A stretch of 64,000 nt of DNA. It comes from Xylanimonas oleitrophica (GTDB lineage Bacteria > Actinomycetota > Actinomycetes > Actinomycetales > Cellulomonadaceae). A program made the translations under genes and the position numbers. Positions 1 through 64,000 of this stretch are shown one piece after another. The stretch lies in assembly GCF_003244315.1 (NCBI RefSeq), contig NZ_QKWH01000005.1:1-64000 (forward strand), read 5' to 3'. The notes beneath the pieces were generated by a model, which did not search any database, was not told the DNA's origin, and worked only from the letters and a program-made list of their open reading frames with translations. How positions within the stretch are numbered: the stretch's first letter is position 1; each line of letters starts with the position of its first letter.

Positions 1-525
1 GGCTGCGGGGCGGGGGCCGCACCCGCGGCCCCCGCCCCGCAGCCCGTACGTGCGACACCGGCTCCGCCCGTGCCGGCCCCCGCCGCGCCCGTGGGCCGGC
101 CGGCTCCTGCGGCACCGGCCGTGCCGTCCGCGGCCCCGGCCCCCGCCGCCCCCGTCGCGGCGACCCCGGCTGCTCCCGCCCCGGAGGCGCCGGCGGCGTC
201 CCGACCCACCGAGCCCGCCGCGGCACCGGTCGCCGGCCGCCCGGCAGAGCCGACGCCGCCGGCCGAGGACGCAGAGGCAGGTTCCGCCCCCGCCGTCGAG
301 GAGACGACGGCGGAGGACGAGCGCTTCATGGCGCACACCGACCTGCGTGACACCGCAGCGGCGCTGCCGGGGAGCCGTGTGGAGGCGGGCGGGATCCTCG
401 CGCTCACCGGCGGCACCCTCGTCGCGGCCTTCGTGGCCGGTGCGCTGCTCCTGACCGGCGCCGCCCTGATGGTGCTGCGCCGCGTGCGCCCCGAGCTCGT
501 GCCGGTGCGGCTGCGCCGTCGCTGA
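1..525 (+). CDS. C-terminal part of a Pro/Ala-rich membrane-anchored protein (5' truncated)
   Basis: The reading frame is open from the first base, so the N-terminus lies outside the window. What remains is about 174 residues. The first ~95 are a low-complexity Pro/Ala repeat, followed by a short acidic Glu/Asp stretch, one hydrophobic segment near the C-terminus and an Arg-rich tail (ends RLRRR). This is the layout of a surface protein with a wall-spanning linker and a C-terminal membrane anchor. An LPGSR sequence sits about where a sortase LPXTG motif would, but it does not match the consensus, so sortase anchoring is not claimed. Function unknown. Confidence 0.6.
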   Translation, partial: GCGAGAAPAAPAPQPVRATPAPPVPAPAAPVGRPAPAAPAVPSAAPAPAAPVAATPAAPAPEAPAASRPTEPAAAPVAGRPAEPTPPAEDAEAGSAPAVEETTAEDERFMAHTDLRDTAAALPGSRVEAGGILALTGGTLVAAFVAGALLLTGAALMVLRRVRPELVPVRLRRR

Positions 526-539
526 GCGGACGCTCCCGG

Positions 540-576
540 GCAGGGCCCGGCGCCGGCGGCCGGCGTCGGGCCCTGC
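540..576. terminator. Strong hairpin terminator between the truncated membrane protein and nfo
   Basis: A 17-bp stem with one G-U pair and a 3-nt loop. It begins 15 nt after the upstream stop codon. Its right arm ends 4 nt before the -10 hexamer of the next gene, so terminator and promoter are almost fused. Confidence 0.75.
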
Positions 577-592
577 GCCTAGGGTGGGCGCC

Positions 593-1384
593 ATGAGCAG
601 CATCAGGATCGGTGCCCACGTGGAGGCGGCCGACGCCGTCGAGCAGGCCAAGGCCATCGGTGCCGAGGTGGCCCAGGTGTTCCTCGGGGACCCGCAGTCG
701 TGGAAGGTCGGCGAGACCGGCTACCCCGGCGGGGCCGAGGCGCTGCGGGCGGACGCCGAGGCGGCGGGCATCGACCTGTACGTGCACGCCCCGTACGTCA
801 TCAACGTGGCGTCGACCAACAACCGCATCCGCATCCCCAGCCGCAAGCTGCTGCAGCAGACCATGACCGGCGCGGCCGCCATCGGCGCCAAGGGCGTGGT
901 GGTGCACGGCGGCCACGTGACGGCCAAGGACGACCCGGCCACCGGGTTCGACAACTGGCGCAAGGCCATCGACTCGCTCGACACCGACGTGCCCGTGCTC
1001 ATCGAGAACACCGCGGGCGGCGACCACTCGATGGCCCGGCGCCTGGAGCGGATCGAGCAGCTGTGGGAGGCCGTCATGTCCTCGGCCAACGCGTCGGTGG
1101 TCGGCTTCACGCTCGACACCTGCCACGCCTGGGCCGGCGGCATCGACCTGGACACCGCCGTCGAGCAGATCACGGGCATCACCGGCCGCATCGACCTGGT
1201 GCACGCCAACGACTCGCGCGACACCGCCGGGTCGGGCGCCGACCGCCACGCCCACTTCGGCGAGGGCACCATCCCGGGCGAGCTGCTGGCCGGCGTCGTC
1301 GCGGCCGCCGGGGCTCCCGTGGTGTGCGAGACCCACGGAGACATGGCCCCGGACATCGCCTGGCTGCGGGAGCATCTCGCCTGA
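593..1384 (+). CDS. nfo: Deoxyribonuclease IV (AP endonuclease family 2)
   Basis: 263-residue TIM-barrel protein of the endonuclease IV family, which cleaves DNA 5' of abasic sites in base excision repair. Family landmarks seen are the N-terminal GAHVEAA, QVFLGDPQSW, the metal-ligand region VVHGGHV, IENTAGG with its Glu, FTLDTCHAWAGG, DLVHANDSRD with a downstream His-rich GADRHAHFGEG, and the terminal CETHGD. Length is normal for the family. The ATG at 593 is preferred over an in-frame GTG at 584 because TAGGGT at 580-585 lies 7 nt upstream as a -10 element, implying a leaderless mRNA. It stands alone between a terminator and a convergent gene. Confidence 0.88.
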   Translation: MSSIRIGAHVEAADAVEQAKAIGAEVAQVFLGDPQSWKVGETGYPGGAEALRADAEAAGIDLYVHAPYVINVASTNNRIRIPSRKLLQQTMTGAAAIGAKGVVVHGGHVTAKDDPATGFDNWRKAIDSLDTDVPVLIENTAGGDHSMARRLERIEQLWEAVMSSANASVVGFTLDTCHAWAGGIDLDTAVEQITGITGRIDLVHANDSRDTAGSGADRHAHFGEGTIPGELLAGVVAAAGAPVVCETHGDMAPDIAWLREHLA

Positions 1385-1423
1385 CCGCCCACCCCGGGGG
1401 CCGGCTCAGGACCCAGGGCCGAG

Positions 1424-1735
1424 TCAGCCCTCAGAGCCGCCCGCGAGCGCCGTCAGGGCTGCCAGGTGGCCTTGGAACGCACGGCGTCCGCGAGGCGTGA
1501 GGCTGACCCAGACGCGGCTGCGCCCGCCACGGGAGGCACGCCGCTGCTGGACGTAGTCGGCCTGTCCGAGAGCGGCGAGCTGCTTGCTCAGCGCGGAGTC
1601 GCTGGTGCCGAGCAGCTCGCGGAGCGTGCCGAACTCCTCCTCGGTGACGGGTTCGAGGAGAGCGCAGATCCGGAGCCTCTGGATCGGGTGGATCACAGGG
1701 TCGAGCGGTGGCAGGGCGCGCGGCTCAGCGCTCAA
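1424..1735 (-). CDS. Winged-helix transcriptional regulator (MarR/ArsR-like, HTH_34 type)
   Basis: 103-residue single-domain protein. The segment around IHPIQRLRICALL, LGTSDSALSKQLAAL and YVQQRRASRGGRSRVWVSLT matches the small winged-helix DNA-binding proteins that often accompany a membrane partner. The start is a TTG preceded by GAGGTG at good spacing. A shorter start at an internal GTG (residue 14) is possible. It overlaps the end of the membrane-protein gene by 11 bp, so the two are probably translationally coupled. It is the fourth gene in line after the histidine kinase and response regulator. Target genes cannot be named. Confidence 0.75.
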   Translation of the reverse strand: MSAEPRALPPLDPVIHPIQRLRICALLEPVTEEEFGTLRELLGTSDSALSKQLAALGQADYVQQRRASRGGRSRVWVSLTPRGRRAFQGHLAALTALAGGSEG

Positions 1736-2195
1736 CGCCGCTCACCTCACGAGCCCAGTGCCGGTCGATGGCCGGGCCGGCGAGCAGGGTGCCGCCGAAG
1801 AGCATCGCTGCGGCCACCACGGGTGTCCACCACAGCCCATAGGTGCCGTACAGGACCGTGCTCACGGCCTGGAGCACGCCGGCGGCGAGCGCCAGGCCGA
1901 GCAGCGGCAGCCACATGTGGCCGCGGAGCCTCATCTTGCGGACGGCCGACGGCTGACGCCGGGCGGCGAACGTCACGATCGTGACGAGCAGTGCGAGCGG
2001 GGCGAGGGAGGCGACCAGGGGCCAGCCCGAGGTGAGCGGGATCAGCCCGTGGACCGCCAAGAGGGCGCCCGCGATCAGCCAGTAGCGGCGCGGGCGCTGC
2101 AGCCGTTGGGCGTTGACCGTGCGGGTCCGCTCCACGACGGCGAGGGCGGCGCGGGCGTCCACCCGCTCAGTTTCCATGCGGGAAACCCTAGCCAT
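1725..2195 (-). CDS. Four-helix integral membrane protein of unknown function
   Basis: 156 residues with about four hydrophobic segments after a charged N-terminus (METERVDARAALAVVE). The start at 2195 is chosen because GAGGAAAG lies 4 nt upstream; ATG 2177 is an alternative. The gene sits between a two-component system and the winged-helix regulator it overlaps. Pairs of a small membrane protein and an HTH_34 regulator are common in actinobacteria, and the regulator may control this gene. No catalytic motif is visible. Confidence 0.7.
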   Translation of the reverse strand: MARVSRMETERVDARAALAVVERTRTVNAQRLQRPRRYWLIAGALLAVHGLIPLTSGWPLVASLAPLALLVTIVTFAARRQPSAVRKMRLRGHMWLPLLGLALAAGVLQAVSTVLYGTYGLWWTPVVAAAMLFGGTLLAGPAIDRHWAREVSGVER

Positions 2196-2197
2196 GA

Positions 2198-2214
2198 CTT
2201 TCCTCAGAGGAAAG
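2198..2214. promoter_or_regulatory. 17-bp inverted repeat covering a ribosome binding site
   Basis: CTTTCCTC-A-GAGGAAAG is a perfect 8-bp inverted repeat with a one-base centre. It lies in the 30-bp gap between the response regulator and the membrane-protein gene. The arm nearer that gene is its Shine-Dalgarno sequence. It could be an operator for the winged-helix regulator or a small RNA structure limiting translation. Neither is shown. Confidence 0.4.
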
Positions 2215-2225
2215 AGTCCGGACGC

Positions 2226-2948
2226 TCAGACCAGCCCGGCGTCGTGCACCACGATCGCCGCCTGCACCCGGTTGGTGGCCCCGAGCTTGGTGAGGATGCG
2301 CGAGACGTGCGTCTTGACCGTGGGCACGCTCATGTACAGCTCGGCGGCGATCTCCGCGTTGGGCAGCCCGCGCGCGATCATCACGGCCACCTCCCGCTCC
2401 CGCTCGGTGAGCTGGACCAGCCGCTGCGCGGCGTCCTGGCGCCGGTCGGAGCCGCCACGCTCGGAGACGGCCGAGATGAGCCGGGCCGTGACGCTCGGCG
2501 AGAGCGTGGGCTCGCCCGCCGCGGCGGCGTGCACGGCGGCCACCAGCCGGGCGGGCGGGGTGTCCTTGAGCAGGAACCCGGCGGCACCGGCGCGCAGCGC
2601 CTCGAGCACCATGTCGTCGGCGTCGAACGTGGTGAGCACGATGACGCGGGAGGGCACGCCCGCCGTCACGAGGCGCCGGGTGGCCTCCAGCCCGTCGAGC
2701 CGGGGCATGCGGATGTCCATCAGCACGACGTCGGGTCGCTCGCGCTGCACCACGTCGACGCCCGCGGCGCCGTCGCCGGCCTCCCCCACCACGCGGATCG
2801 ACGGCGAGCCACCGAGGATGAGCCCGAGCCCGGCGCGCACCAGGGCGTCGTCGTCGACCAGGACGACGGAGACCCCCGCCACGGGAGCGGACCCGGCGGC
2901 GGATGCGGCGGGAGAGGTCGCGGGATCGGGGTGCTGCGCGGTGCTCAC
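2226..2948 (-). CDS. NarL/FixJ-family response regulator
   Basis: 240 residues. The receiver domain covers about residues 26-145, with an acidic cluster at VDDDALVRAG, the phosphoacceptor Asp78 in VVLMDIRMP and the conserved Lys in FLLKDTPP. A LuxR-type helix-turn-helix lies at about 175-238 (LTEREREVAVMIARG, AELYMSVPTVKTHVSRI). The GTG start at 2948 overlaps the kinase stop as GTGA, so the pair is translationally coupled. The divergent ABC exporter is the likely target, by analogy with many actinobacterial kinase/regulator/ABC clusters. Confidence 0.9.
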   Translation of the reverse strand: MSTAQHPDPATSPAASAAGSAPVAGVSVVLVDDDALVRAGLGLILGGSPSIRVVGEAGDGAAGVDVVQRERPDVVLMDIRMPRLDGLEATRRLVTAGVPSRVIVLTTFDADDMVLEALRAGAAGFLLKDTPPARLVAAVHAAAAGEPTLSPSVTARLISAVSERGGSDRRQDAAQRLVQLTEREREVAVMIARGLPNAEIAAELYMSVPTVKTHVSRILTKLGATNRVQAAIVVHDAGLV

Positions 2949-4258
2949 GGCGCCCACGGTAGCCAGGCCGAGACCACGAACTGCCCACCGCGCTCCCCGT
3001 AGGAGAACCGCCCGCCGCTGAGCTCGGCCCGCTCGGTCAGCCCCACGAGCCCCAGCCCGGACACGGGCGGCAGCTCGGCGGGGGTCGGCCCCACGGTGCG
3101 CAGCGGGTTGCGGACCGTCAGGGAGAGCCCGTCCCCGGGAGCACCCCACACCGTCACGGTGACGGGAGCCCAGGGGGCGTGCTTGCGCGCGTTGGTGAGC
3201 GCCTCCTGGACGATGCGGAACGCGTTGCGGGAGACGGCGACCGGCAGGCCCGCCAGATCGGCCGAGAGGCGCTCGACCTGCACCTGGGTGCCGCCCGCGC
3301 GGGCCTCGGCCACCAGCTCGTCCAGGTCGGCGAGGGTGGGCTGCGGGCGCTCGGGGTGATGGTCCGCGGCGGTCCTGTCCTCGCCGTCGGTGCTGCGCAG
3401 CACTCCCAGCACCTCCCGCAGCTCCTCCAGCGCGGCGTGCGCGCTGGACTGCACGACGGCGGCCGTCTCCGCCACCTTCGCCGGCGGCAGGTCGGTGCGG
3501 TAGGCGAGCGCGCCGGCGTGCATGGCCACGAGCGACATCCGGTGGGCGAGCACGTCGTGCATCTCCCGGGCGATGCGGGACCGCTCGTTCGCCCGCGCCT
3601 GAGCCACCCGGCTGGCCTGCTCCCGCTCGGCGGTCTCGGCCCGCTCGCGGAGGGAGGCCAGGTGCTCGCGCCGCAGGCCGATGTACGCCCCGATCCACAC
3701 GAGCAGGGCGTAGACCCCCACCATGATCACGACGTTCAGCACGAGAGGGTAGGACGGCGCCGCCTCCACGGGGTTCAGCCACTCGTACGCCGTGCCGGCC
3801 CCGACGAAGACGACGCCGACGGCGGCGATCCGCCACCAGCGGCGGTGCGTGGCCAGGGAGATCGCCACGATCGCCTCGGTGCCCGCTGCGGTGACGGAGA
3901 AGGCGGTGACGGCGCTGACCACCAGGGCGACCACTGTCGGGGCGCGGCGGCGCAGCGGGAGCAGAGCGAGAGAGGCGATGCCCAGGACGAAGTCCAGGGC
4001 CCACCGCCCGCCGGACATGTCACGGTCACCGATGCTCGCCTCGTAGGCCACGAAGCCCGAGACGAAGAACCCGAAGACGGCGGCGGCGAGGATGCGCCAC
4101 GTCTCGCCCCAGAGCCTGGCCAGGCGCGGGCGGCGAGGCCCGCGCGCCGGTCTCGCCGCGGGAGCCGGCGGCAGGGGGACGGGCGGACCCGGCGGCGCAG
4201 CGCTCGTGCCGGAGCCCGGCACGGCTGCGCCCGGCGACGTCGTTCCGGCGGGGGCCAT
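2945..4258 (-). CDS. Sensor histidine kinase, DesK/NarL class (HisKA_3)
   Basis: 437 residues. A Pro-rich N-terminus is followed by about five or six membrane helices (roughly residues 55-190) with no large extracellular domain. A coiled segment leads to the HisKA_3 box RSRIAREMHDVLAHRM with phospho-acceptor His234, and then an HATPase domain with NAFRIVQEALTNARKHA and GLGLVGLTERAE. Intramembrane-sensing kinases of this build usually report envelope stress or antimicrobials. The ATG is preceded at 6 nt by TAGGCT (minus strand, 4265-4270), so the mRNA is probably leaderless. Overlaps the response regulator by 4 bp. Confidence 0.9.
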   Translation of the reverse strand: MAPAGTTSPGAAVPGSGTSAAPPGPPVPLPPAPAARPARGPRRPRLARLWGETWRILAAAVFGFFVSGFVAYEASIGDRDMSGGRWALDFVLGIASLALLPLRRRAPTVVALVVSAVTAFSVTAAGTEAIVAISLATHRRWWRIAAVGVVFVGAGTAYEWLNPVEAAPSYPLVLNVVIMVGVYALLVWIGAYIGLRREHLASLRERAETAEREQASRVAQARANERSRIAREMHDVLAHRMSLVAMHAGALAYRTDLPPAKVAETAAVVQSSAHAALEELREVLGVLRSTDGEDRTAADHHPERPQPTLADLDELVAEARAGGTQVQVERLSADLAGLPVAVSRNAFRIVQEALTNARKHAPWAPVTVTVWGAPGDGLSLTVRNPLRTVGPTPAELPPVSGLGLVGLTERAELSGGRFSYGERGGQFVVSAWLPWAP

Positions 4259-4431
4259 GACTCGAGCCTAAGCAGGCGGAGCCCGGCCTCCATCGACCGG
4301 GCGGCTGCAGCGGGTCGTCCAGAAGGATGACGTGGGCCTCGACGCAGGACGCCGCGTTCCTCCGGACGGATGAGCAGGTCCATCCGTCCGGGCGACGCGC
4401 GCGGGCCCGGCCGGGCGCCAGGGTGGGAGCC

Positions 4432-5331
4432 ATGATCACCGTGGAGCACCTGACCAAGAGATACGGCGGGCACACCGCCGTGGACGACGTGTCGTTCACC
4501 GCGGAACCGGGGCACGTCACCGGCTTCCTCGGCCCGAACGGCGCCGGCAAGTCCACCACCATGCGCATGCTGTGCGGGCTCACGCCGGCGACGTCGGGCA
4601 GCGCCCGCGTGCTCGGTGTGCCGTTCGCGGCGCTCACCAACCCCGGCCGCCGCGTCGGCGTGCTCCTGGACGCCTCCGCGCAGCACGCCGGCCGCACCGG
4701 CCGGGAGGTGCTGACGCTCACGGCGATGACCACCGGCGTCGGGCGGGAGCGGGTCGAGACCGTGCTCGACCTGGTGGGCCTGACCTCCCGCGAGGCTGCC
4801 CGCCGCGTGGGCGCCTACTCGCTCGGCATGCGCCAGCGCCTGGGCATCGCCAACGCCCTCCTCGGCGACCCGGAGGTGCTGATCCTCGACGAGCCGGCCA
4901 ACGGCCTGGACCCGGCAGGCATCCGCTGGATGCGGGACCTGCTGCAGGGCTTCGCCCGCCAGGGCGGCACGGTGCTGCTCTCCTCCCACCTGCTGAACGA
5001 GGTCGAGCTCGTGGCCGACCGTCTCGTGGTGATCGGTCGCGGCCGCATCGTGGCGCAGGGCAGCAAGGAGGAGCTGCTGAGCCAGGCGGGCACGTTCGCC
5101 CGGTCCGACGACGACGCGGCCCTGGCCGCGGCGCTGCAGGCCGCGGGGATCGCCGCCGAGGTGCTGGCGACCGGCGGCGTGCAGGCCGAGGCGGAGGCGC
5201 CCGACGTCGCGCGGGCCGCCGCCCGTGCCGGCGTCGTCGTGGTGGAGCTGCGGGCCGCGCAGTCGCGCGGGCTGGAGGAGCTGTTCCTCGAGCTCACCGC
5301 CGACGACGCCCGAGAGGCGGTGTCGGCATGA
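4432..5331 (+). CDS. ABC transporter ATP-binding protein
   Basis: 299 residues. Walker A is GPNGAGKST at about 34-42, the signature is the variant YSLGMRQRLG, and Walker B is VLILDEPANGLDPAG. The signature and the C-terminal ~80-residue extension are typical of the drug and bacitracin exporter ATPases of the CcmA/NatA group. CAGGGT lies 7 nt before the ATG, suggesting a leaderless mRNA. The gene overlaps its permease partner as ATGA and diverges from the two-component operon that probably controls it. The exported substrate is unknown. Confidence 0.9.
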   Translation: MITVEHLTKRYGGHTAVDDVSFTAEPGHVTGFLGPNGAGKSTTMRMLCGLTPATSGSARVLGVPFAALTNPGRRVGVLLDASAQHAGRTGREVLTLTAMTTGVGRERVETVLDLVGLTSREAARRVGAYSLGMRQRLGIANALLGDPEVLILDEPANGLDPAGIRWMRDLLQGFARQGGTVLLSSHLLNEVELVADRLVVIGRGRIVAQGSKEELLSQAGTFARSDDDAALAAALQAAGIAAEVLATGGVQAEAEAPDVARAAARAGVVVVELRAAQSRGLEELFLELTADDAREAVSA

Positions 5332-6128
5332 GCACCCTGACCACCACACGCTCCACGGCGTCCGCCGCCGCCGTGCGGGACGTACGCCCCGTCTCGTTCC
5401 TCACCCTCACGCTGGTCGAGTGGCGCAAGCAGCTCGACACGCGCGCCGGCCGCTGGCTGCTCGTCGTCATCGGGATCATCACGGCCGCGGTGCTCACCAT
5501 CATGGCGATCGTGAACGGCGGGAACCACTCGTTCCAGGCGTTCCTGCTGGGCACGTCGACCCCCATGTCCATGCTGCTGCCGATCGTGGGTGTGCTGGCG
5601 GCGACGTCGGAGTGGTCGCAGCGCACCGCGCTGGTGACGTTCACGCTCGAGCCGCGCCGTATGCGGGTGGGGCTCGCCAAGCTGGTGAGCGCGCTCGCCT
5701 CGGCGGTCGTGTTCTTCGCGGCAGCCGTGGTGCTCGCCGCCCTGGCGCACCTGGCCGTGGTCCTCTTCCGCGACGTGGACCCGGCGTGGTCGCTCGACCT
5801 CGGCGTGGTGGGCGGCATGCTGCTGCTCGCGGTGCTCGGGATGGCGCAGGGCATCGGGTTCGGTCTGCTGCTGCTCAACACGCCGCTGGCGATCGTGAGC
5901 CTGCTGCTGCTGCCCGCGGTGTTCTCGCTCGTGGTGATGCTGATCCCGGCCGTCCAGGACGCGCTGCCGTGGATCGACCTGGGCACCTCCGGCCAGGTGC
6001 TGCTGATGGGTCAGCCGGTCGACGGCGAGGGCTGGGCGCAGCTCGCGACGTCGTCGCTCATCTGGGTGGTGGCGCCGCTGGTGGGCGGCCTGTTCCGGGT
6101 GGCGACACGCGAGGTCAAGTCCGCCTGA
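5328..6128 (+). CDS. ABC transporter permease (ABC-2 type)
   Basis: 266 residues with six predicted membrane helices. A cytoplasmic N-terminus carries VEWRKQLDTRAGRW, typical of two-gene ABC-2 exporters, and EWSQRTALVTFTLEPRR follows the second helix. The ATG overlaps the ATPase stop by 4 bp. With the ATPase it forms a half-size exporter. Substrate not deducible. Confidence 0.85.
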   Translation: MSTLTTTRSTASAAAVRDVRPVSFLTLTLVEWRKQLDTRAGRWLLVVIGIITAAVLTIMAIVNGGNHSFQAFLLGTSTPMSMLLPIVGVLAATSEWSQRTALVTFTLEPRRMRVGLAKLVSALASAVVFFAAAVVLAALAHLAVVLFRDVDPAWSLDLGVVGGMLLLAVLGMAQGIGFGLLLLNTPLAIVSLLLLPAVFSLVVMLIPAVQDALPWIDLGTSGQVLLMGQPVDGEGWAQLATSSLIWVVAPLVGGLFRVATREVKSA

Positions 6129-6150
6129 CGACGCGCTCGACCCGCGAGCG

Positions 6151-6184
6151 CCTGGGCCCCTCACCGCGCGGTGAGGGGCCCAGG
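6151..6184. terminator. Bidirectional terminator, perfect 34-bp palindrome
   Basis: A 17-bp perfect stem with no spacer bases, extended imperfectly by GAGCGC/GCGCTC on its flanks. It lies between the convergent permease and antiporter genes and can serve both strands. Confidence 0.85.
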
Positions 6185-6206
6185 TGCGCTCCGGGTCGCA
6201 CGCAGG

Positions 6207-8021
6207 TCAGCGCTTCTTCATCTCCACCATGATCTGCTCGGCGTCGAGCGCGTCGAGCGCCTGCTCCAGCAGCCGTGAGTCGTGCACGCCGGAGGAACGC
6301 GCCTCGAGCAGCGCGGCCCGCTGCGCCTCGATGGTGCGCAGCCGCAGCTCGCGGTACTGCTTCATGCGGGCCACGCTCTCCTGCGCGTCCACGTCGTCGG
6401 ACGCCTGGCTGCGCACGACGTCGGACCGCACGCGCGCCACGACGTCGGGCGCGTAGGGGGCGCCGTCGTCGTCGCCGAGCTCGTCGAGGAGCTCGCGCGC
6501 CGCTCCCTCGACCACGCGGCGCACGGCCATGAGCTCGTCCTTGGACGTCCTGCCGGAGCCGGCGAGCCCCAGGCGCCGCACCACCCAGGGCAGGGTGCCG
6601 CCCTGCACCAGCAGGGTGCCGGCGGCGACCCCGAACGCCACGAGCACGGCGAACGACCGGTGCGGGAAGTCCGCCGGGAGCGACTGGGCGGCGGCCAGGG
6701 TGACCACGCCGCGCATGCCCGCCCAGACGAGCAGCACGCCCTCGCGGGGACCGAGCGGCTTGGCGGTGAGGTAGTCGATGTCGGCCACGCGCCGCACCAG
6801 GCCGCTGCGCACGCGCTGCACGCGCGAGGTGGGCACCGAGCGGGCGCCGTCCGCCGTCGGCTCGACGGCGTCGAACGCCTCGGCGAACGCCTCCGGGTCC
6901 GGCCGCTCCCCGGGCCGGGGCCGTTGGGCGGGGGCGAGCACGATCGTCTGGTCGGCACCGGCGTCCGCGAGGCGTGCGTCGATGCGCTCCTGGGCGGTCC
7001 GCAGCATCGGCCGCACGGCTGCGCCGCGCCGGGCACGGCGGGCGAGCTGCCACAGCAGCGGGGCCACGTAGGCGGTGCGCACGGCCAGGACGACGACGGC
7101 GGCGAGCGCCGCGATGCCGGCGGCGAGCCAGAGGCTGCCCTGCTCTTCGCGCACGTCCTCGACGAGGGCGAACAGCTCGAGGCCCATGACGAGGAACACG
7201 GCGCCCTCGAGCAGGATCTCGACGGTGCGCCAGTTGGAGTGCTCGGAGACGCGGTCCTGCGGGCGCAGGTGCTTGGCGGATCCGTGGCCGGTGATGAGCC
7301 CGGCGGTGACGACGGCGACCAGGCCGGACGCCTCGAGGTGCTCGGCGGGCAGGTAGGCCAGGAACGGCACCACGAACGAGACCCCGGTGGACAGGGCGGA
7401 GCTGGAGATGCTGCGGCGGGCGCGCAGGCCGAGCCAGCCGACGACGGCGCCGCACACCACGGCGGCTGCCACGGCCCAGGCGAAGTCGCCGGCCACCTCG
7501 GCGAAGGACACGGACGCGGCGGTGGCGGCCACGGCGGAGCGGAGCAGCACGAGGGCGGAGGCGTCGTTGAACAGGCCCTCGCCCTCGAGCACGGTGACCA
7601 CGCGCGGTGGTGCGCCGAGCTTCTTGACGATGGACGTGGCGACGGCGTCGGTGGGGCTGACGATGGCGCCGAGCGCGATGCCGCCGGCCAGGCCGAGCCC
7701 GGGCAGCAGGGCGGAGAACACGAAGCCCAGCAGCACGGCGGTGACGACCACGAGCACCACCGAGAGCCCGCCGATGGCGGCGAAGTCGCGGCGGAAGTCC
7801 ATGGTGGGCAGGGAGACGGCGCTGGAGTAGAGCAGCGGGGGCAGCACGCCCGCCAGGATCCACTCGGGGTCGATCTCGATGGGCGGCACGAACGGCATGA
7901 AGCTGACGCCGACGCCGAGCAGGACGAGGATCAGCGGGGCCGAGACCCCGGTCCGGGGGGCGAGCGCGGTCACGGTCAGGACCGCGGCAGCACCGAGCAC
8001 CGCGACGAGCAGAGGGTCCAT
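6207..8021 (-). CDS. Na+/H+ antiporter, CPA1 (NhaP/YjcE) family
   Basis: 604 residues. The N-terminal ~420 residues hold 11-12 membrane helices. The transport-site motifs are ALGAIVSPTDAVATS and EGEGLFNDASALVLL, the Asp-containing elements of CPA1 exchangers. A large cytoplasmic insertion (about 340-420) splits the membrane part, and a hydrophilic helical tail follows. ATG 8021 is preferred over ATG 8030 because GGGAGG fits it as a ribosome site; GAGGAT at the same place would also serve as a leaderless -10. Role: sodium and pH homeostasis. Confidence 0.87.
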   Translation of the reverse strand: MDPLLVAVLGAAAVLTVTALAPRTGVSAPLILVLLGVGVSFMPFVPPIEIDPEWILAGVLPPLLYSSAVSLPTMDFRRDFAAIGGLSVVLVVVTAVLLGFVFSALLPGLGLAGGIALGAIVSPTDAVATSIVKKLGAPPRVVTVLEGEGLFNDASALVLLRSAVAATAASVSFAEVAGDFAWAVAAAVVCGAVVGWLGLRARRSISSSALSTGVSFVVPFLAYLPAEHLEASGLVAVVTAGLITGHGSAKHLRPQDRVSEHSNWRTVEILLEGAVFLVMGLELFALVEDVREEQGSLWLAAGIAALAAVVVLAVRTAYVAPLLWQLARRARRGAAVRPMLRTAQERIDARLADAGADQTIVLAPAQRPRPGERPDPEAFAEAFDAVEPTADGARSVPTSRVQRVRSGLVRRVADIDYLTAKPLGPREGVLLVWAGMRGVVTLAAAQSLPADFPHRSFAVLVAFGVAAGTLLVQGGTLPWVVRRLGLAGSGRTSKDELMAVRRVVEGAARELLDELGDDDGAPYAPDVVARVRSDVVRSQASDDVDAQESVARMKQYRELRLRTIEAQRAALLEARSSGVHDSRLLEQALDALDAEQIMVEMKKR

Positions 8022-8137
8022 GCCTGCCATCCTCCCTGTTCGTCGCCCCGGGCGTCAGTACCGACGTCTCCGCGGATCCCGTGTCGCACCCGAGCGCCGG
8101 GGTGCGCCCTGGCGCGGGCCGGCGCGGGCCGGGCCCG

Positions 8138-9073
8138 TCAGACCCGCACGTCCCCCGGCCCCTCCAGCACGGTCCAGGCCGCCGGCACGGCAGGCGGGGG
8201 CGGCAGCACGGCCGATGGCGCCACCGCCGCACCGAGCACGTCGGCGGCGGGCAGCGGCCCGAGGTCGAGCCCGGTGAGCGCGGCGACGTCGGCCACGGGC
8301 ACCTGGAACGTGCGGAAGGGGCCGAGGGGTGGGGCCTGGTCGGCGGCGAGCGCCTGGGCGGTGGCGTGCGCCAGGGTGTCGTCGTCGAGCAGCGGGGACT
8401 GGTCGAGCACGAACGCGGCCGAGGCGAGGGTGAGCACCTGGGTGATCCCGCTGCTCGCACCGTCGTCGGGCATCTGCCAGCGGCTGGTGGCCCAGGCGGC
8501 TACCTTCCAGAAGCGGCGCGGGATGCCGACGCCCCGGTACACCGGGTCGTCGTCGGCGAGGACGGTGCCGGTGAGGACGACGGCGCGCCGCTGGTGGGCC
8601 TCGGCGTAGGTGAGCACGTGGTCCTCGAGGCCGTTCCACAGCTCCTTGGACTGGTTGAAGCGGCCGACCTGGGGTGCGGCGTTGGTGTAGACGAACGTGG
8701 CCTCGCCCGCCTCGCGGGCCTCCTCGACGGTGCCCCACATGGGGTCGCGCCTGCGGACGAGGTGCCCGCGGTCGAGGTCGTTGCGGTGGTAGAGGTCGGG
8801 GCCGGCCTGCTCTTCGGGCGGGGCTCCCGGGTCGAGCCGCCAGGACCCGGTGCGCGGCAGCGCCTGGAGGGCGGAGCCGTCGATGCCGACGGCCGTGGCG
8901 GCGGCGAGCCGGCGTGCCGGGTCGAGCAGCACCGTGAAGCGAGGGTGGTCCAGGCGGCGCAGCGGGCGACCGTCGCGCGGCTCGGGGAGCGGGACGGCGA
9001 CCGGGCTGCCGGGCGCACCGCCGGGCGTGCGGTCGGGGGCCGGGACGAGGAACGTGGGGTCGTAGCCGGTCAC
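8138..9073 (-). CDS. DNA/RNA non-specific endonuclease (NUC/EndA family)
   Basis: 311 residues. The catalytic block reads YHRNDLDRGHLVRRRDP, with the DRGH general-base His at 104. It is followed by TNAAPQVGRFNQSKELWNGLE, where Asn131 and Glu150 match the Mg2+ and active-site region of the beta-beta-alpha-Me nucleases. No signal peptide is visible, so it may be cytoplasmic or exported by another route. The GTG start has no obvious ribosome site. No immunity protein is recognisable beside it, so toxin use is not claimed. Confidence 0.82.
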   Translation of the reverse strand: MTGYDPTFLVPAPDRTPGGAPGSPVAVPLPEPRDGRPLRRLDHPRFTVLLDPARRLAAATAVGIDGSALQALPRTGSWRLDPGAPPEEQAGPDLYHRNDLDRGHLVRRRDPMWGTVEEAREAGEATFVYTNAAPQVGRFNQSKELWNGLEDHVLTYAEAHQRRAVVLTGTVLADDDPVYRGVGIPRRFWKVAAWATSRWQMPDDGASSGITQVLTLASAAFVLDQSPLLDDDTLAHATAQALAADQAPPLGPFRTFQVPVADVAALTGLDLGPLPAADVLGAAVAPSAVLPPPPAVPAAWTVLEGPGDVRV

Positions 9074-9167
9074 ACGACGAGCGAACCACCCGGCGCGGCG
9101 GACGGGGCGGGGACCCGCCGGGCAGCGCCGGGCTCGCGGGCTCGCACGCGGCCCGCAGCACTGGGTC

Positions 9168-9197
9168 TTGCTTAACGATATATCGTCGACCTATCGT
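9168..9197 (+). promoter_or_regulatory. PadR gene promoter with an embedded operator
   Basis: TTGCTT at 9168-9173 and TATCGT at 9192-9197 are separated by 18 bp and fit -35 and -10 elements. The spacer contains the perfect 12-bp palindrome ACGATATATCGT (9175-9186). The half-site TATCGT recurs at 9192, 11 bp further on, overlapping the -10. A repressor bound here would block polymerase. It lies 54 nt before the PadR start. Confidence 0.65.
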
Positions 9198-9250
9198 GGA
9201 TTTGTCAGGTCGAGCCTCGCAGCCTCGCCCCGCTTCCCCACGGAGACTCC

Positions 9251-9964
9251 ATGCGCATCCCCTTCCCCGAGCCGCCGCACGGCCGCCCCGGGCACCACGG
9301 CGTCGACCACTCCGGCCGCCCCACCCCGGACGGCAGCGAGCCCGCACCCACGCGCCCCGGGCGCCGCGGAGGCAGCGGCCCCGGACCGTTCGGCCCCGGC
9401 CCTGGCTTCGGCCCTGGCGGGCCGGGGTTCGGCCCTGGCTTCGGCCCCGGCGGTCCCGGCCGGCGGAGCGGCCACCGCGGCGGGCGCCGGGCCCGCGGCG
9501 AGCTGCGCTCCGCGATCCTGCTGCTCCTGGCCGAGCGGCCCATGCACGGGTACCAGATCATCACCGAGCTGGCCGAGCGCACCGAGGGCTCCTGGCGGCC
9601 CAGCCCGGGTGCCGTCTACCCGGCACTGAGCATGCTCGCCGACGAGGGCCTGGTCGCCATCACCGACGACGAGGGGCGCAAGCTCGCCTCCCTCACCGAG
9701 GCGGGCGCGGAGCACGTCGAGCGGCACCGCGACGAGCTCGGCACCCCCTGGGACCGCACCGGGCGGGGCCACGGCCACCGCCGCGAGCTGCGCGAGGCCG
9801 TCGGGGCGCTGCTCGGCGCCGTCGAGCAGGTCGCCCGCACCGGCACGCCCGAGCAGGCACAGGCGGCGTCCGCGGTGCTCGACACCGCCCGACGCGACCT
9901 GTACCGCCTGCTGGCCGACGGCCCGGCACCGGGCACGGCGGAGCAGCCCGACGGCGAGGCCTGA
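9251..9964 (+). CDS. PadR-family transcriptional regulator with Gly/Pro-rich N-terminus
   Basis: 237 residues. The first ~75 are unusual: His/Pro-rich, then repeats built on GPGFGPGGPGFGPG and Arg-rich GRRSGHRGGRR. The PadR winged helix follows (about 78-155) with ELRSAILLLLAERPMHGYQI, PSPGAVYPALSMLADEGLV and a C-terminal dimer helix. PadR proteins usually repress an exporter and themselves. No exporter is adjacent, but the upstream operator-promoter indicates autoregulation. The low-complexity arm could add DNA contact or be a disordered tether. Confidence 0.85.
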   Translation: MRIPFPEPPHGRPGHHGVDHSGRPTPDGSEPAPTRPGRRGGSGPGPFGPGPGFGPGGPGFGPGFGPGGPGRRSGHRGGRRARGELRSAILLLLAERPMHGYQIITELAERTEGSWRPSPGAVYPALSMLADEGLVAITDDEGRKLASLTEAGAEHVERHRDELGTPWDRTGRGHGHRRELREAVGALLGAVEQVARTGTPEQAQAASAVLDTARRDLYRLLADGPAPGTAEQPDGEA

Positions 9965-10028
9965 GCGCCCGGGGCCGTGCGCGCCAGGTCAGCCGCGAAG
10001 AGCCGGCGCGCGGCGTCCGGACGAGAGC

Positions 10029-10068
10029 ACGACGGCGGTCCGCCCCGCGAAGGGCGGGCCGCCGTCGT
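10029..10068. terminator. Bidirectional terminator between padR and the PQQ-like gene
   Basis: A 17-bp stem with a single G-U pair and a 6-nt loop (CGCGAA), between convergent genes. Confidence 0.8.
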
Positions 10069-10082
10069 CGCGAGCGCTCCCT

Positions 10083-11828
10083 TCAGCCCAGGCGGGTCAC
10101 CCGGGTGCCGTCCCAGAAGAGCACCCGCCCGTCGACCGCCCGGTAGACGCCGGTGCCGGGCAGGGACGGGCCGGCCTCGTCCTGCGGCACCTGCCACATC
10201 ACGTCGCCGCTGCGCAGGTCGAGCGCCGTCCACGACGCGGGCCGCTCGGTCGCGCCGTACCCGGGCCCTGCCACCAGGAGCACCCGCCCGTCGGTCCAGG
10301 CGCCCCGGACGTACTCGTCCACCCCGGGCACGTATCCGGGCGAGGCCCCGGTCCCGACGTCCATCGGCCACGTCCACAGGGTCCGGCCAGTCCCCAGGTC
10401 GAGTCCCACGAGGAACCGGCCCGAGTCGTCGCGCAGCAGCACGGCGGTGCCACCGGCACGCGCCACGGCGCCTCGCACACCCGAGAGGCCCTCGGCCCGC
10501 CACACCTCCCGCCCGGAAGCGTCGAGAGCGACGACCTCGCCGCCGTCCCGGGTCAGCACCAGGTCGGCCTGGGTCCCGTCGGTGCTCAACGGGTCGAGCA
10601 CGCCACCGTCCGGCGACGCCACCTCCCGCCCGTCGCGGTCCAGCACACGAGCCGGCCCCCTGGTGAGGTCGCCGGAGCGAGACATGTCCACGACGGCGAA
10701 CCCGCCGTCGGCCAACGCGTGCGCCCAGGTCTCGTACCTGCGCCCGCTCTCGTCGAGGCCGGACCCGGCCACGACCTCACCGGAGGACGTCAGCTGAGCC
10801 GTCAGGCCGCAGGCGGTCACCACGACGGGATCCCCACCCCCCAGGGAGACCCGTCCCACGTCGAGCACGGGGTCGCCCCCTCCGGACCACTGCGCGCAAG
10901 CCCACCAGTCGCCACCGGGACGCACCTCGGGCACGGGGAGCAGACGCTCCCACCGCACCTCGCCCGTCCGGGCGTCCTCCATGACCACGCGCACGTCCGG
11001 CGGCTGGAACGCCTCGCTGACGTCCCAGCCGATCCGCTCGTCGCCGACGATATCCGGCAGGAGCGGTGGCATCTCGCCCGCGGTCTCCGCCCGCACCACG
11101 GCTCCTCCCGCAGCCACCGCGACGTCACCCGCGGGGCCCGCCTCCTCCAAGGCCCGCACGGTCGTCCGCCCCTGCCCGTCGACGGTGAGCACCGAGCGCT
11201 GCCCGTCCACCTCGACGACGCACACCACCACCTCGGAGACCGGCATGCGTGGCCGTACGCCGAACGCCCCGTCCGCCCTGGGGCCGCAGTTCTCCACCCG
11301 CTCGACGGGCACCTGCCAGCGCTCACGCCCCGTGTCGAGGTCGATCCCGCGCAGCACCCCGCCCTGGGGCTGCGGCGTGAGCGGCTCGGGCTGGAACCAG
11401 GACTGCTGCTCCAGGGCCAGGGCCCCGGTGCCGGTGATGACCACGACGAGGTCCCGCATGGCGGCCACCGGCCACGGGTCGCCCTCGCCGTACGTCCAGC
11501 GCTCGCGCAGGGGCACGCTCAGGTCGGCCACACCCCCGGGTGCGGCCCGCAGGCGCTCGGTGCGCTCGCGGTCGCGCACCGTCGAGACGGTGCCGGCCGT
11601 GCCGAGCAGCGCCACCAGCACCACCACCGCGGCCACCGTCCGACGCCGGGACGCACCGCGCACACGCACCCACCACGGGCGGCTGCCGCCGTCCTGGCCG
11701 GGATCGCCGTCGGGCGCCCTGCCGGGAGCAGGCTCCTGGTCCTCCGTGCCAGGCAGCGGCTCGTCGACCTCGTCGTCCGGCACGAGGTCGAACGTGAAGG
11801 TGTCGTCGGAACCACGGCGTGGGGCCAC
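10083..11828 (-). CDS. Membrane-anchored PQQ-like beta-propeller protein
   Basis: 581 residues. A charged cytoplasmic N-terminus (about 60 residues) is followed by one membrane helix (RRTVAAVVVLVALLGTAG). A large extracellular part has repeated WD-like strands (LRGIDLDTGRERWQVPV, VALDASGREVWRAEG, LVGLDLGTGRTLWTWPM, ALDLRSGDVMWQVP) typical of PQQ/BamB-like propellers. It has no catalytic dehydrogenase residues. Actinobacterial members are of unknown function, probably scaffolding or sensing at the envelope. A GTG start is preceded at 7 nt by TAGTGT (minus strand, 11836-11841), so the mRNA is probably leaderless. Confidence 0.82.
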   Translation of the reverse strand: MAPRRGSDDTFTFDLVPDDEVDEPLPGTEDQEPAPGRAPDGDPGQDGGSRPWWVRVRGASRRRTVAAVVVLVALLGTAGTVSTVRDRERTERLRAAPGGVADLSVPLRERWTYGEGDPWPVAAMRDLVVVITGTGALALEQQSWFQPEPLTPQPQGGVLRGIDLDTGRERWQVPVERVENCGPRADGAFGVRPRMPVSEVVVCVVEVDGQRSVLTVDGQGRTTVRALEEAGPAGDVAVAAGGAVVRAETAGEMPPLLPDIVGDERIGWDVSEAFQPPDVRVVMEDARTGEVRWERLLPVPEVRPGGDWWACAQWSGGGDPVLDVGRVSLGGGDPVVVTACGLTAQLTSSGEVVAGSGLDESGRRYETWAHALADGGFAVVDMSRSGDLTRGPARVLDRDGREVASPDGGVLDPLSTDGTQADLVLTRDGGEVVALDASGREVWRAEGLSGVRGAVARAGGTAVLLRDDSGRFLVGLDLGTGRTLWTWPMDVGTGASPGYVPGVDEYVRGAWTDGRVLLVAGPGYGATERPASWTALDLRSGDVMWQVPQDEAGPSLPGTGVYRAVDGRVLFWDGTRVTRLG

Positions 11829-11891
11829 GACGCCGACACTAGCCGCGCGGCCGTACCGCCGCGGCGATCCCGGGCTCCCCCGGTCGGGCTC

Positions 11892-12068
11892 TCACCCGGC
11901 GCGACGTGCGCCGCGCTCGACGACGAGCTCGAGCAGGGCCGCGTTCGCACGGCGGCGGCGGTCACCAGGATCCACGGTGAGGTCGTCGCGGCGCGGGCTC
12001 TGCCGCGGCCGCGCGGGCTCGGCCCGGGCCGGCCGTCGGCGAGCGAGGACGGAGGGGTTCGCTTCCAT
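11892..12068 (-). CDS. Small Arg-rich hypothetical protein
   Basis: 58 codons starting at an ATG with AGGAG 6 nt upstream. Third-position GC is as high as in neighbouring genes. The product is basic (Arg-rich first half) with a short amphipathic C-terminal helix (ANAALLELVVERGARRAG). It lies just upstream of, and on the same strand as, the propeller gene, which has its own promoter. No family is recognised; chance open frame remains possible. Confidence 0.4.
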   Translation of the reverse strand: MEANPSVLARRRPARAEPARPRQSPRRDDLTVDPGDRRRRANAALLELVVERGARRAG

Positions 12069-12205
12069 GAGGGCTCCTGTGCTCCGGGGCGGTGCACGGG
12101 CGGTGCACCGCCCCCAGCGTGACCTCCGGGCGTTTCGGGGGTGTTGCACCCGGCGAACGACCCCGTGACCTTCGACGAACGATGCCCGGGCATACACTCG
12201 CGGCC

Positions 12206-13219
12206 ATGACCGACGATCCCGTCGAGCCGGGCCCGGTGCCCGCGGACGACGCTTCCTCGGAGGCCCTGAAGGTGCTCGGCGTCGCGCTCGCCGTCGTCGC
12301 CGGGTTCGGCGTCGCCCTGCAGAGCCGGGTCAACGGCACGCTCGCCGACCGGGTCGACAGCGGGTTCCTCGCCGCCGCGATCTCGTTCGGCTCGGGCCTG
12401 CTGTGGCTCGCGCTGGCGCTGGTGGTCTCACGCCGCTCGCGCGCCGCGCTCGGCCAGGTGGTGACCCGCCTGCGCGAGGGCGGTCCCCGCGGTGGCGGCC
12501 TGCGCTGGTGGGAGTGCCTGGGCGGTGCCGCCGGCGGCTTCCTGGTGGCGACGCAGGGCCTGACCGTGGGCGCCCTGGGCGTGGCGATCTTCATCGTCGC
12601 GATCGTCGCCGGCCAGTCCGTGAGCTCGCTGCTGGTGGACCGGCTGGGCCTGGCCCCCGGCGGGGTGCGGCTGATCACCGTGGGCCGCGCGGTGGGCCCG
12701 GCGCTGACGGTGGTGGCGGTGCTCGTGGCCGTCTGGGGCGACCTCGGCTCCCCGGCCACGCTCGCGCTCGCGGTGCTGCCGCTGCTCGCCGGCGTCGGCT
12801 CGGCGTGGCAGCAGGCCGTCAACGGCCGGGTCCGTGCCGCCGCGGGCACCGGGTCGGGCGGCATCGTCGCCGCCACGTTCCTGAACTTCGTGGTGGGCAC
12901 GGCCGTGCTGCTGGTGGCGCTCGGCATCTCCGTGCTGGTGCGCGGCGTACCGCACGGCGCTCTCCCGCCCGAGCCGCTGCTCTACACGGGCGGCCTGATC
13001 GGCATCGCGTTCATCGCCATCTCGGCGGCGGTGGTGCACCGCGTGGGGGTGCTGCTGCTGGGGCTCGGCATGATCGCCGGGCAGGTGGTGGGCGCACTGC
13101 TGCTCGACGTCGTCACGCCCGGCGCCCAGCCCCCGGGCGCTGCCACCTACGTGGGCGCCGCGCTCACGCTCGTCGCCGTCGCCGTCCCGGCGCTCACGAC
13201 CCGCCGGCGGCGCCGCTGA
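12206..13219 (+). CDS. DMT-superfamily transporter, YdcZ (DUF606) type, duplicated
   Basis: 337 residues with about ten membrane helices arranged as two homologous halves. Each half opens with the YdcZ motif: QSRVNGTLADRVDSG in the first and QQAVNGRVRAAAGTG in the second, followed by a helix ending near FGSGL and FLNFVVGT. Single YdcZ proteins are about 150 residues, so this is the fused form. Substrate unknown. The ATG is chosen because TACACT at 12193-12198 lies 7 nt upstream (leaderless). Confidence 0.83.
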   Translation: MTDDPVEPGPVPADDASSEALKVLGVALAVVAGFGVALQSRVNGTLADRVDSGFLAAAISFGSGLLWLALALVVSRRSRAALGQVVTRLREGGPRGGGLRWWECLGGAAGGFLVATQGLTVGALGVAIFIVAIVAGQSVSSLLVDRLGLAPGGVRLITVGRAVGPALTVVAVLVAVWGDLGSPATLALAVLPLLAGVGSAWQQAVNGRVRAAAGTGSGGIVAATFLNFVVGTAVLLVALGISVLVRGVPHGALPPEPLLYTGGLIGIAFIAISAAVVHRVGVLLLGLGMIAGQVVGALLLDVVTPGAQPPGAATYVGAALTLVAVAVPALTTRRRRR

Positions 13220-13278
13220 CCGCACCGCCCGTGCCAGAACCGGCACAGGGCCCTCCCCACGCTCGCTCTGGCACAAAG

Positions 13279-13343
13279 AGGGACCGTGGCCCGCGAACCA
13301 CGGACCACGGCCCCTCGGCGCGGCCCGCCTCAGGAGGCCGCGC
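13279..13343. terminator. Two tandem hairpins in a 317-bp gap
   Basis: The gap 13220-13536 holds no gene that can be supported. GGGACCGTGG pairs imperfectly with a copy at 13306-13315, and a second hairpin (8-bp perfect arms, 13318-13343, 10-nt loop) follows. They probably terminate the YdcZ transcript. The rest shows only GC-rich short repeats. Confidence 0.45.
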
Positions 13344-13536
13344 GGGCTCGGGCACCCGGTTGCCACGACCGGGTACGAGCAGCCGTGGTGCCCCGTCGCA
13401 GCCACGGCCCGGCGCCCCGTCAGGCGCCTCACCGGCCACGCTACGAGCGCGCCCGTGCCGGCCCCACGGCCGAAGGTCCCGCCCCCGGCACCGAACGTCC
13501 CGAGCCCGTGCCACCAGCCCGTGCCACCATCGGCAG

Positions 13537-14157
13537 ATGGCTCACCACGCTCCGGCCGCCGACCCCAAGGCCACGCTCCACCGCTACCTCCGGCACGCCC
13601 GCGAGGCGATCGTGTGGAAGACCGAGGGCCTGTCCGAGCGGGCGCTGCGCACGCCCCGCACCCCGACCGGGACCAGCCTCCTCGGTCTGGTCAAGCACTG
13701 CGCCAGCGTGGAGATCGGCTACCTCGGCGTGACGTTCGGCCGCCCGTGGCCGCACCCGCACGAGGTGCCGTGGATGGCAGCCTGGTCGGACCCCGACGCC
13801 CCGGACGACGACCCCGAGGCCGACATGTACGCGACGGCCGACGAGACGGCTGCGGGCATCCTGGACCTGTACCGCCGCGCGCAGACCTTCGCCGACGCCA
13901 CCGTCGCCGACCTCCCGCTCGACGCGCGCGGGCACGTGCCGTGGTGGGGCGCCGACGGGGACGTCGACCTCCACACCGTGCTGGTGCACCTGCTTGCCGA
14001 GCTCCAGCGGCACGCCGGCCACGCCGACGTGCTGCGCGAGGGCATCGACGGCGCGGTGGGGCTCAGTCCTCGCAACAGCAACGTCTGGACGCCCGACGCC
14101 GAGCGTGCGGCGCACCTGGAACGGCTCCGCGGCATCGCCGGACGGTTCCCCGGCTGA
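13537..14157 (+). CDS. DinB-like protein (DUF664 type)
   Basis: 206 residues of the four-helix DinB/DUF664 fold. The three metal-binding His positions appear as LVKHCASVE, LLAELQRHAGHAD and nearby. These proteins are metal-dependent thiol transferases or S-transferases of mostly unknown substrate in actinobacteria. CACCAT lies 6 nt before the ATG, compatible with a leaderless mRNA. No operon partner. Confidence 0.8.
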   Translation: MAHHAPAADPKATLHRYLRHAREAIVWKTEGLSERALRTPRTPTGTSLLGLVKHCASVEIGYLGVTFGRPWPHPHEVPWMAAWSDPDAPDDDPEADMYATADETAAGILDLYRRAQTFADATVADLPLDARGHVPWWGADGDVDLHTVLVHLLAELQRHAGHADVLREGIDGAVGLSPRNSNVWTPDAERAAHLERLRGIAGRFPG

Positions 14158-14190
14158 CACCGGGGCGAGCGCCCGGTCCCCGGAGACGAC

Positions 14191-14226
14191 GACGGCGGCA
14201 CCGGCCCGCAGGCCGGCACCGCCGTC
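14191..14226. terminator. Bidirectional terminator between convergent DinB-like and LVIVD genes
   Basis: Stem of 8 and 6 bp separated by a symmetric CA/CA internal loop, with a 4-nt apical loop. Confidence 0.7.
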
Positions 14227-14260
14227 GGCCCACCTCGCGCGAGGCAGGATCAGGAGCGCG

Positions 14261-16018
14261 TCAGGACACCGGCTCCCACGGGCCCCAGCGGTCGCCGGGC
14301 GCCTGGTTCCGCGTCCACCACTTGGCGGTGTACACGGTGCCCTCGTGCAGCACGGTCTGGCCGGAGTCGTAGATGCGGCTCGGCGTCCACGCCGCCACGC
14401 CCTCGGCCCCCGGCAGCGCGATCTCCTGCCACGGGCCCCACGGGTCGCCCGGCACCTGGTTCTTCGTGTACCAGGACGCCTTCCACAGCGCGCCGTCGCG
14501 GTACACGTGGTCGCCCTCGCCGTACGCCTTCGAGGCCGACCAGTGGTCGGGCGCCTGGAACGACGGCTGCATCTGCGGGTTGAACTCGTCCTGCCGCACC
14601 ACGGTGGCGGGCGCGACGGCCGGGTCGTCCATGAGCAGGACGTCGAGGCCCTTCTGGATGTCGTTCGAGATGATCGCGCCGTTGTACCAGTAGGCGGACC
14701 ACGAGCCGCCCATGACCAGGCGCTCGTCCGAGAGCGGGCCGCGGTCGAACCACGCCAGCTCCACGGGGTTGGCCGAGTCGGTGAACTCCCACACGGAGAT
14801 GCCACCCTGGTACCAGGCCTGGACCATGATGTCGCGGCCGGCCACCGGGATCAGCGAGCCGTTGTGGGCCACGCAGTTCTCGAGGTCCGACTGCTCGCGG
14901 TCGATCTTGAAGTAGCTGCGGAACACGAGCTTGCCGTCCACGATGTCGTAGATGGCGTCCGCACCCTTCTCCGGGTCGATGCCGGAGTTGCACGTCGGGG
15001 CACCGCCACCGCCGAGCTCGTCGGTGAACACCACCTTGGTGCCGTCGTTGTTGAACGTGGCCGAGTGCCAGAACGCGAAGTTCTCGGTGTCACGCACCTG
15101 CTCGGTGACCACCGGGTTCGCACGGTCGGAGATGTCGAGCAGGATGCCGTCACCCATGCAGGCACCGGCCGCCACGTCCTTCTCCGGGTAGGTGGTGATG
15201 TCGTGGCAGCCGCTCGTGGTGCTCGAGCCGTTGCCGCCCGGGTTGCCGCCGTCGGGGAACAGCACGGGGGTGGACACCACGGCGGCGGACGCCGGGTCCG
15301 CGAGCGGGATCTCCACCACCGAGATCAGGTCGTGCGGCGGCTGGCAGTCCGGGTAGGCGGCGTTCGGCCCGTAGGACGACACGTACGCGTAGACGCTCTT
15401 GCCGTCCTTGGACGGGGCGAGCGAGTGGGTGTGCGAGCCGCACAGCGTCTCGACCGAGGCGACGTACCGGGGCGACGTCGGCTCCGAGATGTCGAAGACC
15501 TTCAGGCCCTCCCACGAGTCCTTGATGGTGGCGGACTGGGCCACGTTGTCGCACGAGTCGTTGCTGCGCGAGGAGTCGGTGGACAGCACCAGGAGGTTGC
15601 CGTAGACGGACACGTCGTTCTGCGACCCGGGGCAGACCACCTGGGCCACCTGCTCCGGTGCGCGCGGGTCTGCGACGTCGTAGACCGTGAAGCCGCCGTA
15701 GTTGCCGGCGAACGCGTACCGGCCCTGGAAGGCCAGGTCCGAGCTGTACTGCCCTTCGGGGGCGAAGGCACCGTTCTTGGGGATGTTCGCCACGAGCTCG
15801 ATGTTGGGGCTGCTCGCGATCTCCCCCGCACCGAGCACGGGAGCCGCTCCCGCGGCGAAGGGGGACGCCTGCTCCAGCAGGCGGGTCGTGGCCGACGGCG
15901 AGCCGTCGGAGGGCTCCGCGGACGCGGGAGCCACGGCCAGGGAAGTCAGGACGAGGGCGCCGACGGCGGCACCCACGGCCAGGGTGGAGCGTCTGTGCTT
16001 GGCGTCGAGACGATGCAC
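14261..16018 (-). CDS. Secreted LVIVD-repeat propeller with two C-terminal chitin-binding (CBM5/12) modules
   Basis: 585 residues. A Sec signal peptide (basic start, long hydrophobic run, cleavage near ASAEPSDG) precedes a beta-propeller with LVIVD-type blades (FTVYDVADPRAPEQVAQV, LKVFDISEPTSPRYVASV, ILLDISDRANPVVTEQV, ISVWEFTDSANPVEL). Two ~45-residue modules at the C-terminus share the ChtBD3 pattern: YGEGDHVYRDGALWKASWY then PGDPWGPWQ, and YDSGQTVLHEGTVYTAKWW then PGDRWGPWE. The second ends the protein. The propeller family has no known enzyme activity; the modules should bind chitin or a similar polymer. The GTG start has AAGGAGGTG upstream. Divergent from the DUF305 lipoprotein. Confidence 0.85.
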   Translation of the reverse strand: MHRLDAKHRRSTLAVGAAVGALVLTSLAVAPASAEPSDGSPSATTRLLEQASPFAAGAAPVLGAGEIASSPNIELVANIPKNGAFAPEGQYSSDLAFQGRYAFAGNYGGFTVYDVADPRAPEQVAQVVCPGSQNDVSVYGNLLVLSTDSSRSNDSCDNVAQSATIKDSWEGLKVFDISEPTSPRYVASVETLCGSHTHSLAPSKDGKSVYAYVSSYGPNAAYPDCQPPHDLISVVEIPLADPASAAVVSTPVLFPDGGNPGGNGSSTTSGCHDITTYPEKDVAAGACMGDGILLDISDRANPVVTEQVRDTENFAFWHSATFNNDGTKVVFTDELGGGGAPTCNSGIDPEKGADAIYDIVDGKLVFRSYFKIDREQSDLENCVAHNGSLIPVAGRDIMVQAWYQGGISVWEFTDSANPVELAWFDRGPLSDERLVMGGSWSAYWYNGAIISNDIQKGLDVLLMDDPAVAPATVVRQDEFNPQMQPSFQAPDHWSASKAYGEGDHVYRDGALWKASWYTKNQVPGDPWGPWQEIALPGAEGVAAWTPSRIYDSGQTVLHEGTVYTAKWWTRNQAPGDRWGPWEPVS

Positions 16019-16102
16019 GGGCGTAACACCTCCTTGGTAGGGTCCCCCCACTCTGAACTACTGTGACGCCGATCACCAGACGTCGGCCCGAGATTTAACG
16101 GG

Positions 16103-16894
16103 GTGGTGACAGTGGCCGTGGAGAGACCTCCCAGGCTCCGACCGGACAGCCCTCGACCAGAGCACGCCTGCCGCCCGCACGCGGCGGTCCCGGGCGCCGT
16201 CGTCGTCCTGGCGACGGCGCTGCTCGCAGCCGGGTGCACCAGCCCGCAGGAACCGACGGTGACGCCCAGCTCCGTGGTCGTCCAGCCGGGCCGGCCCGGC
16301 GAGGACAACCGCACCGTGGCGCCCGAGGACTACACCTACGAGGGCTCCGCCGAGGGCCCGCACAACGACGCCGACGTCGCGTTCGTGACCCGCATGATCG
16401 TCCACCACGCCCAGGCCCTCGAGATGGCCGCGCTCGCCCCCGACCGCGCCAGCTCACCGCAGGTCCTCTCCTTCGCCGACCGGGTCGCCGGCGCGCAGGC
16501 CGCCGAGATCCGCGGGCTCGCCGGGTGGCTCGACGCCCGCGAGCTGCCCCGACCCCCCGAGGCAGACCTCGACCAGGCCGAGCCCGGCCCCTCCGCCCCT
16601 GCCGGCTCCGGGCCGCGCGCCCCCGGGCACGGCGGGCACGGCCAGAGCGGCCACGAGGACATGCCCGGCATGGTGTCCGACGACGACCTCGCCGCCCTCG
16701 AGGCCGCCAGCGGCACCGAGTTCGACCGCCTGTTCCTCGAGCTCATGATCCGCCACCACCTCGGCGCCGTGGACATGGCCGACGACGCGCTGCGGGACGG
16801 CAGCGACCTCTACGCCAACGAGATCGCCACCGACACCTCCGTGGGGCAGACCGCCGAGATCAACCGGATGCGGGACATCCTCGCCGGGCTCTGA
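16103..16894 (+). CDS. DUF305 lipoprotein
   Basis: About 263 residues. A signal peptide ends in the lipobox LLAAGC, so the mature protein is probably lipid-anchored. Two copies of the DUF305 four-helix half follow: FVTRMIVHHAQALEMAALA and ELMIRHHLGAVDMADDAL. They are separated by a His/Pro/Gly linker (APGHGGHGQSGHED). The paired His-Met motifs resemble metal sites, and DUF305 proteins often accompany copper genes, but no metal role is proven here. The start is uncertain: GTG 16103, 16106 and 16112 are all in frame. Confidence 0.82.
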   Translation: MVTVAVERPPRLRPDSPRPEHACRPHAAVPGAVVVLATALLAAGCTSPQEPTVTPSSVVVQPGRPGEDNRTVAPEDYTYEGSAEGPHNDADVAFVTRMIVHHAQALEMAALAPDRASSPQVLSFADRVAGAQAAEIRGLAGWLDARELPRPPEADLDQAEPGPSAPAGSGPRAPGHGGHGQSGHEDMPGMVSDDDLAALEAASGTEFDRLFLELMIRHHLGAVDMADDALRDGSDLYANEIATDTSVGQTAEINRMRDILAGL

Positions 16895-16930
16895 CCAGGC
16901 CCGCCCATGCAAGGCGGTCGCACCACGCCC

Positions 16931-17797
16931 CTACGGAGCGGTCACGAACACGTCGAACAGCTCCGGGTGGTGCCCGTGCACCAGCACACCGAACACCACG
17001 GCGTCGAACAGCAGGTGCACCGTCACCACATAGCTCAGCGACTTGTACCGCGCGAAGATCCACCCCTGCACCAGCGCGAACGGCACCGTCAGCAGCGGGC
17101 CCCACTCGCGGTAGCCCAGCTCCCACAGGAACGACACGAAGATGACGGCCTGCAGCACGTTCGCCACCTGCAGCCCGAAGTGCCGCCGCAGCAGCGCGAA
17201 GCAGGTGCAGATGAAGAACAGCTCGTCCCAGATGCCCACCGCGTTGACGCCCACGAACAGCCGCGCGATGTCCTGCGATCCCTCCAGCGGAGGCCAGTTG
17301 AGGTAGGCGCCCGACCCGAGGAAGTACCAGGGCAGCACCAGGTAGCCGACCACCACCACGACCACCAGGTACACCCACTGCCCCGACGTCCACCGCTTGC
17401 CCGTCAGCACCGGGAACCGCACGGCGTCGTCCCGGTACACGTAGCGGGACACCGCCCACGGCACCAGCACCGCCAGCGACAGCGCCACCGCGAACCGGGC
17501 GATGCCGGCGTCGGAGAGGTCCGCCTCCAGCGGGATCGCCGAGATGATCGCCAGCGCCCCGCCGATCAGCAGCAGGTCCCGGCCCAGCGCGCGGTCCAGC
17601 AGCAGCCCGAGCGCCACGCCCGCCACGAGCGGCACGTAGGCCAACGGGCGCACGTGCACCGCGAACAGCAGCACGGCCGAGAGGCTCACCAGGGCAGCCG
17701 CCGTCAGCCGCAGCACGTCGTGGGCGGCGCCACCGGCCGCGAGCGCCGGCCACCTCCCGGGGACGGGTGCCCGCTCACCGGTCACAGGGGTGCTCAT
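16931..17797 (-). CDS. CPBP-like intramembrane protein with altered active-site motifs
   Basis: 288 residues with about eight to ten membrane helices. The order of elements follows the CPBP/Abi (CAAX-protease-like) family. Where the family has EExxxR the sequence reads WDELFFICT (Asp191, Glu192, no Arg). The second motif region is FVSFLWELGYREW and the third HLLFDAVVF (His261, Asp265). Because several catalytic positions differ, protease activity is doubtful. Start ATG 17797; a GTG at 17806 overlapping the VOC stop as GTGA is the alternative and would couple the two genes. Confidence 0.7.
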   Translation of the reverse strand: MSTPVTGERAPVPGRWPALAAGGAAHDVLRLTAAALVSLSAVLLFAVHVRPLAYVPLVAGVALGLLLDRALGRDLLLIGGALAIISAIPLEADLSDAGIARFAVALSLAVLVPWAVSRYVYRDDAVRFPVLTGKRWTSGQWVYLVVVVVVGYLVLPWYFLGSGAYLNWPPLEGSQDIARLFVGVNAVGIWDELFFICTCFALLRRHFGLQVANVLQAVIFVSFLWELGYREWGPLLTVPFALVQGWIFARYKSLSYVVTVHLLFDAVVFGVLVHGHHPELFDVFVTAP

Positions 17798-17802
17798 CGG
17801 GC

Positions 17803-18216
17803 TCACGCGACGAACAGGCAGAACGGGTGCCCGGCCGGGTCGGCGAAGACTCGCAAGGGTTCCTCCTCGTCGTCGGACACGTCGAGCAGCAGCAGGGCAC
17901 CGAGCGCGAGCGCCCGGTCGGTCTGGGCGTCGAGCTCCTCGACGTCCGCCACCGTGCAGTCCAGGTGGAGCTGCTGCGGCACCTCGTCGCTGGGCCACGT
18001 CGACGGCGACAGCGCCTCGACCTCCTGGAAGGCGAGCTGCACGCCGCCGGGGTTGCGCAGCACCAGCCAGTCGGCGTCGTCGGCCTCGCCCGCACCGGGG
18101 GGCTGGTCGCCCTCCCGGTACTCCAGGCCCAGCAGCTCGCGGTAGAACTCCGCGAGGCCGCGCACGTCCGTGGTGTCGAGCACCACCTGGCTCACGGTCG
18201 GGTAGGCACCGGCCAT
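17803..18216 (-). CDS. VOC-superfamily (glyoxalase-like) protein
   Basis: 137 residues. Two beta-alpha-beta-beta-beta modules: the first has VVLDTTDVRGLAEFYRELLGLEY and the second LHLDCTVADVEELDAQ, ending DPAGHPFCLFV. Candidate metal ligands are His83 region and the terminal His/Phe strand. Substrate unknown. GGAGGT lies 7 nt before the ATG. It is the first gene of a pair with the CPBP-like protein. Confidence 0.85.
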   Translation of the reverse strand: MAGAYPTVSQVVLDTTDVRGLAEFYRELLGLEYREGDQPPGAGEADDADWLVLRNPGGVQLAFQEVEALSPSTWPSDEVPQQLHLDCTVADVEELDAQTDRALALGALLLLDVSDDEEEPLRVFADPAGHPFCLFVA

Positions 18217-18285
18217 CGTCACCACCTCCCTGGTGGTGCCCCACGCTACCGACCCGGCGGGCGCGGCGTCGGGGAGAATGGTGCG

Positions 18286-19521
18286 GTGCGCTGCCACCAC
18301 TACGACGCCGGACGGTGCCACTCCTGCACCCTCCTGGAGGTCGCGTACCCCACCCAGGTCGCGGACAAGGAGCGGCACGTGCGCGAGCTGCTCGAGCCGG
18401 TGCTGGGCCCGGCCGCCGCGGCCGTCGAGTGGCTGCCCCCGGTGGAGAGCGTCGAGGGCGGGTTCCGCAACAAGGGCAAGATGGTGGTCACGGGCACGGT
18501 CGAGGCCCCGGTGCTCGGCATCCTGGGCGCCCAGCCGATGGCCGACATGGAGTCCGGGTTCGCCCACGCGGGCGTCGACCTCACCGACTGCCCGCTGTAC
18601 CCGCCGATCCTCCAGGCGGCGTTCGGCCCGCTGGGCGAGCTGATCACGCGCGCCAGGCTCCAGCCGTACGACCTCACGCCCGCCCGCGGTCGCGTCACGC
18701 CGCGCGACGCCGCCCGGCGCGGGGAGCTGAAGCACCTGCTGGTGACGATGTCGCCCGACGGCGAGCTGCTGGTGCGCCTGGTGGTGCGGTCCCAGGAGCC
18801 GGTGGCCCGGCTGCGCAAGCACCTGCCGTGGCTCCAGGAGGCGCTGCCGAACCTGGCGGTGCTCAGCGTCAACGTCCAGCCGGAGCACAAGGCCGTGCTG
18901 GAGGGCGACCTCGAGATCGTGCTCACCGAGCGGCAGACGCTCCCCATGCGGCTCGACGGCGTGACCCTGCACCTGCGCCCGCAGAGCTTCTTCCAGACCA
19001 ACACCGAGGTGGCCGCGGCCCTCTACCGCCAGGCCGTGGCCTGGGTCGACGAGGTGGCGCCCGCCAGCCTGTGGGACCTGTACTGCGGCGTCGGCGGGTT
19101 CGCCCTGCACTGCGCGGCCCCGGGCCGGCAGGTGACGGGCATCGAGATCTCCGCCGAGGCCGTGGCCAGCGCCGAGGTCAGCCGGGGCGAGATCGCGGCG
19201 GCGTCACCGGCCGGGGCCGACGCCATGGCCGGCGTCCGGTTCGCTGCGGGCGACGCCACCGCGTTCGCGCTCGCGGCGGCGCCCGACGACGTGCCCGAGC
19301 TCGTGATCGTCAACCCGCCCCGGCGCGGCGTCGGGCCGGAGCTCGCCGCCTGGCTCGAGGCGTCCGGCGCGCGGCACGTCCTGTACTCGAGCTGCAACGC
19401 CGTCACGCTCGCCAAGGACCTCGAGCACATGCCGTCGCTGCGGCCCGTGCGCGCCCGCCTGCTCGACATGTTCCCGCAGACCCGCCACTACGAGGTGCTG
19501 ACCCTGCTCGAACGAGTCTGA
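18286..19521 (+). CDS. rlmC: 23S rRNA (uracil-C5)-methyltransferase, RlmC type
   Basis: 411 residues. An N-terminal 4Fe-4S site is formed by Cys3, Cys11 and Cys14 plus Cys102, the spacing of RumB/RlmC. The SAM domain contains QSFFQTNTEVA, DLYCGVGGFALHCA and NPPRRGVG. The catalytic Cys is in LYSSCNAVTLAKDL. These proteins make m5U at position 747 of 23S rRNA in E. coli; the actinobacterial target is inferred. GTG 18286 is chosen because the first Fe-S Cys must be near the N-terminus and GAGAAT lies 6 nt upstream as a -10. Confidence 0.87.
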   Translation: MRCHHYDAGRCHSCTLLEVAYPTQVADKERHVRELLEPVLGPAAAAVEWLPPVESVEGGFRNKGKMVVTGTVEAPVLGILGAQPMADMESGFAHAGVDLTDCPLYPPILQAAFGPLGELITRARLQPYDLTPARGRVTPRDAARRGELKHLLVTMSPDGELLVRLVVRSQEPVARLRKHLPWLQEALPNLAVLSVNVQPEHKAVLEGDLEIVLTERQTLPMRLDGVTLHLRPQSFFQTNTEVAAALYRQAVAWVDEVAPASLWDLYCGVGGFALHCAAPGRQVTGIEISAEAVASAEVSRGEIAAASPAGADAMAGVRFAAGDATAFALAAAPDDVPELVIVNPPRRGVGPELAAWLEASGARHVLYSSCNAVTLAKDLEHMPSLRPVRARLLDMFPQTRHYEVLTLLERV

Positions 19522-19566
19522 GCGCTCGGCGGCGGCCCCGGGGCGACCTCGGGCGGTCCCGCCGGG

Positions 19567-21096
19567 TCAGCCGGCCGGGACCAGCGTGACCGCCGTGCCC
19601 ACCGGCACCGCGGTGTGCAGGTGCACGTGGGTGGTCCAGGCGTTGCAGGAGACGCGCAGGTTCGCGACCCGCCAGGCACCGTCCCTCCCTGGCCAGACGG
19701 CGCCCGCCACCCGGCCCGCGCCGCCCGTGAGCACCTGGCCCCCGACCTCCACGTGATACACCGTGCCGTCCGGTACCCGGTTCCCCAGCCACCCCGGCAC
19801 GCACGAGGCGGGCACGGTGAGCGGCAGCCGCGTCGTCGTCGGGCCGTCCGGCGCAGGACCTGCGGGCGGAGCCGACGGAGACGGCTGCGGCTGCGCGGGC
19901 TGCGACGGCGTCGGCTGCGCTGTCGGCGCAGCCGGCACCTCGGGGCCGGGCGCCGGCGCGGGCGGAGCGGCGGGCTGCGCGTCCGGCAGCTCCGCAGGCG
20001 CCGGACCGGCCGGCGGCTCCGCGAGCGCCGGGGCCCCCGGATCGGCCGCCTGAGGCGCCTCGGGGAGCGGCTGCGGCTGTGCGGGCCTCCCCTCACCGCG
20101 ACCGCCCGCGGAGCCCCCCGCCGGCTGGGGCACGACGGCGGCCTCCCCCGGGGCCTCGGCGGGCAGGTCCTGCGGGCCGGGGGCCTCCTCCTCGGCGGGC
20201 GCGGCGGACGGCTCCGACAGGGCACCGGCCGGCGGCTCCGACGCTGTGCCCTGCGCCCCGCCCCCCGGAGGCGGCGCCGGGGCCTGCGACGAGGCCGGTC
20301 CCGGCGCGGACGCCGCGGGCCGGGACGGCGGGTCGTCGTCCAGCACCACCGCCGCGGCCACCGCGCCGGCCGCCACGACCGCCACCACGCCCGCGCCCAC
20401 CACGAGCGACAGGCGACGCCCCGACGACGAGAGCGCGCGCACGGCGGCCCCGGCCCGGTCGCCCGCCTCCGAGAGCAGCACGCCGACCGACCCGATGGCT
20501 GCGAGCGGCCCCGCCGCGGTGGCCGGGGCCGCCATCGTGCCGTAGACCATCGGGCCACCCAGGGCCAGCCCGGTGGAGCCCGCGAGCAGCACGGGCGCCG
20601 CGTCCCGCAGCGACCACGCCGCCTGCCGCACGTCGATGAAGGCGCGCATGCAGTCCTGGCAGCCGAAGAGGTGGTCCTCGAGCACCCGCCGGGCCTGCGG
20701 TGCGACACGGTGGCGCACGTAGTCGCCCAGCGCACCGCGAGTGGTGGCGCACGCCTGCGGGGCCGACGCCGCCGCACGGGCGTGCGCGGCGGCGAACCCG
20801 GCGGACAGGGCACGCTCGGCCTCGCGCAGCCCCCGGCGCACCGACCCGAGCGGCAGCCCGAGGGCCCCGGCCACCTCGGCGTCGCTGCGGCCGTCCACGT
20901 GCCGCAGCCACAGCAGGCGCTGGTGGTCGTGGTGCAGGCCCGCGAGCGCCGTGCGCACCAGGTCGGGCTCCGCGGACCCGGGCTCGCCGGGAGCGGTGCC
21001 GGGCAGGAGCCGGCGCATGCGCTCGAGCGCGTCGTCGACGGCGCGCTCGCCCGTGCGGAGCCGCCCGTGCGCGACGTCGTCCTGCGTGGTGCTCAC
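19567..21096 (-). CDS. Sigma-region-4-like domain fused to zinc-finger anti-sigma and extracellular Pro/Ala-rich domain
   Basis: 509 residues. Residues ~45-98 form a sigma-70 region-4 helix-turn-helix (LLWLRHVDGRSDAEVAGALG, LGSVRRGLREAERAL). No region 2 is present before it, in any frame upstream. A zf-HC2 anti-sigma zinc finger follows: Cys116 and His142-x3-Cys146-x2-Cys149. A hydrophobic stretch at ~168-210 and a clear membrane helix at ~228-252 come next, then a ~160-residue Pro/Ala/Glu-rich extracellular stalk and a C-terminal ~90-residue domain with two Cys (TVPASCVPGWLG, NLRVSCNAWTT). It looks like a membrane-bound regulator combining promoter-reading and anti-sigma parts. GTG start with GGGGGAAC upstream. 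Confidence 0.78.
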   Translation of the reverse strand: MSTTQDDVAHGRLRTGERAVDDALERMRRLLPGTAPGEPGSAEPDLVRTALAGLHHDHQRLLWLRHVDGRSDAEVAGALGLPLGSVRRGLREAERALSAGFAAAHARAAASAPQACATTRGALGDYVRHRVAPQARRVLEDHLFGCQDCMRAFIDVRQAAWSLRDAAPVLLAGSTGLALGGPMVYGTMAAPATAAGPLAAIGSVGVLLSEAGDRAGAAVRALSSSGRRLSLVVGAGVVAVVAAGAVAAAVVLDDDPPSRPAASAPGPASSQAPAPPPGGGAQGTASEPPAGALSEPSAAPAEEEAPGPQDLPAEAPGEAAVVPQPAGGSAGGRGEGRPAQPQPLPEAPQAADPGAPALAEPPAGPAPAELPDAQPAAPPAPAPGPEVPAAPTAQPTPSQPAQPQPSPSAPPAGPAPDGPTTTRLPLTVPASCVPGWLGNRVPDGTVYHVEVGGQVLTGGAGRVAGAVWPGRDGAWRVANLRVSCNAWTTHVHLHTAVPVGTAVTLVPAG

Positions 21097-21294
21097 CGTT
21101 CCCCCGTCCGCCGGCGCTCATCCTGGGCGCCGGATCTGCGGCCACATGATGCCACCCGCGGCTCGGGGCCGGGAATGATCCCGCGAACAGGCACGGAGCG
21201 CCACCGGAAGCGCACCTCACCTGCATCGACGTGCGAACACCACAGACCCGTGCCAGTGTCAAGGGGTCGGTATCCGACAGAAGGAGGAATCTCC

Positions 21295-21558
21295 GTGAGC
21301 ATCATCGGATGGATCATTCTTGGTCTGCTTGCGGGCGCCATCGCCCGCGCGATCCTGCCGGGCAAGCAGGCCGGCGGCTGGATCGCCACCCTGCTCGTCG
21401 GCGTCGTCGGCGCACTTCTCGGCGGTTGGCTCGGCAGCCTGCTGTTCAACGCTCCGCTCGAGAACTTCTTCTCGATCCAGACCTGGCTCCTGGCGATCGG
21501 TGGCTCGATCATCGTGCTGCTGATCTGGGGCGCCATCACGGGACGCCGCAGGGCGTGA
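21295..21558 (+). CDS. GlsB/YeaQ/YmgE-family stress membrane protein
   Basis: 87 residues, three membrane helices with the family pattern GWIILGLLAGAIARAILPGKQ, GWIATLLVGVVGALLGGWLG and a final helix before ITGRRRA. Annotated in databases as transglycosylase-associated protein; function in stress is poorly defined. The GTG start has AAGGAGG 7 nt upstream. Single gene with its own terminator. Confidence 0.9.
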   Translation: MSIIGWIILGLLAGAIARAILPGKQAGGWIATLLVGVVGALLGGWLGSLLFNAPLENFFSIQTWLLAIGGSIIVLLIWGAITGRRRA

Positions 21559-21580
21559 CCGTCCAGTAAGCACCTCTCCT

Positions 21581-21641
21581 CGTCGTGGGCGGGAGGAGTG
21601 CCGGGACCCTGAGGGTTGCGGCACGCCTCCCGCCCACGACG
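21581..21641. terminator. Bidirectional terminator between glsB-like gene and aldo-keto reductase
   Basis: 16-bp perfect outer stem with a nested smaller hairpin (TGCCG/CGGCA) inside the 29-nt loop, between convergent genes. Confidence 0.8.
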
Positions 21642-21652
21642 TCGTCGGGGTG

Positions 21653-22714
21653 TCAGCGGTGGGTGATCTCACCACCGCGGAACGCGTTCCACAGGTCGAT
21701 CCCGGAGTCGACGGCGTGCTCGTCGATCGTGGCGAGCTCGTCGGCGGAGAACCCCGGGTTCCGCAGGGCGCCCACGTTGTCCTCGAGCTGCCGCACGGAC
21801 GAGGCCCCCACGAGCACGGACGTCACCCGCTCGTGCCGCAGCGCCCACGCCAGCGCCATCTGCGCGAGCGACTGGCCGCGCCCCGCGGCGATCTCGTTCA
21901 GCGCGCGCACGTGGCCCAGCGCCTCGTCGTTCAGCATCCCCTCGCCCAGCGACTTGCCCTGCGTGGCGCGCGAGCCCTCGGGCACACCGTGCAGGTACTT
22001 GTCGGTGAGCATCCCCTGGGCGAGCGGGGAGAACGCGATGCACCCGGCCCCCACCTCGGCGAGCGTGTCGAGCAGCCCGTCCGTCTCGATCCACCGGTTG
22101 AGCATCGAGTAGCTGGGCTGGTGGATGAGCAGCGGCGTGCCCAGGTCGGCGAGGATCCGCGCGGCCTCGCGGGTCTGCTGCGGGCTGTAGGAGGAGATGC
22201 CGGCGTACAGCGCCCGGCCCGACTGCACGGCGGTGTGCAGGGCGCCCATCGTCTCCTCGAGCGGTGTGGTGGGGTCGAACCGGTGGCTGTAGAAGATGTC
22301 CACGTAGTCCAGGCCCATCCGTGCGAGGGACTGGTCGAGCGAGGCGAGCAGGTACTTGCGCGAGCCGCCGCCCTGGCCGTAGGGGCCCGGCCACATGTCG
22401 TAGCCGGCCTTGGAGGAGATGACCAGCTCGTCGCGGTACGGGCGGAAGTCGCGGGCGAGGTGGTACCCGAAGTTCGTCTCCGCGGAGCCGTGGGGCGGGC
22501 CGTAGTTGTTCGCGAGGTCGAAGTGGGTGATCCCCAGGTCGAACGCGCGGCGCAGCACGGCCCGCTGGCGGTCCAGGGGGACGTCGTCACCGAAGTTGTG
22601 CCACAGGCCCAGCGAGATCGCGGGCAGGTCCAGGCCAGAGCGCCCGGTGCGGCGGTACGTCATGGAGCCGTCGTACCGGGCGGGGTCGGCTGCGTAGAGC
22701 GGGAGGGTCGACAT
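21653..22714 (-). CDS. Aldo-keto reductase, YghZ/MgrA type (L-glyceraldehyde 3-phosphate reductase-like)
   Basis: 353 residues, (beta/alpha)8 barrel. The catalytic tetrad is visible as Asp and Tyr in HFDLANNYGPP, Lys in VISSKAGYDMWPGP and His in DIFYSHRFD. The insert NNYGPPHGSAETNFG and YSMLNRWIE are typical of the YghZ group, which detoxifies L-GAP and methylglyoxal. NADPH-binding residues lie near GASSVRQLEDN. TAGGGT (minus strand, 22722-22727) lies 7 nt before the ATG, so the mRNA is probably leaderless. Confidence 0.87.
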   Translation of the reverse strand: MSTLPLYAADPARYDGSMTYRRTGRSGLDLPAISLGLWHNFGDDVPLDRQRAVLRRAFDLGITHFDLANNYGPPHGSAETNFGYHLARDFRPYRDELVISSKAGYDMWPGPYGQGGGSRKYLLASLDQSLARMGLDYVDIFYSHRFDPTTPLEETMGALHTAVQSGRALYAGISSYSPQQTREAARILADLGTPLLIHQPSYSMLNRWIETDGLLDTLAEVGAGCIAFSPLAQGMLTDKYLHGVPEGSRATQGKSLGEGMLNDEALGHVRALNEIAAGRGQSLAQMALAWALRHERVTSVLVGASSVRQLEDNVGALRNPGFSADELATIDEHAVDSGIDLWNAFRGGEITHR

Positions 22715-22791
22715 GCCCCTGACCCTAGCCCCGGCGGCCGTATCGATTCGACAGACGGCGCGCGAGCGGTCCACCACGCTCCGGGCACGGA

Positions 22792-22827
22792 GAGGCGCCC
22801 GCACCCAGGGGGTGGTGCGGGCGCCTC
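22792..22827. terminator. Terminator downstream of the CsbD gene
   Basis: 14-bp perfect stem with an 8-nt loop, 42 nt after the minus-strand csbD stop. Confidence 0.75.
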
Positions 22828-22869
22828 GATCCCGGGCCGGCGAGGGGCACGCCGGCCGACGGGGGAAGG

Positions 22870-23055
22870 TCAGCGACCGAACGCGTCGTCGGCGGCGTCC
22901 TTGGCCTTGTCGCCGGTCTGCTTGACGTTGGCGCCGGCCTGCTGGCCCTTGCCCTCCGCCTCCGTCTTCTCGTTGTCGGTCGCCTTGCCGAAGGCCTCCT
23001 TGGCCTTGCCCTGGAGCTCCTCGGCCTTGTGCTGCATCTTGTCACCGAGACCCAT
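22870..23055 (-). CDS. CsbD-family stress-response protein
   Basis: 61 residues, hydrophilic and helical (QHKAEELQGKAKEAFGKAT, DKAKDAADDAFGR), the usual CsbD size and composition. These abundant general-stress proteins have no known enzymatic role. ATG 23055 is chosen over GTG 23064 because GAAGGAG is well spaced only for the ATG. In this genome such a gene could belong to the stressosome output, but no sigma-B-type promoter was identified. Confidence 0.87.
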   Translation of the reverse strand: MGLGDKMQHKAEELQGKAKEAFGKATDNEKTEAEGKGQQAGANVKQTGDKAKDAADDAFGR

Positions 23056-23200
23056 GTCGCTCACTCCTTCAGCCGACGGCCGGTAGGCCGTCCTCGGGGT
23101 CCGCGGGCACCGTCTGCTCGAATGCCCCGCTGACTCCAGGGCATCACGGCAGCGCGGTCCTCGCAGCCCGAACGGCCGACGACCCGTGCCCCCGGTGGCA

Positions 23201-23227
23201 CCCGCTGCCCGGCACCCGGGCAGCGGG
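23201..23227. terminator. Terminator of the DDAH-OCD operon
   Basis: 12-bp perfect stem with a 3-nt loop, 9 nt past the minus-strand ornithine cyclodeaminase stop. The remaining bases of 23056-23235 hold nothing recognisable. Confidence 0.75.
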
Positions 23228-23235
23228 ACGCCCCC

Positions 23236-24339
23236 TCAGGCGAGCGACGGCTCGGCCGCCCGGCCGGCCGCCACCGCGGCGGCCGGGACGGTCGACCGGT
23301 CCGCCCCAGCCGCCACCACCAGCGAGAACAGGTCCTTGGGGTCGGCGGGCTCGGCCACGAGGTCGAGCTGCTGGAGCAGCACCGCACCCTCGGCGGTGCC
23401 CACCAGCTCGTCGCGCACCATGCGCAGCACCGTGAAGTCCTCGACGGCGAACCCGACCGAGTCGAACACGGTGATCTCCTGGGCGTCGCGCCGGCCCGGC
23501 GCCTGACCGGTGACCACGCGCCACAGCTCGGTGACGGGGAAGTCCGCCGGCTGCCGCTGGATCTCCCCCTCGACGCGCGTCTGCTCCTCCAGCTCCACGA
23601 ACACCGACGCCCGCTCCAGGATGCGCGGGTCCAGCTCCGTCTTGCCCGGGCAGTCGCCGCCGATGGCGTTGAGGTGCTGGCCGGGGACGACGTCGGCGTC
23701 GTGCAGCACCGTCGCGTTCTGCTTGTCGGCGGTGCAGGTGGTGACGACGTCGGCGCCCCGCACGGCGTCGGACGCGTCGTCGCACACGGTGACCTCGAAG
23801 CCGAGGGCTCGCGCGTTGCGCGCGAGCTTGGCCGCGGCGGCGGGGTCGACGTCGTGCACACGCAGGGTGGTGACGCCGAGCTCGGCACGCATGCCGAGCG
23901 CCTGGAACTCCGCCTGCGACCCGCAGCCCACGAGGGCGACCGTGCGAGCGCCCGACGGCGCCAGGTAGCGGGCGGCGAGAGCCGACGTCGCGTCGGTGCG
24001 CAGCGCGGTGAGGATCGTCATCTCGGCGAGGAACGACGGGTAGCCGTTGTGGACGTCGGCGAGCACGCCGAGCGCGGTGACGGTCTGGTAGCCGCGCACC
24101 GGGTTGAGGGGGTGGCCGTTGACCAGCTTGAAACCGTAGGTGGTGGCGTCCTGCGTCGGCATGAGCTCGATGACGCCGTCGCGCGAGTGCGAGGCGATGC
24201 GGGGACGCTTCTCGAGCTCGGGCCAGCGTGCGAAGTCACGCTCGAGCGCATCGGTGAGGGCCTTGATGACCTGCTCGGGGCCGCGGCGGGCCACCCAGCG
24301 GGCGGTGGAGGGGACGTCGAGGAACGGGACGGTGGTCAT
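23236..24339 (-). CDS. Ornithine cyclodeaminase family protein
   Basis: 367 residues of the OCD/mu-crystallin family. Substrate-binding elements appear near ELMPTQDATTYGFKLVNGHP, and the Rossmann NAD+ site is TVALVGCGSQAEFQALGM with HDVDPAAA. The C-terminal DSVGFAVEDF is also family-typical. OCD converts ornithine to proline and ammonia; related members act on other amino acids. The ATG overlaps the upstream hydrolase stop by 4 bp and has AAGGAGG. Paired with a guanidino hydrolase, it suggests arginine to ornithine to proline catabolism. Confidence 0.87.
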   Translation of the reverse strand: MTTVPFLDVPSTARWVARRGPEQVIKALTDALERDFARWPELEKRPRIASHSRDGVIELMPTQDATTYGFKLVNGHPLNPVRGYQTVTALGVLADVHNGYPSFLAEMTILTALRTDATSALAARYLAPSGARTVALVGCGSQAEFQALGMRAELGVTTLRVHDVDPAAAAKLARNARALGFEVTVCDDASDAVRGADVVTTCTADKQNATVLHDADVVPGQHLNAIGGDCPGKTELDPRILERASVFVELEEQTRVEGEIQRQPADFPVTELWRVVTGQAPGRRDAQEITVFDSVGFAVEDFTVLRMVRDELVGTAEGAVLLQQLDLVAEPADPKDLFSLVVAAGADRSTVPAAAVAAGRAAEPSLA

Positions 24340-25355
24340 GCGCGGGCCTCCTTCTCTGGCACGGGCGTGCGGGCGGGGTGGAGCTCGAGCGTGCAGCACT
24401 TGACCGAGCCGCCGCCCTTGAAGATCTCGGACAGGTCCACGCCCACGGGCTCGAAGCCGCGCTCGCGCAGCCGTGCGTGCATCCCGGTGGCGCGGTCGGT
24501 GAGGAACACGTGCCGGCCGTCGGAGACGGCGTTGAGACCCAGCACCGCGGCGTCCTCCGGTGCGGCGAGCAGCGCGTCGGGGAACAGCGCGCGCAGCGTC
24601 TCCTGCGACTGCGGGCTGAACGCCTCCGGCAGGTAGGCGACGGTGCGCTCGCCGGAGACGCTGCCGTCGTCGAGCACGGCCAGGGCGGTGTCCAGGTGGT
24701 AGTAGCGAGGGTCCACCAGCTCGAGCGTGACGAGCGTGACGCCCTGGGCGGCCAGCTCCAGACGGCGCACCGCCTCGACGTGCGCCGCGCGCGAGGTGCG
24801 GAACCCGGTGCCGGCCAGCAGCAGGTCCCCCACCAGGAGGAAGTCGCCCTGGCCCTCGTTCTGCTCGGCCGCCTGCCCCAGGTTCACCGCGTGCTCTCCG
24901 AGCGCGCCGGCCGGAGCGGCGGCGTCGAACCACGCCTCGTACGCCGGGCCCTCAGCCTGCCGCTCCGGGAACGTGAAGCGGGCGGCGAGCGCACGGCCGC
25001 CCACGACGACGCCGCCGTTCGCCGCGTAGACCATGTCCGGCAGCCCCGGCTCGGGCGTCACGACGTCGACCGTGTGGCCGTGCGCCTCGTAGGCCGCCCG
25101 CAGCGCCTCCCACTGGGCCACCGCCAGAGCGTTGTCCACAGGCACCGACAGGTCCATCCACGGGTTGATCGCGTAGACCACGTCGAAGTACGTGGGTGGG
25201 CACATGAGGAACCGGCGCGGCGTCGCCGTCCGCTCCGGAGCGGCGAGAGCGGGGGCGCCGTCGGCCGCGGCGACGGCGGTGGGCGCAGCGGCAGTGGGCA
25301 CAGCGGCGGGGGCCGGCGGCCCGGGCGTGGCTCCGGGGAGGTCGGTCAGCGTCAT
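24336..25355 (-). CDS. Guanidino-group hydrolase (dimethylargininase / arginine deiminase-like)
   Basis: 339 residues. After a ~45-residue Ala/Pro linker the amidinotransferase-fold core begins at RRFLMCPPTYFDVVYAINPWM. Active-site features seen are MVYAANGG, the catalytic His in DPRYYHLDTAL and the nucleophilic Cys in GGGSVKCCTLEL near the C-terminus. It may act on arginine or methylated arginine. With OCD next door it resembles a split version of the cyanobacterial arginine dihydrolase-OCD fusion AgrE, so free arginine is a reasonable substrate. TAGTGT (minus strand, 25363-25368) 7 nt before the ATG implies a leaderless mRNA. Confidence 0.82.
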   Translation of the reverse strand: MTLTDLPGATPGPPAPAAVPTAAAPTAVAAADGAPALAAPERTATPRRFLMCPPTYFDVVYAINPWMDLSVPVDNALAVAQWEALRAAYEAHGHTVDVVTPEPGLPDMVYAANGGVVVGGRALAARFTFPERQAEGPAYEAWFDAAAPAGALGEHAVNLGQAAEQNEGQGDFLLVGDLLLAGTGFRTSRAAHVEAVRRLELAAQGVTLVTLELVDPRYYHLDTALAVLDDGSVSGERTVAYLPEAFSPQSQETLRALFPDALLAAPEDAAVLGLNAVSDGRHVFLTDRATGMHARLRERGFEPVGVDLSEIFKGGGSVKCCTLELHPARTPVPEKEARA

Positions 25356-25377
25356 GCCCCCGACACTACGAACCACC

Positions 25378-25441
25378 CGTTGCGCAACGAACCACGATCT
25401 CTTGCACATCTGACGGCGATCCGTTGCGGCACAGAGGCTCG
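25378..25441. promoter_or_regulatory. Putative Lrp operator array in the divergent region
   Basis: CGTTGCGCAACG (25378-25389) is a perfect 12-bp palindrome. Two related half-sites follow, TTGCACA at 25402 and TTGCGGCA at 25434, spaced 22 and 32 bp, close to two and three helical turns. This suits the wrapping mode of Lrp/AsnC regulators. The array lies between the hydrolase promoter and the lrp gene promoter (TACCCT, 25460-25465). Confidence 0.6.
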
Positions 25442-25471
25442 ACCTGAACGATCCGCTCGTACCCTGAGGTG

Positions 25472-25927
25472 GTGGACGCCCTGAACCGCAAGATCGTCGG
25501 CCACCTGCTCCAGGACGGCCGGGCCACCTACCAGGAGATCGGCGAGGCCGTCGGGCTCTCCGCCCCTGCCGTGAAGCGCCGCGTCGACCTCATGCGGGCA
25601 CGCGGCGAGATCACCGGCTTCACCGTCAAGGTGGACCCCCACGTGCTCGGCTGGGCCATCGAGGCGTACGTGGAGATCTTCTGCCGCGGCATCGTCTCCC
25701 CCGCCGTGCTGCGACGAGACCTCGGCGCGATCCCGGAGGTGGTCGAGGTCGCCACCGTCACCGGGGACGCCGACGCCATCGTGCGCGTCATGGCGGAGAG
25801 CATGGCCGAGATCGAGCAGACCGTGGAGCGCATCCGCACGAGCGGGCGCATCGAGCGCACGCGCACCGCCGTCGTCATGTCCCGCGTCATCGACCGGCCT
25901 GTGCGCGACGGCGGCAGCGAGGCGTAG
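25472..25927 (+). CDS. Lrp/AsnC-family transcriptional regulator
   Basis: 151 residues. The N-terminal HTH is VDALNRKIVGHLLQ to GLSAPAVKRRVDLM, and the C-terminal RAM (effector-binding) domain contains EVVEVATVTGDADAIVRV. It is divergent from the arginine-type operon and probably controls it, with arginine, ornithine or proline as effector. TACCCT lies 6 nt before GTG 25472, so that GTG rather than 25469 is taken as the leaderless start. Confidence 0.87.
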   Translation: MDALNRKIVGHLLQDGRATYQEIGEAVGLSAPAVKRRVDLMRARGEITGFTVKVDPHVLGWAIEAYVEIFCRGIVSPAVLRRDLGAIPEVVEVATVTGDADAIVRVMAESMAEIEQTVERIRTSGRIERTRTAVVMSRVIDRPVRDGGSEA

Positions 25928-25951
25928 GTGCCGCGGGGGGCGCCACGGGGC

Positions 25952-25977
25952 AGGCGCCGCGGACCGGCGGCGCCTGG
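25952..25977. terminator. Bidirectional terminator between lrp and the stressosome operon
   Basis: 10-bp perfect stem with a 6-nt loop, between convergent genes. Confidence 0.7.
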
Positions 25978-26008
25978 GCTGCCCGCGCCGCCCCGCGCCG
26001 ACCGGGCC

Positions 26009-27646
26009 TCAGGACCCGGTGCCCGCCATGACCGGGCTCTGCACCTCGGCCACCGGGACCGGCGGCCCCACCCACCGTGCCGCGAGCACCGCGACGTCGT
26101 CCTCGTGCCCGTCGTCGAAGTGCCGGAGCACCGCGTCGCACAGCTCCTGCGGGTCCGTCCCCGCCAGCCCGGCCGTCACCGACTCCAGCACGCCCAGGTT
26201 GTGGCGCAGCGAGACACCACGCCGCTCCACCAGACCGTCCGTGACCAGCAGCAGCGTGTCCCCTGGCCTGAGCTGCTCCGTGCGCGAGGTGCGCGGCTCG
26301 TCGGCGTCCATGCCCAGCAGGCGCGTCGTGCCGCGCAGGAACCGCGCGGTGCCGTCCGCACCCACCAGCAGCGGCGGCAGGTGGCCGGCGTTGACCATCT
26401 CGAGCCGCCCCGTGGCGGTGTCCACCACGCACACGCACGCCGTGACGAACTCCGGGTGCGACCGGCGCAGCAGCACGTTGAGCAGCTCCGTGGCCCGAGC
26501 AGGCGGGTGCCCCTCGATCAGGTAGGCGCGCAGCGCGGTGCGCAGCTGGCCCATCACCGTGGCGGCACGCAGCGAGTGCCCCTGGACGTCGCCGATGACC
26601 AGGGCCGTGCGCCCCTCGCCCAGCTCGAAGGCGTCGTAGAAGTCGCCACCCACCGCGAGCATCTCGTCCGCAGCGACATAGCGGGCCGCGATCTCCAGCG
26701 GCCCGCCCGCCGGCAGCGCCCCCGGCAGCATCGCGGACTGCAGCGCCAGGGCCACCCGGTGCTCCTCGGCGAACGAGCGCAGGTTCGACAGCGCCACGCT
26801 CATCGCCTCCGAGAGCCGGTGCACCGCGTCGACGTCCTCCGAGCGCAACGGCTCGCGGTCGTCCACCCCCACGGCCAGGCCTCCCACCACCGCGCCGGAG
26901 GAGTCCGTCAGCACCGTCGTGTACCAACCGCTCGGCTGCCGGTCCATGCGTGCCAGCAGGTCACGCCACGTCGGCGGCACGGCCGAGCCGGCCAGCACCG
27001 ACGGCCCGGCCGGGTCGAGCCCCGTGATGGGGTCACGGCTGCGCGACCGGACCAGCGGCGCGTCCGTCCGCACGCACAGCGCACGCACCACGTCCTCGTG
27101 CTCCACGCCGGCGATCGCGAGCGCCGGGCGCCCCAGGACCTGGGACGCGCCCACGGCCGCGTCGTCCGCCAACCGGTCGTACGAGCGCGCCCGGTGCAGC
27201 GGCACGAGCGCGGCGCTGAGCCGCTCCATGCGCTGCGCCGCGCGGTCGGCGTCGCGGTGCGCCTCGTGCGTGCGGCACAGCACGCCCACGGTGGCCAGGA
27301 ACTCCCCACGGTCCAACGGCTCCACCAGGTAGGCGTCCGCCCCCTGCTCGAGCCCGGCCGTGCGAGAGGCGACGTCGGTGGAGGTGGCCGAGACGTGCAG
27401 CACGGGCAGGTGTGCCGTCTCCTCCGCAGCCTTGATCCGCGCGCACACCTCCGTGCCGGGGATGTCGGGCAGGTTGACGTCCAGCACCACCGCGTCGAGG
27501 TCCGGACCGGACAGCGCCAACGCCTCGCTGCCCGTCCCCGCCTCGACGACGGTGAACCCCGCCCGCCGCAGCCAGCTCGTCATCACGTAGCGGTGCGCCG
27601 GGGTGTCGTCCACCACCAGCACGGTGCCCGTCATCGTCTCCGTCAT
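26009..27646 (-). CDS. Receiver-GAF-SpoIIE (PP2C) phosphatase, RsbU/RsbP-like
   Basis: 545 residues. The receiver at ~8-125 has Asp13/Asp14 and phosphoacceptor Asp56 in VVLDVNLPDIPG. A GAF-like region spans ~150-290. The PP2C domain at ~315-530 has GGDFYDAFELG, VIGDVQGHSLRAA, VNAGHLPPLLV, VTDGLVERRG and EDDVAVLAA, so the metal-binding Asp residues are intact. It should dephosphorylate an anti-anti-sigma factor (RsbV type) when its receiver or GAF is signalled. It is the last gene of the stressosome operon, overlaps the hybrid kinase as ATGA, and is its likely phosphotransfer partner. No rsbV or rsbW lies in the window. Confidence 0.9.
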   Translation of the reverse strand: MTETMTGTVLVVDDTPAHRYVMTSWLRRAGFTVVEAGTGSEALALSGPDLDAVVLDVNLPDIPGTEVCARIKAAEETAHLPVLHVSATSTDVASRTAGLEQGADAYLVEPLDRGEFLATVGVLCRTHEAHRDADRAAQRMERLSAALVPLHRARSYDRLADDAAVGASQVLGRPALAIAGVEHEDVVRALCVRTDAPLVRSRSRDPITGLDPAGPSVLAGSAVPPTWRDLLARMDRQPSGWYTTVLTDSSGAVVGGLAVGVDDREPLRSEDVDAVHRLSEAMSVALSNLRSFAEEHRVALALQSAMLPGALPAGGPLEIAARYVAADEMLAVGGDFYDAFELGEGRTALVIGDVQGHSLRAATVMGQLRTALRAYLIEGHPPARATELLNVLLRRSHPEFVTACVCVVDTATGRLEMVNAGHLPPLLVGADGTARFLRGTTRLLGMDADEPRTSRTEQLRPGDTLLLVTDGLVERRGVSLRHNLGVLESVTAGLAGTDPQELCDAVLRHFDDGHEDDVAVLAARWVGPPVPVAEVQSPVMAGTGS

Positions 27647-29493
27647 GCGCCCTCTGCACCTCCCGGCGCCGTGGCCACCCTCCGCACCGCCGCCAGCAGC
27701 GCCGTGCGGTCCCTGGAGTCCTTGCCCACGAACGGGACGTCACGGGCCTGCGGCGGGAGCTGTGGCGCCGGCCCGCTCGACATCAGCACCACGGGCAGGT
27801 CAGGACGCAGCTCGCGCAGACGCACGACCGCCTCGACCCCGTCACCGTCGGGCATCCGCACGTCCAGGACCACCACGTCCGGGGCCTCACCGGGCTGTGC
27901 ACCGCGCACCGCGTCCACCGCGGCGGCCACCGTCGCGGCCTGCGTCACCCGCGCACCGGCCCCGCGCAGGCTCTCGACCACCAGGGCCCGGTACGCGTCG
28001 TCGTCGTCCACCACCAGGGCACGGCCGGGGAACCGTGCGTCGGCCTCCGCCGCCGCCCCCGCCACTGGACCCATCGCGCCCTCAGCGACACCAGCGCCGG
28101 CTCCAGCGCTGCTGCCGGACGAGGCGGCGATGCCCGCTGCAGTGCCGTCAGGGAGAGCCGGCGGGAGCACCGCCACGAACGTGCTGCCCTCTCCCGGCAC
28201 GCTCGACGCCTCCAGCCGGCCACCGAGCGTCTCCATGAGACGACGGGCGTACGGCAGGCCCAGGCCCGTGCCGCGCACCGTGGGCTGCAGGTGGTTGGGG
28301 ATCTGCGCGAACTCCTCGAACACCTCCTCCAGGTGCTCGGGCGCGATGCCGATGCCGGTGTCCGTGACGGCGAACCACAGCTCGCCGTCCCGCTCCTCCA
28401 CCGTGAGCCGCACGCTGCCCCGCTCGGTGAACTTCACCGCGTTGGTCAGCAGGTTGCGCAGCACCCGTGCCAGCAGGTGCCGGTCGGTGCGCACCACCGC
28501 GCGGGGCGCGTCCGCCACCTCGAGCACGACGCCGTCGCGCACCAGCGGCGCCGTGGTGCCGTGCAGCTCGGCCAGCAGCGCGGGCAGGTCGACGTCGGAC
28601 AGCGTGACCTCCTGGCGGCCCGACTCGGCGCGGGCCAGGTCCAGGAGCTCGTTGACCAGCCCCAGCAGCGCCGTCGCGCTGTCCTGCAGGAAGCTCACCT
28701 GGCGGCGCTGCTCGGCGTCCAGCGGGGAGTCGTCCAGCAGCGACACCAGGCCGATGATCGAGTTCACCGGGGTGCGCAGCTCGTGGCTCACGTGCCGCAG
28801 GAACCGGGTCTTGGCCTCGTTGGCCGCCGCGAGCTGGCGGCCACGCTCGTCCAGCTCGGCGTACAGCGCCACCACGCCGGAGTTCGTCTCCTCCAGCTCG
28901 TCGGAGAGCTGGCGGTACATGGCCATGACGCCCCGGTTCGTCTCCTCCAGCTCGGCGTTCGTCGCCTCCAGCTGCCGGGCCGTGCTGCTGAGCTCCTCGA
29001 GCATGTCGATCAGCTCGGCGTTGTGCGCGCGCATCTGCGACAGCGCGTCGGTGTCCGGGTGGCTGTCCAGGGCCGCCCGGAGCGACTCCAGCCGGTCGGT
29101 GCTCGGCTGCGCCGGCAGCGGCTTGACCAGCGTCACCTCCGTGGGCGGGCCCGAGCTGACCACGACGTCGTCCACCAGACGACGCGCGGCCGGAACCCCG
29201 CCGTCCTCCGCCTGGCCCGAGACGGGCATCGTCATCGTGGTGGTCAGCGTGACCGCCAGCACGCTCTCCCCCGTCTCCTGCCGCACCGTGACCGTAGCGA
29301 CACCGCCCCCGGCGGCGGCCGCGCTGCGCCCGACCTCCGAGAGCGCCGTCGCGAACCGCACCTGGTCCTGCAGGTCCAGCCCCAGCCCCTCCGCGACCGA
29401 GCGCCCGGTGCGCCGCAGCTCCAGCACGTCCGCGTCGCTGCGCACCGGGAACCGCAGCAGCTCCTTGCCGGGCAGCCCACCGCCCGGCGTCAC
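27643..29493 (-). CDS. Hybrid sensor histidine kinase-receiver with N-terminal RsbT-like domain
   Basis: 616 residues. The N-terminal ~125 residues resemble an RsbT/RsbW-type HATPase fold, but the N-box is degenerate (ALSEVGRSAAAAGGG lacks the expected Asn). A long coiled coil (~155-228, ATNAELEETNRGV, DELEETNSGVVALY) leads to HisKA with His237 in RHVSHELRTP. HATPase motifs are LRNLLTNAVKF, DTGIGI and GTGLGL. After an Ala/Gly linker a receiver (~490-610) has DDDDAY and the Asp of VVVLDVRMP. No membrane segment: a cytosolic kinase, plausibly signalled by the stressosome through its RsbT-like end. GTG start overlaps the upstream gene as GTGA. Confidence 0.88.
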   Translation of the reverse strand: MTPGGGLPGKELLRFPVRSDADVLELRRTGRSVAEGLGLDLQDQVRFATALSEVGRSAAAAGGGVATVTVRQETGESVLAVTLTTTMTMPVSGQAEDGGVPAARRLVDDVVVSSGPPTEVTLVKPLPAQPSTDRLESLRAALDSHPDTDALSQMRAHNAELIDMLEELSSTARQLEATNAELEETNRGVMAMYRQLSDELEETNSGVVALYAELDERGRQLAAANEAKTRFLRHVSHELRTPVNSIIGLVSLLDDSPLDAEQRRQVSFLQDSATALLGLVNELLDLARAESGRQEVTLSDVDLPALLAELHGTTAPLVRDGVVLEVADAPRAVVRTDRHLLARVLRNLLTNAVKFTERGSVRLTVEERDGELWFAVTDTGIGIAPEHLEEVFEEFAQIPNHLQPTVRGTGLGLPYARRLMETLGGRLEASSVPGEGSTFVAVLPPALPDGTAAGIAASSGSSAGAGAGVAEGAMGPVAGAAAEADARFPGRALVVDDDDAYRALVVESLRGAGARVTQAATVAAAVDAVRGAQPGEAPDVVVLDVRMPDGDGVEAVVRLRELRPDLPVVLMSSGPAPQLPPQARDVPFVGKDSRDRTALLAAVRRVATAPGGAEGA

Positions 29494-30518
29494 GCCGCGC
29501 TCCTGTCACCGAGCGGCACCACCAGCACGCTCGCGTCGTCGCGCCGCACGCCGAAGTCACGCAGCAGCACCCCGGCCACCACCAGCGGTGTGCGGGCGGT
29601 GAGACCGGCGTACCGGCCCAGGTCCATCCGCTCCGTCAGGCCGTCGCTGTGCAGCACCAGCACGCCCGGCGCCTCCACCGGGTACGTCGTCTCCCGCACC
29701 TGCGCGCTGCCCGACCCCGCGATCCCGGGGTGGGTCACCATGCTGCGCCGCCGGCCCTGCCCGAGCTGGAACGCCGCCACGTTGCCGAGGGCCGCGAACC
29801 GCACCGTCGACCCCACGACCTGGGCCACCGACACGGCCGCACCGCGGGTGCCGGCGATCTCCCGGTGCACCGCGCGCAGGTGCTCGGCAGGGCCGCGCGC
29901 CGGGCCCAGCAGGAACACGCGCACCGCTTCGCCCGAGGCCGCCGCGGCCAGCGGCCCGTGCCCCAGACCGTCAGCCAGCAGCGCCGTGACCACGCCGTCG
30001 TCGGACCGCACGGCGCAGGCGTCCCCGCAGACCGACTGTCCCGTCATCGTGCGGGTGACGCTGGTGGCGCTCGCTGCCCACGGCACCGGGTCGCGATCGG
30101 GTCCGAACGTGGCCCCCACCACGGTTCCCTGCCCCGGCGCCGACCACACGTCCCACGCGGACGCCAGGCGGGGCAGCGTACCGAGCCCGATCCCCAGCGT
30201 CCCGGCGCTGGAGGCGCCGTCGCGCATGGCCGCGGTGACGTCCCGCATGCCCGGGCCGGAGTCCACGGCGAGCACCTCGACCGCGGCGTCCTGGTCCGTG
30301 CGCCGCGCCCGCAGCAGCACCGAGCCCGAGCCCGCGTGCCGCAGCTGGTTCGTGGCGAGCTCGCTGACCACGAGGGCCACCTCCGCACGGCGCGCCTCGG
30401 CGAAGCCCAGACGCACCGCGAGCGCCGTGGCGGCCCGCCGCGCGGCGCCCACCGCGCTCTCGTGGTCCACGGCCACCCACTCCACGTCCTCGGTGGACGC
30501 CACCTCGGCCGGCGTCAT
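29490..30518 (-). CDS. RsbT-like ATPase fused to RsbX-type PP2C phosphatase
   Basis: 342 residues. The N-terminal ATPase (~15-140) has the N-box ELATNQLRHAG, DSGPGMRD and GTLGIGLGTLPR, so ATP binding looks intact. The C-terminal PP2C (~150-340) has CGDACAV, LLADGLGHGPLA, HSDGLTERM and RRDDASVLV. RsbX resets the stressosome by dephosphorylating RsbR and RsbS. The added ATPase half suggests a second kinase or anchoring function. Start ATG 30518 overlaps the rsbT stop by 4 bp; a GTG at 30527 is less likely. Confidence 0.86.
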   Translation of the reverse strand: MTPAEVASTEDVEWVAVDHESAVGAARRAATALAVRLGFAEARRAEVALVVSELATNQLRHAGSGSVLLRARRTDQDAAVEVLAVDSGPGMRDVTAAMRDGASSAGTLGIGLGTLPRLASAWDVWSAPGQGTVVGATFGPDRDPVPWAASATSVTRTMTGQSVCGDACAVRSDDGVVTALLADGLGHGPLAAAASGEAVRVFLLGPARGPAEHLRAVHREIAGTRGAAVSVAQVVGSTVRFAALGNVAAFQLGQGRRRSMVTHPGIAGSGSAQVRETTYPVEAPGVLVLHSDGLTERMDLGRYAGLTARTPLVVAGVLLRDFGVRRDDASVLVVPLGDRSAA

Positions 30519-30946
30519 CGCGACCACGACACGATCTCCACGCGCGTGCCCGCGCCCGGGGCCGAGTCGATGACGAACCGCTCCACCAGCCGGCGGGAGC
30601 CGGACAAGCCGAGCCCCAGGCCCGTGCCGCTGGTCCAGCCGTCCGTCATCGCCAGGTCGATGTCCGCGATCCCGGGACCGTCGTCGACGAACACGGCACG
30701 CACCCCGGTGCGGCGTCCCTCCGACACGACCTGCGCCTCGACGTGGCCCCCGCCACCGTGGACCAGGGTGTTGCGGGCCAGCTCGCTCGCGGCGGTGACG
30801 AACTTCGTCTGGTCCACGAGGGACAGGCGGGCCTGCTGCGTGAGCCCGCGCACGGCCTGGCGGACCTTGACCACGTCGGCGTCGGTGTCCACCGGCATCG
30901 TCAGCACGCCGTCGGCCGTGCCCGGGCGCACGCCGAGGTCACTCAC
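30515..30946 (-). CDS. rsbT: Stressosome switch kinase RsbT
   Basis: 143 residues, a GHKL serine/threonine kinase. N-box TAASELARNTLVHGGGG, G1 box VDDGPGI (about 87-93), G2 box GTGLGLGLSGSRRL (about 107-120). RsbT phosphorylates RsbS and RsbR in the stressosome and, once released, activates a downstream RsbU-type phosphatase. The GTG start overlaps rsbS by 8 bp. Confidence 0.92.
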   Translation of the reverse strand: MSDLGVRPGTADGVLTMPVDTDADVVKVRQAVRGLTQQARLSLVDQTKFVTAASELARNTLVHGGGGHVEAQVVSEGRRTGVRAVFVDDGPGIADIDLAMTDGWTSGTGLGLGLSGSRRLVERFVIDSAPGAGTRVEIVSWSR

Positions 30947-31343
30947 CGGCTCGTTGGGCCGCGGCGAGGAGCACTTCCTCCGGCGACTGCTCGACGGGTG
31001 CGAGGACCCGCAGCCCGCGCTCGACGTCCAGGGCGGTGCGCACACCACCCAGAGACAGACCGAGCTCGACCATGGTGATGGCGACCGCCGGGCGCATCCC
31101 CACCACCACCGTGGCGGCGTCCAGGACGCGCGAGATGCCGGCGATCGAGGCGAGCATGCGGCCGATGAAGCTGTCCACGATCTCCAGGCCGGAGATGTCG
31201 ATCAGCACCCCGCGGGCGCCCGTCCGGGTGATCTGCTCCGCCAGGTCCTCCTGCAGGCGCAGCGCCGTGTCGTCCTGCAGGTCCGTCTGGATGGAGACGA
31301 GGAGCGTGGAGCCGATCTTGAGGATCGGGACGACGTCGGTCAT
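30939..31343 (-). CDS. rsbS: Stressosome scaffold protein RsbS (STAS)
   Basis: 134 residues, a single STAS domain. The phospho-site lies in DISGLEIVDSFIGRML, with Ser58 equivalent to Ser59 of B. subtilis RsbS; VGMRPAVAITMVELG completes the signature. RsbS forms the 1.8-MDa shell with RsbR and sequesters RsbT. It overlaps rsbR by 4 bp and rsbT by 8 bp, which would keep the stoichiometry tight. Confidence 0.93.
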   Translation of the reverse strand: MTDVVPILKIGSTLLVSIQTDLQDDTALRLQEDLAEQITRTGARGVLIDISGLEIVDSFIGRMLASIAGISRVLDAATVVVGMRPAVAITMVELGLSLGGVRTALDVERGLRVLAPVEQSPEEVLLAAAQRAGE

Positions 31344-32188
31344 GCGCCGGTCCCCACCGCCGTCGAGCCACCCTGTCCGGCCGCGCGCCGGTCCACGCGC
31401 AGCGCGTCGACGAGCGCGTCCGCCAGAGAGGCACGCGTGCGGATGTCCCCGAACTCGATGCCGAGCGCGACGATCGTCTGCGCGATCTGGGGCCGGATGC
31501 CGCTGATGGTGCACTCGGCGCCCATGAGGCGGGCGGCCACGACCGTCTTGAGGAGGTGCTGGGCCACCTGGGTGTCGACCGCCGGCACGCCGGCGATGTC
31601 GATGATCGCGTGCTCGCTGCCCGTCTCCACCAGGGTGCTGAGGAGCTTCTCCATCACCACCTGGGTGCGGGCCGAGTCGAGCGTGCCCACCAGCGGCACG
31701 GCCACGATGCCATCCCACAGCTTGACCACCGGGGTGGAGAGCTCGAGGAGCTGCTCGCTCTGCTCCGCGATGATGCCCTCACGCGTGGCGGCGAACGTCT
31801 CGAACGTGAACAGTCCCAGGTCGTCCACCAGGCGCAGCAAGGGGGCGAGCTGGGCGGCCGAGGCGCTCGTGACCTGGTACAGGCCCTCCTTGAGGGCGAA
31901 GATCGCCACCGCCGTCTCGCGCGGCGTGAAACCGAGGCGGGCGCGCGCGGTCGACAGGTCGGCGAGGATGCCGCGCAGCGAGTCGAACGCGCCGGAGTAC
32001 AGGTCGGTGGCACCCGACCTCAGACCGGCCACCAGGGCGTCGTAGAGCTCGTCCTGCTCACGCTCCAGCTCGCCTCGCGAGGTGCGCCCGCGCAGCTCGG
32101 CGGACGCAGCCTCCAGCCAGACGGACCTGACCACCTCCCTCTGGTCCTCCAGCAGCTGTGCGAGGTGCTCGGGGGCGAGGACGGACAT
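31340..32188 (-). CDS. rsbR: Stressosome sensor-scaffold RsbR
   Basis: 282 residues. An N-terminal helical sensor domain (~1-150) of non-haem globin-like pattern joins a STAS domain. Both regulatory threonines are present: Thr206 in AGVPAVDTQVAQHL and Thr238 in ISGIRPQIAQTIVALG, the equivalents of Thr171 and Thr205 in B. subtilis RsbRA. It is the only RsbR paralogue here and the first gene of the operon. AAGGAG lies 4 nt before the ATG. The 283-bp gap upstream shows TACAGT (minus, 32249-32254) as a possible -10, without a convincing -35. Confidence 0.92.
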   Translation of the reverse strand: MSVLAPEHLAQLLEDQREVVRSVWLEAASAELRGRTSRGELEREQDELYDALVAGLRSGATDLYSGAFDSLRGILADLSTARARLGFTPRETAVAIFALKEGLYQVTSASAAQLAPLLRLVDDLGLFTFETFAATREGIIAEQSEQLLELSTPVVKLWDGIVAVPLVGTLDSARTQVVMEKLLSTLVETGSEHAIIDIAGVPAVDTQVAQHLLKTVVAARLMGAECTISGIRPQIAQTIVALGIEFGDIRTRASLADALVDALRVDRRAAGQGGSTAVGTGA

Positions 32189-32471
32189 GAGTCTCCTTCA
32201 CTGGTGCGGGCGCGCGGCGGCGCCGCTCGGCGAGGCAGCGGTCGTTTCACTGTAGTGGGTGAGCCCGGGCGGAGGATCCGCGGTTTTCCAGGCCGTCCAC
32301 AGCCTAAGAGGGTGAAGTCCGGCCCGCCGTGCGAGTGACACCGAAGAGGTGTATCGGACGCTCGTCCAAGACCGTGACGACCCCGGGTCGTCGCCGCTGG
32401 TGGCACCGGCACCGCGTGCTGGTGACCGCCCGCCTGCCTAGCGTCAGAGGACACCGACGCGAGGAGGAGCC

Positions 32472-33263
32472 ATGGCAGGGACGAACCGGGTCGCCGTCGT
32501 CACAGGGGCGTCCAGCGGGATCGGGCTGGAGATCGCGCGCGAGCTGATCGACAAGGGGTTCGACGTCATCGTCACCGCGGAGGACGCGGGGCTCACGGCA
32601 GCGGCCCAGGAGCTGGCGCTGACCGGAAGCAGGGTGGATGCCGTCCAGGCGGACCTCACCACCCGTGAGGGGCTGGACTCGCTCGTGGAGGCGGTGCACG
32701 CCGTCGGGCGCCCGGTGGACGCGCTCGTGCTCAACGCGGGCGTCGCGAACGCGGGGCCGTTCGTCGAGACCCCGCTCGAGGGTGACCTGGAGGTGGTGGC
32801 GCTCAACGTGACCGCGGTGGTGTACCTGGCCAAGAAGCTGGTGCCGCCGATGGTGGAGCGCGGCGAGGGCGCGGTGCTCGTCACGTCTTCGGTGGCCGGG
32901 ACGATGCCGGGGCCCTGGTACGCGACGTACGCGGCGTCGAAGGCGTTCGAGCTGTCGTTCGCGGAGGCGGTGCGGCACGAGCTCAAGGACACGGGGGTCA
33001 CAGTGACGGCCCTGGTGCCCGGCCCCACGGACACGGAGTTCTTCGAGGACAACGACATGGAGGACCTGCCGGTGGGTCAGGGCCCCAAGGACGACCCGGT
33101 CAAGGTGGCGAAGGAGGCCGTGAAGGGTCTGCTGAAGGGGGACGACAAGGTGGTGGTGCGGTCGTTCAAGGCGAAGATGCAGGCCGCCACGGGCGCGGTG
33201 CTCCCCCCGAAGGCGCAGGCAGCCGTGCACGCCTCGACCACGAAGCCGCCGGAGAAGGACTGA
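32472..33263 (+). CDS. SDR-family oxidoreductase
   Basis: 263 residues of the classical short-chain dehydrogenase fold. The cofactor motif is TGASSGIG, NAGVANAG follows, and the catalytic residues are Ser in VTSSVAG and Tyr-x3-Lys in YAASKAF. A Lys-rich C-terminal tail (~205-263) is longer than usual. GAGGAGG precedes the ATG and TAGCGT (32439-32444) may be the -10. It diverges from the stressosome operon, so co-regulation by stress is possible but unproven. Substrate unknown. Confidence 0.88.
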   Translation: MAGTNRVAVVTGASSGIGLEIARELIDKGFDVIVTAEDAGLTAAAQELALTGSRVDAVQADLTTREGLDSLVEAVHAVGRPVDALVLNAGVANAGPFVETPLEGDLEVVALNVTAVVYLAKKLVPPMVERGEGAVLVTSSVAGTMPGPWYATYAASKAFELSFAEAVRHELKDTGVTVTALVPGPTDTEFFEDNDMEDLPVGQGPKDDPVKVAKEAVKGLLKGDDKVVVRSFKAKMQAATGAVLPPKAQAAVHASTTKPPEKD

Positions 33264-33316
33264 CCGCGCTCCGCGAGCGCCCGCCCCGGCGCCCGCCCCC
33301 GGCGAGCGCCCGACCG

Positions 33317-33348
33317 GAGCCCCCGCTGCCGCCAGGCCGTGGGGGCTC
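33317..33348. terminator. Terminator downstream of the SDR gene
   Basis: 8-bp perfect arms (GAGCCCCC/GGGGGCTC) around a 16-nt loop, before a T-containing stretch. Confidence 0.55.
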
Positions 33349-33386
33349 TCGCACGTCCAGGGAAGCGAGGTGACTTGCCTTCCTTG

Positions 33387-33407
33387 CTAGTTGGTGTGAC
33401 CATCTAG
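33387..33407 (+). promoter_or_regulatory. Palindromic operator directly upstream of the second PadR gene
   Basis: CTAG-TT-GGT-GTG-ACC-AT-CTAG, a 21-bp interrupted palindrome that ends 2 nt before the GTG start. The position suits autorepression by the PadR protein. Confidence 0.55.
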
Positions 33408-33409
33408 TC

Positions 33410-33814
33410 GTGGACGAGATACAGCCGTGGCCCAGCGACTGGCTGCGCGGGGTGCTCGAGGTGTGCGTGCTGCGCGTGCTCGCCGACGGCCCCACCTACG
33501 GGTACGCCATCACCGCCGCGCTGGCCGAGGGCGGTCTGGGCACCACCAAGGGCGGCACCCTCTACCCGCTGCTCAAGCGGTTCGAGGCCGCCGGGTGGGT
33601 CAGCACCGAGTGGCGCCCCGGAGACGGCGGCCCCGGCCGCAAGTACTACGACCTCACGGACGCCGGCCGGGCCGTGCTCCACGAGCGCTCGGCGCAGTGG
33701 CTCGCGTTCTCCCGGGCCACCAGCCGGTTCGTGGCCCACGCCGCCCCCGGCGGGACACGGCAGCACAGCACCGAGGACAGCACCGAGCACGGCACCACGG
33801 AGGCACGACGATGA
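33410..33814 (+). CDS. PadR-family transcriptional regulator
   Basis: 134 residues. The winged helix (LRGVLEVCVLRVLADGPTYG, KGGTLYPLLKRFEAAGWV, GGPGRKYYDLTDAGRA) fills the first ~100 residues; a Ser/Thr/Glu/His-rich tail follows. It overlaps the next gene as ATGA. Such PadR/HAAS-protein pairs are a recurrent actinobacterial and firmicute module in which the membrane partner is repressed by PadR. Confidence 0.87.
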   Translation: MDEIQPWPSDWLRGVLEVCVLRVLADGPTYGYAITAALAEGGLGTTKGGTLYPLLKRFEAAGWVSTEWRPGDGGPGRKYYDLTDAGRAVLHERSAQWLAFSRATSRFVAHAAPGGTRQHSTEDSTEHGTTEARR

Positions 33815-34626
33815 TCACCAGGTTGCGGCAGCGCGCCCACGAGAACCGCTACGAGATCGAGCGCGCGCTCGCCCCGCACGTGGACGAGCGGTGGGCCGAG
33901 TCGTTCCTGCTCGAGCTGCGCCTGCAGGGCGTGGGCGGGGACGACATCGGGCAGGCGCTGGCAGAGGTGGACTCGCACGTGGCCGAGAGCGGCACCCCCG
34001 CCGACGTCGCGTTCGGCGACCCCGCGGCCTACGCCCGCAGCCTCGAGCTGCCCCAGAGCGAGCAGCAGGCCGGACGGTCGGTCCTCCAGATGCTCCTGCC
34101 GAACGCGGTCTCGTTCGCGGGGATGATGCTCGCGATCACGTCAGCACCCGCCGTCGCCCGCCAGGAGGACCTCTCGCTCACGTGGGGAATCCTGACGGCG
34201 GTGGCGCTCGGCATCGCCGTGATCACCGCCCTCCTGCGGTGGACCGACCCCGTCGTCCGCGCCGTCGTCAACCACCCGTTCCGAGCGTGGCTGGCCAGCA
34301 TGGCGGCCATCGCCGTCGTCGTGGCACCCAGCGTCGCCGGCCTCACCACCGACCTGGTGCTCAGCCGCGAGGCGGTGCACATGTCGGCGCTGCCGGTGCT
34401 GGTCGCCGGCGTGCTCGCCGTCCTCGTGGTCGCAGCGTGGAACCTGCGCCCCTCCGAGCTGGTCGAGGACCCGGTGGTGCCACCGCTGCCCGCCGCAGGC
34501 GCCGGTGCGGGCGGACGCAGGCGGCAGCCGACCAAGGGTCGGGGTGCCGCGATCGTCGTAGCGCTGTCGACGCCGGTCGCGACGGTGGCCCTGGTCGCGG
34601 TGTCCTGGTGGGCCGCCACGCGCTGA
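33811..34626 (+). CDS. HAAS-domain membrane protein, PadR partner
   Basis: 271 residues. The N-terminal ~85 residues form a helical HAAS-type domain (HVDERWAESFLLELRLQG, DPAAYARSL) as found next to PadR regulators. About six membrane helices follow. The start overlaps the padR stop by 4 bp. The helical domain may sense or contact the regulator; its physiological role is unknown. Confidence 0.75.
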   Translation: MITRLRQRAHENRYEIERALAPHVDERWAESFLLELRLQGVGGDDIGQALAEVDSHVAESGTPADVAFGDPAAYARSLELPQSEQQAGRSVLQMLLPNAVSFAGMMLAITSAPAVARQEDLSLTWGILTAVALGIAVITALLRWTDPVVRAVVNHPFRAWLASMAAIAVVVAPSVAGLTTDLVLSREAVHMSALPVLVAGVLAVLVVAAWNLRPSELVEDPVVPPLPAAGAGAGGRRRQPTKGRGAAIVVALSTPVATVALVAVSWWAATR

Positions 34627-34634
34627 CCCCTTCT

Positions 34635-34698
34635 CGCCGACGGCTGCGGAGAGTCACGGAGCTCGGGCCAGCTGCGTGACTTTCCGCAGCCGTCGGCG
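34635..34698. repeat. Long palindromic intergenic repeat, copy A
   Basis: 23-bp arms with one G-U mismatch (24 with the outer C-G pair) around a 16-nt loop that can fold further. The arm begins GCCGACGGCTGCGGA and contains GTCACG. A related element at 37030-37101 shares GCCGACGGCT-R-CGGA and GTCACG. It can act as the terminator of the padR/HAAS operon. Its right arm ends 1-2 nt before the -10 of the next gene. Confidence 0.7.
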
Positions 34699-34711
34699 GC
34701 AGAGTGGGCGC

Positions 34712-35776
34712 GTGACACCGGAGTCCACCACCGCCCCCGCCGCACCAGCCGCCTCACCCGCGCCCGCAGCGCCCGCTCCGCTCGGCCCACCCCCGCCGTA
34801 CGACGACGAGCTCGCCGCCTGGCTCGCGACCGCCCCGCCGACGGGCACGATGCCCACCCTCGACGAGCTGCCCGCCGTGCACGCCGCGACGGCGGCGCTC
34901 GGCCGCCTCTCGGCGAGCGACGAGCACCTGGCCCGCGACGGCGCGTTCGCCGTCGGGCACCGCACCGTGCCCGGGCCCGACGGCGCCCCGGACGTCACGC
35001 TGCTCGTGTGCCGGCCCACGTCGGTGCCCGACGACGTCGCCACGCCCGTGGTGTTCCACGTGCACGGCGGCGGGATGGTCTTCGGCGACCGGGCCACCGG
35101 CATGGACCTGGCCCTCGACTGGGGCCAGGCGCTGGGGCTGACGATCGTGTCGGTCGAGTACCGCCTGGCGCCCGAGCACCCGTACCCGGCACCGGTCGAG
35201 GACTGCTACGCGGGCCTGGTGTGGACGGCCCAGCACGCCGCCGAGCTGGGCGTGGACCCGGACCGGCTGGTGGTGGCGGGCGGCTCGGCGGGCGGAGGGC
35301 TCGCAGCGGCCACCGTGCTGCTGGCCCGCGACCGCGGCGGCCCGGCCGTGGCCGCCCAGCTCCTCCTGTGCCCCATGCTCGACGACCGGAACGACTCGGC
35401 GTCGGCCCGCCAGCTCGACGGGCTGGGCATGTGGGACCGCACCGCGAACGAGCTGGGCTGGCGCGCGTACCTCGGGCCCCTCCACGGCACCGGCGACGTG
35501 CCCCCGTACGCGGCCCCTGCGCGGGCCACCGACCTGTCGGGGCTGCCGCCCACGTTCCTCGACGTCGGCTCGGCCGAGACGTTCCGGGACGAGACGGTGG
35601 CGTTCGCGCAGCGCATCTGGCAGGCCGGCGGGCGGTGCGAGCTGCACGTGTGGCCCGGCGGGTTCCACGGGTTCGCGGGCACGGTGCGCTCGGCACGCGT
35701 CTCGCAGGACGCCCTGGCGGCGCCGGTCAGCTGGCTGCGGCGGGTTCTGGCGCCGTCGGCCCCGCCGGCACGCTGA
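34712..35776 (+). CDS. Alpha/beta hydrolase, hormone-sensitive-lipase family esterase
   Basis: 354 residues. After a Pro/Ala linker the HSL-family oxyanion motif FHVHGGGMVFG appears, then YRLAPEHPYPAP, the nucleophile Ser in VAGGSAGGGLA, the Asp in DVGSAETFRDE and the His in GGFHGFAG. Probably a short-chain ester or lactone hydrolase. The GTG start at 34712 is supported by CAGAGT (34700-34705) 6 nt upstream. Its last 50 bp overlap the convergent YibE/F gene. Confidence 0.88.
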   Translation: MTPESTTAPAAPAASPAPAAPAPLGPPPPYDDELAAWLATAPPTGTMPTLDELPAVHAATAALGRLSASDEHLARDGAFAVGHRTVPGPDGAPDVTLLVCRPTSVPDDVATPVVFHVHGGGMVFGDRATGMDLALDWGQALGLTIVSVEYRLAPEHPYPAPVEDCYAGLVWTAQHAAELGVDPDRLVVAGGSAGGGLAAATVLLARDRGGPAVAAQLLLCPMLDDRNDSASARQLDGLGMWDRTANELGWRAYLGPLHGTGDVPPYAAPARATDLSGLPPTFLDVGSAETFRDETVAFAQRIWQAGGRCELHVWPGGFHGFAGTVRSARVSQDALAAPVSWLRRVLAPSAPPAR

Positions 35777-36977
35777 CCTCACCCACCGGAACGGGCTCCG
35801 CCGTCGGGCCCGGCACCGCGAGCGCCGCGATCCCGGTGGTGGCGGGGATGGCGAGCACCAGGCCGATGGACCCCACGAGGGTGCGCACGATCTCCTCGGC
35901 GATCTCGTTGGAGGACAGGGCGTCGGCGACGGGCTGCTCCATGAGCCACAGGTTCATGAGCACGGCCAGCGCGGCACCCACGTAGGCGAACGCCATCGTG
36001 TACACGGTGGAGGCGATGTGGTCGCGGCCGATGCGCATGGCGCGCGCGAACAGGACGCGACGCGGGGCGTGGGGGGCGAGCTCGCGCAGCTCCCACACGG
36101 CCGACGCCTGGGTGATGGTGACGTCGTTGAGCACGCCCATGCCGGCGAGCACGAGCCCGCACAGCGCGATCTGCTGCAGGGACAGGCCGGGCACCATCTG
36201 GGGCAGCCAGGCGGCGCGCTCGTCGGCGGCTCCGGTGACGCGGGCGGCACCGATGGCCCAGGTGCCGATGCCGGCGGTGAGGGCGAGGCCGACGAGGGTG
36301 CCGAGCAGCGCCGTCGTGGTGCGGGTGGTGAAGCCGTGGGCGAGGTAGAGCACCACGAACATCACGGCGGACGACGTCACCAGGGCCACGGGCAGGGCGC
36401 TGTGGCCGGCCAGCAGGGCAGGGACGGTGAACAGGAGGAACACGGCGAACGCGAACCCGAGGCCCGCGAGCGCCGCGAGGCCCCGCCACCGTGCGACCAG
36501 GAGCACCACGAGCACGAACGCGACGGCCAGGAGGCCCAGGGGCGCCTCGCGCTGGAAGTCGATGAACGCGTACGGGGCGGGCAGGTCACCGATCTGCGTG
36601 ATGTGGAGGGCGACGACGGTGTCGCCCGGCTGCGGTTCGAGCGTGCCGCTGGACCACTGCATGCGGGAGGTGCCGCCGTCGGGCAGCTCGACGGGGAACG
36701 TGCCCGTCTCCGCGTCCCACGGCCCGGTGACGGTGACGTCGACCAGGCTGCTGCCCTGCGCCACGACCGGCTCGCGCGCGGGGACCTCGTCGGCCGCCGG
36801 CCACAGGGCGAACGCGCCCCAGACCGTGGCCAGCAGGGCCGGCAGGAGCGCGACGGCGAGCACCACGCGGGTGCGGAGGGAGGCCGGCGCGGGGCGCGCC
36901 GACGCCGGTGCGGCGGCACTGCCCGACGGTGCGGCGGCGCTGTGATCGAGGTGCGTGTGCAGGTGTCCGGCGCCCAT
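35727..36977 (-). CDS. YibE/F-family membrane protein
   Basis: 416 residues. A His-containing cytoplasmic N-terminus (GAGHLHTHLDH) precedes one helix and a ~100-residue extracellular beta domain (VTVTGPWDAETGTFPVELPDG, DTVVALHITQ). About eight membrane helices follow, with YibE/F signatures VVLYLAHGFTTRTTTALLGT and GMGVLNDVTITQASAVWEL. Function is unknown; members sit near metal or stress genes. Its 3' end overlaps the esterase gene on the other strand by 50 bp. Confidence 0.87.
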   Translation of the reverse strand: MGAGHLHTHLDHSAAAPSGSAAAPASARPAPASLRTRVVLAVALLPALLATVWGAFALWPAADEVPAREPVVAQGSSLVDVTVTGPWDAETGTFPVELPDGGTSRMQWSSGTLEPQPGDTVVALHITQIGDLPAPYAFIDFQREAPLGLLAVAFVLVVLLVARWRGLAALAGLGFAFAVFLLFTVPALLAGHSALPVALVTSSAVMFVVLYLAHGFTTRTTTALLGTLVGLALTAGIGTWAIGAARVTGAADERAAWLPQMVPGLSLQQIALCGLVLAGMGVLNDVTITQASAVWELRELAPHAPRRVLFARAMRIGRDHIASTVYTMAFAYVGAALAVLMNLWLMEQPVADALSSNEIAEEIVRTLVGSIGLVLAIPATTGIAALAVPGPTAEPVPVGEVSVPAGPTAPEPAAAS

Positions 36978-37029
36978 GGGCGCCAGGCTCGCACGGGACG
37001 CGGGCCGGGTGGCCGACCCGCGCCGACCA

Positions 37030-37101
37030 CCCCCGCCGACGGCTACGGATCGTCACGCAACCGGGGCGGGTTGCGTGACGATCCGTAGCCGTCGGCGGGG
37101 G
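37030..37101. repeat. Long palindromic intergenic repeat, copy B
   Basis: A 33-bp perfect stem with a 6-nt loop (GGGGCG), the longest perfect palindrome in the window. Its arm shares the core GCCGACGGCT-R-CGGA and GTCACG with copy A at 34635-34698. It lies between the NmrA-like gene and the YibE/F gene (both minus strand) and would also terminate the former. Confidence 0.75.
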
Positions 37102-37109
37102 GCCAGGCG

Positions 37110-37751
37110 TCAGTAGGCGACGTTGATCTGCTCGCGGTGGTGCGCCGCCTTCTCGGCCTCGTCGACGACGGCCAGGCCGAAGTCGGCGCCGGAGATCTCC
37201 GACTTGCCCTCGGCGTCGAAGATCGCGACCTCCCCGCCGACGCGGTAGGTACCACGAGGCTCGCCGGGGTTGTAGGCGCCGTAGGTGGCGGCCGGGCTGA
37301 CGAACACCCAGTCGAACGACTCGGGCGTGCCCTGGAGCCACGGCAGCAGGGCGGCGACCTCACGGGCCTCGCCGGCGAACTCGGCGGGCACCTGGTCGGT
37401 CTCCACGACGCGCGGCCCGCCCTCCTCGGTGCGCAGCGTGCTCCAGCCGCCCACGAGGAGGAAGCGCGCATCGGCGGCCTGTGCCTGCTCGACGACGCGG
37501 CCGTAGGCCTCGCCCAGGTGGCCGGCCAGCTCGCCGCGCGGGGACAGCGCACCCACCACGACGTCGGCGCCCGCCACGGCCTGCGCCACGGCGTCGCCCG
37601 TGAGCACCTCGCCCTGCACGTACCGGACGCCCTCGACGGGCTCGGCGGGGGTGCTGCGGCTCAGCGCGGTGACCTGGTGGCCTCGGCGCGCGGCCTCGGC
37701 GACGATCGCGGCGCCCGCGTACCCGGTGCCTCCGACGACGGTGATGTTCAT
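37110..37751 (-). CDS. NAD(P)-binding protein, NmrA/atypical SDR type
   Basis: 213 residues. The glycine motif VVGGTGYAGAAIV and a Rossmann fold (QVTALSRS, ADVVVGALSPRG) are clear, with no classical Tyr-x3-Lys catalytic pair. Proteins of this size act as NADPH-dependent quinone or flavin reductases or as redox sensors. It diverges from an HxlR gene, which probably regulates it, an arrangement usual for electrophile-responsive HxlR (HypR/YodB-like) regulators. Confidence 0.86.
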   Translation of the reverse strand: MNITVVGGTGYAGAAIVAEAARRGHQVTALSRSTPAEPVEGVRYVQGEVLTGDAVAQAVAGADVVVGALSPRGELAGHLGEAYGRVVEQAQAADARFLLVGGWSTLRTEEGGPRVVETDQVPAEFAGEAREVAALLPWLQGTPESFDWVFVSPAATYGAYNPGEPRGTYRVGGEVAIFDAEGKSEISGADFGLAVVDEAEKAAHHREQINVAY

Positions 37752-37809
37752 GGGGATCGCCCTTTCCTGAGTCGTCTCGCCACCGGCCCTTCCGGCGCGG
37801 TGGCCTCGT

Positions 37810-37864
37810 TGGTTACCGTAGGAGACCAGCACTCCTAGGGGAAGAAGGCACTTCGTGGTAACCA
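37810..37864. promoter_or_regulatory. HxlR operator candidates
   Basis: TAGGAG-N7-CTCCTA (37819-37837) is a perfect 6-bp inverted repeat within the 103-bp divergent region. A second, wider inverted repeat TGGTTACC (37810) / GGTAACCA (37857) flanks it, the right arm covering the HxlR start codon. Either could bind the HxlR dimer. Confidence 0.5.
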
Positions 37865-38280
37865 CCTCGGCCGCTGACGCCGTGCGCCTCGGCACCCGGC
37901 CCGACGGCACCCCCTACCCCGAGGGCGACCCCTACGTGGACGGCTGCCCCACCCGCCACATCCTCGACCGCATCGGCGACCGGTGGACGGTGCTGGTGGT
38001 GGGCGTGCTGTCCGGCGGCACCGCCCGGTTCTCCGAGCTGCGCCGCCGCGTCGAGGGCATCTCCCAGAAGATGCTCACCCAGACGCTCCGCGAGCTCGAG
38101 CGGGACGGCCTCGTGACCCGCACCGTGCACGCCGAGGTGCCCGTCCGCGTCGAGTACGCCCTCACCGACGCCGGCCGCACCCTCACCGGCCCGCTCAAGG
38201 CCCTCGAAGAGTGGTCGGTGCAGCACCTGTCCGGGGTGCTCGCCGCCCGTGAGACGTACGACGACCGCCGCACCGCCTGA
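37855..38280 (+). CDS. HxlR-family transcriptional regulator
   Basis: 141 residues. The winged helix contains DRIGDRWTVLVVGVLSGG, RFSELRRRVEGISQKMLTQTLREL and the wing GLVTRTVHAEVPVRVEYALT. A single Cys in the segment DGCPTRHIL before the first helix matches the position of the redox Cys in YodB/HypR-type members. GAAGAAGG precedes the GTG start. Divergent from the NmrA-like reductase, its probable target. Confidence 0.88.
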   Translation: MVTTSAADAVRLGTRPDGTPYPEGDPYVDGCPTRHILDRIGDRWTVLVVGVLSGGTARFSELRRRVEGISQKMLTQTLRELERDGLVTRTVHAEVPVRVEYALTDAGRTLTGPLKALEEWSVQHLSGVLAARETYDDRRTA

Positions 38281-38370
38281 GCGCCCACGCCGAGCCGGCG
38301 CCCAGCGCGGGCACGGCGTGCGTCCCAGGGGCTGGCGACACCCCCGCCACCCCTCGTTAGGGTGGCCCCC

Positions 38371-39018
38371 GTGGACGGTCTCGTGGTGCGCGTGCGGGCG
38401 GTGCTGGTCGCCGTCACCGCGCTCGCGCTCGCCGTCGGCGCTCACGCGCTGGCCGACGGCGGCCTGCCGTCCTCCGGCCTCGCGCTCGCCGCGCTGGTCG
38501 CTACCACCGCGCCGGTCGCCGTCGTGACCGCACGCCGCCGCCTGACCCTCCCCCGGCTGCTGCCCACCCTCGCCGTGCTCCAGGTCGCGCTCCACGTGGA
38601 GCTCGCCGTCCTGTCGGGGCACGGCACCCCGCACGCGCTCGCCCACGGTGGCCCGCACGCCGGCCACACGCCCCTGCCCGTCCCGCTGCCCCAGCCGGAC
38701 GCCGTCGAGCTCGTGCCCTCGGGGCTGATGCTCGCCGCCCACGCCGCCGCGCTGCTGCTCACCGCCCTGGTCCTGGCCGGCGGGGACCGCGCCGCCGCCC
38801 GCCTGACCGCCTGGCTGTCCGCCGTCGTCCTCCTGGTGCGGGCCGCCTCCCACGCGGCACGCCCGACGCCGCGCCCGGCCGCCGTCGTCGACCCCCTGCT
38901 GCCGCGCCGCCTGGCCGACCTGCTCGCCGCGGGCGGGCTGCGGTTCCGCGGGCCACCGCCGCACCGCGCCGCCACGCCGTCCGCACCCGTCCCGGTGCTG
39001 CGGACGGCGCTCGCCTGA
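38371..39018 (+). CDS. Four-helix membrane protein with His-rich loop
   Basis: 215 residues with about four membrane helices. The extracellular loop between helices three and four is rich in His and Gly (LSGHGTPHALAHGGPHAGHTP), a plausible metal-binding segment. A GTG start is preceded at 7 nt by TAGGGT (38358-38363), so the mRNA is probably leaderless. It stands 65 bp before the YcnI-CopC pair and looks like part of the same copper module. No named family recognised. Confidence 0.75.
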   Translation: MDGLVVRVRAVLVAVTALALAVGAHALADGGLPSSGLALAALVATTAPVAVVTARRRLTLPRLLPTLAVLQVALHVELAVLSGHGTPHALAHGGPHAGHTPLPVPLPQPDAVELVPSGLMLAAHAAALLLTALVLAGGDRAAARLTAWLSAVVLLVRAASHAARPTPRPAAVVDPLLPRRLADLLAAGGLRFRGPPPHRAATPSAPVPVLRTALA

Positions 39019-39019
39019 C

Positions 39020-39048
39020 CCCGCTCCTGCCGTCACGAGAGGAGCGGG
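39020..39048. terminator. Hairpin between the His-rich membrane protein and ycnI
   Basis: 9-bp perfect arms (CCCGCTCCT/AGGAGCGGG) with an 11-nt loop. It could be a weak or conditional terminator within the copper module. Confidence 0.5.
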
Positions 39049-39083
39049 CGCCCCGCCTTCCTCTCCGACCACAGGAGCCCTCG

Positions 39084-39878
39084 ATGTCCACGACCTCCGC
39101 GCGCGCCCCGCGCGCTCTCACCACCGCCGGCGCCACCCTGCTCGGCCTGTCCGCCGCCGTGCTGCTCGCCGGCCCTGCCGCCGCCCACGTCCGGGTCGAC
39201 CCGGGCGGCGACGGCACCGCCACCGCCGGCGGGTACGCCGTCCTCACGTTCCGCGTGCCCAACGAGTCCGAGACCGCCTCCACCACCCAGGTGCGCGTCG
39301 ACCTGCCCACCGACACCCCCTTCACCAGCGTGTCCGTGGAGCCCGTGCCGGGCTGGACGGCCACCGTGGAGCGCGCACCCCTGCCCGAGCCGGTGCAGGT
39401 GCACGGCGCCACCGTCACCGAGGCGCCGTCCGCCATCACCTGGACCGCCGACGACGACGCCGCGGCCGTCCACGACGGCGAGTTCCGCCGGTTCGTCGTG
39501 TCCGCCGGGCCGGTGCCCGACGTCGAGCAGGTGCTGCTGCCCGCCACCCAGACGTACTCCGACGGCACCGTGGTCACCTGGGACGAGGAGACGCCCGCCT
39601 CGGGCGAGGAACCCGCGCACCCCGCGCCGCTGCTGCGGGTCTCGGCAGGGTCCGGCGGCGGGCACGGGGCCGCGCCCGCCGACGGCGACGCCTCCGGGGA
39701 GGAGAGCGCCGGCGCCGCGGACGACCGACCCGGCCTCGCCGCCGCGCTCGGGGCAGCGGGCCTCGGCCTGGGTCTCGTGGGTGCCGTGACCGGCGTGGTG
39801 GCCCTCGCACGCAGCGGGCGTGACGGGAGCGGGCGTCGCACCCCGGCCGGGCACGACGGCGCGGAGGGCGACCGATGA
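39084..39878 (+). CDS. ycnI: YcnI-family copper-binding protein
   Basis: 264 residues. A signal peptide ends at GPAAA, so the mature protein begins with AHVRVDP, the N-terminal His that binds Cu(II) in YcnI (DUF1775). The domain continues with VLTFRVPNESETAST and a beta-sandwich, including the invariant Trp in GWTATV. A Gly/Ala linker and one C-terminal membrane helix (GLGLGLVGAVTGVVAL) anchor it. AGGAG precedes the ATG. The gene overlaps copC as ATGA; together they handle extracellular copper. Confidence 0.88.
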   Translation: MSTTSARAPRALTTAGATLLGLSAAVLLAGPAAAHVRVDPGGDGTATAGGYAVLTFRVPNESETASTTQVRVDLPTDTPFTSVSVEPVPGWTATVERAPLPEPVQVHGATVTEAPSAITWTADDDAAAVHDGEFRRFVVSAGPVPDVEQVLLPATQTYSDGTVVTWDEETPASGEEPAHPAPLLRVSAGSGGGHGAAPADGDASGEESAGAADDRPGLAAALGAAGLGLGLVGAVTGVVALARSGRDGSGRRTPAGHDGAEGDR

Positions 39879-40618
39879 CGCGGCGCACCCTCGCCACGAC
39901 CGCACGGAGCGCCGCCGGCACGGCGGCGGTGCTCGCCCTCGCCGTGCTCGGTGCGGTGGGCGCAGGCATGGCCGGTTCCCTCGCCGTGACGGTCGCCGCC
40001 GCCGGCCCGGCGTCCGCCCACAACTACGTGGTGGGCACCGTGCCGGCCGCGGGCCAGGCCACGTCGGAGCCGGTGGACCAGGTGTCCGTGACGTTCAACG
40101 ACGTGCTGCTCGACCTCGACGGCAACGGCACCGGCACCGCCCTGGAGGTGACCGGCCCGGACGGCACCCACCACGAGACGTCCTGCCCCGTGATCCTCGA
40201 CCGCACCGTCTCGGCGTCCGCGGCGCTCGGTGAGGGTGGCACGTACACGGTGGTGTGGCGCGTGGTCTCGGCCGACGGGCACCCCATCAGCGGTGACTTC
40301 ACGTTCGACTACCAGCCGCCGGAGGGCGTCACGCCCGTGGCCGGCACGTCGGGGCCGGCGTGCGGCGCGGAGGGCGAGCCGGAGGCCGCCGACGACGGCA
40401 CGGGGGCTGACGAGCCCGGCTCCGCCGGAGGGGACGGCGCCGCCGAGGCCGGCGACGGCACGTCCGGTGACGCCACGCCGTCGGCGAGCCCGGCGACCGC
40501 GCAGGTGGACGACGGCACCGTGCCGCTCGGTGCGGTGCTCGCGATCGCCGGCGGCACCGTGGTGCTGGCGGGGGCTGCGGTGCTGGTCGCGCTGCGCCTG
40601 CTGCGCCGCCGGGACTGA
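39875..40618 (+). CDS. CopC-domain copper-binding membrane protein
   Basis: 247 residues. A long signal region ends at GPASA, giving a mature N-terminus AHNYVVG with His at position 2 as in copper-binding CopC proteins. The CopC sandwich has TVPAAGQATSEPVDQVSVTF, TYTVVWRVVSADGHPISGDF with the second His ligand, and DYQPPEG. A Cys pair may form a disulfide. An acidic Gly/Ala stalk and a terminal membrane helix with RRRD follow. Not fused to CopD. Overlaps ycnI by 4 bp. Confidence 0.88.
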   Translation: MTRRTLATTARSAAGTAAVLALAVLGAVGAGMAGSLAVTVAAAGPASAHNYVVGTVPAAGQATSEPVDQVSVTFNDVLLDLDGNGTGTALEVTGPDGTHHETSCPVILDRTVSASAALGEGGTYTVVWRVVSADGHPISGDFTFDYQPPEGVTPVAGTSGPACGAEGEPEAADDGTGADEPGSAGGDGAAEAGDGTSGDATPSASPATAQVDDGTVPLGAVLAIAGGTVVLAGAAVLVALRLLRRRD

Positions 40619-40626
40619 CCCACCCG

Positions 40627-40645
40627 CACGCCCACGACGGGCGTG
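40627..40645. terminator. Short bidirectional hairpin between copC and ynfA-like gene
   Basis: 7-bp arms (CACGCCC/GGGCGTG) with a 5-nt loop between convergent genes; weaker than most others here. Confidence 0.45.
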
Positions 40646-40662
40646 GTCCGGGGCGGCCGGCG

Positions 40663-40995
40663 TCAGCTCGGGCGCGGGGCGTACATGATCATCGCCACGC
40701 CCACCAGGCACACGAGGGCTCCCGCGACGTCCCAGCGGTCGGGCCGGAACCCGTCCACGACCATCCCCCACACGAGCGACCCGGCCACGAAGACTCCGCC
40801 GTACGCGGCGAGGATCCGCCCGAAGTTGGCCTCGGGCTGGAGGGTGGCCACCGCCCCGTAGAGGCCGAGCGCGATCACCCCGGCGCCCACCCACACCCAG
40901 CCGCGGTGCTCACGCAGCCCCTGCCACACCAGCCAGGCACCGCCGATCTCGAGGAGGGCGGCGAGAGCGAACAGGACGATCGAACGAACGGGCAC
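40663..40995 (-). CDS. ynfA: YnfA-family (UPF0060) membrane protein
   Basis: 110 residues, four membrane helices with the family features [44 protein letters not shown] and the Trp/Asp-rich loop [14 protein letters not shown]. YnfA is a small-multidrug-resistance-like protein. The GTG start has GGGAGGG just upstream. Confidence 0.9.
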
Positions 40996-41117
40996 GGCCC
41001 CTCCCAGGACGGCGGACGAGAGGGCGACAGTAACCCGCACGGCAGCGGGGCTGCCGTCGTGCCACGACACGTCAGGGCCCGCCGGTCGGCGCTCCGACCG
41101 GCGGGCACCGGGCGGGG

Positions 41118-41474
41118 TCAGGCCGCCACGGTGTGCCCGGCGTCGCGCAGCACGTCGGCAGCGAGCTCCAGCCGGTGCTCGTGCACCAGCACCAGGTCGG
41201 CGTGGAACGTGGAGGCCACGAACACGGGGATGCTCGCCCCGGCGAGCGGCCCGACGACGGAGGCGAGCACCCCGGGCACGTCCAGGCCGTGGGGGTCGCC
41301 GTAGAAGCCGGCCCACCGCTCGGCGTCCGGGCCGGCGAACGGGGAGGCGTGCCGCAGCACGGTGAGCCCCTCGGGGGCACGGACGAGGGCGACCCACTCG
41401 TCGTCCTCGGGGAACGTGGCCCCGGGCTGGTGCTCCAGGGTGAACCGGTCGGGCAGGACGCGCAGGGAGGGCAT
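41118..41474 (-). CDS. ACT-domain protein (CASTOR/ACT_7 type)
   Basis: 118 residues: two ACT-like halves, with [16 protein letters not shown] and [19 protein letters not shown], then a strand-helix ending [15 protein letters not shown]. Small proteins of this type bind amino acids. The ATG is preceded at 7 nt by TACGCT (minus strand, 41482-41487), so the mRNA is probably leaderless. The promoter regions of this and the divergent DUF5808 gene lie within 100 bp. Confidence 0.78.
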
Positions 41475-41574
41475 GGCCGCGAGCGTACGGCGCGGGTCCG
41501 ACGCCGCCCGCCGAGCGAGCGGCGCCACCTGCGCCAGGATGGGGACGACGATGTCGAGACCCAGGAGGTACCCG

Positions 41575-41868
41575 ATGGGATCGAAGAAGAAGGGCGGGCT
41601 CCGCAAGCTCGTCACGGTGGCGACCGCCGCCCTGACCGTGGCCGCCGTGGTCAAGGAGCTGCGCACGCCGGAGGGCCAGCGCACGTGGAACGGCAAGGTC
41701 GCCTCGGTGGTCCCCTACGACTTCCGGTTCCCCACGGTGGAGCGCATCAAGGAGCGCCTGTGGAACCCGGACGGCGACAACGTGATCAGCCCGCGCGTGT
41801 TCGGGGTGGGCTGGACGGTCAACGCCGGCAAGGTCGTGTCCGTGGCGCGGCAGAAGCTCACGAGCTGA
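41575..41868 (+). CDS. DUF5808-type small protein
   Basis: 97 residues. A basic start and one hydrophobic helix ([16 protein letters not shown]) precede a C-terminal motif [19 protein letters not shown], which matches the NPDD...P+xFGxGWTxN pattern of DUF5808. Function unknown. AGGAGGT lies 5 nt before the ATG. Confidence 0.75.
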
Positions 41869-41884
41869 TCGCGCACCGGCCGGC

Positions 41885-41925
41885 GAGGCCCGGGCACCCG
41901 CCGTGACGGCGGGCGCCCGGGCCTC
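41885..41925. terminator. Bidirectional terminator between DUF5808 gene and MBL gene
   Basis: 18 paired bases with one A-C mismatch and a 3-nt loop, between convergent genes. Confidence 0.8.
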
Positions 41926-42006
41926 GGCGTCTCTCCCCTGGCTGCGCTCGGCGATCGTCGGCCTCCCGGCCGCCCCCGCTGCGGGACCTCGGTGTGCGCC
42001 GTCGCG

Positions 42007-42765
42007 TCAGTGCGCGCCGATCTTGCGCGCCTGGTCCACCGCCCCGGCCACGCCCCACGCCCACGGCTCGCCGTGACCGGGCAGGAGCGTGCCGGCCCCG
42101 GTCGCGGCGAGAGCGTCGAGCGAGCGCAGCGCCTGGGCGCTGTCGGCGGTGGCGGCCCCGGCGACGATCTGGGGGCCCTGCTTGCCGGTGTACGGGTCGA
42201 GGGTCACCAGGGCGTCACCGGTGATGAGCACGTCCCGGTCGGGCAGGTGCAGGGCACAGTGCCCGTCGGTGTGACCCGGGGTGAAGACCACCCGCGGGGA
42301 GCCGGGCACGGGAAGCTGCGTGCCCGGCTCGATCGGCCGCAGCCCCGTGACCCCGGGCACGCGCAGCGCACCGGCGGCGGCCATCGCCCCGAGGGTGCGC
42401 AGGGCGCCCGGGTACCGCAGGGGATAGAGGCCGCGCACGTTCTCGTGCGCGTACCGGTAGGGGTGGGCGGCGATGCGATGGTCCTCGGCGTGCAGCCACA
42501 CGGGGACGCCGAGGCGTTCCTGCACGCGGGCCACGCAGCCGGTGTGGTCGAAGTGGGCGTGGGTGAGCACCACGGCGGCGACGTCGTCGGGCCGGTGCCC
42601 GATCTCCCGCAGGGCACGGCCGATCAGCGGCCAGGTGGCCGGCAGCCCGGTGTCCACGACGAGCACGCGGCCGCCGTCGGACACCAGGTAGACGTTGACG
42701 TAGGCGTGGTCGATGCGGTGGACGCCCTCGGCGACCTCGCTCAGCTGCGACATCCGGCTCGGCAC
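42007..42765 (-). CDS. MBL-fold metallo-hydrolase
   Basis: 252 residues. The zinc motif LTHAHFDHTG and the downstream ligands in FTPGHTDGHC, ITGDALV and LLPGHGEP define a glyoxalase-II/lactonase-like metallo-beta-lactamase fold. The start is GTG 42765 (GGGAGGT well placed), with ATG 42753 the alternative. Substrate unknown; lactone or thioester hydrolysis is typical. Confidence 0.87.
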   Translation of the reverse strand: MPSRMSQLSEVAEGVHRIDHAYVNVYLVSDGGRVLVVDTGLPATWPLIGRALREIGHRPDDVAAVVLTHAHFDHTGCVARVQERLGVPVWLHAEDHRIAAHPYRYAHENVRGLYPLRYPGALRTLGAMAAAGALRVPGVTGLRPIEPGTQLPVPGSPRVVFTPGHTDGHCALHLPDRDVLITGDALVTLDPYTGKQGPQIVAGAATADSAQALRSLDALAATGAGTLLPGHGEPWAWGVAGAVDQARKIGAH

Positions 42766-42816
42766 GGTGACCTCCCTCGACGGCAGGCTCCACCGTGGCA
42801 CCGGGCGGCCGCGCTC

Positions 42817-42851
42817 GCCCGGCGGCGCGGCTGGGCCGTGCGCCGCCGGGC
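42817..42851. terminator. Terminator downstream of the FBP-domain gene
   Basis: 12-bp perfect stem with an 11-nt loop, 9 nt past the minus-strand stop. Confidence 0.75.
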
Positions 42852-42859
42852 AGGCGGGG

Positions 42860-43363
42860 TCAGCGGGTGCTGAGGACCTCGGCGACGAACCGCGCGGACC
42901 GCTCCCGCAGCCCGGCGATCCGCCGCTCCACGAGCACGGCCTTCTCCTCCGGAGTCGACGCCTCGGCGATCAGCGGCACCCGGCGCACGTTGCGCGAGCA
43001 GAGGAACTCGGTGCAGATCAGCGTGCCGATGGTGTTGCCGTTGCGGCCCGAGGCGCCGCCGCGCCGGGCCACGTACAGGGAGACGTCGTCGGTGACGACG
43101 ACGTCCTCGCACCACGCGCAGACGCCCTTGCGGCGCGACCGGCCTGCTTTGGCGTCGCCGGCACGCAGCAGCACGCCGACCGGCTCGCCGTCGATCTCCA
43201 GGACCACGTAGGCGGACAGCGGCGCCTTGCGGTCGTGCCAGCCCAGGTACTCCAGGGCGGCCCAGTCGACGGCGTCGAGGTCGGGCAGCGTGGCCTGGGC
43301 GGCCTCGCGCTTCGAGGCGTTGACGAAGGACGCGCGGATCTGCTTCTCGGTGAGGGGGTTCAT
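42860..43363 (-). CDS. FBP-domain treble-clef zinc-finger protein
   Basis: 167 residues. The C-terminal part has two Cys pairs, Cys82-x2-Cys85 (GVCAWCEDV) and Cys117-x4-Cys122 (LICTEFLCSRNV), as in the FBP C-terminal zinc finger (PF16571 type). The N-terminal helical region (MNPLTEKQIRASFVNASK) is family-typical. Relatives bind EF-G and act in fusidic-acid resistance (FusB-like), so a ribosome-associated role is possible. Confidence 0.82.
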   Translation of the reverse strand: MNPLTEKQIRASFVNASKREAAQATLPDLDAVDWAALEYLGWHDRKAPLSAYVVLEIDGEPVGVLLRAGDAKAGRSRRKGVCAWCEDVVVTDDVSLYVARRGGASGRNGNTIGTLICTEFLCSRNVRRVPLIAEASTPEEKAVLVERRIAGLRERSARFVAEVLSTR

Positions 43364-43599
43364 GGGTCTTCTCGGCTTCCAGGTTCACAGGGCTGCCGGC
43401 GTCGTGCTCAGGCACGGCGGACGACGACGTCGCTCACCACGTGCACTGTGGCGGCGGGCGTCCGCTGCAGGTGGCCAGCGCCGCCGTCGGCCCGGGGAGG
43501 GACGACGACGTGCGCGGCGCGGCATCACGACCGGCGGAGGGCAGGGGGCATGGCCGCACCCCGCTCCGCCGGACCTGGACCGCGCTCGGCGCGATGGGG

Positions 43600-43680
43600 T
43601 CAGCGGTGCGTGGCGCGGGTGCGCGCGTCGGCCGAGCAGGCCATGACGGCCACCTCGCAGCCCGCGGCGTGGTCCCGCAT
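43600..43680 (-). CDS. Possible 26-residue short ORF
   Basis: ATG at 43680 has AGGAG 6 nt upstream and runs 26 codons to TGA. The peptide is MRDHAAGCEVAVMACSADA followed by a basic end. It lies 237 nt before the FBP gene on the same strand. It could be a regulatory leader peptide or chance. The rest of the 404-bp gap 43364-43767 holds nothing recognisable. Confidence 0.25.
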   Translation of the reverse strand: MRDHAAGCEVAVMACSADARTRATHR

Positions 43681-43767
43681 CTCTCGCTCCTGTCGTCTCT
43701 GAGGCCCGGGAGTGCGCTCCGAGCCACCATCGATGGTACGCCTGCTGCCGGGTGGGAGGATCGACGG

Positions 43768-44676
43768 GTGACCCAGCACTCCCCCGCCGGAACCGGCACG
43801 CCCGCCCTCACCGACGCCGACCTGACGCCGCTGCCCGACGTGCGGCTGGTGGTCACCGACATGGACGGCACCCTGCTCGACTCCGCGAAGAACGTGCCTG
43901 CCGGGTTCTGGCCGCTGCTCGACCTGATGCGCGAGCGCGGCATCGTGCTCGTGCCGGCGAGCGGGCGCCAGTACGCGACGCTGGCCCGCGAGTTCTCCGG
44001 CGCGCTGGAGGGCATGCCGATCATCGCGGAGAACGGCTCCTACGTGGCTCGCGACGGCGTGGAGCTCAGCTCCGTGACCATCCCCGGCGGGGTGCGGCGC
44101 GGCAGCGTCGCGTACGACGTCGTGCAGGCGGTGCGACAGGTCGCCGCAGGCGGGCGCGACGTCGGCACGGTGGTGTGCGGCAAGCGCTCCGCGTACGTGG
44201 AACGCACGGACGCCCCCTTCCGCGAGCAGGCATCCATGTACTACGCCGCGCTGGAGGAGGTCGAGGACCTCACGGCCGTCGAGGACGAGATCCTCAAGGT
44301 GGCCGTGTTCGACTTCGAGGACGTCGAGGTGGCCGTGGCGCCGGCGCTCCAGCCGTTCGGGCGCGACTCGGCCGAGCGGCCGGCCCAGCAGGTGGTGATC
44401 TCGGGCCGGCACTGGGTCGACGTCATGTCCGCCGGCGTGACGAAGGGCGACGCCGTGCAGCGGCTGCAGGAGGAGCTGGGCGTCACGCGGGAGCAGACCG
44501 TGGCGTTCGGCGACTACCTCAACGACGTGGAGATGCTCGACGCCGCCGGGTGGTCGTTCGCCGTCGAGGGTGCCCACCCGCAGGTGCTGGAGCGGGCGCG
44601 CTTCCGGGCGCCGTCGAACGACGATCACGGCGTGGTGCGCGTGCTGGAGCGGCTGCTCGGGGTGGGGCACGACTGA
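43768..44676 (+). CDS. HAD-superfamily phosphatase, Cof type
   Basis: 302 residues. Motif I is VTDMDGTLLDS, motif II the Ser of PASGRQY, motif III a Lys in AGVTKGDAVQ, and motif IV AFGDYLNDVEML. The large C2B cap between motifs II and III fits Cof-type sugar- or nucleotide-phosphate phosphatases. The GTG start at 43768 has GAGGAT 6 nt upstream, the same layout as the grpB-like gene at 60240. Confidence 0.88.
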   Translation: MTQHSPAGTGTPALTDADLTPLPDVRLVVTDMDGTLLDSAKNVPAGFWPLLDLMRERGIVLVPASGRQYATLAREFSGALEGMPIIAENGSYVARDGVELSSVTIPGGVRRGSVAYDVVQAVRQVAAGGRDVGTVVCGKRSAYVERTDAPFREQASMYYAALEEVEDLTAVEDEILKVAVFDFEDVEVAVAPALQPFGRDSAERPAQQVVISGRHWVDVMSAGVTKGDAVQRLQEELGVTREQTVAFGDYLNDVEMLDAAGWSFAVEGAHPQVLERARFRAPSNDDHGVVRVLERLLGVGHD

Positions 44677-44692
44677 CGGCCGGGCGGCCGTC
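44675..44692. terminator. Terminator overlapping the HAD stop codon
   Basis: GACGGCC-GGGC-GGCCGTC, 7-bp perfect arms with a 4-nt loop, starting inside the TGA stop. Confidence 0.55.
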
Positions 44693-44751
44693 GGGACCGC
44701 CCGGCGGGGAGCCGCTACGGTGACCGCAACGCACCCGACGAGGAGGCCACC

Positions 44752-45201
44752 GTGCACCGACGCCTGTGGATGGCAGCAGCGGCGCTCATGATGGTGGCCG
44801 GGACTGCCGCCGGGTGCGGAGGCCCCACCGAACCAGCACCAGGCTCCGCGGCGTCGTGCACGGCCCCCGAGCTGCGCTGGACGGAGCCCACGGCACGGGC
44901 CGGTGACGACGTGCTCCTCGAGGGCGCCCACCTCTTGACCGGCTGCGACGACACCGGCGCGGACGGCACGCAGGACGGCGACGCAGCACCGCTCACCGGC
45001 CTGACCGTCACCCTCCTGACCGACGGCGCCCCGTACGAGCCGCAGCCCGAGCAGCCCCAGCCGTTCACCGCCGAGCCGGACGGCACCTTCAGAGCCCAGA
45101 TGTTCGTGCCTGACGTCGACCCCGGCACCGAGCTGGAGGTCGAGATGACCGCCGACGACGGCGCGGTGGTGCGCTCGGACGTGCTCACCGTCGTCGAGTA
45201 G
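44752..45201 (+). CDS. Lipoprotein of unknown function
   Basis: 149 residues. The signal peptide ends at AGTAAGC with lipidated Cys22. The mature part is an acidic, Ig-like all-beta domain (PTARAGDDVLLEGAHL, TVTLLTDGAPYEP, DPGTELEVEMTADDG) with one further Cys pair. Likely a surface binding or structural protein. Leadered transcript: TACGGT at 44716-44721 and GAGGAGG before a GTG start. Confidence 0.8.
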   Translation: MHRRLWMAAAALMMVAGTAAGCGGPTEPAPGSAASCTAPELRWTEPTARAGDDVLLEGAHLLTGCDDTGADGTQDGDAAPLTGLTVTLLTDGAPYEPQPEQPQPFTAEPDGTFRAQMFVPDVDPGTELEVEMTADDGAVVRSDVLTVVE

Positions 45202-45220
45202 CGGGCGCTACCGTCCCGGC

Positions 45221-45727
45221 ATGGACCTGCGCCCGTTCGACCCTGCTGACGCCGAGCCGCTGACCCGGATGCTGCACCGCGCCTACGCGGAGCTGGGCGC
45301 CCAGGGCCTGAACTTCACGGCGGTGGACCAGTCGGTGGCCACGACGCTCTACCGCGCGTCTGCCGGGGCGTCCTGGGTCATCACCGAAGGCGACGCGATC
45401 GTGGCCACCGTGGCGGTGTCGTGCCCGCCGGGCGAGGCGCTGCGCGGCCTCAGCGCGGAGGCCGGGCGGCCTGGACGTGCATGGGTCAACCAGCTCGCCG
45501 TCGCCCCCGAGCACCGAGGGGCAGGCCTGGCACGCCGCCTCCTGGACCACGGGCTCGCCTGGGCGCGGACCCAGGGTGCCACGTCGGTCGGCATCGACAC
45601 CGCCGAACCCGCCACCCACCTGCTCGCCCTCTACCAGCGCTGGGGCTTCGCCCGCGTCGAGACCATCCAGTGGCCGGGCAAGGTCTACCGCAGCGCGGTG
45701 CTCGTGCGGCCGCTGGACCCACCCTGA
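45221..45727 (+). CDS. GNAT-family N-acetyltransferase
   Basis: 168 residues. The acetyl-CoA-binding motif A is WVNQLAVAPEHRGAGLARRLL, and motif B is ALYQRWGFARVE. TACCGT (45209-45214) lies 6 nt before the ATG, so the mRNA is probably leaderless. Acceptor substrate unknown. Confidence 0.88.
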   Translation: MDLRPFDPADAEPLTRMLHRAYAELGAQGLNFTAVDQSVATTLYRASAGASWVITEGDAIVATVAVSCPPGEALRGLSAEAGRPGRAWVNQLAVAPEHRGAGLARRLLDHGLAWARTQGATSVGIDTAEPATHLLALYQRWGFARVETIQWPGKVYRSAVLVRPLDPP

Positions 45728-45743
45728 CCCGCCGCCGCCCACG

Positions 45744-46586
45744 TCAGGGCACGTGCCTCATGAGCGTGCGGCGGAAGAAGTCGACGGACTGCTCGGCGAC
45801 GTCGGCCTTGGCCTGCGGGTCGTCGTGCTCAGGCAGCACGAACCCGTAGTGGCCCGACTCCGTCGAGCCCACCGTGCCGCCCTCGGCTCCCGGGATCAGG
45901 GCGGCGTAACGCACCCCGTTCTCCCCCGGCGGCGCCATCCGGTCAGCCGCCGTCCATCGCACGGCCACCGGGACCTCGACGGCGGCCAGGCTGGCCTCGT
46001 CCAGCAGCGGACCGGCTGCGGGGCACAGCAGGAACGCCGCGGACACCCGCGGATCACGAAGGTCGGCAGCGGCAGGCTCCGCCCACGCCGCGCGGGTCCG
46101 GTGGTCGTAGCGTTCCTGAAGCTCGTCAGCCAGGCCGGGGTACTCCGGGGCCGCGCCGACCGAGAGCGCACCCGTCATGAGCGCCTCGAACCGGTCGGCG
46201 CGCACCCGCACCCCGCAGACCGCCGCAGCCGTGTACCCGCCGATGGAGAAGCCGCCCACCCCTGCCGGGCCGCGTGCGGTGACGTGGTCGAGCACGAACG
46301 TGACGTCCAGCGCCCGGTCCCACCACCACACGAACGCCTCGGGCACGTAGTCGTCGAGGTAACTGTTGCCGTGGTGGTCCAGCGCGACGACGTCGAACCC
46401 CGCCGTGCAGAGGGCTTGCGCCCACCAGGCCAGGCCAGGGGCGCCGCCGCCGGTGCCGTGCGACAGCACCACCAGGGGCGCCTCGGCGGCCGGCGCCCGC
46501 CACTCGTAGATCCGCACGGGCCGGGCGCCACCGCCGTCGAACGCCGCCCGGGACGGGTCGTGGATCACGTGCACGCGTGGGTCCAT
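45744..46586 (-). CDS. Alpha/beta hydrolase (dienelactone-hydrolase-like)
   Basis: 280 residues. Oxyanion motif LSHGTGGG, nucleophile Ser in VGGFSIGGYTA, Asp in WTAADRMAPPG and His in ESGHYGF. The long cap after the nucleophile is helical. GACCAT lies 6 nt before the ATG (leaderless type). It converges on the acetyltransferase gene with a 16-bp gap. Substrate unknown. Confidence 0.84.
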   Translation of the reverse strand: MDPRVHVIHDPSRAAFDGGGARPVRIYEWRAPAAEAPLVVLSHGTGGGAPGLAWWAQALCTAGFDVVALDHHGNSYLDDYVPEAFVWWWDRALDVTFVLDHVTARGPAGVGGFSIGGYTAAAVCGVRVRADRFEALMTGALSVGAAPEYPGLADELQERYDHRTRAAWAEPAAADLRDPRVSAAFLLCPAAGPLLDEASLAAVEVPVAVRWTAADRMAPPGENGVRYAALIPGAEGGTVGSTESGHYGFVLPEHDDPQAKADVAEQSVDFFRRTLMRHVP

Positions 46587-46691
46587 GGCGGGATGGTCGC
46601 AGGCCAGACGCAGAAGGGCGAGCGCCTGCCACGGGTCCAGGGCGCCCGGGGCGGCCCCGTCAGCGGAGCACGCAGGGATGGCCGCTCACGC

Positions 46692-47132
46692 TCAGCCGGC
46701 GTCGACGGTGGAGCTCGCCGCGCAGTCGGGGCACAGGCCCCAGAAGACGACCTCGGCCTCGTCGATGCGGTAACCGTGGTCGCTGGACGGCGTGAGGCAG
46801 ACCGTCTCCCCCACCGCGCAGTCGATGTCGACGATGGTGCCGCACGAGCGGCACACCAGGTGGTGGTGGTTGTCCCCCACCCGCGTCTCGTACCGGGCGA
46901 CGGAACCGGCGGGCTGGATGCGGCGCAGCAGCCCGGCGTCGGTCAGGGTGCGCAGGGAGTCGTAGACCGTCTGGTGCGAGACGTCCTGCAGCTCGTCGCG
47001 GACGGCGGCGATCACCGAGTCGGTGTCGGCGTGCGGCAGGGAGTGCACCGCCCCGAGGACGGCGAGCCGCGGCCGCGTGACGCGCAAGGAGGCGCCACGC
47101 AGCATCTCCTCGGCGTCGATCGCGGTGGTCAT
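46692..47132 (-). CDS. Fur-family transcriptional regulator
   Basis: 146 residues. HTH region LRVTRPRLAVLGAVHSLPHA to SHQTVYDSLRTLTDAGLLRRI. The metal and zinc sites are seen in ETRVGDNHHHLVCRSCG (Cys pair), and a second pair in LCPDCAA. The His-rich segment and sequence context resemble the peroxide-sensing FurA/PerR group, usually next to a catalase gene, but none is adjacent here. It has the best-formed leaderless promoter of the window (see 47140-47168). Confidence 0.87.
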   Translation of the reverse strand: MTTAIDAEEMLRGASLRVTRPRLAVLGAVHSLPHADTDSVIAAVRDELQDVSHQTVYDSLRTLTDAGLLRRIQPAGSVARYETRVGDNHHHLVCRSCGTIVDIDCAVGETVCLTPSSDHGYRIDEAEVVFWGLCPDCAASSTVDAG

Positions 47133-47139
47133 GCCGTCC

Positions 47140-47168
47140 ACGGTGCGCGCTTTTCTGGAAGTGGTCAA
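47140..47168 (-). promoter_or_regulatory. Fur gene promoter, leaderless
   Basis: On the minus strand TTGACC (47163-47168) and CACCGT (47140-47145) are separated by 17 bp, and the -10 ends 7 nt before the ATG at 47132. Transcription should begin at or next to the start codon. Confidence 0.7.
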
Positions 47169-47256
47169 GTTTTCACGGGCAAGGTCACAACGCCCCATGA
47201 CGGCGGAGAGGAGCCGGCAGTCCTCAGGAGTGCCAGGGATGGATAGTCTCGCGCGG

Positions 47257-47772
47257 GTGAGCGCCATCAGCCCCCAGCCCCCGGTCGTCCCGCGCAGGCC
47301 CGCACGGGTGCGCCTGGCCGACGCGGCAGACGCGGTCGCGATCGCCGACGTGCACGTGCGCTCCTACGAGGAGGCCTACTCCTCGCTGCTCTCGGCCGAG
47401 GTGATCGCCCGGCACGCCCAGACCGCCCGGCCCCGCTGGTCCGAGCGCCTCTCGGACGCCCGCGGCGACCACTACTGGCTGGCGGAACGCTCCGGCCAGG
47501 TGGTCGGCTTCAGCTGGGCGCAGGCCACCGGTGCACGAGCGGTGCGCCCCCTGGAGCTGGTGGGGCTCTACGTGCTGGCCGCGGAGTACGGCACGGGCAC
47601 GGCGGACGTGCTGCTGGAGGCCGCCGTCGGCGACGCCCCGTGCTTCCTGTGGGTGGCCGAGGGCAACGCCCGGGCTCAGGCGTTCTACCGCCGCCACGGG
47701 TTCGAGCCGGACGGCGCGGTGGACGTGCTCGGAGAGGGTGACGACACCACCACCCTGCGGATGGTGCGCTGA
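47257..47772 (+). CDS. GNAT-family N-acetyltransferase
   Basis: 171 residues. Fold elements include VRLADAADAVAIADVHVRSYEEAY, motif A LELVGLYVLAAEYGTGTADVLL and AQAFYRRHGFEPDG. The GTG is chosen because TAGTCT (47244-47249) lies 7 nt upstream (leaderless). Divergent from fur with a gap of 124 bp. Substrate unknown. Confidence 0.87.
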   Translation: MSAISPQPPVVPRRPARVRLADAADAVAIADVHVRSYEEAYSSLLSAEVIARHAQTARPRWSERLSDARGDHYWLAERSGQVVGFSWAQATGARAVRPLELVGLYVLAAEYGTGTADVLLEAAVGDAPCFLWVAEGNARAQAFYRRHGFEPDGAVDVLGEGDDTTTLRMVR

Positions 47773-47791
47773 CGCTCGATAGTGTCCGCCC

Positions 47792-48220
47792 ATGACGACG
47801 CGCGGCCACCTGCACCACCTGGAGATCTGGCTCCGGGAGGCGCCCTCACCGGACTCCGGGCTGCCCTGGCTGCTCGCCGAGCTCGGGTATCGGCGCGAGC
47901 AGACCTGGGGATCGGGCGAGTCGTGGCACCTCGGCGGCTCGTACGTGGTGCTGGAGTCGGGGCCTGACGTCGTCGACACACCCCACGAGCGCACCCGGCC
48001 CGGCATGAACCATGTGGCGTTCTTCGCCGGCACCCCGGCCGAGGTGGAGGCGCTCGCCGCGAGCGCCACCGGGCACGGGTTCACGCTGATGTTCCCCGAC
48101 CGGCACCCGTTCGCCGGCGGTCCGGACCACTACGCGGCGTACCTGGAGGACGAGGCGGGGTTCGAGGTGGAGCTGGTGGCGCACCCGTACGCGCCAGCGG
48201 CGGCCCGTCCGGAGGGCTGA
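47792..48220 (+). CDS. VOC-superfamily protein
   Basis: 142 residues. Two VOC modules with metal-ligand candidates in HLHHLEIWL, RPGMNHVAFFAG and the terminal Glu in EDEAGFEVELVAHP, a pattern like the FosX/glyoxalase group. TAGTGT (47780-47785) lies 6 nt before the ATG (leaderless). One base separates it from the TPR gene downstream, so the two are co-transcribed. Confidence 0.84.
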   Translation: MTTRGHLHHLEIWLREAPSPDSGLPWLLAELGYRREQTWGSGESWHLGGSYVVLESGPDVVDTPHERTRPGMNHVAFFAGTPAEVEALAASATGHGFTLMFPDRHPFAGGPDHYAAYLEDEAGFEVELVAHPYAPAAARPEG

Positions 48221-48221
48221 G

Positions 48222-48722
48222 ATGCCCTCGTACACGATCGACCCCGTCACGCTCCGGGAGGTGCCCGACGACGTCGGCGCCGCTCGCGCGCACGTGGCCG
48301 CGCTCACTGCGCGGGGCCCTGACGGCGATGCTGAACGTGTCTTCTGGCTGCGGGTGCTCGGCGAGCTGGACGAGGCGGCGAGGCTCGGGCGCGCCGTCGT
48401 GCAGCGGGCTGAGCCCGGCACGGCGCAGCACGCGGCAGCTCTCCTGCGCCTCGCTCACGTGCTGCAGTGGCAGGGCAGGTTCGCCGAGGCAGACGCGTTG
48501 TTCGACGACGCGCTGCGACAGGCTCGACGGCTCGAGCACACCGCGCTGACAGCCTTCGCGCTGCAGCACTCCGCCAAGTCGTTGTTCGACCAACGGCGGC
48601 ACGCCGAGGCGCTGGACCGGTTCACGGAGGCGCTGCGGCTGCGCGAGGCCGACGGTGCACCGGCGGACCAGATCGCCTCCACCCGGCAGGCCCTCGCCGC
48701 CACGCGCGCCGCCGCGGGATGA
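48222..48722 (+). CDS. Tetratricopeptide-repeat protein
   Basis: 166 residues. TPR-like helical pairs run from ~70 to 160 (AALLRLAHVLQWQGRFAEADALFDDALRQA, AKSLFDQRRHAEALDRFTEAL). Such small proteins mediate protein contacts. It follows the VOC gene after one base (TGAGATG). Partner unknown. Confidence 0.8.
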   Translation: MPSYTIDPVTLREVPDDVGAARAHVAALTARGPDGDAERVFWLRVLGELDEAARLGRAVVQRAEPGTAQHAAALLRLAHVLQWQGRFAEADALFDDALRQARRLEHTALTAFALQHSAKSLFDQRRHAEALDRFTEALRLREADGAPADQIASTRQALAATRAAAG

Positions 48723-48744
48723 CGGAACGCCCTGCTCCAGGTGG

Positions 48745-48873
48745 CAGTCGATCTTCGACCTCCGGCTCCTGCTCATCCCGCTCCTGGGCGCTCTCGTTCT
48801 CGGGCTCCTCGGTGGGCTTCTGCCCGCCGTCGCCGCCAGCCGCGTCGAGCCTGCCGAAGCGGTGCGGTCATGA
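48745..48873 (+). pseudogene. 3' remnant of an FtsX-type ABC permease gene
   Basis: The last ~43 codons before TGA read as a final membrane helix followed by LLPAVAASRVEPAEAVRS. This is the invariant C-terminal end of MacB/FtsX-like permeases, where the helix is followed by ASRL-P-EALR. No start codon, helix repeats or extracellular domain precede it; the preceding sequence belongs to the TPR gene. It is therefore a truncated relic, probably marking a deletion or insertion junction. Confidence 0.6.
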
Positions 48874-48958
48874 GTGCCGTCGAGATGCTCACTGACACGG
48901 TGGTGTTGCACCCGAACACCCGGCGACCATGTATAGGCGTGCGAGCAAGGATGAAAAC

Positions 48959-49534
48959 ATGAGGCCCGACCCTGGTTCCGGGTCGGACGCCGCCTTCAGC
49001 GAGATGTTCCGGGCGACGTACCCCGCCGTGCTGGCCTTCCTGGCGCGCCGTGTCGACCCGCACGACGCCGAGGACCTGGCTGCCGAGGTCTTTGCGATCG
49101 CCTGGGACGGCTGGGGTCGGATCCCGCTCGACGAGATGCGCCCCTGGCTCTTCGGTGTGGCCCGGACCCTGACCGCGAGCAGCCGTCGTTCTCGAGACCG
49201 GCATCGACGACTGGAGCTGCGCGTCGAGAACGACCGGCCCGTCGAGCGTGACGAAACGTCCCTGACAGACACGACGCTCGATCTACGTCGCGCCTGGGCG
49301 CGGCTGTCCGCCACCGATCAAGAGGTCCTGAGCCTCGTCGCATGGGACGGCATGACGGGCCGAGAGGCCGCCCAGGTCTTGGGCTGCACCCGGGCCGCCT
49401 TCTCCATCCGTCTCACCAGGGCCCGCCGGCGGCTCAAGCGGTTGCTCGATGCGAAGGAAGCCGTGCTGGAGCCCGGGTCCGAGGCCGTCATCCGGCACTC
49501 GACCTCCGTGCTCGCTGAAAGGAGCAAGTCATGA
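48959..49534 (+). CDS. ECF-type RNA polymerase sigma factor
   Basis: 191 residues. Region 2 is FRATYPAVLAFLARRVDPHDAEDLAAEVF with FAIAWDGWGRIP, and region 4 is LSATDQEVLSLVAWDGMTGREAAQVLG then FSIRLTRARRRLKR. AAGGA lies 7 nt before the ATG. The next gene overlaps as ATGA and encodes its membrane partner. Codons are less GC-biased than in neighbouring genes, and the gene follows a permease relic, both suggesting recent acquisition. Confidence 0.88.
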   Translation: MRPDPGSGSDAAFSEMFRATYPAVLAFLARRVDPHDAEDLAAEVFAIAWDGWGRIPLDEMRPWLFGVARTLTASSRRSRDRHRRLELRVENDRPVERDETSLTDTTLDLRRAWARLSATDQEVLSLVAWDGMTGREAAQVLGCTRAAFSIRLTRARRRLKRLLDAKEAVLEPGSEAVIRHSTSVLAERSKS

Positions 49535-50511
49535 ACCGCCTGATGAACGACCCAGTTCTGAAGCAGCTCGCCGAGCTGGATCCTGCTCCCGTGCGGCCGC
49601 TGACCCGCACGCAGGAACTCCGCGCAGACGCGCTGTTGCATCGGATCATGACGGGCCCTCGTCGGCCTGCCCGGGCACCCCGACAGGCCTCCAGGATCGG
49701 CCGCAGAGCCGCCGCAGCCGGCCTCACCGTGCTCGCTGCCATCGGTGCCACCGTCTTCGCCACCATGCCGGCTTCGGCCGAACGCGTCCTCCTCGAGGCG
49801 GCCGAGAACGCTGCGCGTCAGCCTGCCGTGACCTCCGAGTACTGGTACGTGCGTTCTCAGGTCAAGGACCCGCAGACGATTCCTTACCAGCGCGAGATCT
49901 GGCGATCCAAGGAACGTTCCGTGCTGCGCGACGAGCAGTCAGCGGCCTTCCGTGCTGCGCAGGAGGGCAAGGAGGCGCTGGATCCTGAGTTGGTGCGAGT
50001 CGAGGAGATCACCAATCAGGACGGTGTGGTGCCACCGTTCGGTGACGGCGTGAGCGTGACATGGGAGCAGCTCGAACGACTGCCGACAGACCCGGTCCGC
50101 CTCAAGCAATGGCTCACCGACAACCTTCCCGAATCGGGCCACGGGAAGGACTGGGCCTTGTGGGAAGCTACTGCGAGCCTCTTGCAGGAGAGCCCTGCGA
50201 GCCCTGAGCTCCGGCGGGCTCTGTGGGAGGTCGCGGCCTCCATCCCTGGCATCGAGCTGCTCGGAAAGACGACAGACAGTGCCAGTCGCACCGTGACTGC
50301 CGTGGAAGCTGACTTTTCCGACCAGGGCCTGGAGAGATTCGTACTCATGCTGAATCCCGGCGACGGCACTCTCCTCGAGACTCGCATATTCGATGCGGAC
50401 GGCACGTTGCTCTACCGAGCCACGGTGCTGGAATGGGGTCCGCAGAACACTGCCCCTGAGCTGGAAGAACCCCTGTGCGGAACGGCGACCTCCTCGCACG
50501 CATCCTGCTGA
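49531..50511 (+). CDS. CU044_5270-family membrane protein, sigma-factor partner
   Basis: 326 residues. A cytoplasmic N-terminus (~55 residues; LDPAPVRPLTRTQELRADALL) precedes one membrane helix (AAAAGLTVLAAIGATVFATM). The extracellular domain has EYWYVRSQVKDP and REIWRSKERSVLRDE, typical of CU044_5270-type proteins found beside ECF sigma genes. It probably acts as, or with, an anti-sigma factor. Lower GC than average. Ends with a Cys-containing tail (LCGTATSSHASC). Confidence 0.8.
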   Translation: MNRLMNDPVLKQLAELDPAPVRPLTRTQELRADALLHRIMTGPRRPARAPRQASRIGRRAAAAGLTVLAAIGATVFATMPASAERVLLEAAENAARQPAVTSEYWYVRSQVKDPQTIPYQREIWRSKERSVLRDEQSAAFRAAQEGKEALDPELVRVEEITNQDGVVPPFGDGVSVTWEQLERLPTDPVRLKQWLTDNLPESGHGKDWALWEATASLLQESPASPELRRALWEVAASIPGIELLGKTTDSASRTVTAVEADFSDQGLERFVLMLNPGDGTLLETRIFDADGTLLYRATVLEWGPQNTAPELEEPLCGTATSSHASC

Positions 50512-50596
50512 GGCCATAGCATCCTCGACCTCCGGTCATGCGCTCTCCGAGCAGGACCCCGTGGCGCAGACGCGGCGCGAAGCCGTACGGACTCGA

Positions 50597-50646
50597 GACT
50601 GCGGGGTGCCCGGCCAGGATTGATCCCGGCCCGGCACCCCGCAGTC
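50597..50646. terminator. Terminator of the sigma/CU044_5270 operon
   Basis: 19-bp arms with one mismatch and a 12-nt loop, followed within 10 nt by a TTT run. The rest of the 381-bp gap 50512-50892 has open frames without recognisable products. Confidence 0.8.
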
Positions 50647-50892
50647 GTCGTGTTTCTGGACGAACTGTGCGGACGGGATCCGGTTCGCCCAGTTCGCCGA
50701 GGTGGCGTCGGTGCCGTTGGACGGCATCGGGTCCCGAGACTGCCCACCGCGAGCAGGGTTGTTGTTTGACGTCGGCATGCAGGCGTCGTGCAGCGCAGTC
50801 GCCCCTTCCTCCTCTGAGGAACTCCTCCGCAGGCGGTCCCGCACCGCACCCTTCCCGTTGCCGGTGCGCGCCGCCGTCCGCACGCTGGAGGC

Positions 50893-51723
50893 GTGACGTT
50901 CCCCCGGATCACCACGCTCCGCCGCGGCCGCCTGGTCTTCGACGTGCACGACGACGGCCCTGCCGACGGCGTGCCCGTCGTGCTGCTGCACGGGTTCCCG
51001 CAAGACTCGAGCAGCTGGTCCCGGGTGCTCCCGGCACTGCACGAGGCGGGCCTGCGCACCGTCGCGCTGGACCAGCGCGGCTACTCCCCCGGCGCACGAC
51101 CGCGTGAGCGGTCGGCGTACCGGCTGGAGCACCTGGTGGACGACGTCGTGGACCTGCTGGACACCACGGGGCCCGCCCACGTCGTCGGGCACGACTGGGG
51201 CGGCAACGTGGCCTGGGCCCTGGCGGCCCGGGAACCGGAGCGGGTGCGCAGCCTGACGGTGCTGTCCGTCCCCCACCCTGCGGCGCTCGCACGCTCGCTC
51301 GTGCGCTCCGGCCAGGCTCTGCGGTCCCTGTACGTGGGCTTCTTCCAGGTGCCGGTGCTGCCCGAGGTGGGGATGCGGCGGACGCTGGAGGGGACGCTGG
51401 TGCGGATGGGGCTGCCCGCGGACGACGCCGCGCGCTACGCGGCCCGCATGCGGGAGCCGGGGGCGATGCGGGCGGCCCTCAACTGGTACCGGGCGCTGGC
51501 CCTGTCCCGCCCGGCGGTGGGCGACGTCGCGGTGCCGACCACGTACGTGTGGGGCTCGGCCGACCCCGCGCTGGGCCGTTGGGCGGCGGAGAGCACAGAG
51601 GGGTACGTGCACGCCCCGTACCGGTTCGTGGAGCTGGACGCCGGTCACTGGCTGCCCGAGACGCGGCCTGACGACGTGGCCGGTGCGGTGCTCGACCGCG
51701 TCACCGGCTACGAGGGCTCCTAG
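50893..51723 (+). CDS. Alpha/beta hydrolase, epoxide hydrolase/dehalogenase type
   Basis: 276 residues. Oxyanion motif LLHGFPQDSSSW, nucleophile Asp in VVGHDWGGNVAW (Asp rather than Ser, as in epoxide hydrolases and haloalkane dehalogenases), acid in YVWGSADPALG and His in LDAGHWLPE. A helical cap at ~130-200 contains a Tyr-rich stretch (LYVGFFQVP, LNWYRALA). GTG start with CACGCT 6 nt upstream. Confidence 0.86.
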   Translation: MTFPRITTLRRGRLVFDVHDDGPADGVPVVLLHGFPQDSSSWSRVLPALHEAGLRTVALDQRGYSPGARPRERSAYRLEHLVDDVVDLLDTTGPAHVVGHDWGGNVAWALAAREPERVRSLTVLSVPHPAALARSLVRSGQALRSLYVGFFQVPVLPEVGMRRTLEGTLVRMGLPADDAARYAARMREPGAMRAALNWYRALALSRPAVGDVAVPTTYVWGSADPALGRWAAESTEGYVHAPYRFVELDAGHWLPETRPDDVAGAVLDRVTGYEGS

Positions 51724-51755
51724 AGGGCGGTCGCGTCGGCGGCGAGTTTACGTAG

Positions 51756-51785
51756 ATTTCACCGTTCCAGTAGGAAATTTCACCG
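51756..51785 (+). promoter_or_regulatory. AT-rich direct repeats upstream of the M36 peptidase
   Basis: ATTTCACCG occurs at 51756-51764 and 51777-51785, 21 bp apart (two helical turns). The segment 51747-51785 is the most AT-rich of the neighbourhood. A bulged hairpin (51801-51843) follows in the probable 5' untranslated region. The layout suggests an activator or repressor binding a face of the helix. Confidence 0.45.
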
Positions 51786-51906
51786 GACGTCTGTTGAGGT
51801 CTCTCTGGGAGCACGCTCGGAACACGCTGCTCCCACCAGAGAGGTGCTCCGCCGGCGCCCGGCCCCCGGGACGCCGTGACCTGCTACGACGCATCACGGA
51901 GGAACC

Positions 51907-54711
51907 ATGCCACCGCACGGAAGACCGCGCTCCCGTCCGCTCGCCCTCGCCCTCACCGGCGCCCTGGGCCTGACCGGGGTGGGGCTCGCCGTCCCCGGCA
52001 CGGCCGGCGCCGCTCCCGACTCCCTGGACCTGGACGCGCTCGCCGCCGAGCACGTGCAGCAGCACGCGGAGGACTTCGGCGTCACCGCGGCCGACGTCGC
52101 CGACCTGGGCGTCCTGTCGAGCTACGAGAGCTCGCACACCGGCGCCCGCCACGTGAACCTGCTCCAGCACCGCGACGGGCTGGAGGTCTTCGGCGGGCAC
52201 GTGACCGTGACCCTCACGGCGGACGGCGAGGTCGCCTACGTCGGCGCCCGGCTTGCCCCCGGCGTCGCGGCCCCGACGACGCGGCGCGCGGCGGAGCCCG
52301 CCGTCGACCCGGTCGAGGCGGTGGAGGCGGCCGCCGACGAGCTCGACCTGCCCGAGCCCACCGCACCCCGCGTGCTGGGGCAGCGCAGCGCCGACGGCGA
52401 GACGCTCGTCGACGGAGCCGGCGTCTCCACCGAGGCCATCCCGGCCCGCCTGGGCTGGCAGCCCACGGACGGCGGCCTGCGCCTGGCCTGGCAGCTCGTC
52501 ATCGACGACGTGAGCTCGGAGTCGCTGTGGAGCGCCGTCGTCGACGCCTCCACCGGTGAGCTGCTGGAGGCCGAGGACTGGACCGACCACGACCACGCGG
52601 ACGACCTGCAGGCCACCCTGGGCCGTGACGTCGCGTCGTCGGCGGCGTCCGGCACCCTGCTCGCCTCGGCGCTCCGCTCCCCGCAGACGGTGGACGACGG
52701 CTCGTCGTACCGGGTGTTCGGGCCGCCGGCCGAGAGCCCGTACGAGACGGGGCACGACGTCGTCCACAACCCCGCCGACGCGCTCGCCTCGCCGTTCGGC
52801 TGGCACGACACCGACGGCGCCCCCGGTGCCGACCACACCATCACGCGCGGCAACAACGTGCACGCCTACCTGGACCAGGACGCGAACAACCAGCCGGACG
52901 CGGGCGGCAGCCCCGACGGCGGGCCCGGCCTGACGTTCGACTTCCCCGTGGCGCTGGGCGAGCACGCCCAGGCCAGCCGCGAGGCCGCCGTCACCAACCT
53001 GTTCTTCTGGAACAACGTGGTGCACGACATCTTCTACCGGTACGGGTTCGACGAGGCCTCCGGGAACTTCCAGGCCAACAACTACGGCCGCGGCGGCGTC
53101 GCCGGTGACTACGTGCGCGCCGAGGCGCAGGACGGCAACGGCGTCAACAACGCCAACTTCTCCACCCCCGCCCAGGACGGCGGCACGCCCCGCATGCAGA
53201 TGTACGTGTGGCCCGGCAACCAGTTCGGCGCGCAGAACGAGGTGCGGGTCGAGGGCGTCGGGTCGTTCGGTGCGTCGTGGGCGCGCTTCACTCCCCCGGT
53301 GACCTCCGAGGGGGTGGCAGACCTCGGCCTCGTCGTCGGCGGGCAGGGCTGCACCACCGCGGAGTACCCGGGCGTCCAGACGGGCGCGTGGCTGGCCGTC
53401 GTCGACGGCGACACCTCCGCCTGCGGCTACCTGCAGCGCGTGCGGGTCGCCGAGTCGCTGGGGGCCAGCGGCGTCGTCGTCGTGCACCCCGTGGCCGACC
53501 AGGCCGCACCGATCCTCAGCGGCTCCCTCGCCGACGGCATGCCCGGCATCCCCGCGGTGGCGGTCACCGCCCAGGACGGTGCGGTCATCAAGGACGCCGT
53601 GGCTGCCGGTCACACGGTGGGCGCCCTGCGCAAGAACCCCGAGCACCCGGGCATCCGGGACGGCGACTTCGACGCCGGCATCATCTTCCACGAGTACGGC
53701 CACGGGCTCTCCAACCGCCTCACCGGCGGGCCGGGCATCAACTGCCTGTCCGGGCAGGAGCAGATGGGCGAGGGCTGGAGCGACTACGTCGCCCTCGCGG
53801 CGCTCATCGACCCCGAGCTGGACCACCCGGAGGGTCCGCGTGGCATGGGCGCCTACGCCGTCTTCAACGAGGACCGCACCGGAGCGGGCATCCGGCCCCG
53901 CCCCTACTCCCGCAACATGGAGATCCAGCCGTTCACGTACGACAGCATCAAGACGGGCGGCTGGCTCGACGGCGGCTCCCTCGCCACCCCGCACGGCGTG
54001 GGCCACGGCTGGGCGTCCGTGCTGTGGGACATGACGTGGGACCTCATCGACCGGCACGGGTTCAACCCGAACATCTACGAGGCCTGGGACACCGGCGGCA
54101 ACAACCTCGCCTACCAGCTCGTCATCGACGGTCTCAAGATGCAGGGCTGCGCTCCCGGGTTCGTCACCGGGCGTGACGCCATCCTCGCCGCCGACCGCGT
54201 GCTGACCGGTGGCGAGAACCAGTGCACCCTGTGGTCGTCGTTCGCGCGCCGCGGGCTCGGGTACAGCGCCGAGCAGGGGTCGTCCGCCAGCCGTGACGAC
54301 AACAGCGAGGCGTTCGACACCCACCCCTCGTGCACCCGCGCGTTCGAGGGCAACGTGCGGCCCGGGCCGGCGCTGAACCGTGCCAACGCCGGTTCCACGG
54401 TGCCGCTCCAGTTCCGGCTCGAGCCCGGCCGCGGGGTCGACGTGCTGGCTTCCGGCTCGCCGTACTCGCGGCAGGTGAGCTGCGAGACGCTGGCCACGGT
54501 GGATCCGGCGTCGCCCACCGTGACGCCGCGCCCCGTGCCCGTCGTGGCCGAGACGCCCGGCAACAGCCGGCTCACCGTCAACGCCCAGGGCCGCTACCAG
54601 TTCCCCTGGAAGACGGACCGCGCCTGGGCCGGAACCTGCCGGGAGCTGGTGCTCACCCTCGACGACGGCGAGCAGCTCCGCGCGTACTTCCAGTTCCCTG
54701 GCCGGGGGTGA
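51907..54711 (+). CDS. Secreted M36-family (fungalysin) metallopeptidase with PA and PxKF domains
   Basis: 934 residues. A signal peptide ends near GTAGAAPDS. An FTP/PepSY-type propeptide covers ~40-240. The gluzincin core has IIFHEYGHGLSNR with His595, Glu596 and His599, and the third ligand Glu622 in MGEGWSDYVAL. A PA domain (~458-568, GCTTAEYPGV, ACGYLQRV) is inserted before the active site. The C-terminal ~120 residues form a PxKF-type domain (STVPLQFRL, YQFPWKTDRAWAGTC). The enzyme should degrade extracellular protein after removal of the propeptide. GGAGG precedes the ATG by 4 nt. Confidence 0.92.
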   Translation: MPPHGRPRSRPLALALTGALGLTGVGLAVPGTAGAAPDSLDLDALAAEHVQQHAEDFGVTAADVADLGVLSSYESSHTGARHVNLLQHRDGLEVFGGHVTVTLTADGEVAYVGARLAPGVAAPTTRRAAEPAVDPVEAVEAAADELDLPEPTAPRVLGQRSADGETLVDGAGVSTEAIPARLGWQPTDGGLRLAWQLVIDDVSSESLWSAVVDASTGELLEAEDWTDHDHADDLQATLGRDVASSAASGTLLASALRSPQTVDDGSSYRVFGPPAESPYETGHDVVHNPADALASPFGWHDTDGAPGADHTITRGNNVHAYLDQDANNQPDAGGSPDGGPGLTFDFPVALGEHAQASREAAVTNLFFWNNVVHDIFYRYGFDEASGNFQANNYGRGGVAGDYVRAEAQDGNGVNNANFSTPAQDGGTPRMQMYVWPGNQFGAQNEVRVEGVGSFGASWARFTPPVTSEGVADLGLVVGGQGCTTAEYPGVQTGAWLAVVDGDTSACGYLQRVRVAESLGASGVVVVHPVADQAAPILSGSLADGMPGIPAVAVTAQDGAVIKDAVAAGHTVGALRKNPEHPGIRDGDFDAGIIFHEYGHGLSNRLTGGPGINCLSGQEQMGEGWSDYVALAALIDPELDHPEGPRGMGAYAVFNEDRTGAGIRPRPYSRNMEIQPFTYDSIKTGGWLDGGSLATPHGVGHGWASVLWDMTWDLIDRHGFNPNIYEAWDTGGNNLAYQLVIDGLKMQGCAPGFVTGRDAILAADRVLTGGENQCTLWSSFARRGLGYSAEQGSSASRDDNSEAFDTHPSCTRAFEGNVRPGPALNRANAGSTVPLQFRLEPGRGVDVLASGSPYSRQVSCETLATVDPASPTVTPRPVPVVAETPGNSRLTVNAQGRYQFPWKTDRAWAGTCRELVLTLDDGEQLRAYFQFPGRG

Positions 54712-54734
54712 CCGCGCGACCGTGATGACGACGG

Positions 54735-54779
54735 CGGTGCCTCGCCCCGCGGCCTCCGGGCCGTGGGGGCGGGGCACCG
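54735..54779. terminator. Terminator of the M36 peptidase gene
   Basis: About 20 paired bases with one mismatch and one bulge, 4-nt loop. Confidence 0.75.
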
Positions 54780-54820
54780 CTCACCCGGCCAGTGACCCCG
54801 GTGGCCGGTAGCGTGCTGGC

Positions 54821-55213
54821 ATGAGGCGGGAGCTGGCGGCAGCGACCACGGCGGTGGCTCTCCTCTGCCTGGCCGCGTGCGGTCCCGCCGCCGAGCCGGT
54901 CGGGTCGGCGGCCTGGCGGCCCTCGCCCCACCCTGGGGCCGGAGGCCCCACGGCCCTGCTCGAAGGCCGCCTCGAAGAGGGCGACGGCTGCCTCTACCTG
55001 CGCACCGAGAACGGCACCGTGTACGTGCCCGTCTTCCCCGGCGAACCCGTCTGGGCCTCCGACGACGAGATCCGTGCCGGTGACGCCACCTACCGCCTCG
55101 GCGACGTCGTCCAGCTCGGGGGCGGCCAGGGACAGGGTGGCCAGGGACAGGCCGTCGACGTCCACTCCCCGGAGGGGTGCGACCCGCTCGCTCCCCGGTG
55201 GAACGTGTTCTGA
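54821..55213 (+). CDS. Small lipoprotein of unknown function
   Basis: 130 residues. Lipobox LLCLAAC with Cys20. The mature domain is a small beta-fold (DGCLYLRTENGTVYVPVFP, ATYRLGDVVQLGGG) and has a Gly/Gln repeat GGQGQGGQGQ before the end. TAGCGT (54809-54814) lies 6 nt before the ATG (leaderless). No partner. Confidence 0.8.
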   Translation: MRRELAAATTAVALLCLAACGPAAEPVGSAAWRPSPHPGAGGPTALLEGRLEEGDGCLYLRTENGTVYVPVFPGEPVWASDDEIRAGDATYRLGDVVQLGGGQGQGGQGQAVDVHSPEGCDPLAPRWNVF

Positions 55214-55257
55214 CCGGGGGCTCAGCACGCCAGGCGGCTCATGTCGCTCAACGCCGC

Positions 55258-55288
55258 TTGACCATGCCGTTGCGGCACGGTCTTGGGT
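55258..55288 (+). promoter_or_regulatory. MerR-type promoter of the MFS-merR operon
   Basis: TTGACC (55258-55263) and TTGGGT (55283-55288) are separated by 19 bp, the overlong spacer of MerR-activated promoters. The spacer holds a dyad, GACC-A-TGCCG-TTG-CGGCA-C-GGTC (55260-55282), with a single mismatch. The -10 ends 6 nt before the MFS ATG, so the transcript should be leaderless. Confidence 0.75.
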
Positions 55289-55294
55289 GGCCGC

Positions 55295-56572
55295 ATGGGT
55301 CGAAGCACATGGGTGTACCTGGGGTCGTACTGCCTGTCCCTCCTGGGGAACGGGATCGCGTCGGTGGTCTTCCCGCTGCTCGTGCTGGCACGGACGGGCG
55401 ACGTGCTGGCGGCGGGCGTCGTGGCGGGAGCGAGCGCCGCGGCGGCCGCGGTGGTGGGGCTGCTGGCCGGCGTCGTCGTCGACCGGGTCAACCGCAGGAC
55501 GGTCTCGATCGTGAGCGACGTGCTCTCGGCCGCGTCGGTCGCCGCCCTGCCGGTGGTCGACGCCCTGTGGGGCCTGGACATGACGTGGTTCCTGGTCCTG
55601 GCGGTGGTCGGGGCTCTCGGTGACGCCCCCGGGATGACGGCGCGGGAGACGCTGCTGCCCGGCCTCGTGCGCCTCTCCGGTGACCGTCCCGGCTCGCTCG
55701 ACCGCCTCGTAGGCATCCGTGAGGCGCTGGCCGGAGCGGTCCTGCTCGCCGGGCCGGGCCTCGGTGGGCTCCTGGTGGCGGTGCTCGGGGTGGGGTCGGC
55801 GGTGCTGCTCGTCACCGCGGGCGCGAGCGTCGCTGCGGCGCTCCTGACGTTGCTGGTCCAGCGGGAGGCCGGGGCCGTCTCGATCGCTCCTCGGCCTGGT
55901 GGTACCGAGCAGGCACGTGGTCTCGGCACCGGCGTGCGGCAGGTGCTGACCGATCTGGGGGCGGCCTGGCGGTTCGTGCTGACCCACCGCCTGGTGCGGG
56001 GGACGACGTTCCTGTCCGCTTCGCTGGTGGCGGTGGTCGCGGCCCTGCAGACCACGGTGATGCCCGCCTACTTCACCGCCGCGGACGCTCCCGGCCTGAC
56101 CGGGCTGGTGCTGAGCGGCTTCTCGCTCGGGGCGCTCCTGGGCGCCGGCCTCTACGCCGCGACGGCGGGCAGGGTGGCGCGCCGGGCGTGGTTCGTCGTC
56201 GGGATGGTGGGGATGATCGTCGGCTTCACGGCCATCGGCACCCTGGCCGCGCCTTGGGTGGTCCTGGCCGCTGCCGTGCTCATCGGGCTCACCAACGGTC
56301 CCGTCTCGGCCGTGCTGGGCGTGGCCACCATCGAGGCCACCCCCGACGCGATGCGTGGGCGGGTGCTCGGGGCGCAGAACGCCCTGATGATGGCTGCGCC
56401 GGCGGTGAGCACCGCACCGGTCGCCGCCGTCGCGACGACGTGGGGCCTTCCGGCCGCCGGCCTGGCGCTCGCCGCGGTGGTCGCCGCGACGGCCGTCGTC
56501 GCGCTCCTCGTGCCGGCCTTCCGCGTGCTGCATGCTGGTGCCCCCGTGGGTCGCGGCGAGCAGGAGGTGTGA
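55295..56572 (+). CDS. MFS transporter (drug efflux type)
   Basis: 425 residues with about twelve membrane helices. The family loop motifs are VVVDRVNRRTVSIVSD between helices two and three and GRVLGAQNALMM in the second half. It resembles the MefA/enterobactin-exporter type (MFS_3). An upstream TTG start exists, but ATG 55295 fits the promoter. It is followed after 1 bp by a MerR regulator, so it is probably an inducible exporter. Confidence 0.87.
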   Translation: MGRSTWVYLGSYCLSLLGNGIASVVFPLLVLARTGDVLAAGVVAGASAAAAAVVGLLAGVVVDRVNRRTVSIVSDVLSAASVAALPVVDALWGLDMTWFLVLAVVGALGDAPGMTARETLLPGLVRLSGDRPGSLDRLVGIREALAGAVLLAGPGLGGLLVAVLGVGSAVLLVTAGASVAAALLTLLVQREAGAVSIAPRPGGTEQARGLGTGVRQVLTDLGAAWRFVLTHRLVRGTTFLSASLVAVVAALQTTVMPAYFTAADAPGLTGLVLSGFSLGALLGAGLYAATAGRVARRAWFVVGMVGMIVGFTAIGTLAAPWVVLAAAVLIGLTNGPVSAVLGVATIEATPDAMRGRVLGAQNALMMAAPAVSTAPVAAVATTWGLPAAGLALAAVVAATAVVALLVPAFRVLHAGAPVGRGEQEV

Positions 56573-56573
56573 G

Positions 56574-57293
56574 ATGCCGTGGAGCACCCGGCGCCTGGCC
56601 GACCTGGCCGGCGTGAGCCTGCGCACCGTGCGGCACTACCACGACATGGGACTGCTGCCCGAGCCCGTGCGCCGCTCCAACGGCTACAAGGAGTACGACG
56701 TCAGCCACCTGGTCACGGTGCTGCGCATCAGGCGCATGTCGACGCTCGGGTTCTCGCTGGAGCAGATCGGCGCGATGCTGGACGCGCCGCACGACGCGGA
56801 CGCCGTCCTGCGAGACCTCGACGCCGAGCTCGAGGCCACGATCGCCCGTCTGCAGCGGGCGCGCACCGAGATCGCCGCCCTCCGCAGGCTGGACGTGACG
56901 CCGGACATCGGCGTGCAGACGCACACGCTGATGGACACCCTCGGGCACGACCGCTACAGCCGGGACGTCGCCGTCGTGCTCACCCACGTCCTCCCCGAGC
57001 AGGACCTCGATCTGGCTGCTGCGGTCATGGCCGACGCGGCCCGCGAGCTCGGTGACCTCCATGACGAGTTCGCCGCGCTGGACGGCGACTCCAGCATCGA
57101 GGAGATCGCGGCGCTCGCCTCGCGAGTCGTCGAGGAGATCGGCGCGCTGGTCGCAGCGCGCCCCGAGCTCGCCGAGGCCCCTGCTCCGAGCCGGGCGCAC
57201 CTGACAGAGGCGCTCCTGGAAGCGGTCAACGCCGGCCTCAACCCTGCGCAGACCGCCGTGCTCAACCTTGCGATGAGCCGGCTGCCCGGGTGA
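56574..57293 (+). CDS. MerR-family transcriptional regulator
   Basis: 239 residues. The winged HTH is STRRLADLAGVSLRTVRHYHDMGLL then YKEYDVSHLVTVLRIRRMSTLGFSLEQIG. A dimerisation coil follows (LEATIARLQRARTEIAALRR) and a ~120-residue effector domain with no metal-binding Cys pattern, so it should sense an organic ligand. AGGAGGT precedes the ATG. Co-transcribed with the MFS gene from the promoter it presumably activates. Confidence 0.88.
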   Translation: MPWSTRRLADLAGVSLRTVRHYHDMGLLPEPVRRSNGYKEYDVSHLVTVLRIRRMSTLGFSLEQIGAMLDAPHDADAVLRDLDAELEATIARLQRARTEIAALRRLDVTPDIGVQTHTLMDTLGHDRYSRDVAVVLTHVLPEQDLDLAAAVMADAARELGDLHDEFAALDGDSSIEEIAALASRVVEEIGALVAARPELAEAPAPSRAHLTEALLEAVNAGLNPAQTAVLNLAMSRLPG

Positions 57294-57318
57294 GGCCGGC
57301 GCGCGGACCAGCGCGTCG

Positions 57319-57729
57319 TCAGTCGACGATCGCCGTGGCCTCCACCTCCACGAGGACGTCGGGCTCGAACAGCACCTCGACGCCGATGAGAGAGGCGGGT
57401 GGCAGGGGCAGCGGCAGCCCGATCTCGGCTGCCACCTGCTCGACGCCGGCCATGAAGCCGGTGATCTGGTCGGGCGTCCAGCGGGTCACGTAGAAGGTCA
57501 GGCGCAGGACGTCGTCGAACGTCGCACCCGCTGCCGCGAGTCCGGTGGCGGTGTTGCGCAGCGCCTGGGCCACCTGGCCGGCGAGGTCGCCCGGAGCGAC
57601 GGGCGTGCCGTCTGCCAGCCGGGCGATCTGGCCGCTCACGTGCACGTGGCGGCTGCCCGTGCCGACGGCGACGTGGTGGTACGGGGTGGGCTGCAGCAGG
57701 CCGTCGGGGGTGAAGCGGCGCACGGTCAC
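57319..57729 (-). CDS. RidA-family protein
   Basis: 136 residues of the YjgF/YER057c/UK114 fold (HVHVSGQIARLADGTPVAPG, DVLRLTFYVT, ASLIGVEVLFEPDVLVEVEATAI). The family deaminates reactive enamines and imines; the Arg that defines true RidA (C-terminal RSxVxV) is not present here (the equivalent region reads ASLIGVEVLF), so this belongs to another subgroup. AGGAGG precedes the GTG. Divergent from an HxlR gene. Confidence 0.83.
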   Translation of the reverse strand: MTVRRFTPDGLLQPTPYHHVAVGTGSRHVHVSGQIARLADGTPVAPGDLAGQVAQALRNTATGLAAAGATFDDVLRLTFYVTRWTPDQITGFMAGVEQVAAEIGLPLPLPPASLIGVEVLFEPDVLVEVEATAIVD

Positions 57730-57754
57730 GGGAACCTCCTGGGGTAACGGTGAT

Positions 57755-57775
57755 CAGGTACCCCTGTGATACCTG
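57755..57775. promoter_or_regulatory. HxlR operator between ridA-like and hxlR genes
   Basis: CAGGTA-N9-TACCTG, a perfect 6-bp inverted repeat in the 80-bp divergent region, 26 nt from the RidA-like start. Confidence 0.55.
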
Positions 57776-57809
57776 GTGTTCTCAGGCCACCTCAACGAGA
57801 CTAGGTTCC

Positions 57810-58175
57810 ATGACCGATACCGCCCACGAGCGCCTCGCCATCGGCGCACCGCACCGCGACCTGCTCGACCAGGTGCTCGACAAGTGGTCCCTCGAGGTCC
57901 TCAACGAGCTCTGCGAGCGCCCGTGCCGCTTCAACGACCTGCGCCGCGCCATCCCCGCGGTCACCCAGAAGTCGCTCACCGCGACGCTCCGGCGCCTGGA
58001 GCGCAACGGCATCGTGGAGCGCACCCTGCTGAGCACCCGGCCCGTGGCCGTGGAGTACCGGATCACCCCGCTCGGCAAGACGCTCCGCCGGCCCGTCGAC
58101 GTGCTGCTCGACTGGGCGGCCCGGAACATGCCCGACGTCGAGGAGGCACGGCGGCGGTACGACGACAGCCTCTAG
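57810..58175 (+). CDS. HxlR-family transcriptional regulator
   Basis: 121 residues. HTH elements VLDKWSLEVLNELCERP, CRFNDLRRAIPAVTQKSLTATLRRLERNGIVERT and wing RPVAVEYRITPLGK. It lacks the N-terminal Cys of redox-type members but has two Cys in the helix region (LCERPCRF), which could be reactive. Probably controls the divergent ridA-like gene. Confidence 0.87.
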   Translation: MTDTAHERLAIGAPHRDLLDQVLDKWSLEVLNELCERPCRFNDLRRAIPAVTQKSLTATLRRLERNGIVERTLLSTRPVAVEYRITPLGKTLRRPVDVLLDWAARNMPDVEEARRRYDDSL

Positions 58176-58188
58176 GGTCGGCCCTCCC

Positions 58189-58211
58189 GCGGCCGCCGCG
58201 CGGGCGGCCGC
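58189..58211. terminator. Bidirectional terminator between hxlR and AI-2E permease gene
   Basis: 9-bp perfect stem (GCGGCCGCC/GGCGGCCGC) with a 5-nt loop between convergent genes. Confidence 0.65.
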
Positions 58212-58217
58212 TCGTCC

Positions 58218-59399
58218 TCAGACGGTCTCGGGGCGCTTCTTCCGGGCGAACCGTGCGGCGAGATCGGGTCCGTCCCACACCTGGATGGCGCGCCAGATCG
58301 ACGCGGCGATGGGCACGGCGAGCACGGCACCGGTGATGCCGACGAGCACCGTGCCCGCGGTCAGCGCGAACAGGATGATCAGCGGGTGCAGCCGCAGGGT
58401 GCGGCCCATGACGATCGGCTGGAGGAAGTTCCCCTCGAGCTGGTTCACGCCCACCACGATCGCGACGACGACGAGCGCCTCCACCGGCCCGACGGCGACG
58501 AGCGTCACCAGTGCCGCGAGGATGCCCGCGAGGGTGGCGCCGACCAGCGGGATGAAGGCGAGCAGGAAGACGAGCACGGTGAGCGGCAGCACGAGCGGCA
58601 CGCCCACGATCGCCAGACCGATGCCGATGCCGACGGCGTCGACGAGCGCCACGATCGCCGTCCCGCGCACGTAACCGCCGAGGGTGCGGATGGTGGCCTC
58701 CCCGACGCGCTGCGCACGCTCGTACTGGCGCCCCTCGAAGGGCCGCAGCAGCACCTCCCACATCATCGGGCCGTCCTTCAGGAAGAAGAACAGGACCACG
58801 ATCATGATGACGAAGCCCGCGACGAAGTCGGCGGTCTGGGAGACGCCGGCGACGGCGCCCGACCCCACGGCGTCGGACTGCAGCAGGTTCACGGCCGAGT
58901 CGCGCACCGACGCGATCTGCTCCTCGGTGATCTCGAACGGCAGACCCTGCACGTAGCTCTGCAGGGACTCCAGGCCCTCGATCGCCTGGCTCTGCAGCTC
59001 GCCCCACTGGTTCACCACGGCTCGCACCACGAGCCACATGATCCCCACCAGCAGGGCCACCAGCGTCAGGAGCGCAATCCACGTGGCGACGATCGACGGC
59101 AGGCCCCGGCGGCGCAGGAGCGAGACCAGCGGGGAGATCGCGGCTGCCAGCACGAGCGCGATGAGCACCGGGATCACCACGAGGGTCAGGCGTGTGCCCA
59201 CGAACCCGAAGACGCCGATCACCGTGACGACGGCGAGGACCTGCAGCGCGCGCGTGCCCACCCGGCCGAAGCCGTCCGACCACAGGCGGGAGGTGCTGCT
59301 CTCGACGTGCGTCTCGTCGGCAGGCGGCCGTTCCTCGACCACGGTCACCTCACCGGACGGCGCGGGGCGGAGCGGTTTGCGGCGGCCGAAGAGACGCAT
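58218..59399 (-). CDS. AI-2E/PerM-family transporter
   Basis: 393 residues. A ~50-residue charged N-terminus is followed by eight membrane helices in the family order. A central soluble loop (~130-200) precedes the helices with FLLAFIPLVGATLAGILAAL and VNQLEGNFLQPIVMGRTLRLHPL, both diagnostic. Members export AI-2, act as Na+/H+ antiporters, or are uncharacterised. GGAGG lies 9 nt before the ATG. Confidence 0.87.
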   Translation of the reverse strand: MRLFGRRKPLRPAPSGEVTVVEERPPADETHVESSTSRLWSDGFGRVGTRALQVLAVVTVIGVFGFVGTRLTLVVIPVLIALVLAAAISPLVSLLRRRGLPSIVATWIALLTLVALLVGIMWLVVRAVVNQWGELQSQAIEGLESLQSYVQGLPFEITEEQIASVRDSAVNLLQSDAVGSGAVAGVSQTADFVAGFVIMIVVLFFFLKDGPMMWEVLLRPFEGRQYERAQRVGEATIRTLGGYVRGTAIVALVDAVGIGIGLAIVGVPLVLPLTVLVFLLAFIPLVGATLAGILAALVTLVAVGPVEALVVVAIVVGVNQLEGNFLQPIVMGRTLRLHPLIILFALTAGTVLVGITGAVLAVPIAASIWRAIQVWDGPDLAARFARKKRPETV

Positions 59400-59647
59400 C
59401 GCCTGTCCTCCTGGGGCTCGGTGCTGGCAGACGCCGGACGAGCCCGACGCTATTGCCGTCGAGCGTCGGCCGCGCGCCGACAGGGGTCCGGCGGGCAGCC
59501 GTGACATCCGTCATGGCCCACCGGTGAGGAGTGCAGAGAAGCCGGTGACGGCGGGCACGAGGCCGACGCCGGATCCCGGGCGAGGCTTGAGCCATCACGA
59601 CGACGCCCCCGGGACGGGGCAGCCCGGCCCCCGGAAGGACCCACCCG

Positions 59648-60175
59648 ATGAACTCCGACCTCCTCCACGACCTCGGTGTCACGAACGCGCTCACCTGGAT
59701 CTCGGAGCGCCTCGGCGGGGCAGAGCTGTGGGAGCAGGCGCTGCTGCTCGCGCTCGCCGGCGTCATCCCCCTCATCGAGTCCTACCTCGGCTCGTTCCTC
59801 GGCATCGCGTTCGGCGTGCCGGCCTGGGTGGCCGTGCCGGCCGCCGTCCTCGGCAACCTCGTCTGCACCATCGGGCTGGTGCTCGTCACCTCCCGGGTGC
59901 GGGCCGCCGCCACCCGCGGCCGCCTCCGCAAGGAGAAGGACGACACGTGGTTCCGCCGCCGCGTGGCCCGCGCCGCCGAGCGCTACGGCGTCCCCGGCGC
60001 GTCCCTCCTCGGGCCCCTCACCCTGCCCAGCCAGGTCACCGCGACGGTGCTCGTGGCCCTCGGCGCGCGCCGCAACCAGGTCATCCTCTGGCAGAGCATC
60101 TCGATCGTGCTGTGGGGCCTCGCGTTCGGCCTGTTCGGCGAGGCGCTCGTGGGCGGGCTCGCCCCGGGCGCGTGA
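59648..60175 (+). CDS. Small multidrug export protein family (Sm_multidrug_ex)
   Basis: 175 residues with about four membrane helices. Features are LALAGVIPLIESYLGSFLGIAFG, the basic loop RGRLRKEKDDTWFRRRVARAAERYG and LGPLTLPSQVTATVLVALGARRNQVI, which match the PF06695 type. Despite the family name, transport is unproven. GGAAGGA precedes the ATG. The 248-bp gap upstream (59400-59647) has no recognisable gene. Confidence 0.82.
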   Translation: MNSDLLHDLGVTNALTWISERLGGAELWEQALLLALAGVIPLIESYLGSFLGIAFGVPAWVAVPAAVLGNLVCTIGLVLVTSRVRAAATRGRLRKEKDDTWFRRRVARAAERYGVPGASLLGPLTLPSQVTATVLVALGARRNQVILWQSISIVLWGLAFGLFGEALVGGLAPGA

Positions 60176-60239
60176 CCACCCAGCGGTACGGCCGACGGCG
60201 CAGCACGGCGCAGTCGACCACGGGTGGGAGGATGCGGCC

Positions 60240-60806
60240 GTGACGAAGAACCGCAGGCCCCGCCGCCCCGACGTCACGACGGTCGAGATCGTCGGCGGCC
60301 CCGAGCGGATCGAGGTCCCGCTCCACGACCACGACGACCGCTGGGCGGCCACCTACCGCGACCACGAGCGGCGCATCCGTGACGCCCTCGCCCCCGCCGA
60401 CGTCGACATCGAGCACATCGGCTCGACGTCGGTGCCCGGGCTCGCTGCCAAGCCGATCGTCGACATCGTCGTGGCCGTCGAGGACATCACCGCCGAGGAG
60501 GACTACCTCGACGCCCTCCTCGACGCCGGGTACCGGCTGCGCGTCCGCGAGCCCGGGCACCGCCTCGTGCGCACGCCCGAGCGTGACGTCCACGTGCACG
60601 TGTACGAGCGGGGCGACACCGCCGTGGACGAGTACCTCCTCCTGCGCGACCACCTGCGCACCCACCCGGACGACCGTGCGCTGTACGAGAGCACCAAGCG
60701 GGCCCTGCTCGGCCGGCAGTGGGACGACATGAACGACTACGCCGCCGCCAAGACCGACGTCATCGTCGAGATCAAGGCGCGGGCGAGGGCCGCCCGCGGG
60801 CAGTGA
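60240..60806 (+). CDS. GrpB-family (UPF0157) protein
   Basis: 188 residues, nucleotidyltransferase-like fold. The signature IEHIGSTSVPGLAAKPIVDIVV and a later LRDHLRTHPDDRALYESTK are diagnostic. Often fused to or near dephospho-CoA kinase genes, but not here. GTG start with GAGGAT 6 nt upstream (leaderless type). Its last 35 bp overlap the convergent alpha/beta hydrolase gene. Confidence 0.88.
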   Translation: MTKNRRPRRPDVTTVEIVGGPERIEVPLHDHDDRWAATYRDHERRIRDALAPADVDIEHIGSTSVPGLAAKPIVDIVVAVEDITAEEDYLDALLDAGYRLRVREPGHRLVRTPERDVHVHVYERGDTAVDEYLLLRDHLRTHPDDRALYESTKRALLGRQWDDMNDYAAAKTDVIVEIKARARAARGQ

Positions 60807-61572
60807 GCAGGTAGCGGCGCAGCAGGTCCGTCCACGCGTCCGGGACGTCGAGGTGGGCGTCGTGGCCCGCACCCCGCAGCACGGCACGCTCCGTGGCCGC
60901 GCGAGCCGCGACAAGCTCATCCTGCTGCTCCACCGTGAACATGCCGTTCTCCGCGAACACCGCGAGAGTGGGGACCGTCAGCGAGCGCCACTCCTCCCAG
61001 CGCGGTTCGTGGACGGCCGCCAGCACCGCCTCCATCACGTCCGCGTCGAACCGTGGACGAAGCCCTGCCGGCGTGCGCTCGAGGTCGGCCACCCACGCCT
61101 CGGTCAACGGCGAAGGGCCGAGAAACGCCCGCGCCGTCTGCTCGTGCGCGAACGGGAGGGGCCAGCTCGCGAACCACGCTCCCAGCCGCGCCGCCTCCCC
61201 CGGCTCGCCACCCCGGACGTGACCCTCCAGCATCACGAGCCGGTCGACCAGGTCGGGGCGGGCGTGCGCCACCAGGAACGCCGTGTGCGCCCCCATCGAC
61301 TGCCCCACGAGGCAGACCTTCCGGCCCGGGGCGAGCGACTCCACGACCGTGACGACATCGGCCACGAAGGCAGCACGCGACACGTCCGCGGGCCGGCGCG
61401 TGCTCGCCCCGTGCCCTCGCTGGTCGACGACGAGGACCCGGAGCTCCGGCGAGAGGGCCTCGGCCGTGGGCAGCAGCTCCCGGCCGCTGCCGGCCAGCCC
61501 GTGCAGCAAGACGACCACGGGGCCGTCCCCACCCGTGTCCATGACCGAGAGCTGGGCATCCTGCGTCGTCAC
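60772..61572 (-). CDS. Alpha/beta hydrolase
   Basis: 266 residues. Oxyanion motif LLHGLAGSGRELL, DQRGHGAST, nucleophile Ser in VGQSMGAHTAF, and the catalytic His in LRGAGHDAHLD. The GTG start at 61572 lies 36 nt after the xylanase gene on the other side... the xylanase stop is at 61608 on the same strand, so the two may be co-transcribed. Substrate unknown. Its 3' end overlaps grpB by 35 bp. Confidence 0.85.
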   Translation of the reverse strand: MTTQDAQLSVMDTGGDGPVVVLLHGLAGSGRELLPTAEALSPELRVLVVDQRGHGASTRRPADVSRAAFVADVVTVVESLAPGRKVCLVGQSMGAHTAFLVAHARPDLVDRLVMLEGHVRGGEPGEAARLGAWFASWPLPFAHEQTARAFLGPSPLTEAWVADLERTPAGLRPRFDADVMEAVLAAVHEPRWEEWRSLTVPTLAVFAENGMFTVEQQDELVAARAATERAVLRGAGHDAHLDVPDAWTDLLRRYLLTARGRPSPAP

Positions 61573-61607
61573 GCGACGGGTCTCGGCGCCCCCGCATGCC
61601 CGGCTGC

Positions 61608-63704
61608 TCAGGTGCAGGTGCTTTCCGTGCCTGGCCCGACCACGACGTCCACCCTGCCGCCGCCGGGCGCGAGACGGACGCACCGCTCCTCCTCGACGGC
61701 GCCCGCGGAGTCGACGCTGCGGAAGCTCAGGCCCTGCCGGTCGGAGCGCTTGAGCGTGAACGGCCCCTCGTAGGTGACCCAGTCGCCGCCGTCGATCCGG
61801 TACTCGGTGCGCGCCAGCGCGGCAGGTGCCGTGGCCTCGGCGTCCAGGGTGACGGTGACCCAGTTGTTCCCCCGGTAGGTCAGCGTGGTCGTCGGCGGTG
61901 CCACGGGCTCCGCGACGGCTCCGGGCCAGCTCACGAGGAGCTCGTCGCCTACGGCGGTGACCTTCTCCACCGTGAGGGTGTTGATGGAGAACGCGTTGCC
62001 TCCCCCGCCGCCGCGGACGCCGATGTTGCCGATCAGCCCGTCAGCGGGCTGCGACCCGTCCAGCGTGATCTCGCTGACCAGGGTGTAGCTGCCCATGTTG
62101 ACCATCCCGCTGTTGAAGTACGCGGGGACGTGGGTGGCCACCTGGCTGGCGGAGTACTGGTGGTCGTTGACCGCCGCGCCGTCGGCGCTCGTGTAGCCGT
62201 CGTTGGTGTTGTCCTTGAGCCACCGCACGCGGATCGCCGTCGTGCCCTTGGCCGTGTAGTTCACGCTGAACCGGTAGGTCGCGCCCGGCTCGGGCCGGAA
62301 CGCCACCTCGCCGTCGTCGGTGGTGGACCATGGCCACGCCGACGCGTCGTCGCCCAGGACGATGTTCGCACCGCTCCAGGAGTCGCCGGCCGAGGTGTCG
62401 AACACGTGGACGCCGGGGACCGGGGCGCGATCCTCGCCGCCGGAGGTGTCGATGTACTCGTGCGTGGCGAGGAACTCGTCCGGGTACAGGATGCCCAGCA
62501 GCGCCAGCTTCGCCTTGCCGTCGTAGTCGTACGGCATGGCGAACTCTCCGCCCTTCCAGCCGGTGCGCACGTCGCGGACGCCCGCCAGCTTCACGGCGGT
62601 GATCACCCGGGGGTTTCCCGTCGTGTTCGCCGGGCCGGCCGCGTGGTCGCGGTAGACCTTGAACAGCTCGGCGTACTTCATGCCCTGGTTGTTCTCGTTC
62701 TCCGGCGTCAGCTCGCCGGGCGGCAGGGCGACGTCCATCTCCGTGACGTTGACCTCGACGTTCCCCAGCGAGGCGAAGAGCCTGATGTTGTCCTCGACGG
62801 CGGACACGTCCGTGGACAGGTTGTAGTGGCCTTGCATGCCGATGACCTCGATCAACGGCTTGCCGCTCGGGCGCACGCCGGTGTAGCGCTCGTTGATGTC
62901 CTTGACCATCTCGTAGACCACGCGGGCCTTCGCCGGGGAGTCGAGCCCGAAGTCGTTGTAGGTCAGCTTCACGTCCCAGCCGTGGGCGTCGACCACCTCG
63001 GCAGCCTTGAGGAAGGCGAGCTCTACCCAGTCGGAACCGAGCGCCTGGTACCAGCCCTCGCCCTTGGCCAGGGAGGCACGCCAGTCGGCCGGGTCAGCGG
63101 TGCCGACCGCCTCGTTCACGACGTCGATCGCCACCAGGCGGTCCCCGAAGTGCCCGAGCACGGCCTCGATGTGGGTGTTCAGGTTCTCCAGGGCGACGTC
63201 GCTGTCGAACGTGCCCGGCTGGCCGAACCGCGCTGGGGGCGCGTCCCACATCCACGTCGGCGTCTGGGAGTGCCAGGCCAGGGTGTGCCCGTAGAACAGG
63301 AGGTCCGGGTTCTGGGCCGCGTGCTCCTCGAACGCCCCGTCCGCCGCGTCGAACGTGAACACACCCTTGTCCCGCTGGGTGCTCTCGGGCTTCATCTCGT
63401 TGCCCGGCGTGTAGGACGCGTAGTTGTAGATCAGCCCGTTCATCTCACCGCGGCCGAAGATGCCGAACGAGAAGTGGTCCTCGTAGACGTCCTTCATCGC
63501 CGGGTAGTGCTCGAACGTCAGCCCGCTGGGCGGAAGCTCCGGCTCGGCGGCCGTTGCCGGGTCTCCTGGTCCGATCGCGGGGACCGTCATGAGCCCCGCG
63601 AGCGCAGCGGCCGCGACAGCGCGGGCTGCTCCTCTGCCCTGCCGGCCGCTCCGCGGGGAGCGGCCTGGTCCGGTGGCCGCGAGCCGTCGTCCTGAATCCG
63701 GCAC
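61608..63704 (-). CDS. Secreted GH10 endo-1,4-beta-xylanase with accessory C-terminal modules
   Basis: 698 residues. A long Arg-rich signal region ends near GDPATAAEP. The GH10 barrel (~60-415) has the acid/base Glu198 in AIDVVNEAVG and the nucleophile Glu322 in VNVTEMDVALP, and WHSQTP at the -1 subsite. A beta-sandwich module (~430-585, VHVFDTSAGDSWSGANIVLG, GATYRFSVNYTAKGT) resembles a carbohydrate-binding module. The last ~100 residues (ARTEYRIDGGDWVTYEGPF) match an OmpL47-type beta domain. It hydrolyses xylan outside the cell. The GTG start has AGGAGG 6 nt upstream. Confidence 0.91.
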   Translation of the reverse strand: MPDSGRRLAATGPGRSPRSGRQGRGAARAVAAAALAGLMTVPAIGPGDPATAAEPELPPSGLTFEHYPAMKDVYEDHFSFGIFGRGEMNGLIYNYASYTPGNEMKPESTQRDKGVFTFDAADGAFEEHAAQNPDLLFYGHTLAWHSQTPTWMWDAPPARFGQPGTFDSDVALENLNTHIEAVLGHFGDRLVAIDVVNEAVGTADPADWRASLAKGEGWYQALGSDWVELAFLKAAEVVDAHGWDVKLTYNDFGLDSPAKARVVYEMVKDINERYTGVRPSGKPLIEVIGMQGHYNLSTDVSAVEDNIRLFASLGNVEVNVTEMDVALPPGELTPENENNQGMKYAELFKVYRDHAAGPANTTGNPRVITAVKLAGVRDVRTGWKGGEFAMPYDYDGKAKLALLGILYPDEFLATHEYIDTSGGEDRAPVPGVHVFDTSAGDSWSGANIVLGDDASAWPWSTTDDGEVAFRPEPGATYRFSVNYTAKGTTAIRVRWLKDNTNDGYTSADGAAVNDHQYSASQVATHVPAYFNSGMVNMGSYTLVSEITLDGSQPADGLIGNIGVRGGGGGNAFSINTLTVEKVTAVGDELLVSWPGAVAEPVAPPTTTLTYRGNNWVTVTLDAEATAPAALARTEYRIDGGDWVTYEGPFTLKRSDRQGLSFRSVDSAGAVEEERCVRLAPGGGRVDVVVGPGTESTCT

Positions 63705-63790
63705 TGGATTCCTCCTGGTTGCCCTGCCGCGCCACGGTGCGCAGCCGTCTCGGGTGGGGCGACTCTCACCGTCGAAAGGTCGCGCCACTG

Positions 63791-63818
63791 AACTTATCCG
63801 CTCTGCAAACGTTGTCAA
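63791..63818 (-). promoter_or_regulatory. Xylanase promoter with LacI-type operator
   Basis: On the minus strand TTGACA (63813-63818) and TAAGTT (63791-63796) are 16 bp apart. TGACAACGTTTGCA (63804-63817), centred on AACGTT with 10 of 14 positions symmetric, lies in the spacer and overlaps the -35. This is the form of a LacI/GalR operator and would give substrate-dependent repression of the xylanase. Confidence 0.65.
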
Positions 63819-63875
63819 GGGTTCCGCAGCCTGCGTCGGGCACGCTCCAGGAGCTCGGTGACCACCCGGTCGGCC

Positions 63876-63913
63876 GGGCTGCGGCCTCCTCCCACGGGAG
63901 GAGGCCGCAGCCC
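63876..63913. terminator. Terminator of the gene cut by the right edge
   Basis: 18-bp perfect stem with only 2 unpaired central bases, 37 nt beyond the stop codon of the partial minus-strand frame. Confidence 0.8.
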
Positions 63914-63950
63914 GTCGCTTCTCCTCCGGCAGCAGGTGCTGGGCGCCAGG

Positions 63951-64000
63951 TCAGGCTCCGTAGCGTCGCTGACGGACGCCCCGCAGGGCGCCGAGCCGAC
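63951..64000 (-). CDS. Last 15 codons of a minus-strand gene (truncated by the window edge)
   Basis: One minus-strand frame runs in from the right edge and ends at TGA 63951-63953 with the residues RLGALRGVRQRRYGA. Third codon positions are almost all G or C, and a strong terminator follows, so a real gene end is likely. Product unknown. Confidence 0.45.
   Translation of the reverse strand, partial: RLGALRGVRQRRYGA

Follow-up and report, generated by a model that had tools for sequence, protein, structure and literature searches.

What can a protein do that joins the DNA-reading half of a sigma factor to an anti-sigma domain and a membrane anchor, and has no region 2 (sigma2)? The question is raised by a gene of Xylanimonas oleitrophica, located in the 64,000-nucleotide stretch of contig NZ_QKWH01000005.1 that was analysed as a whole and is called the window here. 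The original prediction described a sigma4-like helix-turn-helix (HTH), a zf-HC2 zinc finger, a membrane helix and about 250 extracellular residues in one polypeptide, and our analysis agrees with each of these parts (Table 1). The frame opens with a GTG codon. Sigma70_r4_2 (PF08281) matched residues 47–97 with an E-value of 6.2e-5 and 23.0 bits in the single-protein scan, which is just below the Pfam cut-off of 25.7 bits, and the match reached 27.4 bits, above the cut-off, in the genome search. The NCBIfam SigE-family model TIGR02983 covered residues 26–98 (E-value 2.9e-7). Sigma4 similarity, on which the prediction depended, was thus found with both Pfam and NCBIfam profiles, and the fold matches described below are to ECF sigma4 domains. 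The zf-HC2 match (residues 116–149) scored 23.6 in the Pfam scan against a cut-off of 22.2, and all four zinc ligands of the class I ZAS motif C...Hx3Cx2C are present (C116, H142, C146 and C149) and invariant across all aligned sequences. Hydropathy analysis gave a single strong hydrophobic segment at about residues 228–256, followed by a Pro/Ala-rich linker of about 157 residues (46 Pro and 41 Ala) and a beta-rich domain of about 92 residues. The all-beta model of this last domain gave no significant fold match, and two cysteines in it are common to the orthologues read from genus g10. No carbohydrate-binding module was matched by Pfam in the 509-residue protein.

Table 1. Features of the gene and its surroundings (positions in the window; residues of the encoded protein).
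Feature	Position	Strand	Basis
Whole gene, sigma4-ZAS-TM-Pro/Ala linker-beta domain, 509 aa	19567..21096	-	ORF and profile scans
Residues 18–31, RAVDDALERMRRLL, aligning with the last sigma2 helix of sigma2-bearing relatives	21004..21045	-	Multiple alignment
Sigma4 HTH domain, residues 47–97	20806..20958	-	PF08281, TIGR02983, fold matches
Recognition helix, residues 83–97	20806..20850	-	Alignment, E94 comparison
zf-HC2/ZAS anti-sigma domain, residues 116–149	20650..20751	-	Pfam, alignment
ZAS helix 4, MRAFIDVRQAAWSLRDA, residues 150–166	20599..20649	-	Conservation in clade
Transmembrane helix, about residues 229–252	20341..20412	-	Hydropathy
Pro/Ala-rich extracytoplasmic linker, residues 262–417	19846..20313	-	Composition
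C-terminal all-beta domain, residues 418–509 (about 92 aa)	19570..19845	-	Low-confidence model, pLDDT 62
Promoter-like element upstream of the gene, conserved TGGCATCATG, extended -10 type	21145..21154	-	Orthologue upstream regions
Divergent GlsB/YeaQ-like small membrane protein, synteny marker	21295..21558	+	ORF, synteny
Convergent RlmC/RumA-like methyltransferase, synteny marker	18259..19521	+	ORF, synteny

Region 2 was not found in the protein by the Pfam and NCBIfam scans, and the ECF profile TIGR02937 covered residues 45–97 only, not a complete ECF domain. A six-frame search of positions 19000–23500 with two sigma2 profiles, one of real sigma2 and one of the sigma2-like part of the relatives, also found no region 2, the best matches being below 3 bits. 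Region 2 is missing in the orthologous sequences too (24 in the tree, the window protein included), and the orthologues in genera g10 and g21, the latter including Isoptericola halalbus (L001), have the same domain layout. A hidden frameshift masking sigma2, an artefact that the original prediction had allowed for, is ruled out by the six-frame search, by the GC3, which is high along the full length of the gene (93% overall), by the gap of 198 bp between the gene start and the divergent glsB, and by the orthologues without region 2 in two other genera. From the alignment we infer that the last sigma2-like helix (AVDDALxRMR) is the sole part of sigma2 left in the clade of the window protein. 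Because region 2 was searched for and not found, we do not count the protein among the sigma factors. The view that it cannot be a working sigma factor holds for the protein on its own, and it is well supported by these comparisons that recognition of a -10 element and the usual engagement of the beta' clamp would be impossible for it, so that it would not be a sigma factor by itself.

The origin of this protein can be read from its relatives. Across the order and the phylum the same core is part of larger proteins, of which nearly all have a complete sigma2; full sigma2-sigma4-ZAS-TM fusions of the ECF48/52/53 kind are common across Actinomycetota, and the window's own genome has two fusions of the full type, one in a frame of about 1430 codons (C3) and one in a frame of 740 codons (C25). 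In genera g3, g7 and g15, closer relatives form tandem pairs, B1 and B2. TIGR02937 spans sigma2 and sigma4 in the B1 copies (29–38 bits) and in L055 of genus g24 (44.3 bits, above the cut-off). It covers sigma4 alone in the B2 copy tested (L043), where sigma2 is degenerate, and it matches sigma4 alone in the orthologues of the window protein. These results are stronger evidence for sigma2 than a profile-profile comparison of the N-terminus of the relatives with real sigma2, which gave a probability of 31% and an E-value of 5e-4 and is weak by itself; a profile of the same N-terminus had no matches in the PDB. The gene order is glsB-B1-B2-methyltransferase in L043 and L046, with the methyltransferase side present also in L039 and L040, and a single region-2-less gene occupies the same place between glsB and the methyltransferase in the window, L001 and L004. 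In a tree calculated from sigma4 and ZAS (66 rows, 131 columns; SH-aLRT supports), the 24 region-2-less sequences lie on one side of a branch (98), with the B2 copies as their sister group (89); B1 branches further out, and the full fusions form a separate group (100). With so few columns, and with SH-aLRT as the measure of support, the inner forks are unsure. The sequence evidence gives good support to the reading of the protein as a derived, region-2-less one-component sigma-anti-sigma fusion that arose at one syntenic locus as sigma2 was eroded step by step, and the simplest history would be a single loss of sigma2 in the clade after prior degeneration. The domains of the fusion originally predicted stand, but the fusion is not an isolated case; rather, it is the end of an erosion series in which region 2 is full, recognisable and then degenerate.

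Several other arrangements were observed among the relatives. L043, L039, L040 and L046 each hold an operon-like tandem pair of unequal sigma-ZAS membrane proteins, in which sigma2 is recognisable in one protein and degenerate in the other. Frames of 183–211 aa with sigma4 and ZAS and without sigma2 were seen at L066:476-1024 (+) and in L073 (minus-strand frame from 2595 of the reverse complement); both genera belong to the same family, and in each the short frame adjoins a full-length fusion, which suggests a separate loss of sigma2 elsewhere in the family. L062 and L069 of another family, f7, are sigma-ZAS fusions whose region 2, judged by eye, likewise seems degenerate. The B1-type sigma2-only fragments at G104:C4:53234-53446 and G122:C3:367679-367894 contain an in-frame TGA and are likely pseudogene pieces.

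A protein that has lost sigma2 stepwise might simply be the functionless, decaying remains of a sigma-anti-sigma fusion, and in two genomes of the Isoptericola group an additional tandem copy (L041/L042) is indeed relaxed (dN/dS about 0.6). The main copy behaves otherwise. In all four close pairs, dN/dS was 0.07–0.21 for sigma4 and 0.06–0.32 for ZAS helix 4, as calculated with our own Nei-Gojobori code on short segments for which single values are rough. By this measure, sigma4, ZAS and ZAS helix 4 are under purifying selection in most close pairs. Together with the invariant zinc ligands, these low values argue against decay of the main copy, as does the conservation of the synteny and of a promoter-like element across genera. 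This element reads TTGCC (or TTGCA/TTGCG)-N17-18-TG(C/G)(G/C)ATCATG, with spacings read by eye, and is also present in L001, L003-L006, L009, L010, L015, L016, L018, L019, L026, L041 and L042; a looser form is found in L039, L040, L043 and L046, and the window's lineage keeps the TGGCATCATG part with a weak -35 part. We regard a functionless remnant as very unlikely.

Selection on sigma4 is also what would be expected of a membrane-tethered one-component transcription factor, in which the sigma4 HTH, freed from its ZAS by signal-induced proteolysis or a conformational change, would bind -35-like DNA and repress or activate transcription without serving as a sigma subunit. The predicted structure agrees with this to a certain extent. 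The AlphaFold model was built from a two-sequence alignment and has a pLDDT of 53 overall, with the HTH alone confident, and this HTH superposes best on ECF sigma4 structures, the top one being the sigma4 of SigL (3hug; 0.8 A over 56 residues; Z 8.6, 71 residues and 3.3 A in a second comparison). The DNA-bound sigma4 of RpoE is among the matches. Because the model is confident for the HTH only, it does not bear on the docking of sigma4 on ZAS. The recognition helix is still basic, with a net charge of about +2.8 to +2.9 at residues 87–92, compared with +1.2 in the full fusions and +3 in RpoE. To our knowledge, however, no lone ECF sigma4 is known to act as a regulator. In addition, R178 of RpoE contacts the -35 element (PMC7406223), and its equivalent, which is Arg or Lys in 26 of 27 full fusions, is Glu (E94) in all 37 sequences, region-2-poor or region-2-less, that make up the clade with its closest relatives. 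An arginine in ZAS, R120, accompanies it in 35 of these 37 sequences and in none of the full fusions. The joint occurrence of E94 and R120 counts as one evolutionary event, not as repeated covariation, and would fit a re-tuned sigma4-ZAS contact with weaker reading of the canonical -35 element. On this evidence a tethered DNA-binding regulator is possible but doubtful.

Two further roles depend on partners outside the protein. As a decoy for core polymerase, a free sigma4 would sit on the beta-flap tip and compete with sigma factors. The beta flap is the usual docking site of sigma4, and the hydrophobic core positions of the domain are conserved, but isolated sigma4 binds core weakly, the membrane anchor and the ZAS in cis would restrict access, and the beta-flap contacts are not singled out by any data here, so that we consider this role improbable. 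Of the roles offered in the original prediction, a one-component membrane regulator and a decoy binding a sigma factor or the polymerase both stay among the candidates, while the pure core-polymerase decoy gained no specific support. The protein might also be one half of a split sigma, with sigma2 supplied by a separate protein as in the SigO/RsoA precedent of Bacillus (PMC8103513). No dedicated sigma2-only partner gene was seen among the 15 sigma2 matches in the genome: 13 of them adjoin a sigma4 match in the same frame, the strongest (C22) was taken as the primary sigma from its score and frame length, and the remaining one, G000:C3:46418-46654, has no sigma4 in its open frame. This last match was rejected as a free sigma2 partner, since it looks frame-disrupted and its close relatives do not track the distribution of the protein. 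The split-sigma reading is therefore highly improbable. At the same place (L085/L107), an ECF-like gene adjoins a tRNA-like sequence, and its relatives elsewhere are in frames of ordinary ECF size. Around the gene itself, as had been predicted, no separate sigma gene is adjacent, although class I anti-sigma factors are usually co-encoded with one, and no adjacent-operon partner was found.

The reading that we prefer, with a probability of roughly 0.4, is a membrane-anchored sensor of the anti-sigma type, in which sigma4 would be the built-in client of ZAS and helix 4 would hold the sigma2 of another sigma factor in trans. Class I anti-sigma factors are known to grip sigma2 with helix 4 and to cover the DNA-reading face of sigma4 with helix 1 (PMC7406223). 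Helix 1 would thus hold the protein's own sigma4, and helix 4, having lost its partner in cis, may grip the sigma2 of another sigma factor. The extracytoplasmic part would receive a signal, and the hold on sigma2 would then be altered, either by a change of conformation or by intramembrane proteolysis of the kind suggested for ECF52 proteins, so that the partner sigma is freed or captured. The main reason for preferring the trans-acting role is that helix 4 outlives the sigma2 that it should grip. No other segment is as well conserved in the clade (75% mean identity versus 54–57% for sigma4 and ZAS), and helix 4 is 58–64% identical to the helix of copies that still have sigma2-derived sequence; in the order's full fusions, by contrast, it ranks last in conservation (30%). 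This conservation and the fixed charge reversal at E94, where the RpoE equivalent is a -35/anti-sigma contact residue, speak no less for anti-sigma action than for a DNA-binding regulator. Helix 4 could also be conserved for other causes, such as structure, a contact with sigma4 in cis or the link to the membrane. Against the anti-sigma mechanism count the lack of an adjacent partner sigma, the basic recognition helix, which fits DNA binding, and the lower conservation of sigma4 than of ZAS in the window's lineage (dN/dS 0.48 versus 0.13 for the window and L003, the only pair tested in that lineage and a distant one). More tentatively, the protein might be a membrane receptor in which sigma4 is an internal pseudo-client that controls the capture of other ECF sigma2 domains by its own anti-sigma domain, a cis/trans hybrid switch produced by the deletion of region 2. 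Because the polymerase-engaging half has been deleted and the DNA-reading and inhibitor halves are under selection, the protein probably controls other sigma factors or DNA and does not act as a sigma.

The described actinobacterial sigma-ZAS-TM fusions ECF48, ECF52 and ECF53 (PMC8999054), among them SCO4117, an ECF52 protein of Streptomyces coelicolor that activates genes (PMC5826349), share with the window protein the zf-HC2 ZAS, the TM helix and the Pro-rich extracytoplasmic part. They have a full ECF domain, whereas the window protein has no sigma2 and no carbohydrate-binding module recognised by Pfam; the likeness to ECF52 is one of domain layout, and relatedness in the tree covers the local full fusions only. 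As in the class I pairs RslA/SigL and RskA/SigK, an anti-sigma domain (zinc-binding in many, RslA included) is followed by a TM helix and an extracytoplasmic part, and the predicted sigma4 resembles that of SigL in the RslA complex; unlike RslA and RskA, the window protein has a sigma4 fused ahead of the anti-sigma domain and no cognate sigma gene adjoining. In the alphaproteobacterial anti-anti-sigma factor PhyR, too, a domain of sigma origin has ceased to initiate transcription and may act by protein contacts (PMC8103513). PhyR is soluble, with a sigma2-sigma4-like fold and a receiver domain, whereas the window protein has sigma4 alone with its own ZAS and TM helix, and the Pfam scan found no receiver domain in it. 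SigO/RsoA of Bacillus subtilis also includes a sigma4-bearing protein without sigma2 (PMC8103513), but SigO has a dedicated sigma2 partner and no anti-sigma fusion, and no partner was found for the window protein. Our literature search found no description of a region-2-less sigma4-ZAS fusion, though an earlier mention may exist.

The origin of the protein is explained, and its mechanism lies between a trans-acting anti-sigma switch, which we tentatively favour, and a tethered DNA-binding regulator, which is doubtful; its mode may be anti-sigma-like or pseudo-sigma-like. Sigma-anti-sigma fusions are proposed one-component sensors, and their regulation is poorly known. At this locus they form a domain-deletion series, in which sigma2 is present, degenerate or absent while sigma4 and the sigma2-gripping helix are conserved. 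Such a series pulls apart what each domain does, and it gives an example, open to experiment, of a sigma factor that has become a regulator.

Follow-up and report, generated by a model that had tools for sequence, protein, structure and literature searches.

Palindromes E1 and E2 and their copies in the genome

Why should two intergenic sites with unrelated neighbours carry nearly the same long palindrome? The window analysed here, a 64,000-bp stretch of one contig of Xylanimonas oleitrophica, contains two such elements, neither assigned to a strand. E1 (34635..34698) is a lone palindrome of 64 bp with 29-nt arms and a 6-nt loop, and E2 (37030..37101) is a lone palindrome of the same family, here designated family 1, with a core at 37034-37097 and arms lengthened to 33 nt. 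In an inverted-repeat search, the 33-nt arms of E2 (37030-37062/37069-37101) were 100% complementary and the 29-nt arms of E1 (34635-34663/34670-34698) 93% complementary, and E2 and E1 ranked first and second, respectively, among the 30 inverted repeats of the window with arms no more than 60 nt apart. The shared arm GCCGACGGCTRCGGANNGTCACG occurs four times in the window, once in each arm, compared with 0.09 occurrences expected from shuffles. Relative to shuffled sequences, the folds gave z values of −7.2 and −8.4 for the two strands of E1 and −12.9 and −12.2 for those of E2. No match to Rfam was found anywhere in the window.

Gene context was obtained with a home-made codon-model caller, by which gene starts are approximate. 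E1 starts 8 nt past the stop of a plus-strand gene (33811..34626) with a weak DUF1129 match under its curated cut-off, and lies 13 nt ahead of the called start of a plus-strand alpha/beta hydrolase gene (Abhydrolase_3; 34712..35776). The ORF preceding the former gene (33410-33814) is presumably PadR-like. E2 is located 8 nt from the stop of a minus-strand gene for an NAD(P)H-binding protein (37110..37832), whose 3' end faces it, and a minus-strand gene for a YibE/F-like protein (35727..36977) lies between the hydrolase gene and E2. The Pfam matches of the four genes adjoining E1 and E2 are to different families, and one of these matches is weak. A sequence-only reading of this locus had described two related long palindromes with a common arm core, unrelated flanking genes and an identity exceeding what a terminator needs. 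All of these points were borne out, the likeness of the arms being far above the requirement of a stem.

That reading had also suggested a genome-wide search with the core, and further copies were found. The family-1 arm, with up to three mismatches allowed, gave 12 matches in the genome compared with one for a reversed control pattern, and reading of the sequence assigned all 12 to two-armed places. A covariance model located family 1 at eight places, with palindromes of 62-64 bp. Seven copies form a gap-free alignment of 64 columns; the eighth (C11:435215; E = 1e-6) is divergent and spans 63. Twelve of the 29 base pairs have changed on both sides, compensatory changes that keep the symmetry, and the covariation score of the palindrome was reached by none of 500 shuffles. 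In the copy C27:21698 most of the inner stem is disrupted, and its fold (z −2.3) was equalled by 4 of 200 shuffles. What copies in relatives share with those here is chiefly their length and the outermost ~14 nt. An exact-pattern search of a genome contig collection returned 13 stretches, four from Isoptericola/Puerhibacterium records and nine, one per record, from unrelated taxa, the latter being taken for chance or other hairpins; 16 stretches in IMG/VR matched a pattern and none was confirmed.

At six of the eight family-1 places, 8-38 nt separate the palindrome from the stop of a facing gene (median, 13 nt), and the corresponding median for 20 places of a second family, described below, was 17.5 nt, with a range up to 107 nt. 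The 43 family-1 places across genomes, which include weak ones of uncertain kinship (g10, G184, G209 and G210) and one 42-bp variant, comprise 17 convergent, 16 tandem and 4 divergent positions and 6 overlapping a called ORF. The 33 strong hairpins found in 484 kb of this genome were distributed as 14 convergent, 13 tandem, none divergent, one within a gene and five at an edge, and the other strong hairpins of the genome are unlike E1 and E2 in sequence. The gene-end position fits the proposal that the palindromes are re-used as terminators, but the T-tract expected after the stem is absent, with no terminator-like site in the region 34400-37400. Terminators of high-GC actinobacteria often lack a T-tract, and the palindromes may be used as terminators.

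Nuclease genes between palindromes

Family 2 has 18 two-armed copies in this genome. The only pair less than 7 kb apart is separated by 1.1 kb, and the sole called gene between them encodes the protein P0004. P0004 matched MTES_1575 (E = 1e-8) with 35.6 bits, just below the cut-off of 38.2, and DUF559 with 25.6 bits, above the cut-off of 20.6, and no AbiEi_4 domain was found in it by a Pfam scan. P0004-type matches (E 1e-15) were present in 96 of the 221 genomes of the taxonomic family. The window itself holds a divergent family-2 palindrome between convergent genes (21581..21641, no strand assigned; arms 90% complementary), one arm of which fits the family-2 pattern at three mismatches. A third palindrome family gave 12-33 arm matches per genome in five genomes, and its reversed control gave none.

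In the relatives G003, G027 and G186, family-1 palindromes bracket a gene for another protein, B, which has an AbiEi-type DNA-binding domain and a predicted Vsr-family (MTES_1575/DUF559) nuclease domain. No B-type nuclease was found in this genome, and the same query had matches in 162 of 221 relatives (E 1e-8). Because of this absence, the link of E1 and E2 to a nuclease runs through relatives only. Model R1, built from seven copies of this genome only, detected four of the six palindromes bracketing B, namely two in G003 (C34:158007 and C34:159179, both E = 1.7e-7) and one each in G027 (C42:7043, E = 2.9e-6) and G186 (C17:29743, E = 1.9e-6); the remaining two were seen as hairpins only. The locus that is arranged here as MFS-palindrome-nucleotidyltransferase is arranged in G003 and G027 as MFS-palindrome-B-palindrome-nucleotidyltransferase, and in G186 B lies at a different locus, again bracketed by two palindromes of the G186 type.

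Seven B proteins were scanned: AbiEi_4 was above its cut-off in five, and the MTES_1575 and DUF559 matches were all below the Pfam cut-offs (best, 25.2 and 16 bits, respectively). D250, E264, D266, G267 and H271 are invariant in 23 aligned B proteins. In each of four loci read, a single gene was called between the palindromes, unlike the AbiEi/AbiEii gene pair of an AbiE type IV toxin-antitoxin system. For the most part, the nuclease genes occupy syntenic sites common to several genomes: the 70 B rows fell into 26 site clusters, some possibly over-merged because a match between one flank and the opposite one could be scored as two-sided. The palindrome-nuclease unit therefore moves rarely. The B-type protein P0001 had no match in plasmids, profile A4 had none in PDB, and no described role for B-type or P0004-type proteins was found in the literature searched.

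Among nuclease loci retrieved from the taxonomic family, matching flanks were found at 54 of 68 of the B type, a non-random sample made up of the best-scoring matches and 40 picked from the match list and omitting the duplicates L183 (= L145) and L185 (= L147), and at 25 of 29 P0004-type loci, which omit L269 (contig-end overlap). The remaining loci, 14 and 4, respectively, had no matching flanks. Among controls, matching flanks occurred at 1 of 90 genes drawn at random from this genome and at 0 of 30 YibE genes, and YibE/F was accordingly rejected as the linked gene. A long hairpin was also present in the flank of 48 of the 54 and 22 of the 25 passing loci, and long hairpins stood on both sides at 34 of 68 B-type loci, 19 of 29 P0004-type loci and 0 of 30 controls. 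The palindromes in the nuclease flanks had median lengths of 59 and 61 bp. The ends of the hairpins, compared by motifs picked post hoc, followed the nuclease clade: the P0004-type motif was carried by 43 of the 45 hairpins in its own clade and by 6 of the 90 in the other, and the B-type motif by 54 of 90 and 2 of 45, respectively. In a phylum sample, the flank test was passed by 13 of 30 loci (short matches, wider flanks, uncontrolled sample), including at least one contig-end artefact (L291) and other passes that are perhaps other repeats.

The likeness of left and right palindromes had a median of 34 within a locus compared with 10 between loci of one site, and in only 5 of 14 loci was a palindrome matched by its own partner at least as well as by any palindrome from other species at that site (the 14 being those of the 20 loci of this site whose flanks were neither poor nor truncated). 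These values at most hint that the two palindromes of a locus evolve strongly in concert. Lone copies were best matched by the nuclease flanks of their own genome in 14 of 21 cases (B-flanking copies excluded), and most lone copies of G027 fit the nuclease flanks of G003 better than those of G027.

Turnover of the palindromes and competing explanations

Comparison with relatives, made for sister-family palindromes of the close species G206 and G207, revealed both presence/absence and family swaps. Of 10 hand-picked palindromes, in regions selected because differences were suspected there and compared by eye, three were absent in G207, three were replaced by another family in the same slot and four were conserved; palindromes were aligned in six of the 10 fetched G206 regions, and the other four offered no counterpart that could be aligned at the palindrome. 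The three empty slots in G207 indicate gain or loss of palindrome sites. Inspection by eye of these empty sites and of the flanks of the listed copies revealed no target-site duplication, and no cut site was seen. In G003, the slot orthologous to that of E2 holds a 78-bp palindrome of other sequence.

At the level of sequence, the palindromes have a fixed build, and most of the fetched nuclease genes have matching, largely palindromic flanks. Lone copies of the same families occur in the same genomes and differ between close species, and in relatives a nuclease gene lies between two palindromes where one palindrome stands here. These observations point to nuclease-linked palindromes as a so far undescribed type of small mobile DNA. 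We consider it probable that E1 and E2 are lone palindromes of a two-part system, in which a unit of palindrome, nuclease gene and palindrome is accompanied by dispersed lone copies. The best reading of this system is that it is REP/RAYT-like and built on an unrelated nuclease. The nuclease has a predicted C-terminal Vsr-family domain (MTES_1575/DUF559, PD-(D/E)XK-like), to which one of two clades adds an N-terminal AbiEi_4 winged helix. It may recognise its own palindrome as a hairpin, cruciform or duplex and cut or nick there, after which repair or strand transfer would copy the palindrome elsewhere, so that spread would be driven by the nuclease. The landing sites that persist would be gene ends, at which a strong hairpin does no harm or can serve as a bidirectional terminator. 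The family-1 nuclease gene would have been lost from, or never present in, this genome, leaving E1 and E2 as orphans, while family 2 retains its nuclease. More tentatively, at somewhat less than even confidence, this may be a distinct class of mobile DNA whose long palindromes are recognised and dispersed by their own Vsr-family nuclease in place of a transposase, with several families per genome overwriting each other at shared slots behind genes and giving the host terminators.

Homing is the less likely course but deserves weight. Here a palindrome or terminator already in place would be cleaved by the nuclease and converted during repair templated by a palindrome-nuclease-palindrome donor or by another palindrome copy, with no insertion at a new site. 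The exchange of families at three of the ten hand-picked slots and the other palindrome in the G003 slot agree with it, Vsr-like homing enzymes exist, and one palindrome here compared with palindrome-B-palindrome in relatives is the outcome expected from target conversion. On the other hand, three of the ten slots hold no palindrome in the other species, and the donor would bear its own targets on both sides. It is improbable that the palindromes of a selfish nuclease are passive, flanking and protecting or silencing the gene and being spread by ordinary recombination and not by the nuclease. The nuclease genes mostly stay at shared sites with lone copies scattered, and deletion between two palindromes would account for the single one at C24:86389, but the tracking of nuclease clade by the P0004-type ends is hard to explain without recognition, and repeats of ~60 bp are short as substrates for recombination by the host.

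We regard as decidedly improbable that these are plain terminators, kept for ending transcription and alike by chance or local copying, with the nuclease genes merely insulated. Strong hairpins of this genome and family-1 places across genomes do favour convergent and tandem gene ends. However, the arm identity and the different sequences of the other strong hairpins here, the matching nuclease flanks compared with YibE and random genes, the swapping of families between species and the absent T-tract all argue against it. The fixed length and the compensatory changes preserving symmetry would also suit a regulatory operator or DNA uptake signal bound by a host regulator or the uptake machinery. 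This is very improbable indeed: the palindromes lie after genes more than ahead of them, nuclease genes are flanked, and lone half-sites of family 1 are absent at three mismatches, on which ground a DNA uptake sequence was rejected.

If the preferred reading, a palindrome-dispersing nuclease system, is true, a second, unrelated enzyme class has REP-like anatomy, and palindrome plus enzyme is a recurring solution. It would also give a testable activity to common actinobacterial proteins, the B and P0004 types, and could account for the origin of some gene-end hairpins in high-GC actinobacteria.

Likeness to known systems

REPs are widespread bacterial repeats, and RAYT (TnpA-REP), a tyrosine transposase, is their linked enzyme. 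The sequence-only reading had suggested a mobile or amplified, REP/MITE-like palindrome. The eight copies, their position at gene 3' ends and the turnover in a sister family agree with this, but no Y1 transposase was found, no target-site duplication was seen by eye, and the linked enzyme is a predicted Vsr-family nuclease, a point beyond the reach of that reading; the REP/MITE label is apt by analogy only. Y1 transposase (PF01797) was found in 0 of 10 genomes with R1-type palindromes, this genome included, compared with 5 of 14 named genomes, including E. coli, in the positive control, and membership in classical REP/RAYT was therefore rejected. The proteins sought in whole genomes were PF01797 and the two nuclease types. 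By eye, no GTAG/CGTC tetranucleotide was seen at the feet of E1 and E2, the two elements inspected. Vsr-like (EDxHD) homing endonucleases such as I-Bth0305I are encoded by a small selfish gene and have a Vsr-fold nuclease. The genes described here are likewise small and encode a predicted Vsr-family nuclease, but they are free-standing ORFs between two palindromes, with lone copies in addition.

According to PMC3733652, palindromes in a REPtron flank one enzyme gene, with lone copies elsewhere in the genome; in species with several repeat families the enzymes are repeat-specific, and the enzyme gene is deletable. Enzyme and repeat are described as co-evolving in PMC8266576. An enzyme gene flanked by the repeat, together with scattered lone copies, is likewise seen for family 2 here and for family 1 in G003, G027 and G186. 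Unlike the REPtron enzyme (HUH/Y1), the enzyme here is a predicted Vsr-family nuclease, and the palindromes are ~60 bp long, compared with 20-40 bp for REPs (PMC3733652), and lack the GTAG/CGTC tag at E1 and E2. Long flanking repeats and a dispersed family also recall the TIRtron, whose flanking repeats are long, some self-complementary, and form modest dispersed families (PMC3733652); however, TIRYT enzymes (TIR-associated tyrosine transposases) retain the HUH motif and catalytic tyrosine, whereas the nucleases here match MTES_1575/DUF559. No link of MTES_1575/DUF559 to palindromes appears in the passages of PMC3710099 consulted or in the literature searched. The former source describes the MTES_1575 REase as having a Vsr REase fold and as fused to HEPN, transglutaminase and wHTH domains, and the catalytic domain is common to these MTES_1575 REase/DUF559 proteins and the nucleases found between the palindromes.

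Palindromes in the window and the genome

Of the 30 inverted repeats that a search of the window returned, the palindromes at 34635-34698 (E1) and 37030-37101 (E2) took the top two ranks, and the fold energies of both strands of each were far below those of shuffled sequences. Their arms are related, as the sequence-only reading had claimed: GCCGACGGCTRCGGANNGTCACG was present in every arm (4 matches in the window versus 0.09 expected). A hydrolase gene and a YibE/F gene are bracketed by E1 and E2, and no sign that the pair moves as a unit was seen at 34635-37101. The same reading had proposed a repeat family, and a genome-wide search with the arm pattern indeed gave 12 matches versus 1 for the reversed control; all 12 fell at two-armed places when the sequence was read at each. 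A covariance model of this family (family 1), built on 7 copies, recovered 8 places in the X. oleitrophica genome (contig:position): C24:34635, C24:37034, C24:86389, C23:1130, C25:46133, C25:56620, C27:21698, in which the inner stem is largely broken, and the divergent C11:435215. The 7 aligned copies occupy 64 columns with zero gaps, and the arm starts lie 39 nt apart in all five places with a pattern match in both arms. Symmetry was preserved by paired changes: both sides had changed in 12 of 29 pairs, 93.1% of cells were paired, and the covariation score was equalled by none of 500 shuffles. Such changes could reflect either selection or copying within the hairpin.

The facing gene's stop codon was 8-38 nt away in six of the eight places, and two of the eight sit between divergent genes. 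Regarding the suggested re-use as terminators, the position after genes makes it likely that the palindromes serve in this way, but the T-tract is absent. In the taxonomic family, the model matched 12 of 221 genomes at E 1e-4, that of X. oleitrophica included; because no more than 24 candidates per genome were scored, copy counts are lower bounds. The 43 places gathered across genomes, weak ones among them, were convergent (17), tandem (16), divergent (4) or overlapping a called ORF (6). An outer arm, GCCG(A/G)(C/T)GGCTA, is common to most copies of genera g1, g4 (Puerhibacterium/Isoptericola variabilis) and g21 (Isoptericola); the version varies by genome, the inner half being the part that differs.

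Nuclease genes between palindromes

Comparison of the genes flanking the copies revealed that C24:86389 lies between genes for an MFS transporter and a nucleotidyltransferase (domain names from proteins of the relative G003), the latter presumably the CCA-adding enzyme. At the orthologous locus of G003 and G027, the order is MFS transporter, palindrome, gene B, palindrome, nucleotidyltransferase. Gene B, a predicted Vsr-family nuclease gene, encodes 333-355 amino acids in three genomes. AbiEi_4 scored above the cut-off in 5 of 7 scanned B proteins, MTES_1575/DUF559 matches were weak, and an NCBIfam scan gave nothing useful. D250, E264, D266, G267, H271 and R283-Q284-N285 are invariant in 23 aligned relatives. 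A search of the X. oleitrophica genome for gene B found none; in G186 the gene is at another locus, flanked by two G186-type palindromes.

Further palindrome families were seen in a survey of 484 kb of the X. oleitrophica genome. The commonest, family 2, has 18 two-armed copies and 4 single-arm matches genome-wide, some of the 4 perhaps due to chance; a further, divergent member lies at 21581-21641 of the window. Only one pair was less than 7 kb apart (spacing, 1.1 kb), and the sole called gene inside it, P0004, encodes a DUF559/MTES_1575 nuclease by domain match. The link between nuclease and palindrome predicted from gene B is thus found again at P0004. Twenty family-2 places were tandem (10), convergent (8), divergent (0), gene-overlapping (1; C23:290643, a single arm, perhaps chance) or at an edge (1), with the facing stop codon at a median of 17.5 nt. 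A possible third family, of the GGCAGAAGGTCC type, occurs twice in the 484 kb (L129 12602-12673 and L131 3232-3291).

A flank test was performed using the best ungapped match (+1/-2) between the left and right 350-bp flanks plus 60 bp within the gene, with a threshold of 18. It was passed by 27/30 and 28/40 B loci (54/68 unique loci) and by 26/30 P0004-type loci (25/29 once an artefact was removed), versus 0/30 YibE/F controls and 1/90 random X. oleitrophica genes. A long hairpin was also present in 48 of the 54 passing B loci and 22 of the 25 passing P0004-type loci. Long hairpins occurred on both sides in 34/68 B, 19/29 P0004-type and 0/30 YibE loci; 5/30 YibE loci had one on one side. Palindrome ends, judged by motifs picked after inspection, varied with nuclease clade. 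In a phylum sample, 35 of 296 genomes had an A4 match and 13 of 30 fetched loci passed; some, such as L288, L300 and L301, had clear long palindromes by eye, and others were doubtful or artefacts. Long palindromes also flank the nuclease gene of L289 by eye (score 17, just below threshold). These four loci are outside the taxonomic family, and the system may therefore extend beyond it.

Turnover and possible mechanism

Nuclease genes grouped into site clusters (26 among 70 B rows; 8 among 30 P0004-type loci), indicating that most are passed on at a fixed site, with occasional moves. The turnover of lone palindrome copies is faster. Between G206 and G207, whose aligned blocks are mostly 90-95% identical, 10 hand-picked palindromes compared by eye included 3 absent in G207, 3 swapped for a different palindrome in the same slot and 4 conserved; these proportions are not rates because the regions were chosen for suspected differences. 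No target-site duplication was seen by eye in this comparison. The E2-orthologous slot of a Puerhibacterium-type genome holds a different 78-bp palindrome (L092 1233-1310), as if families replaced one another. By eye, the repeat unit often consists of a palindrome, a short spacer and a partial extra arm (L156, L159, L162, L167, L170 and L352), an arrangement that gives it a direction.

Most likely, each nuclease would recognise the palindrome that flanks its gene, which would then be spread by repair or strand transfer in a REP/RAYT-like manner; we infer the cleavage step, the substrate and the copying route. The main alternative, homing-like conversion of hairpins already present, agrees with the family swaps. 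Among the matches listed, judged by title and opening abstract, no paper linked an AbiEi/DUF559/MTES_1575/Vsr nuclease to palindromes, the scope being outside most subscription journals and bioRxiv. Counts of palindromes in three Actinomycetota are reported in RepRanger (PMC12306157), whose available text mentions neither RAYT nor nuclease. As far as the consulted parts of the REP/RAYT literature describe that system, its anatomy is matched by the nuclease-palindrome loci, whereas its enzyme is not (PMC3733652; PMC8266576).
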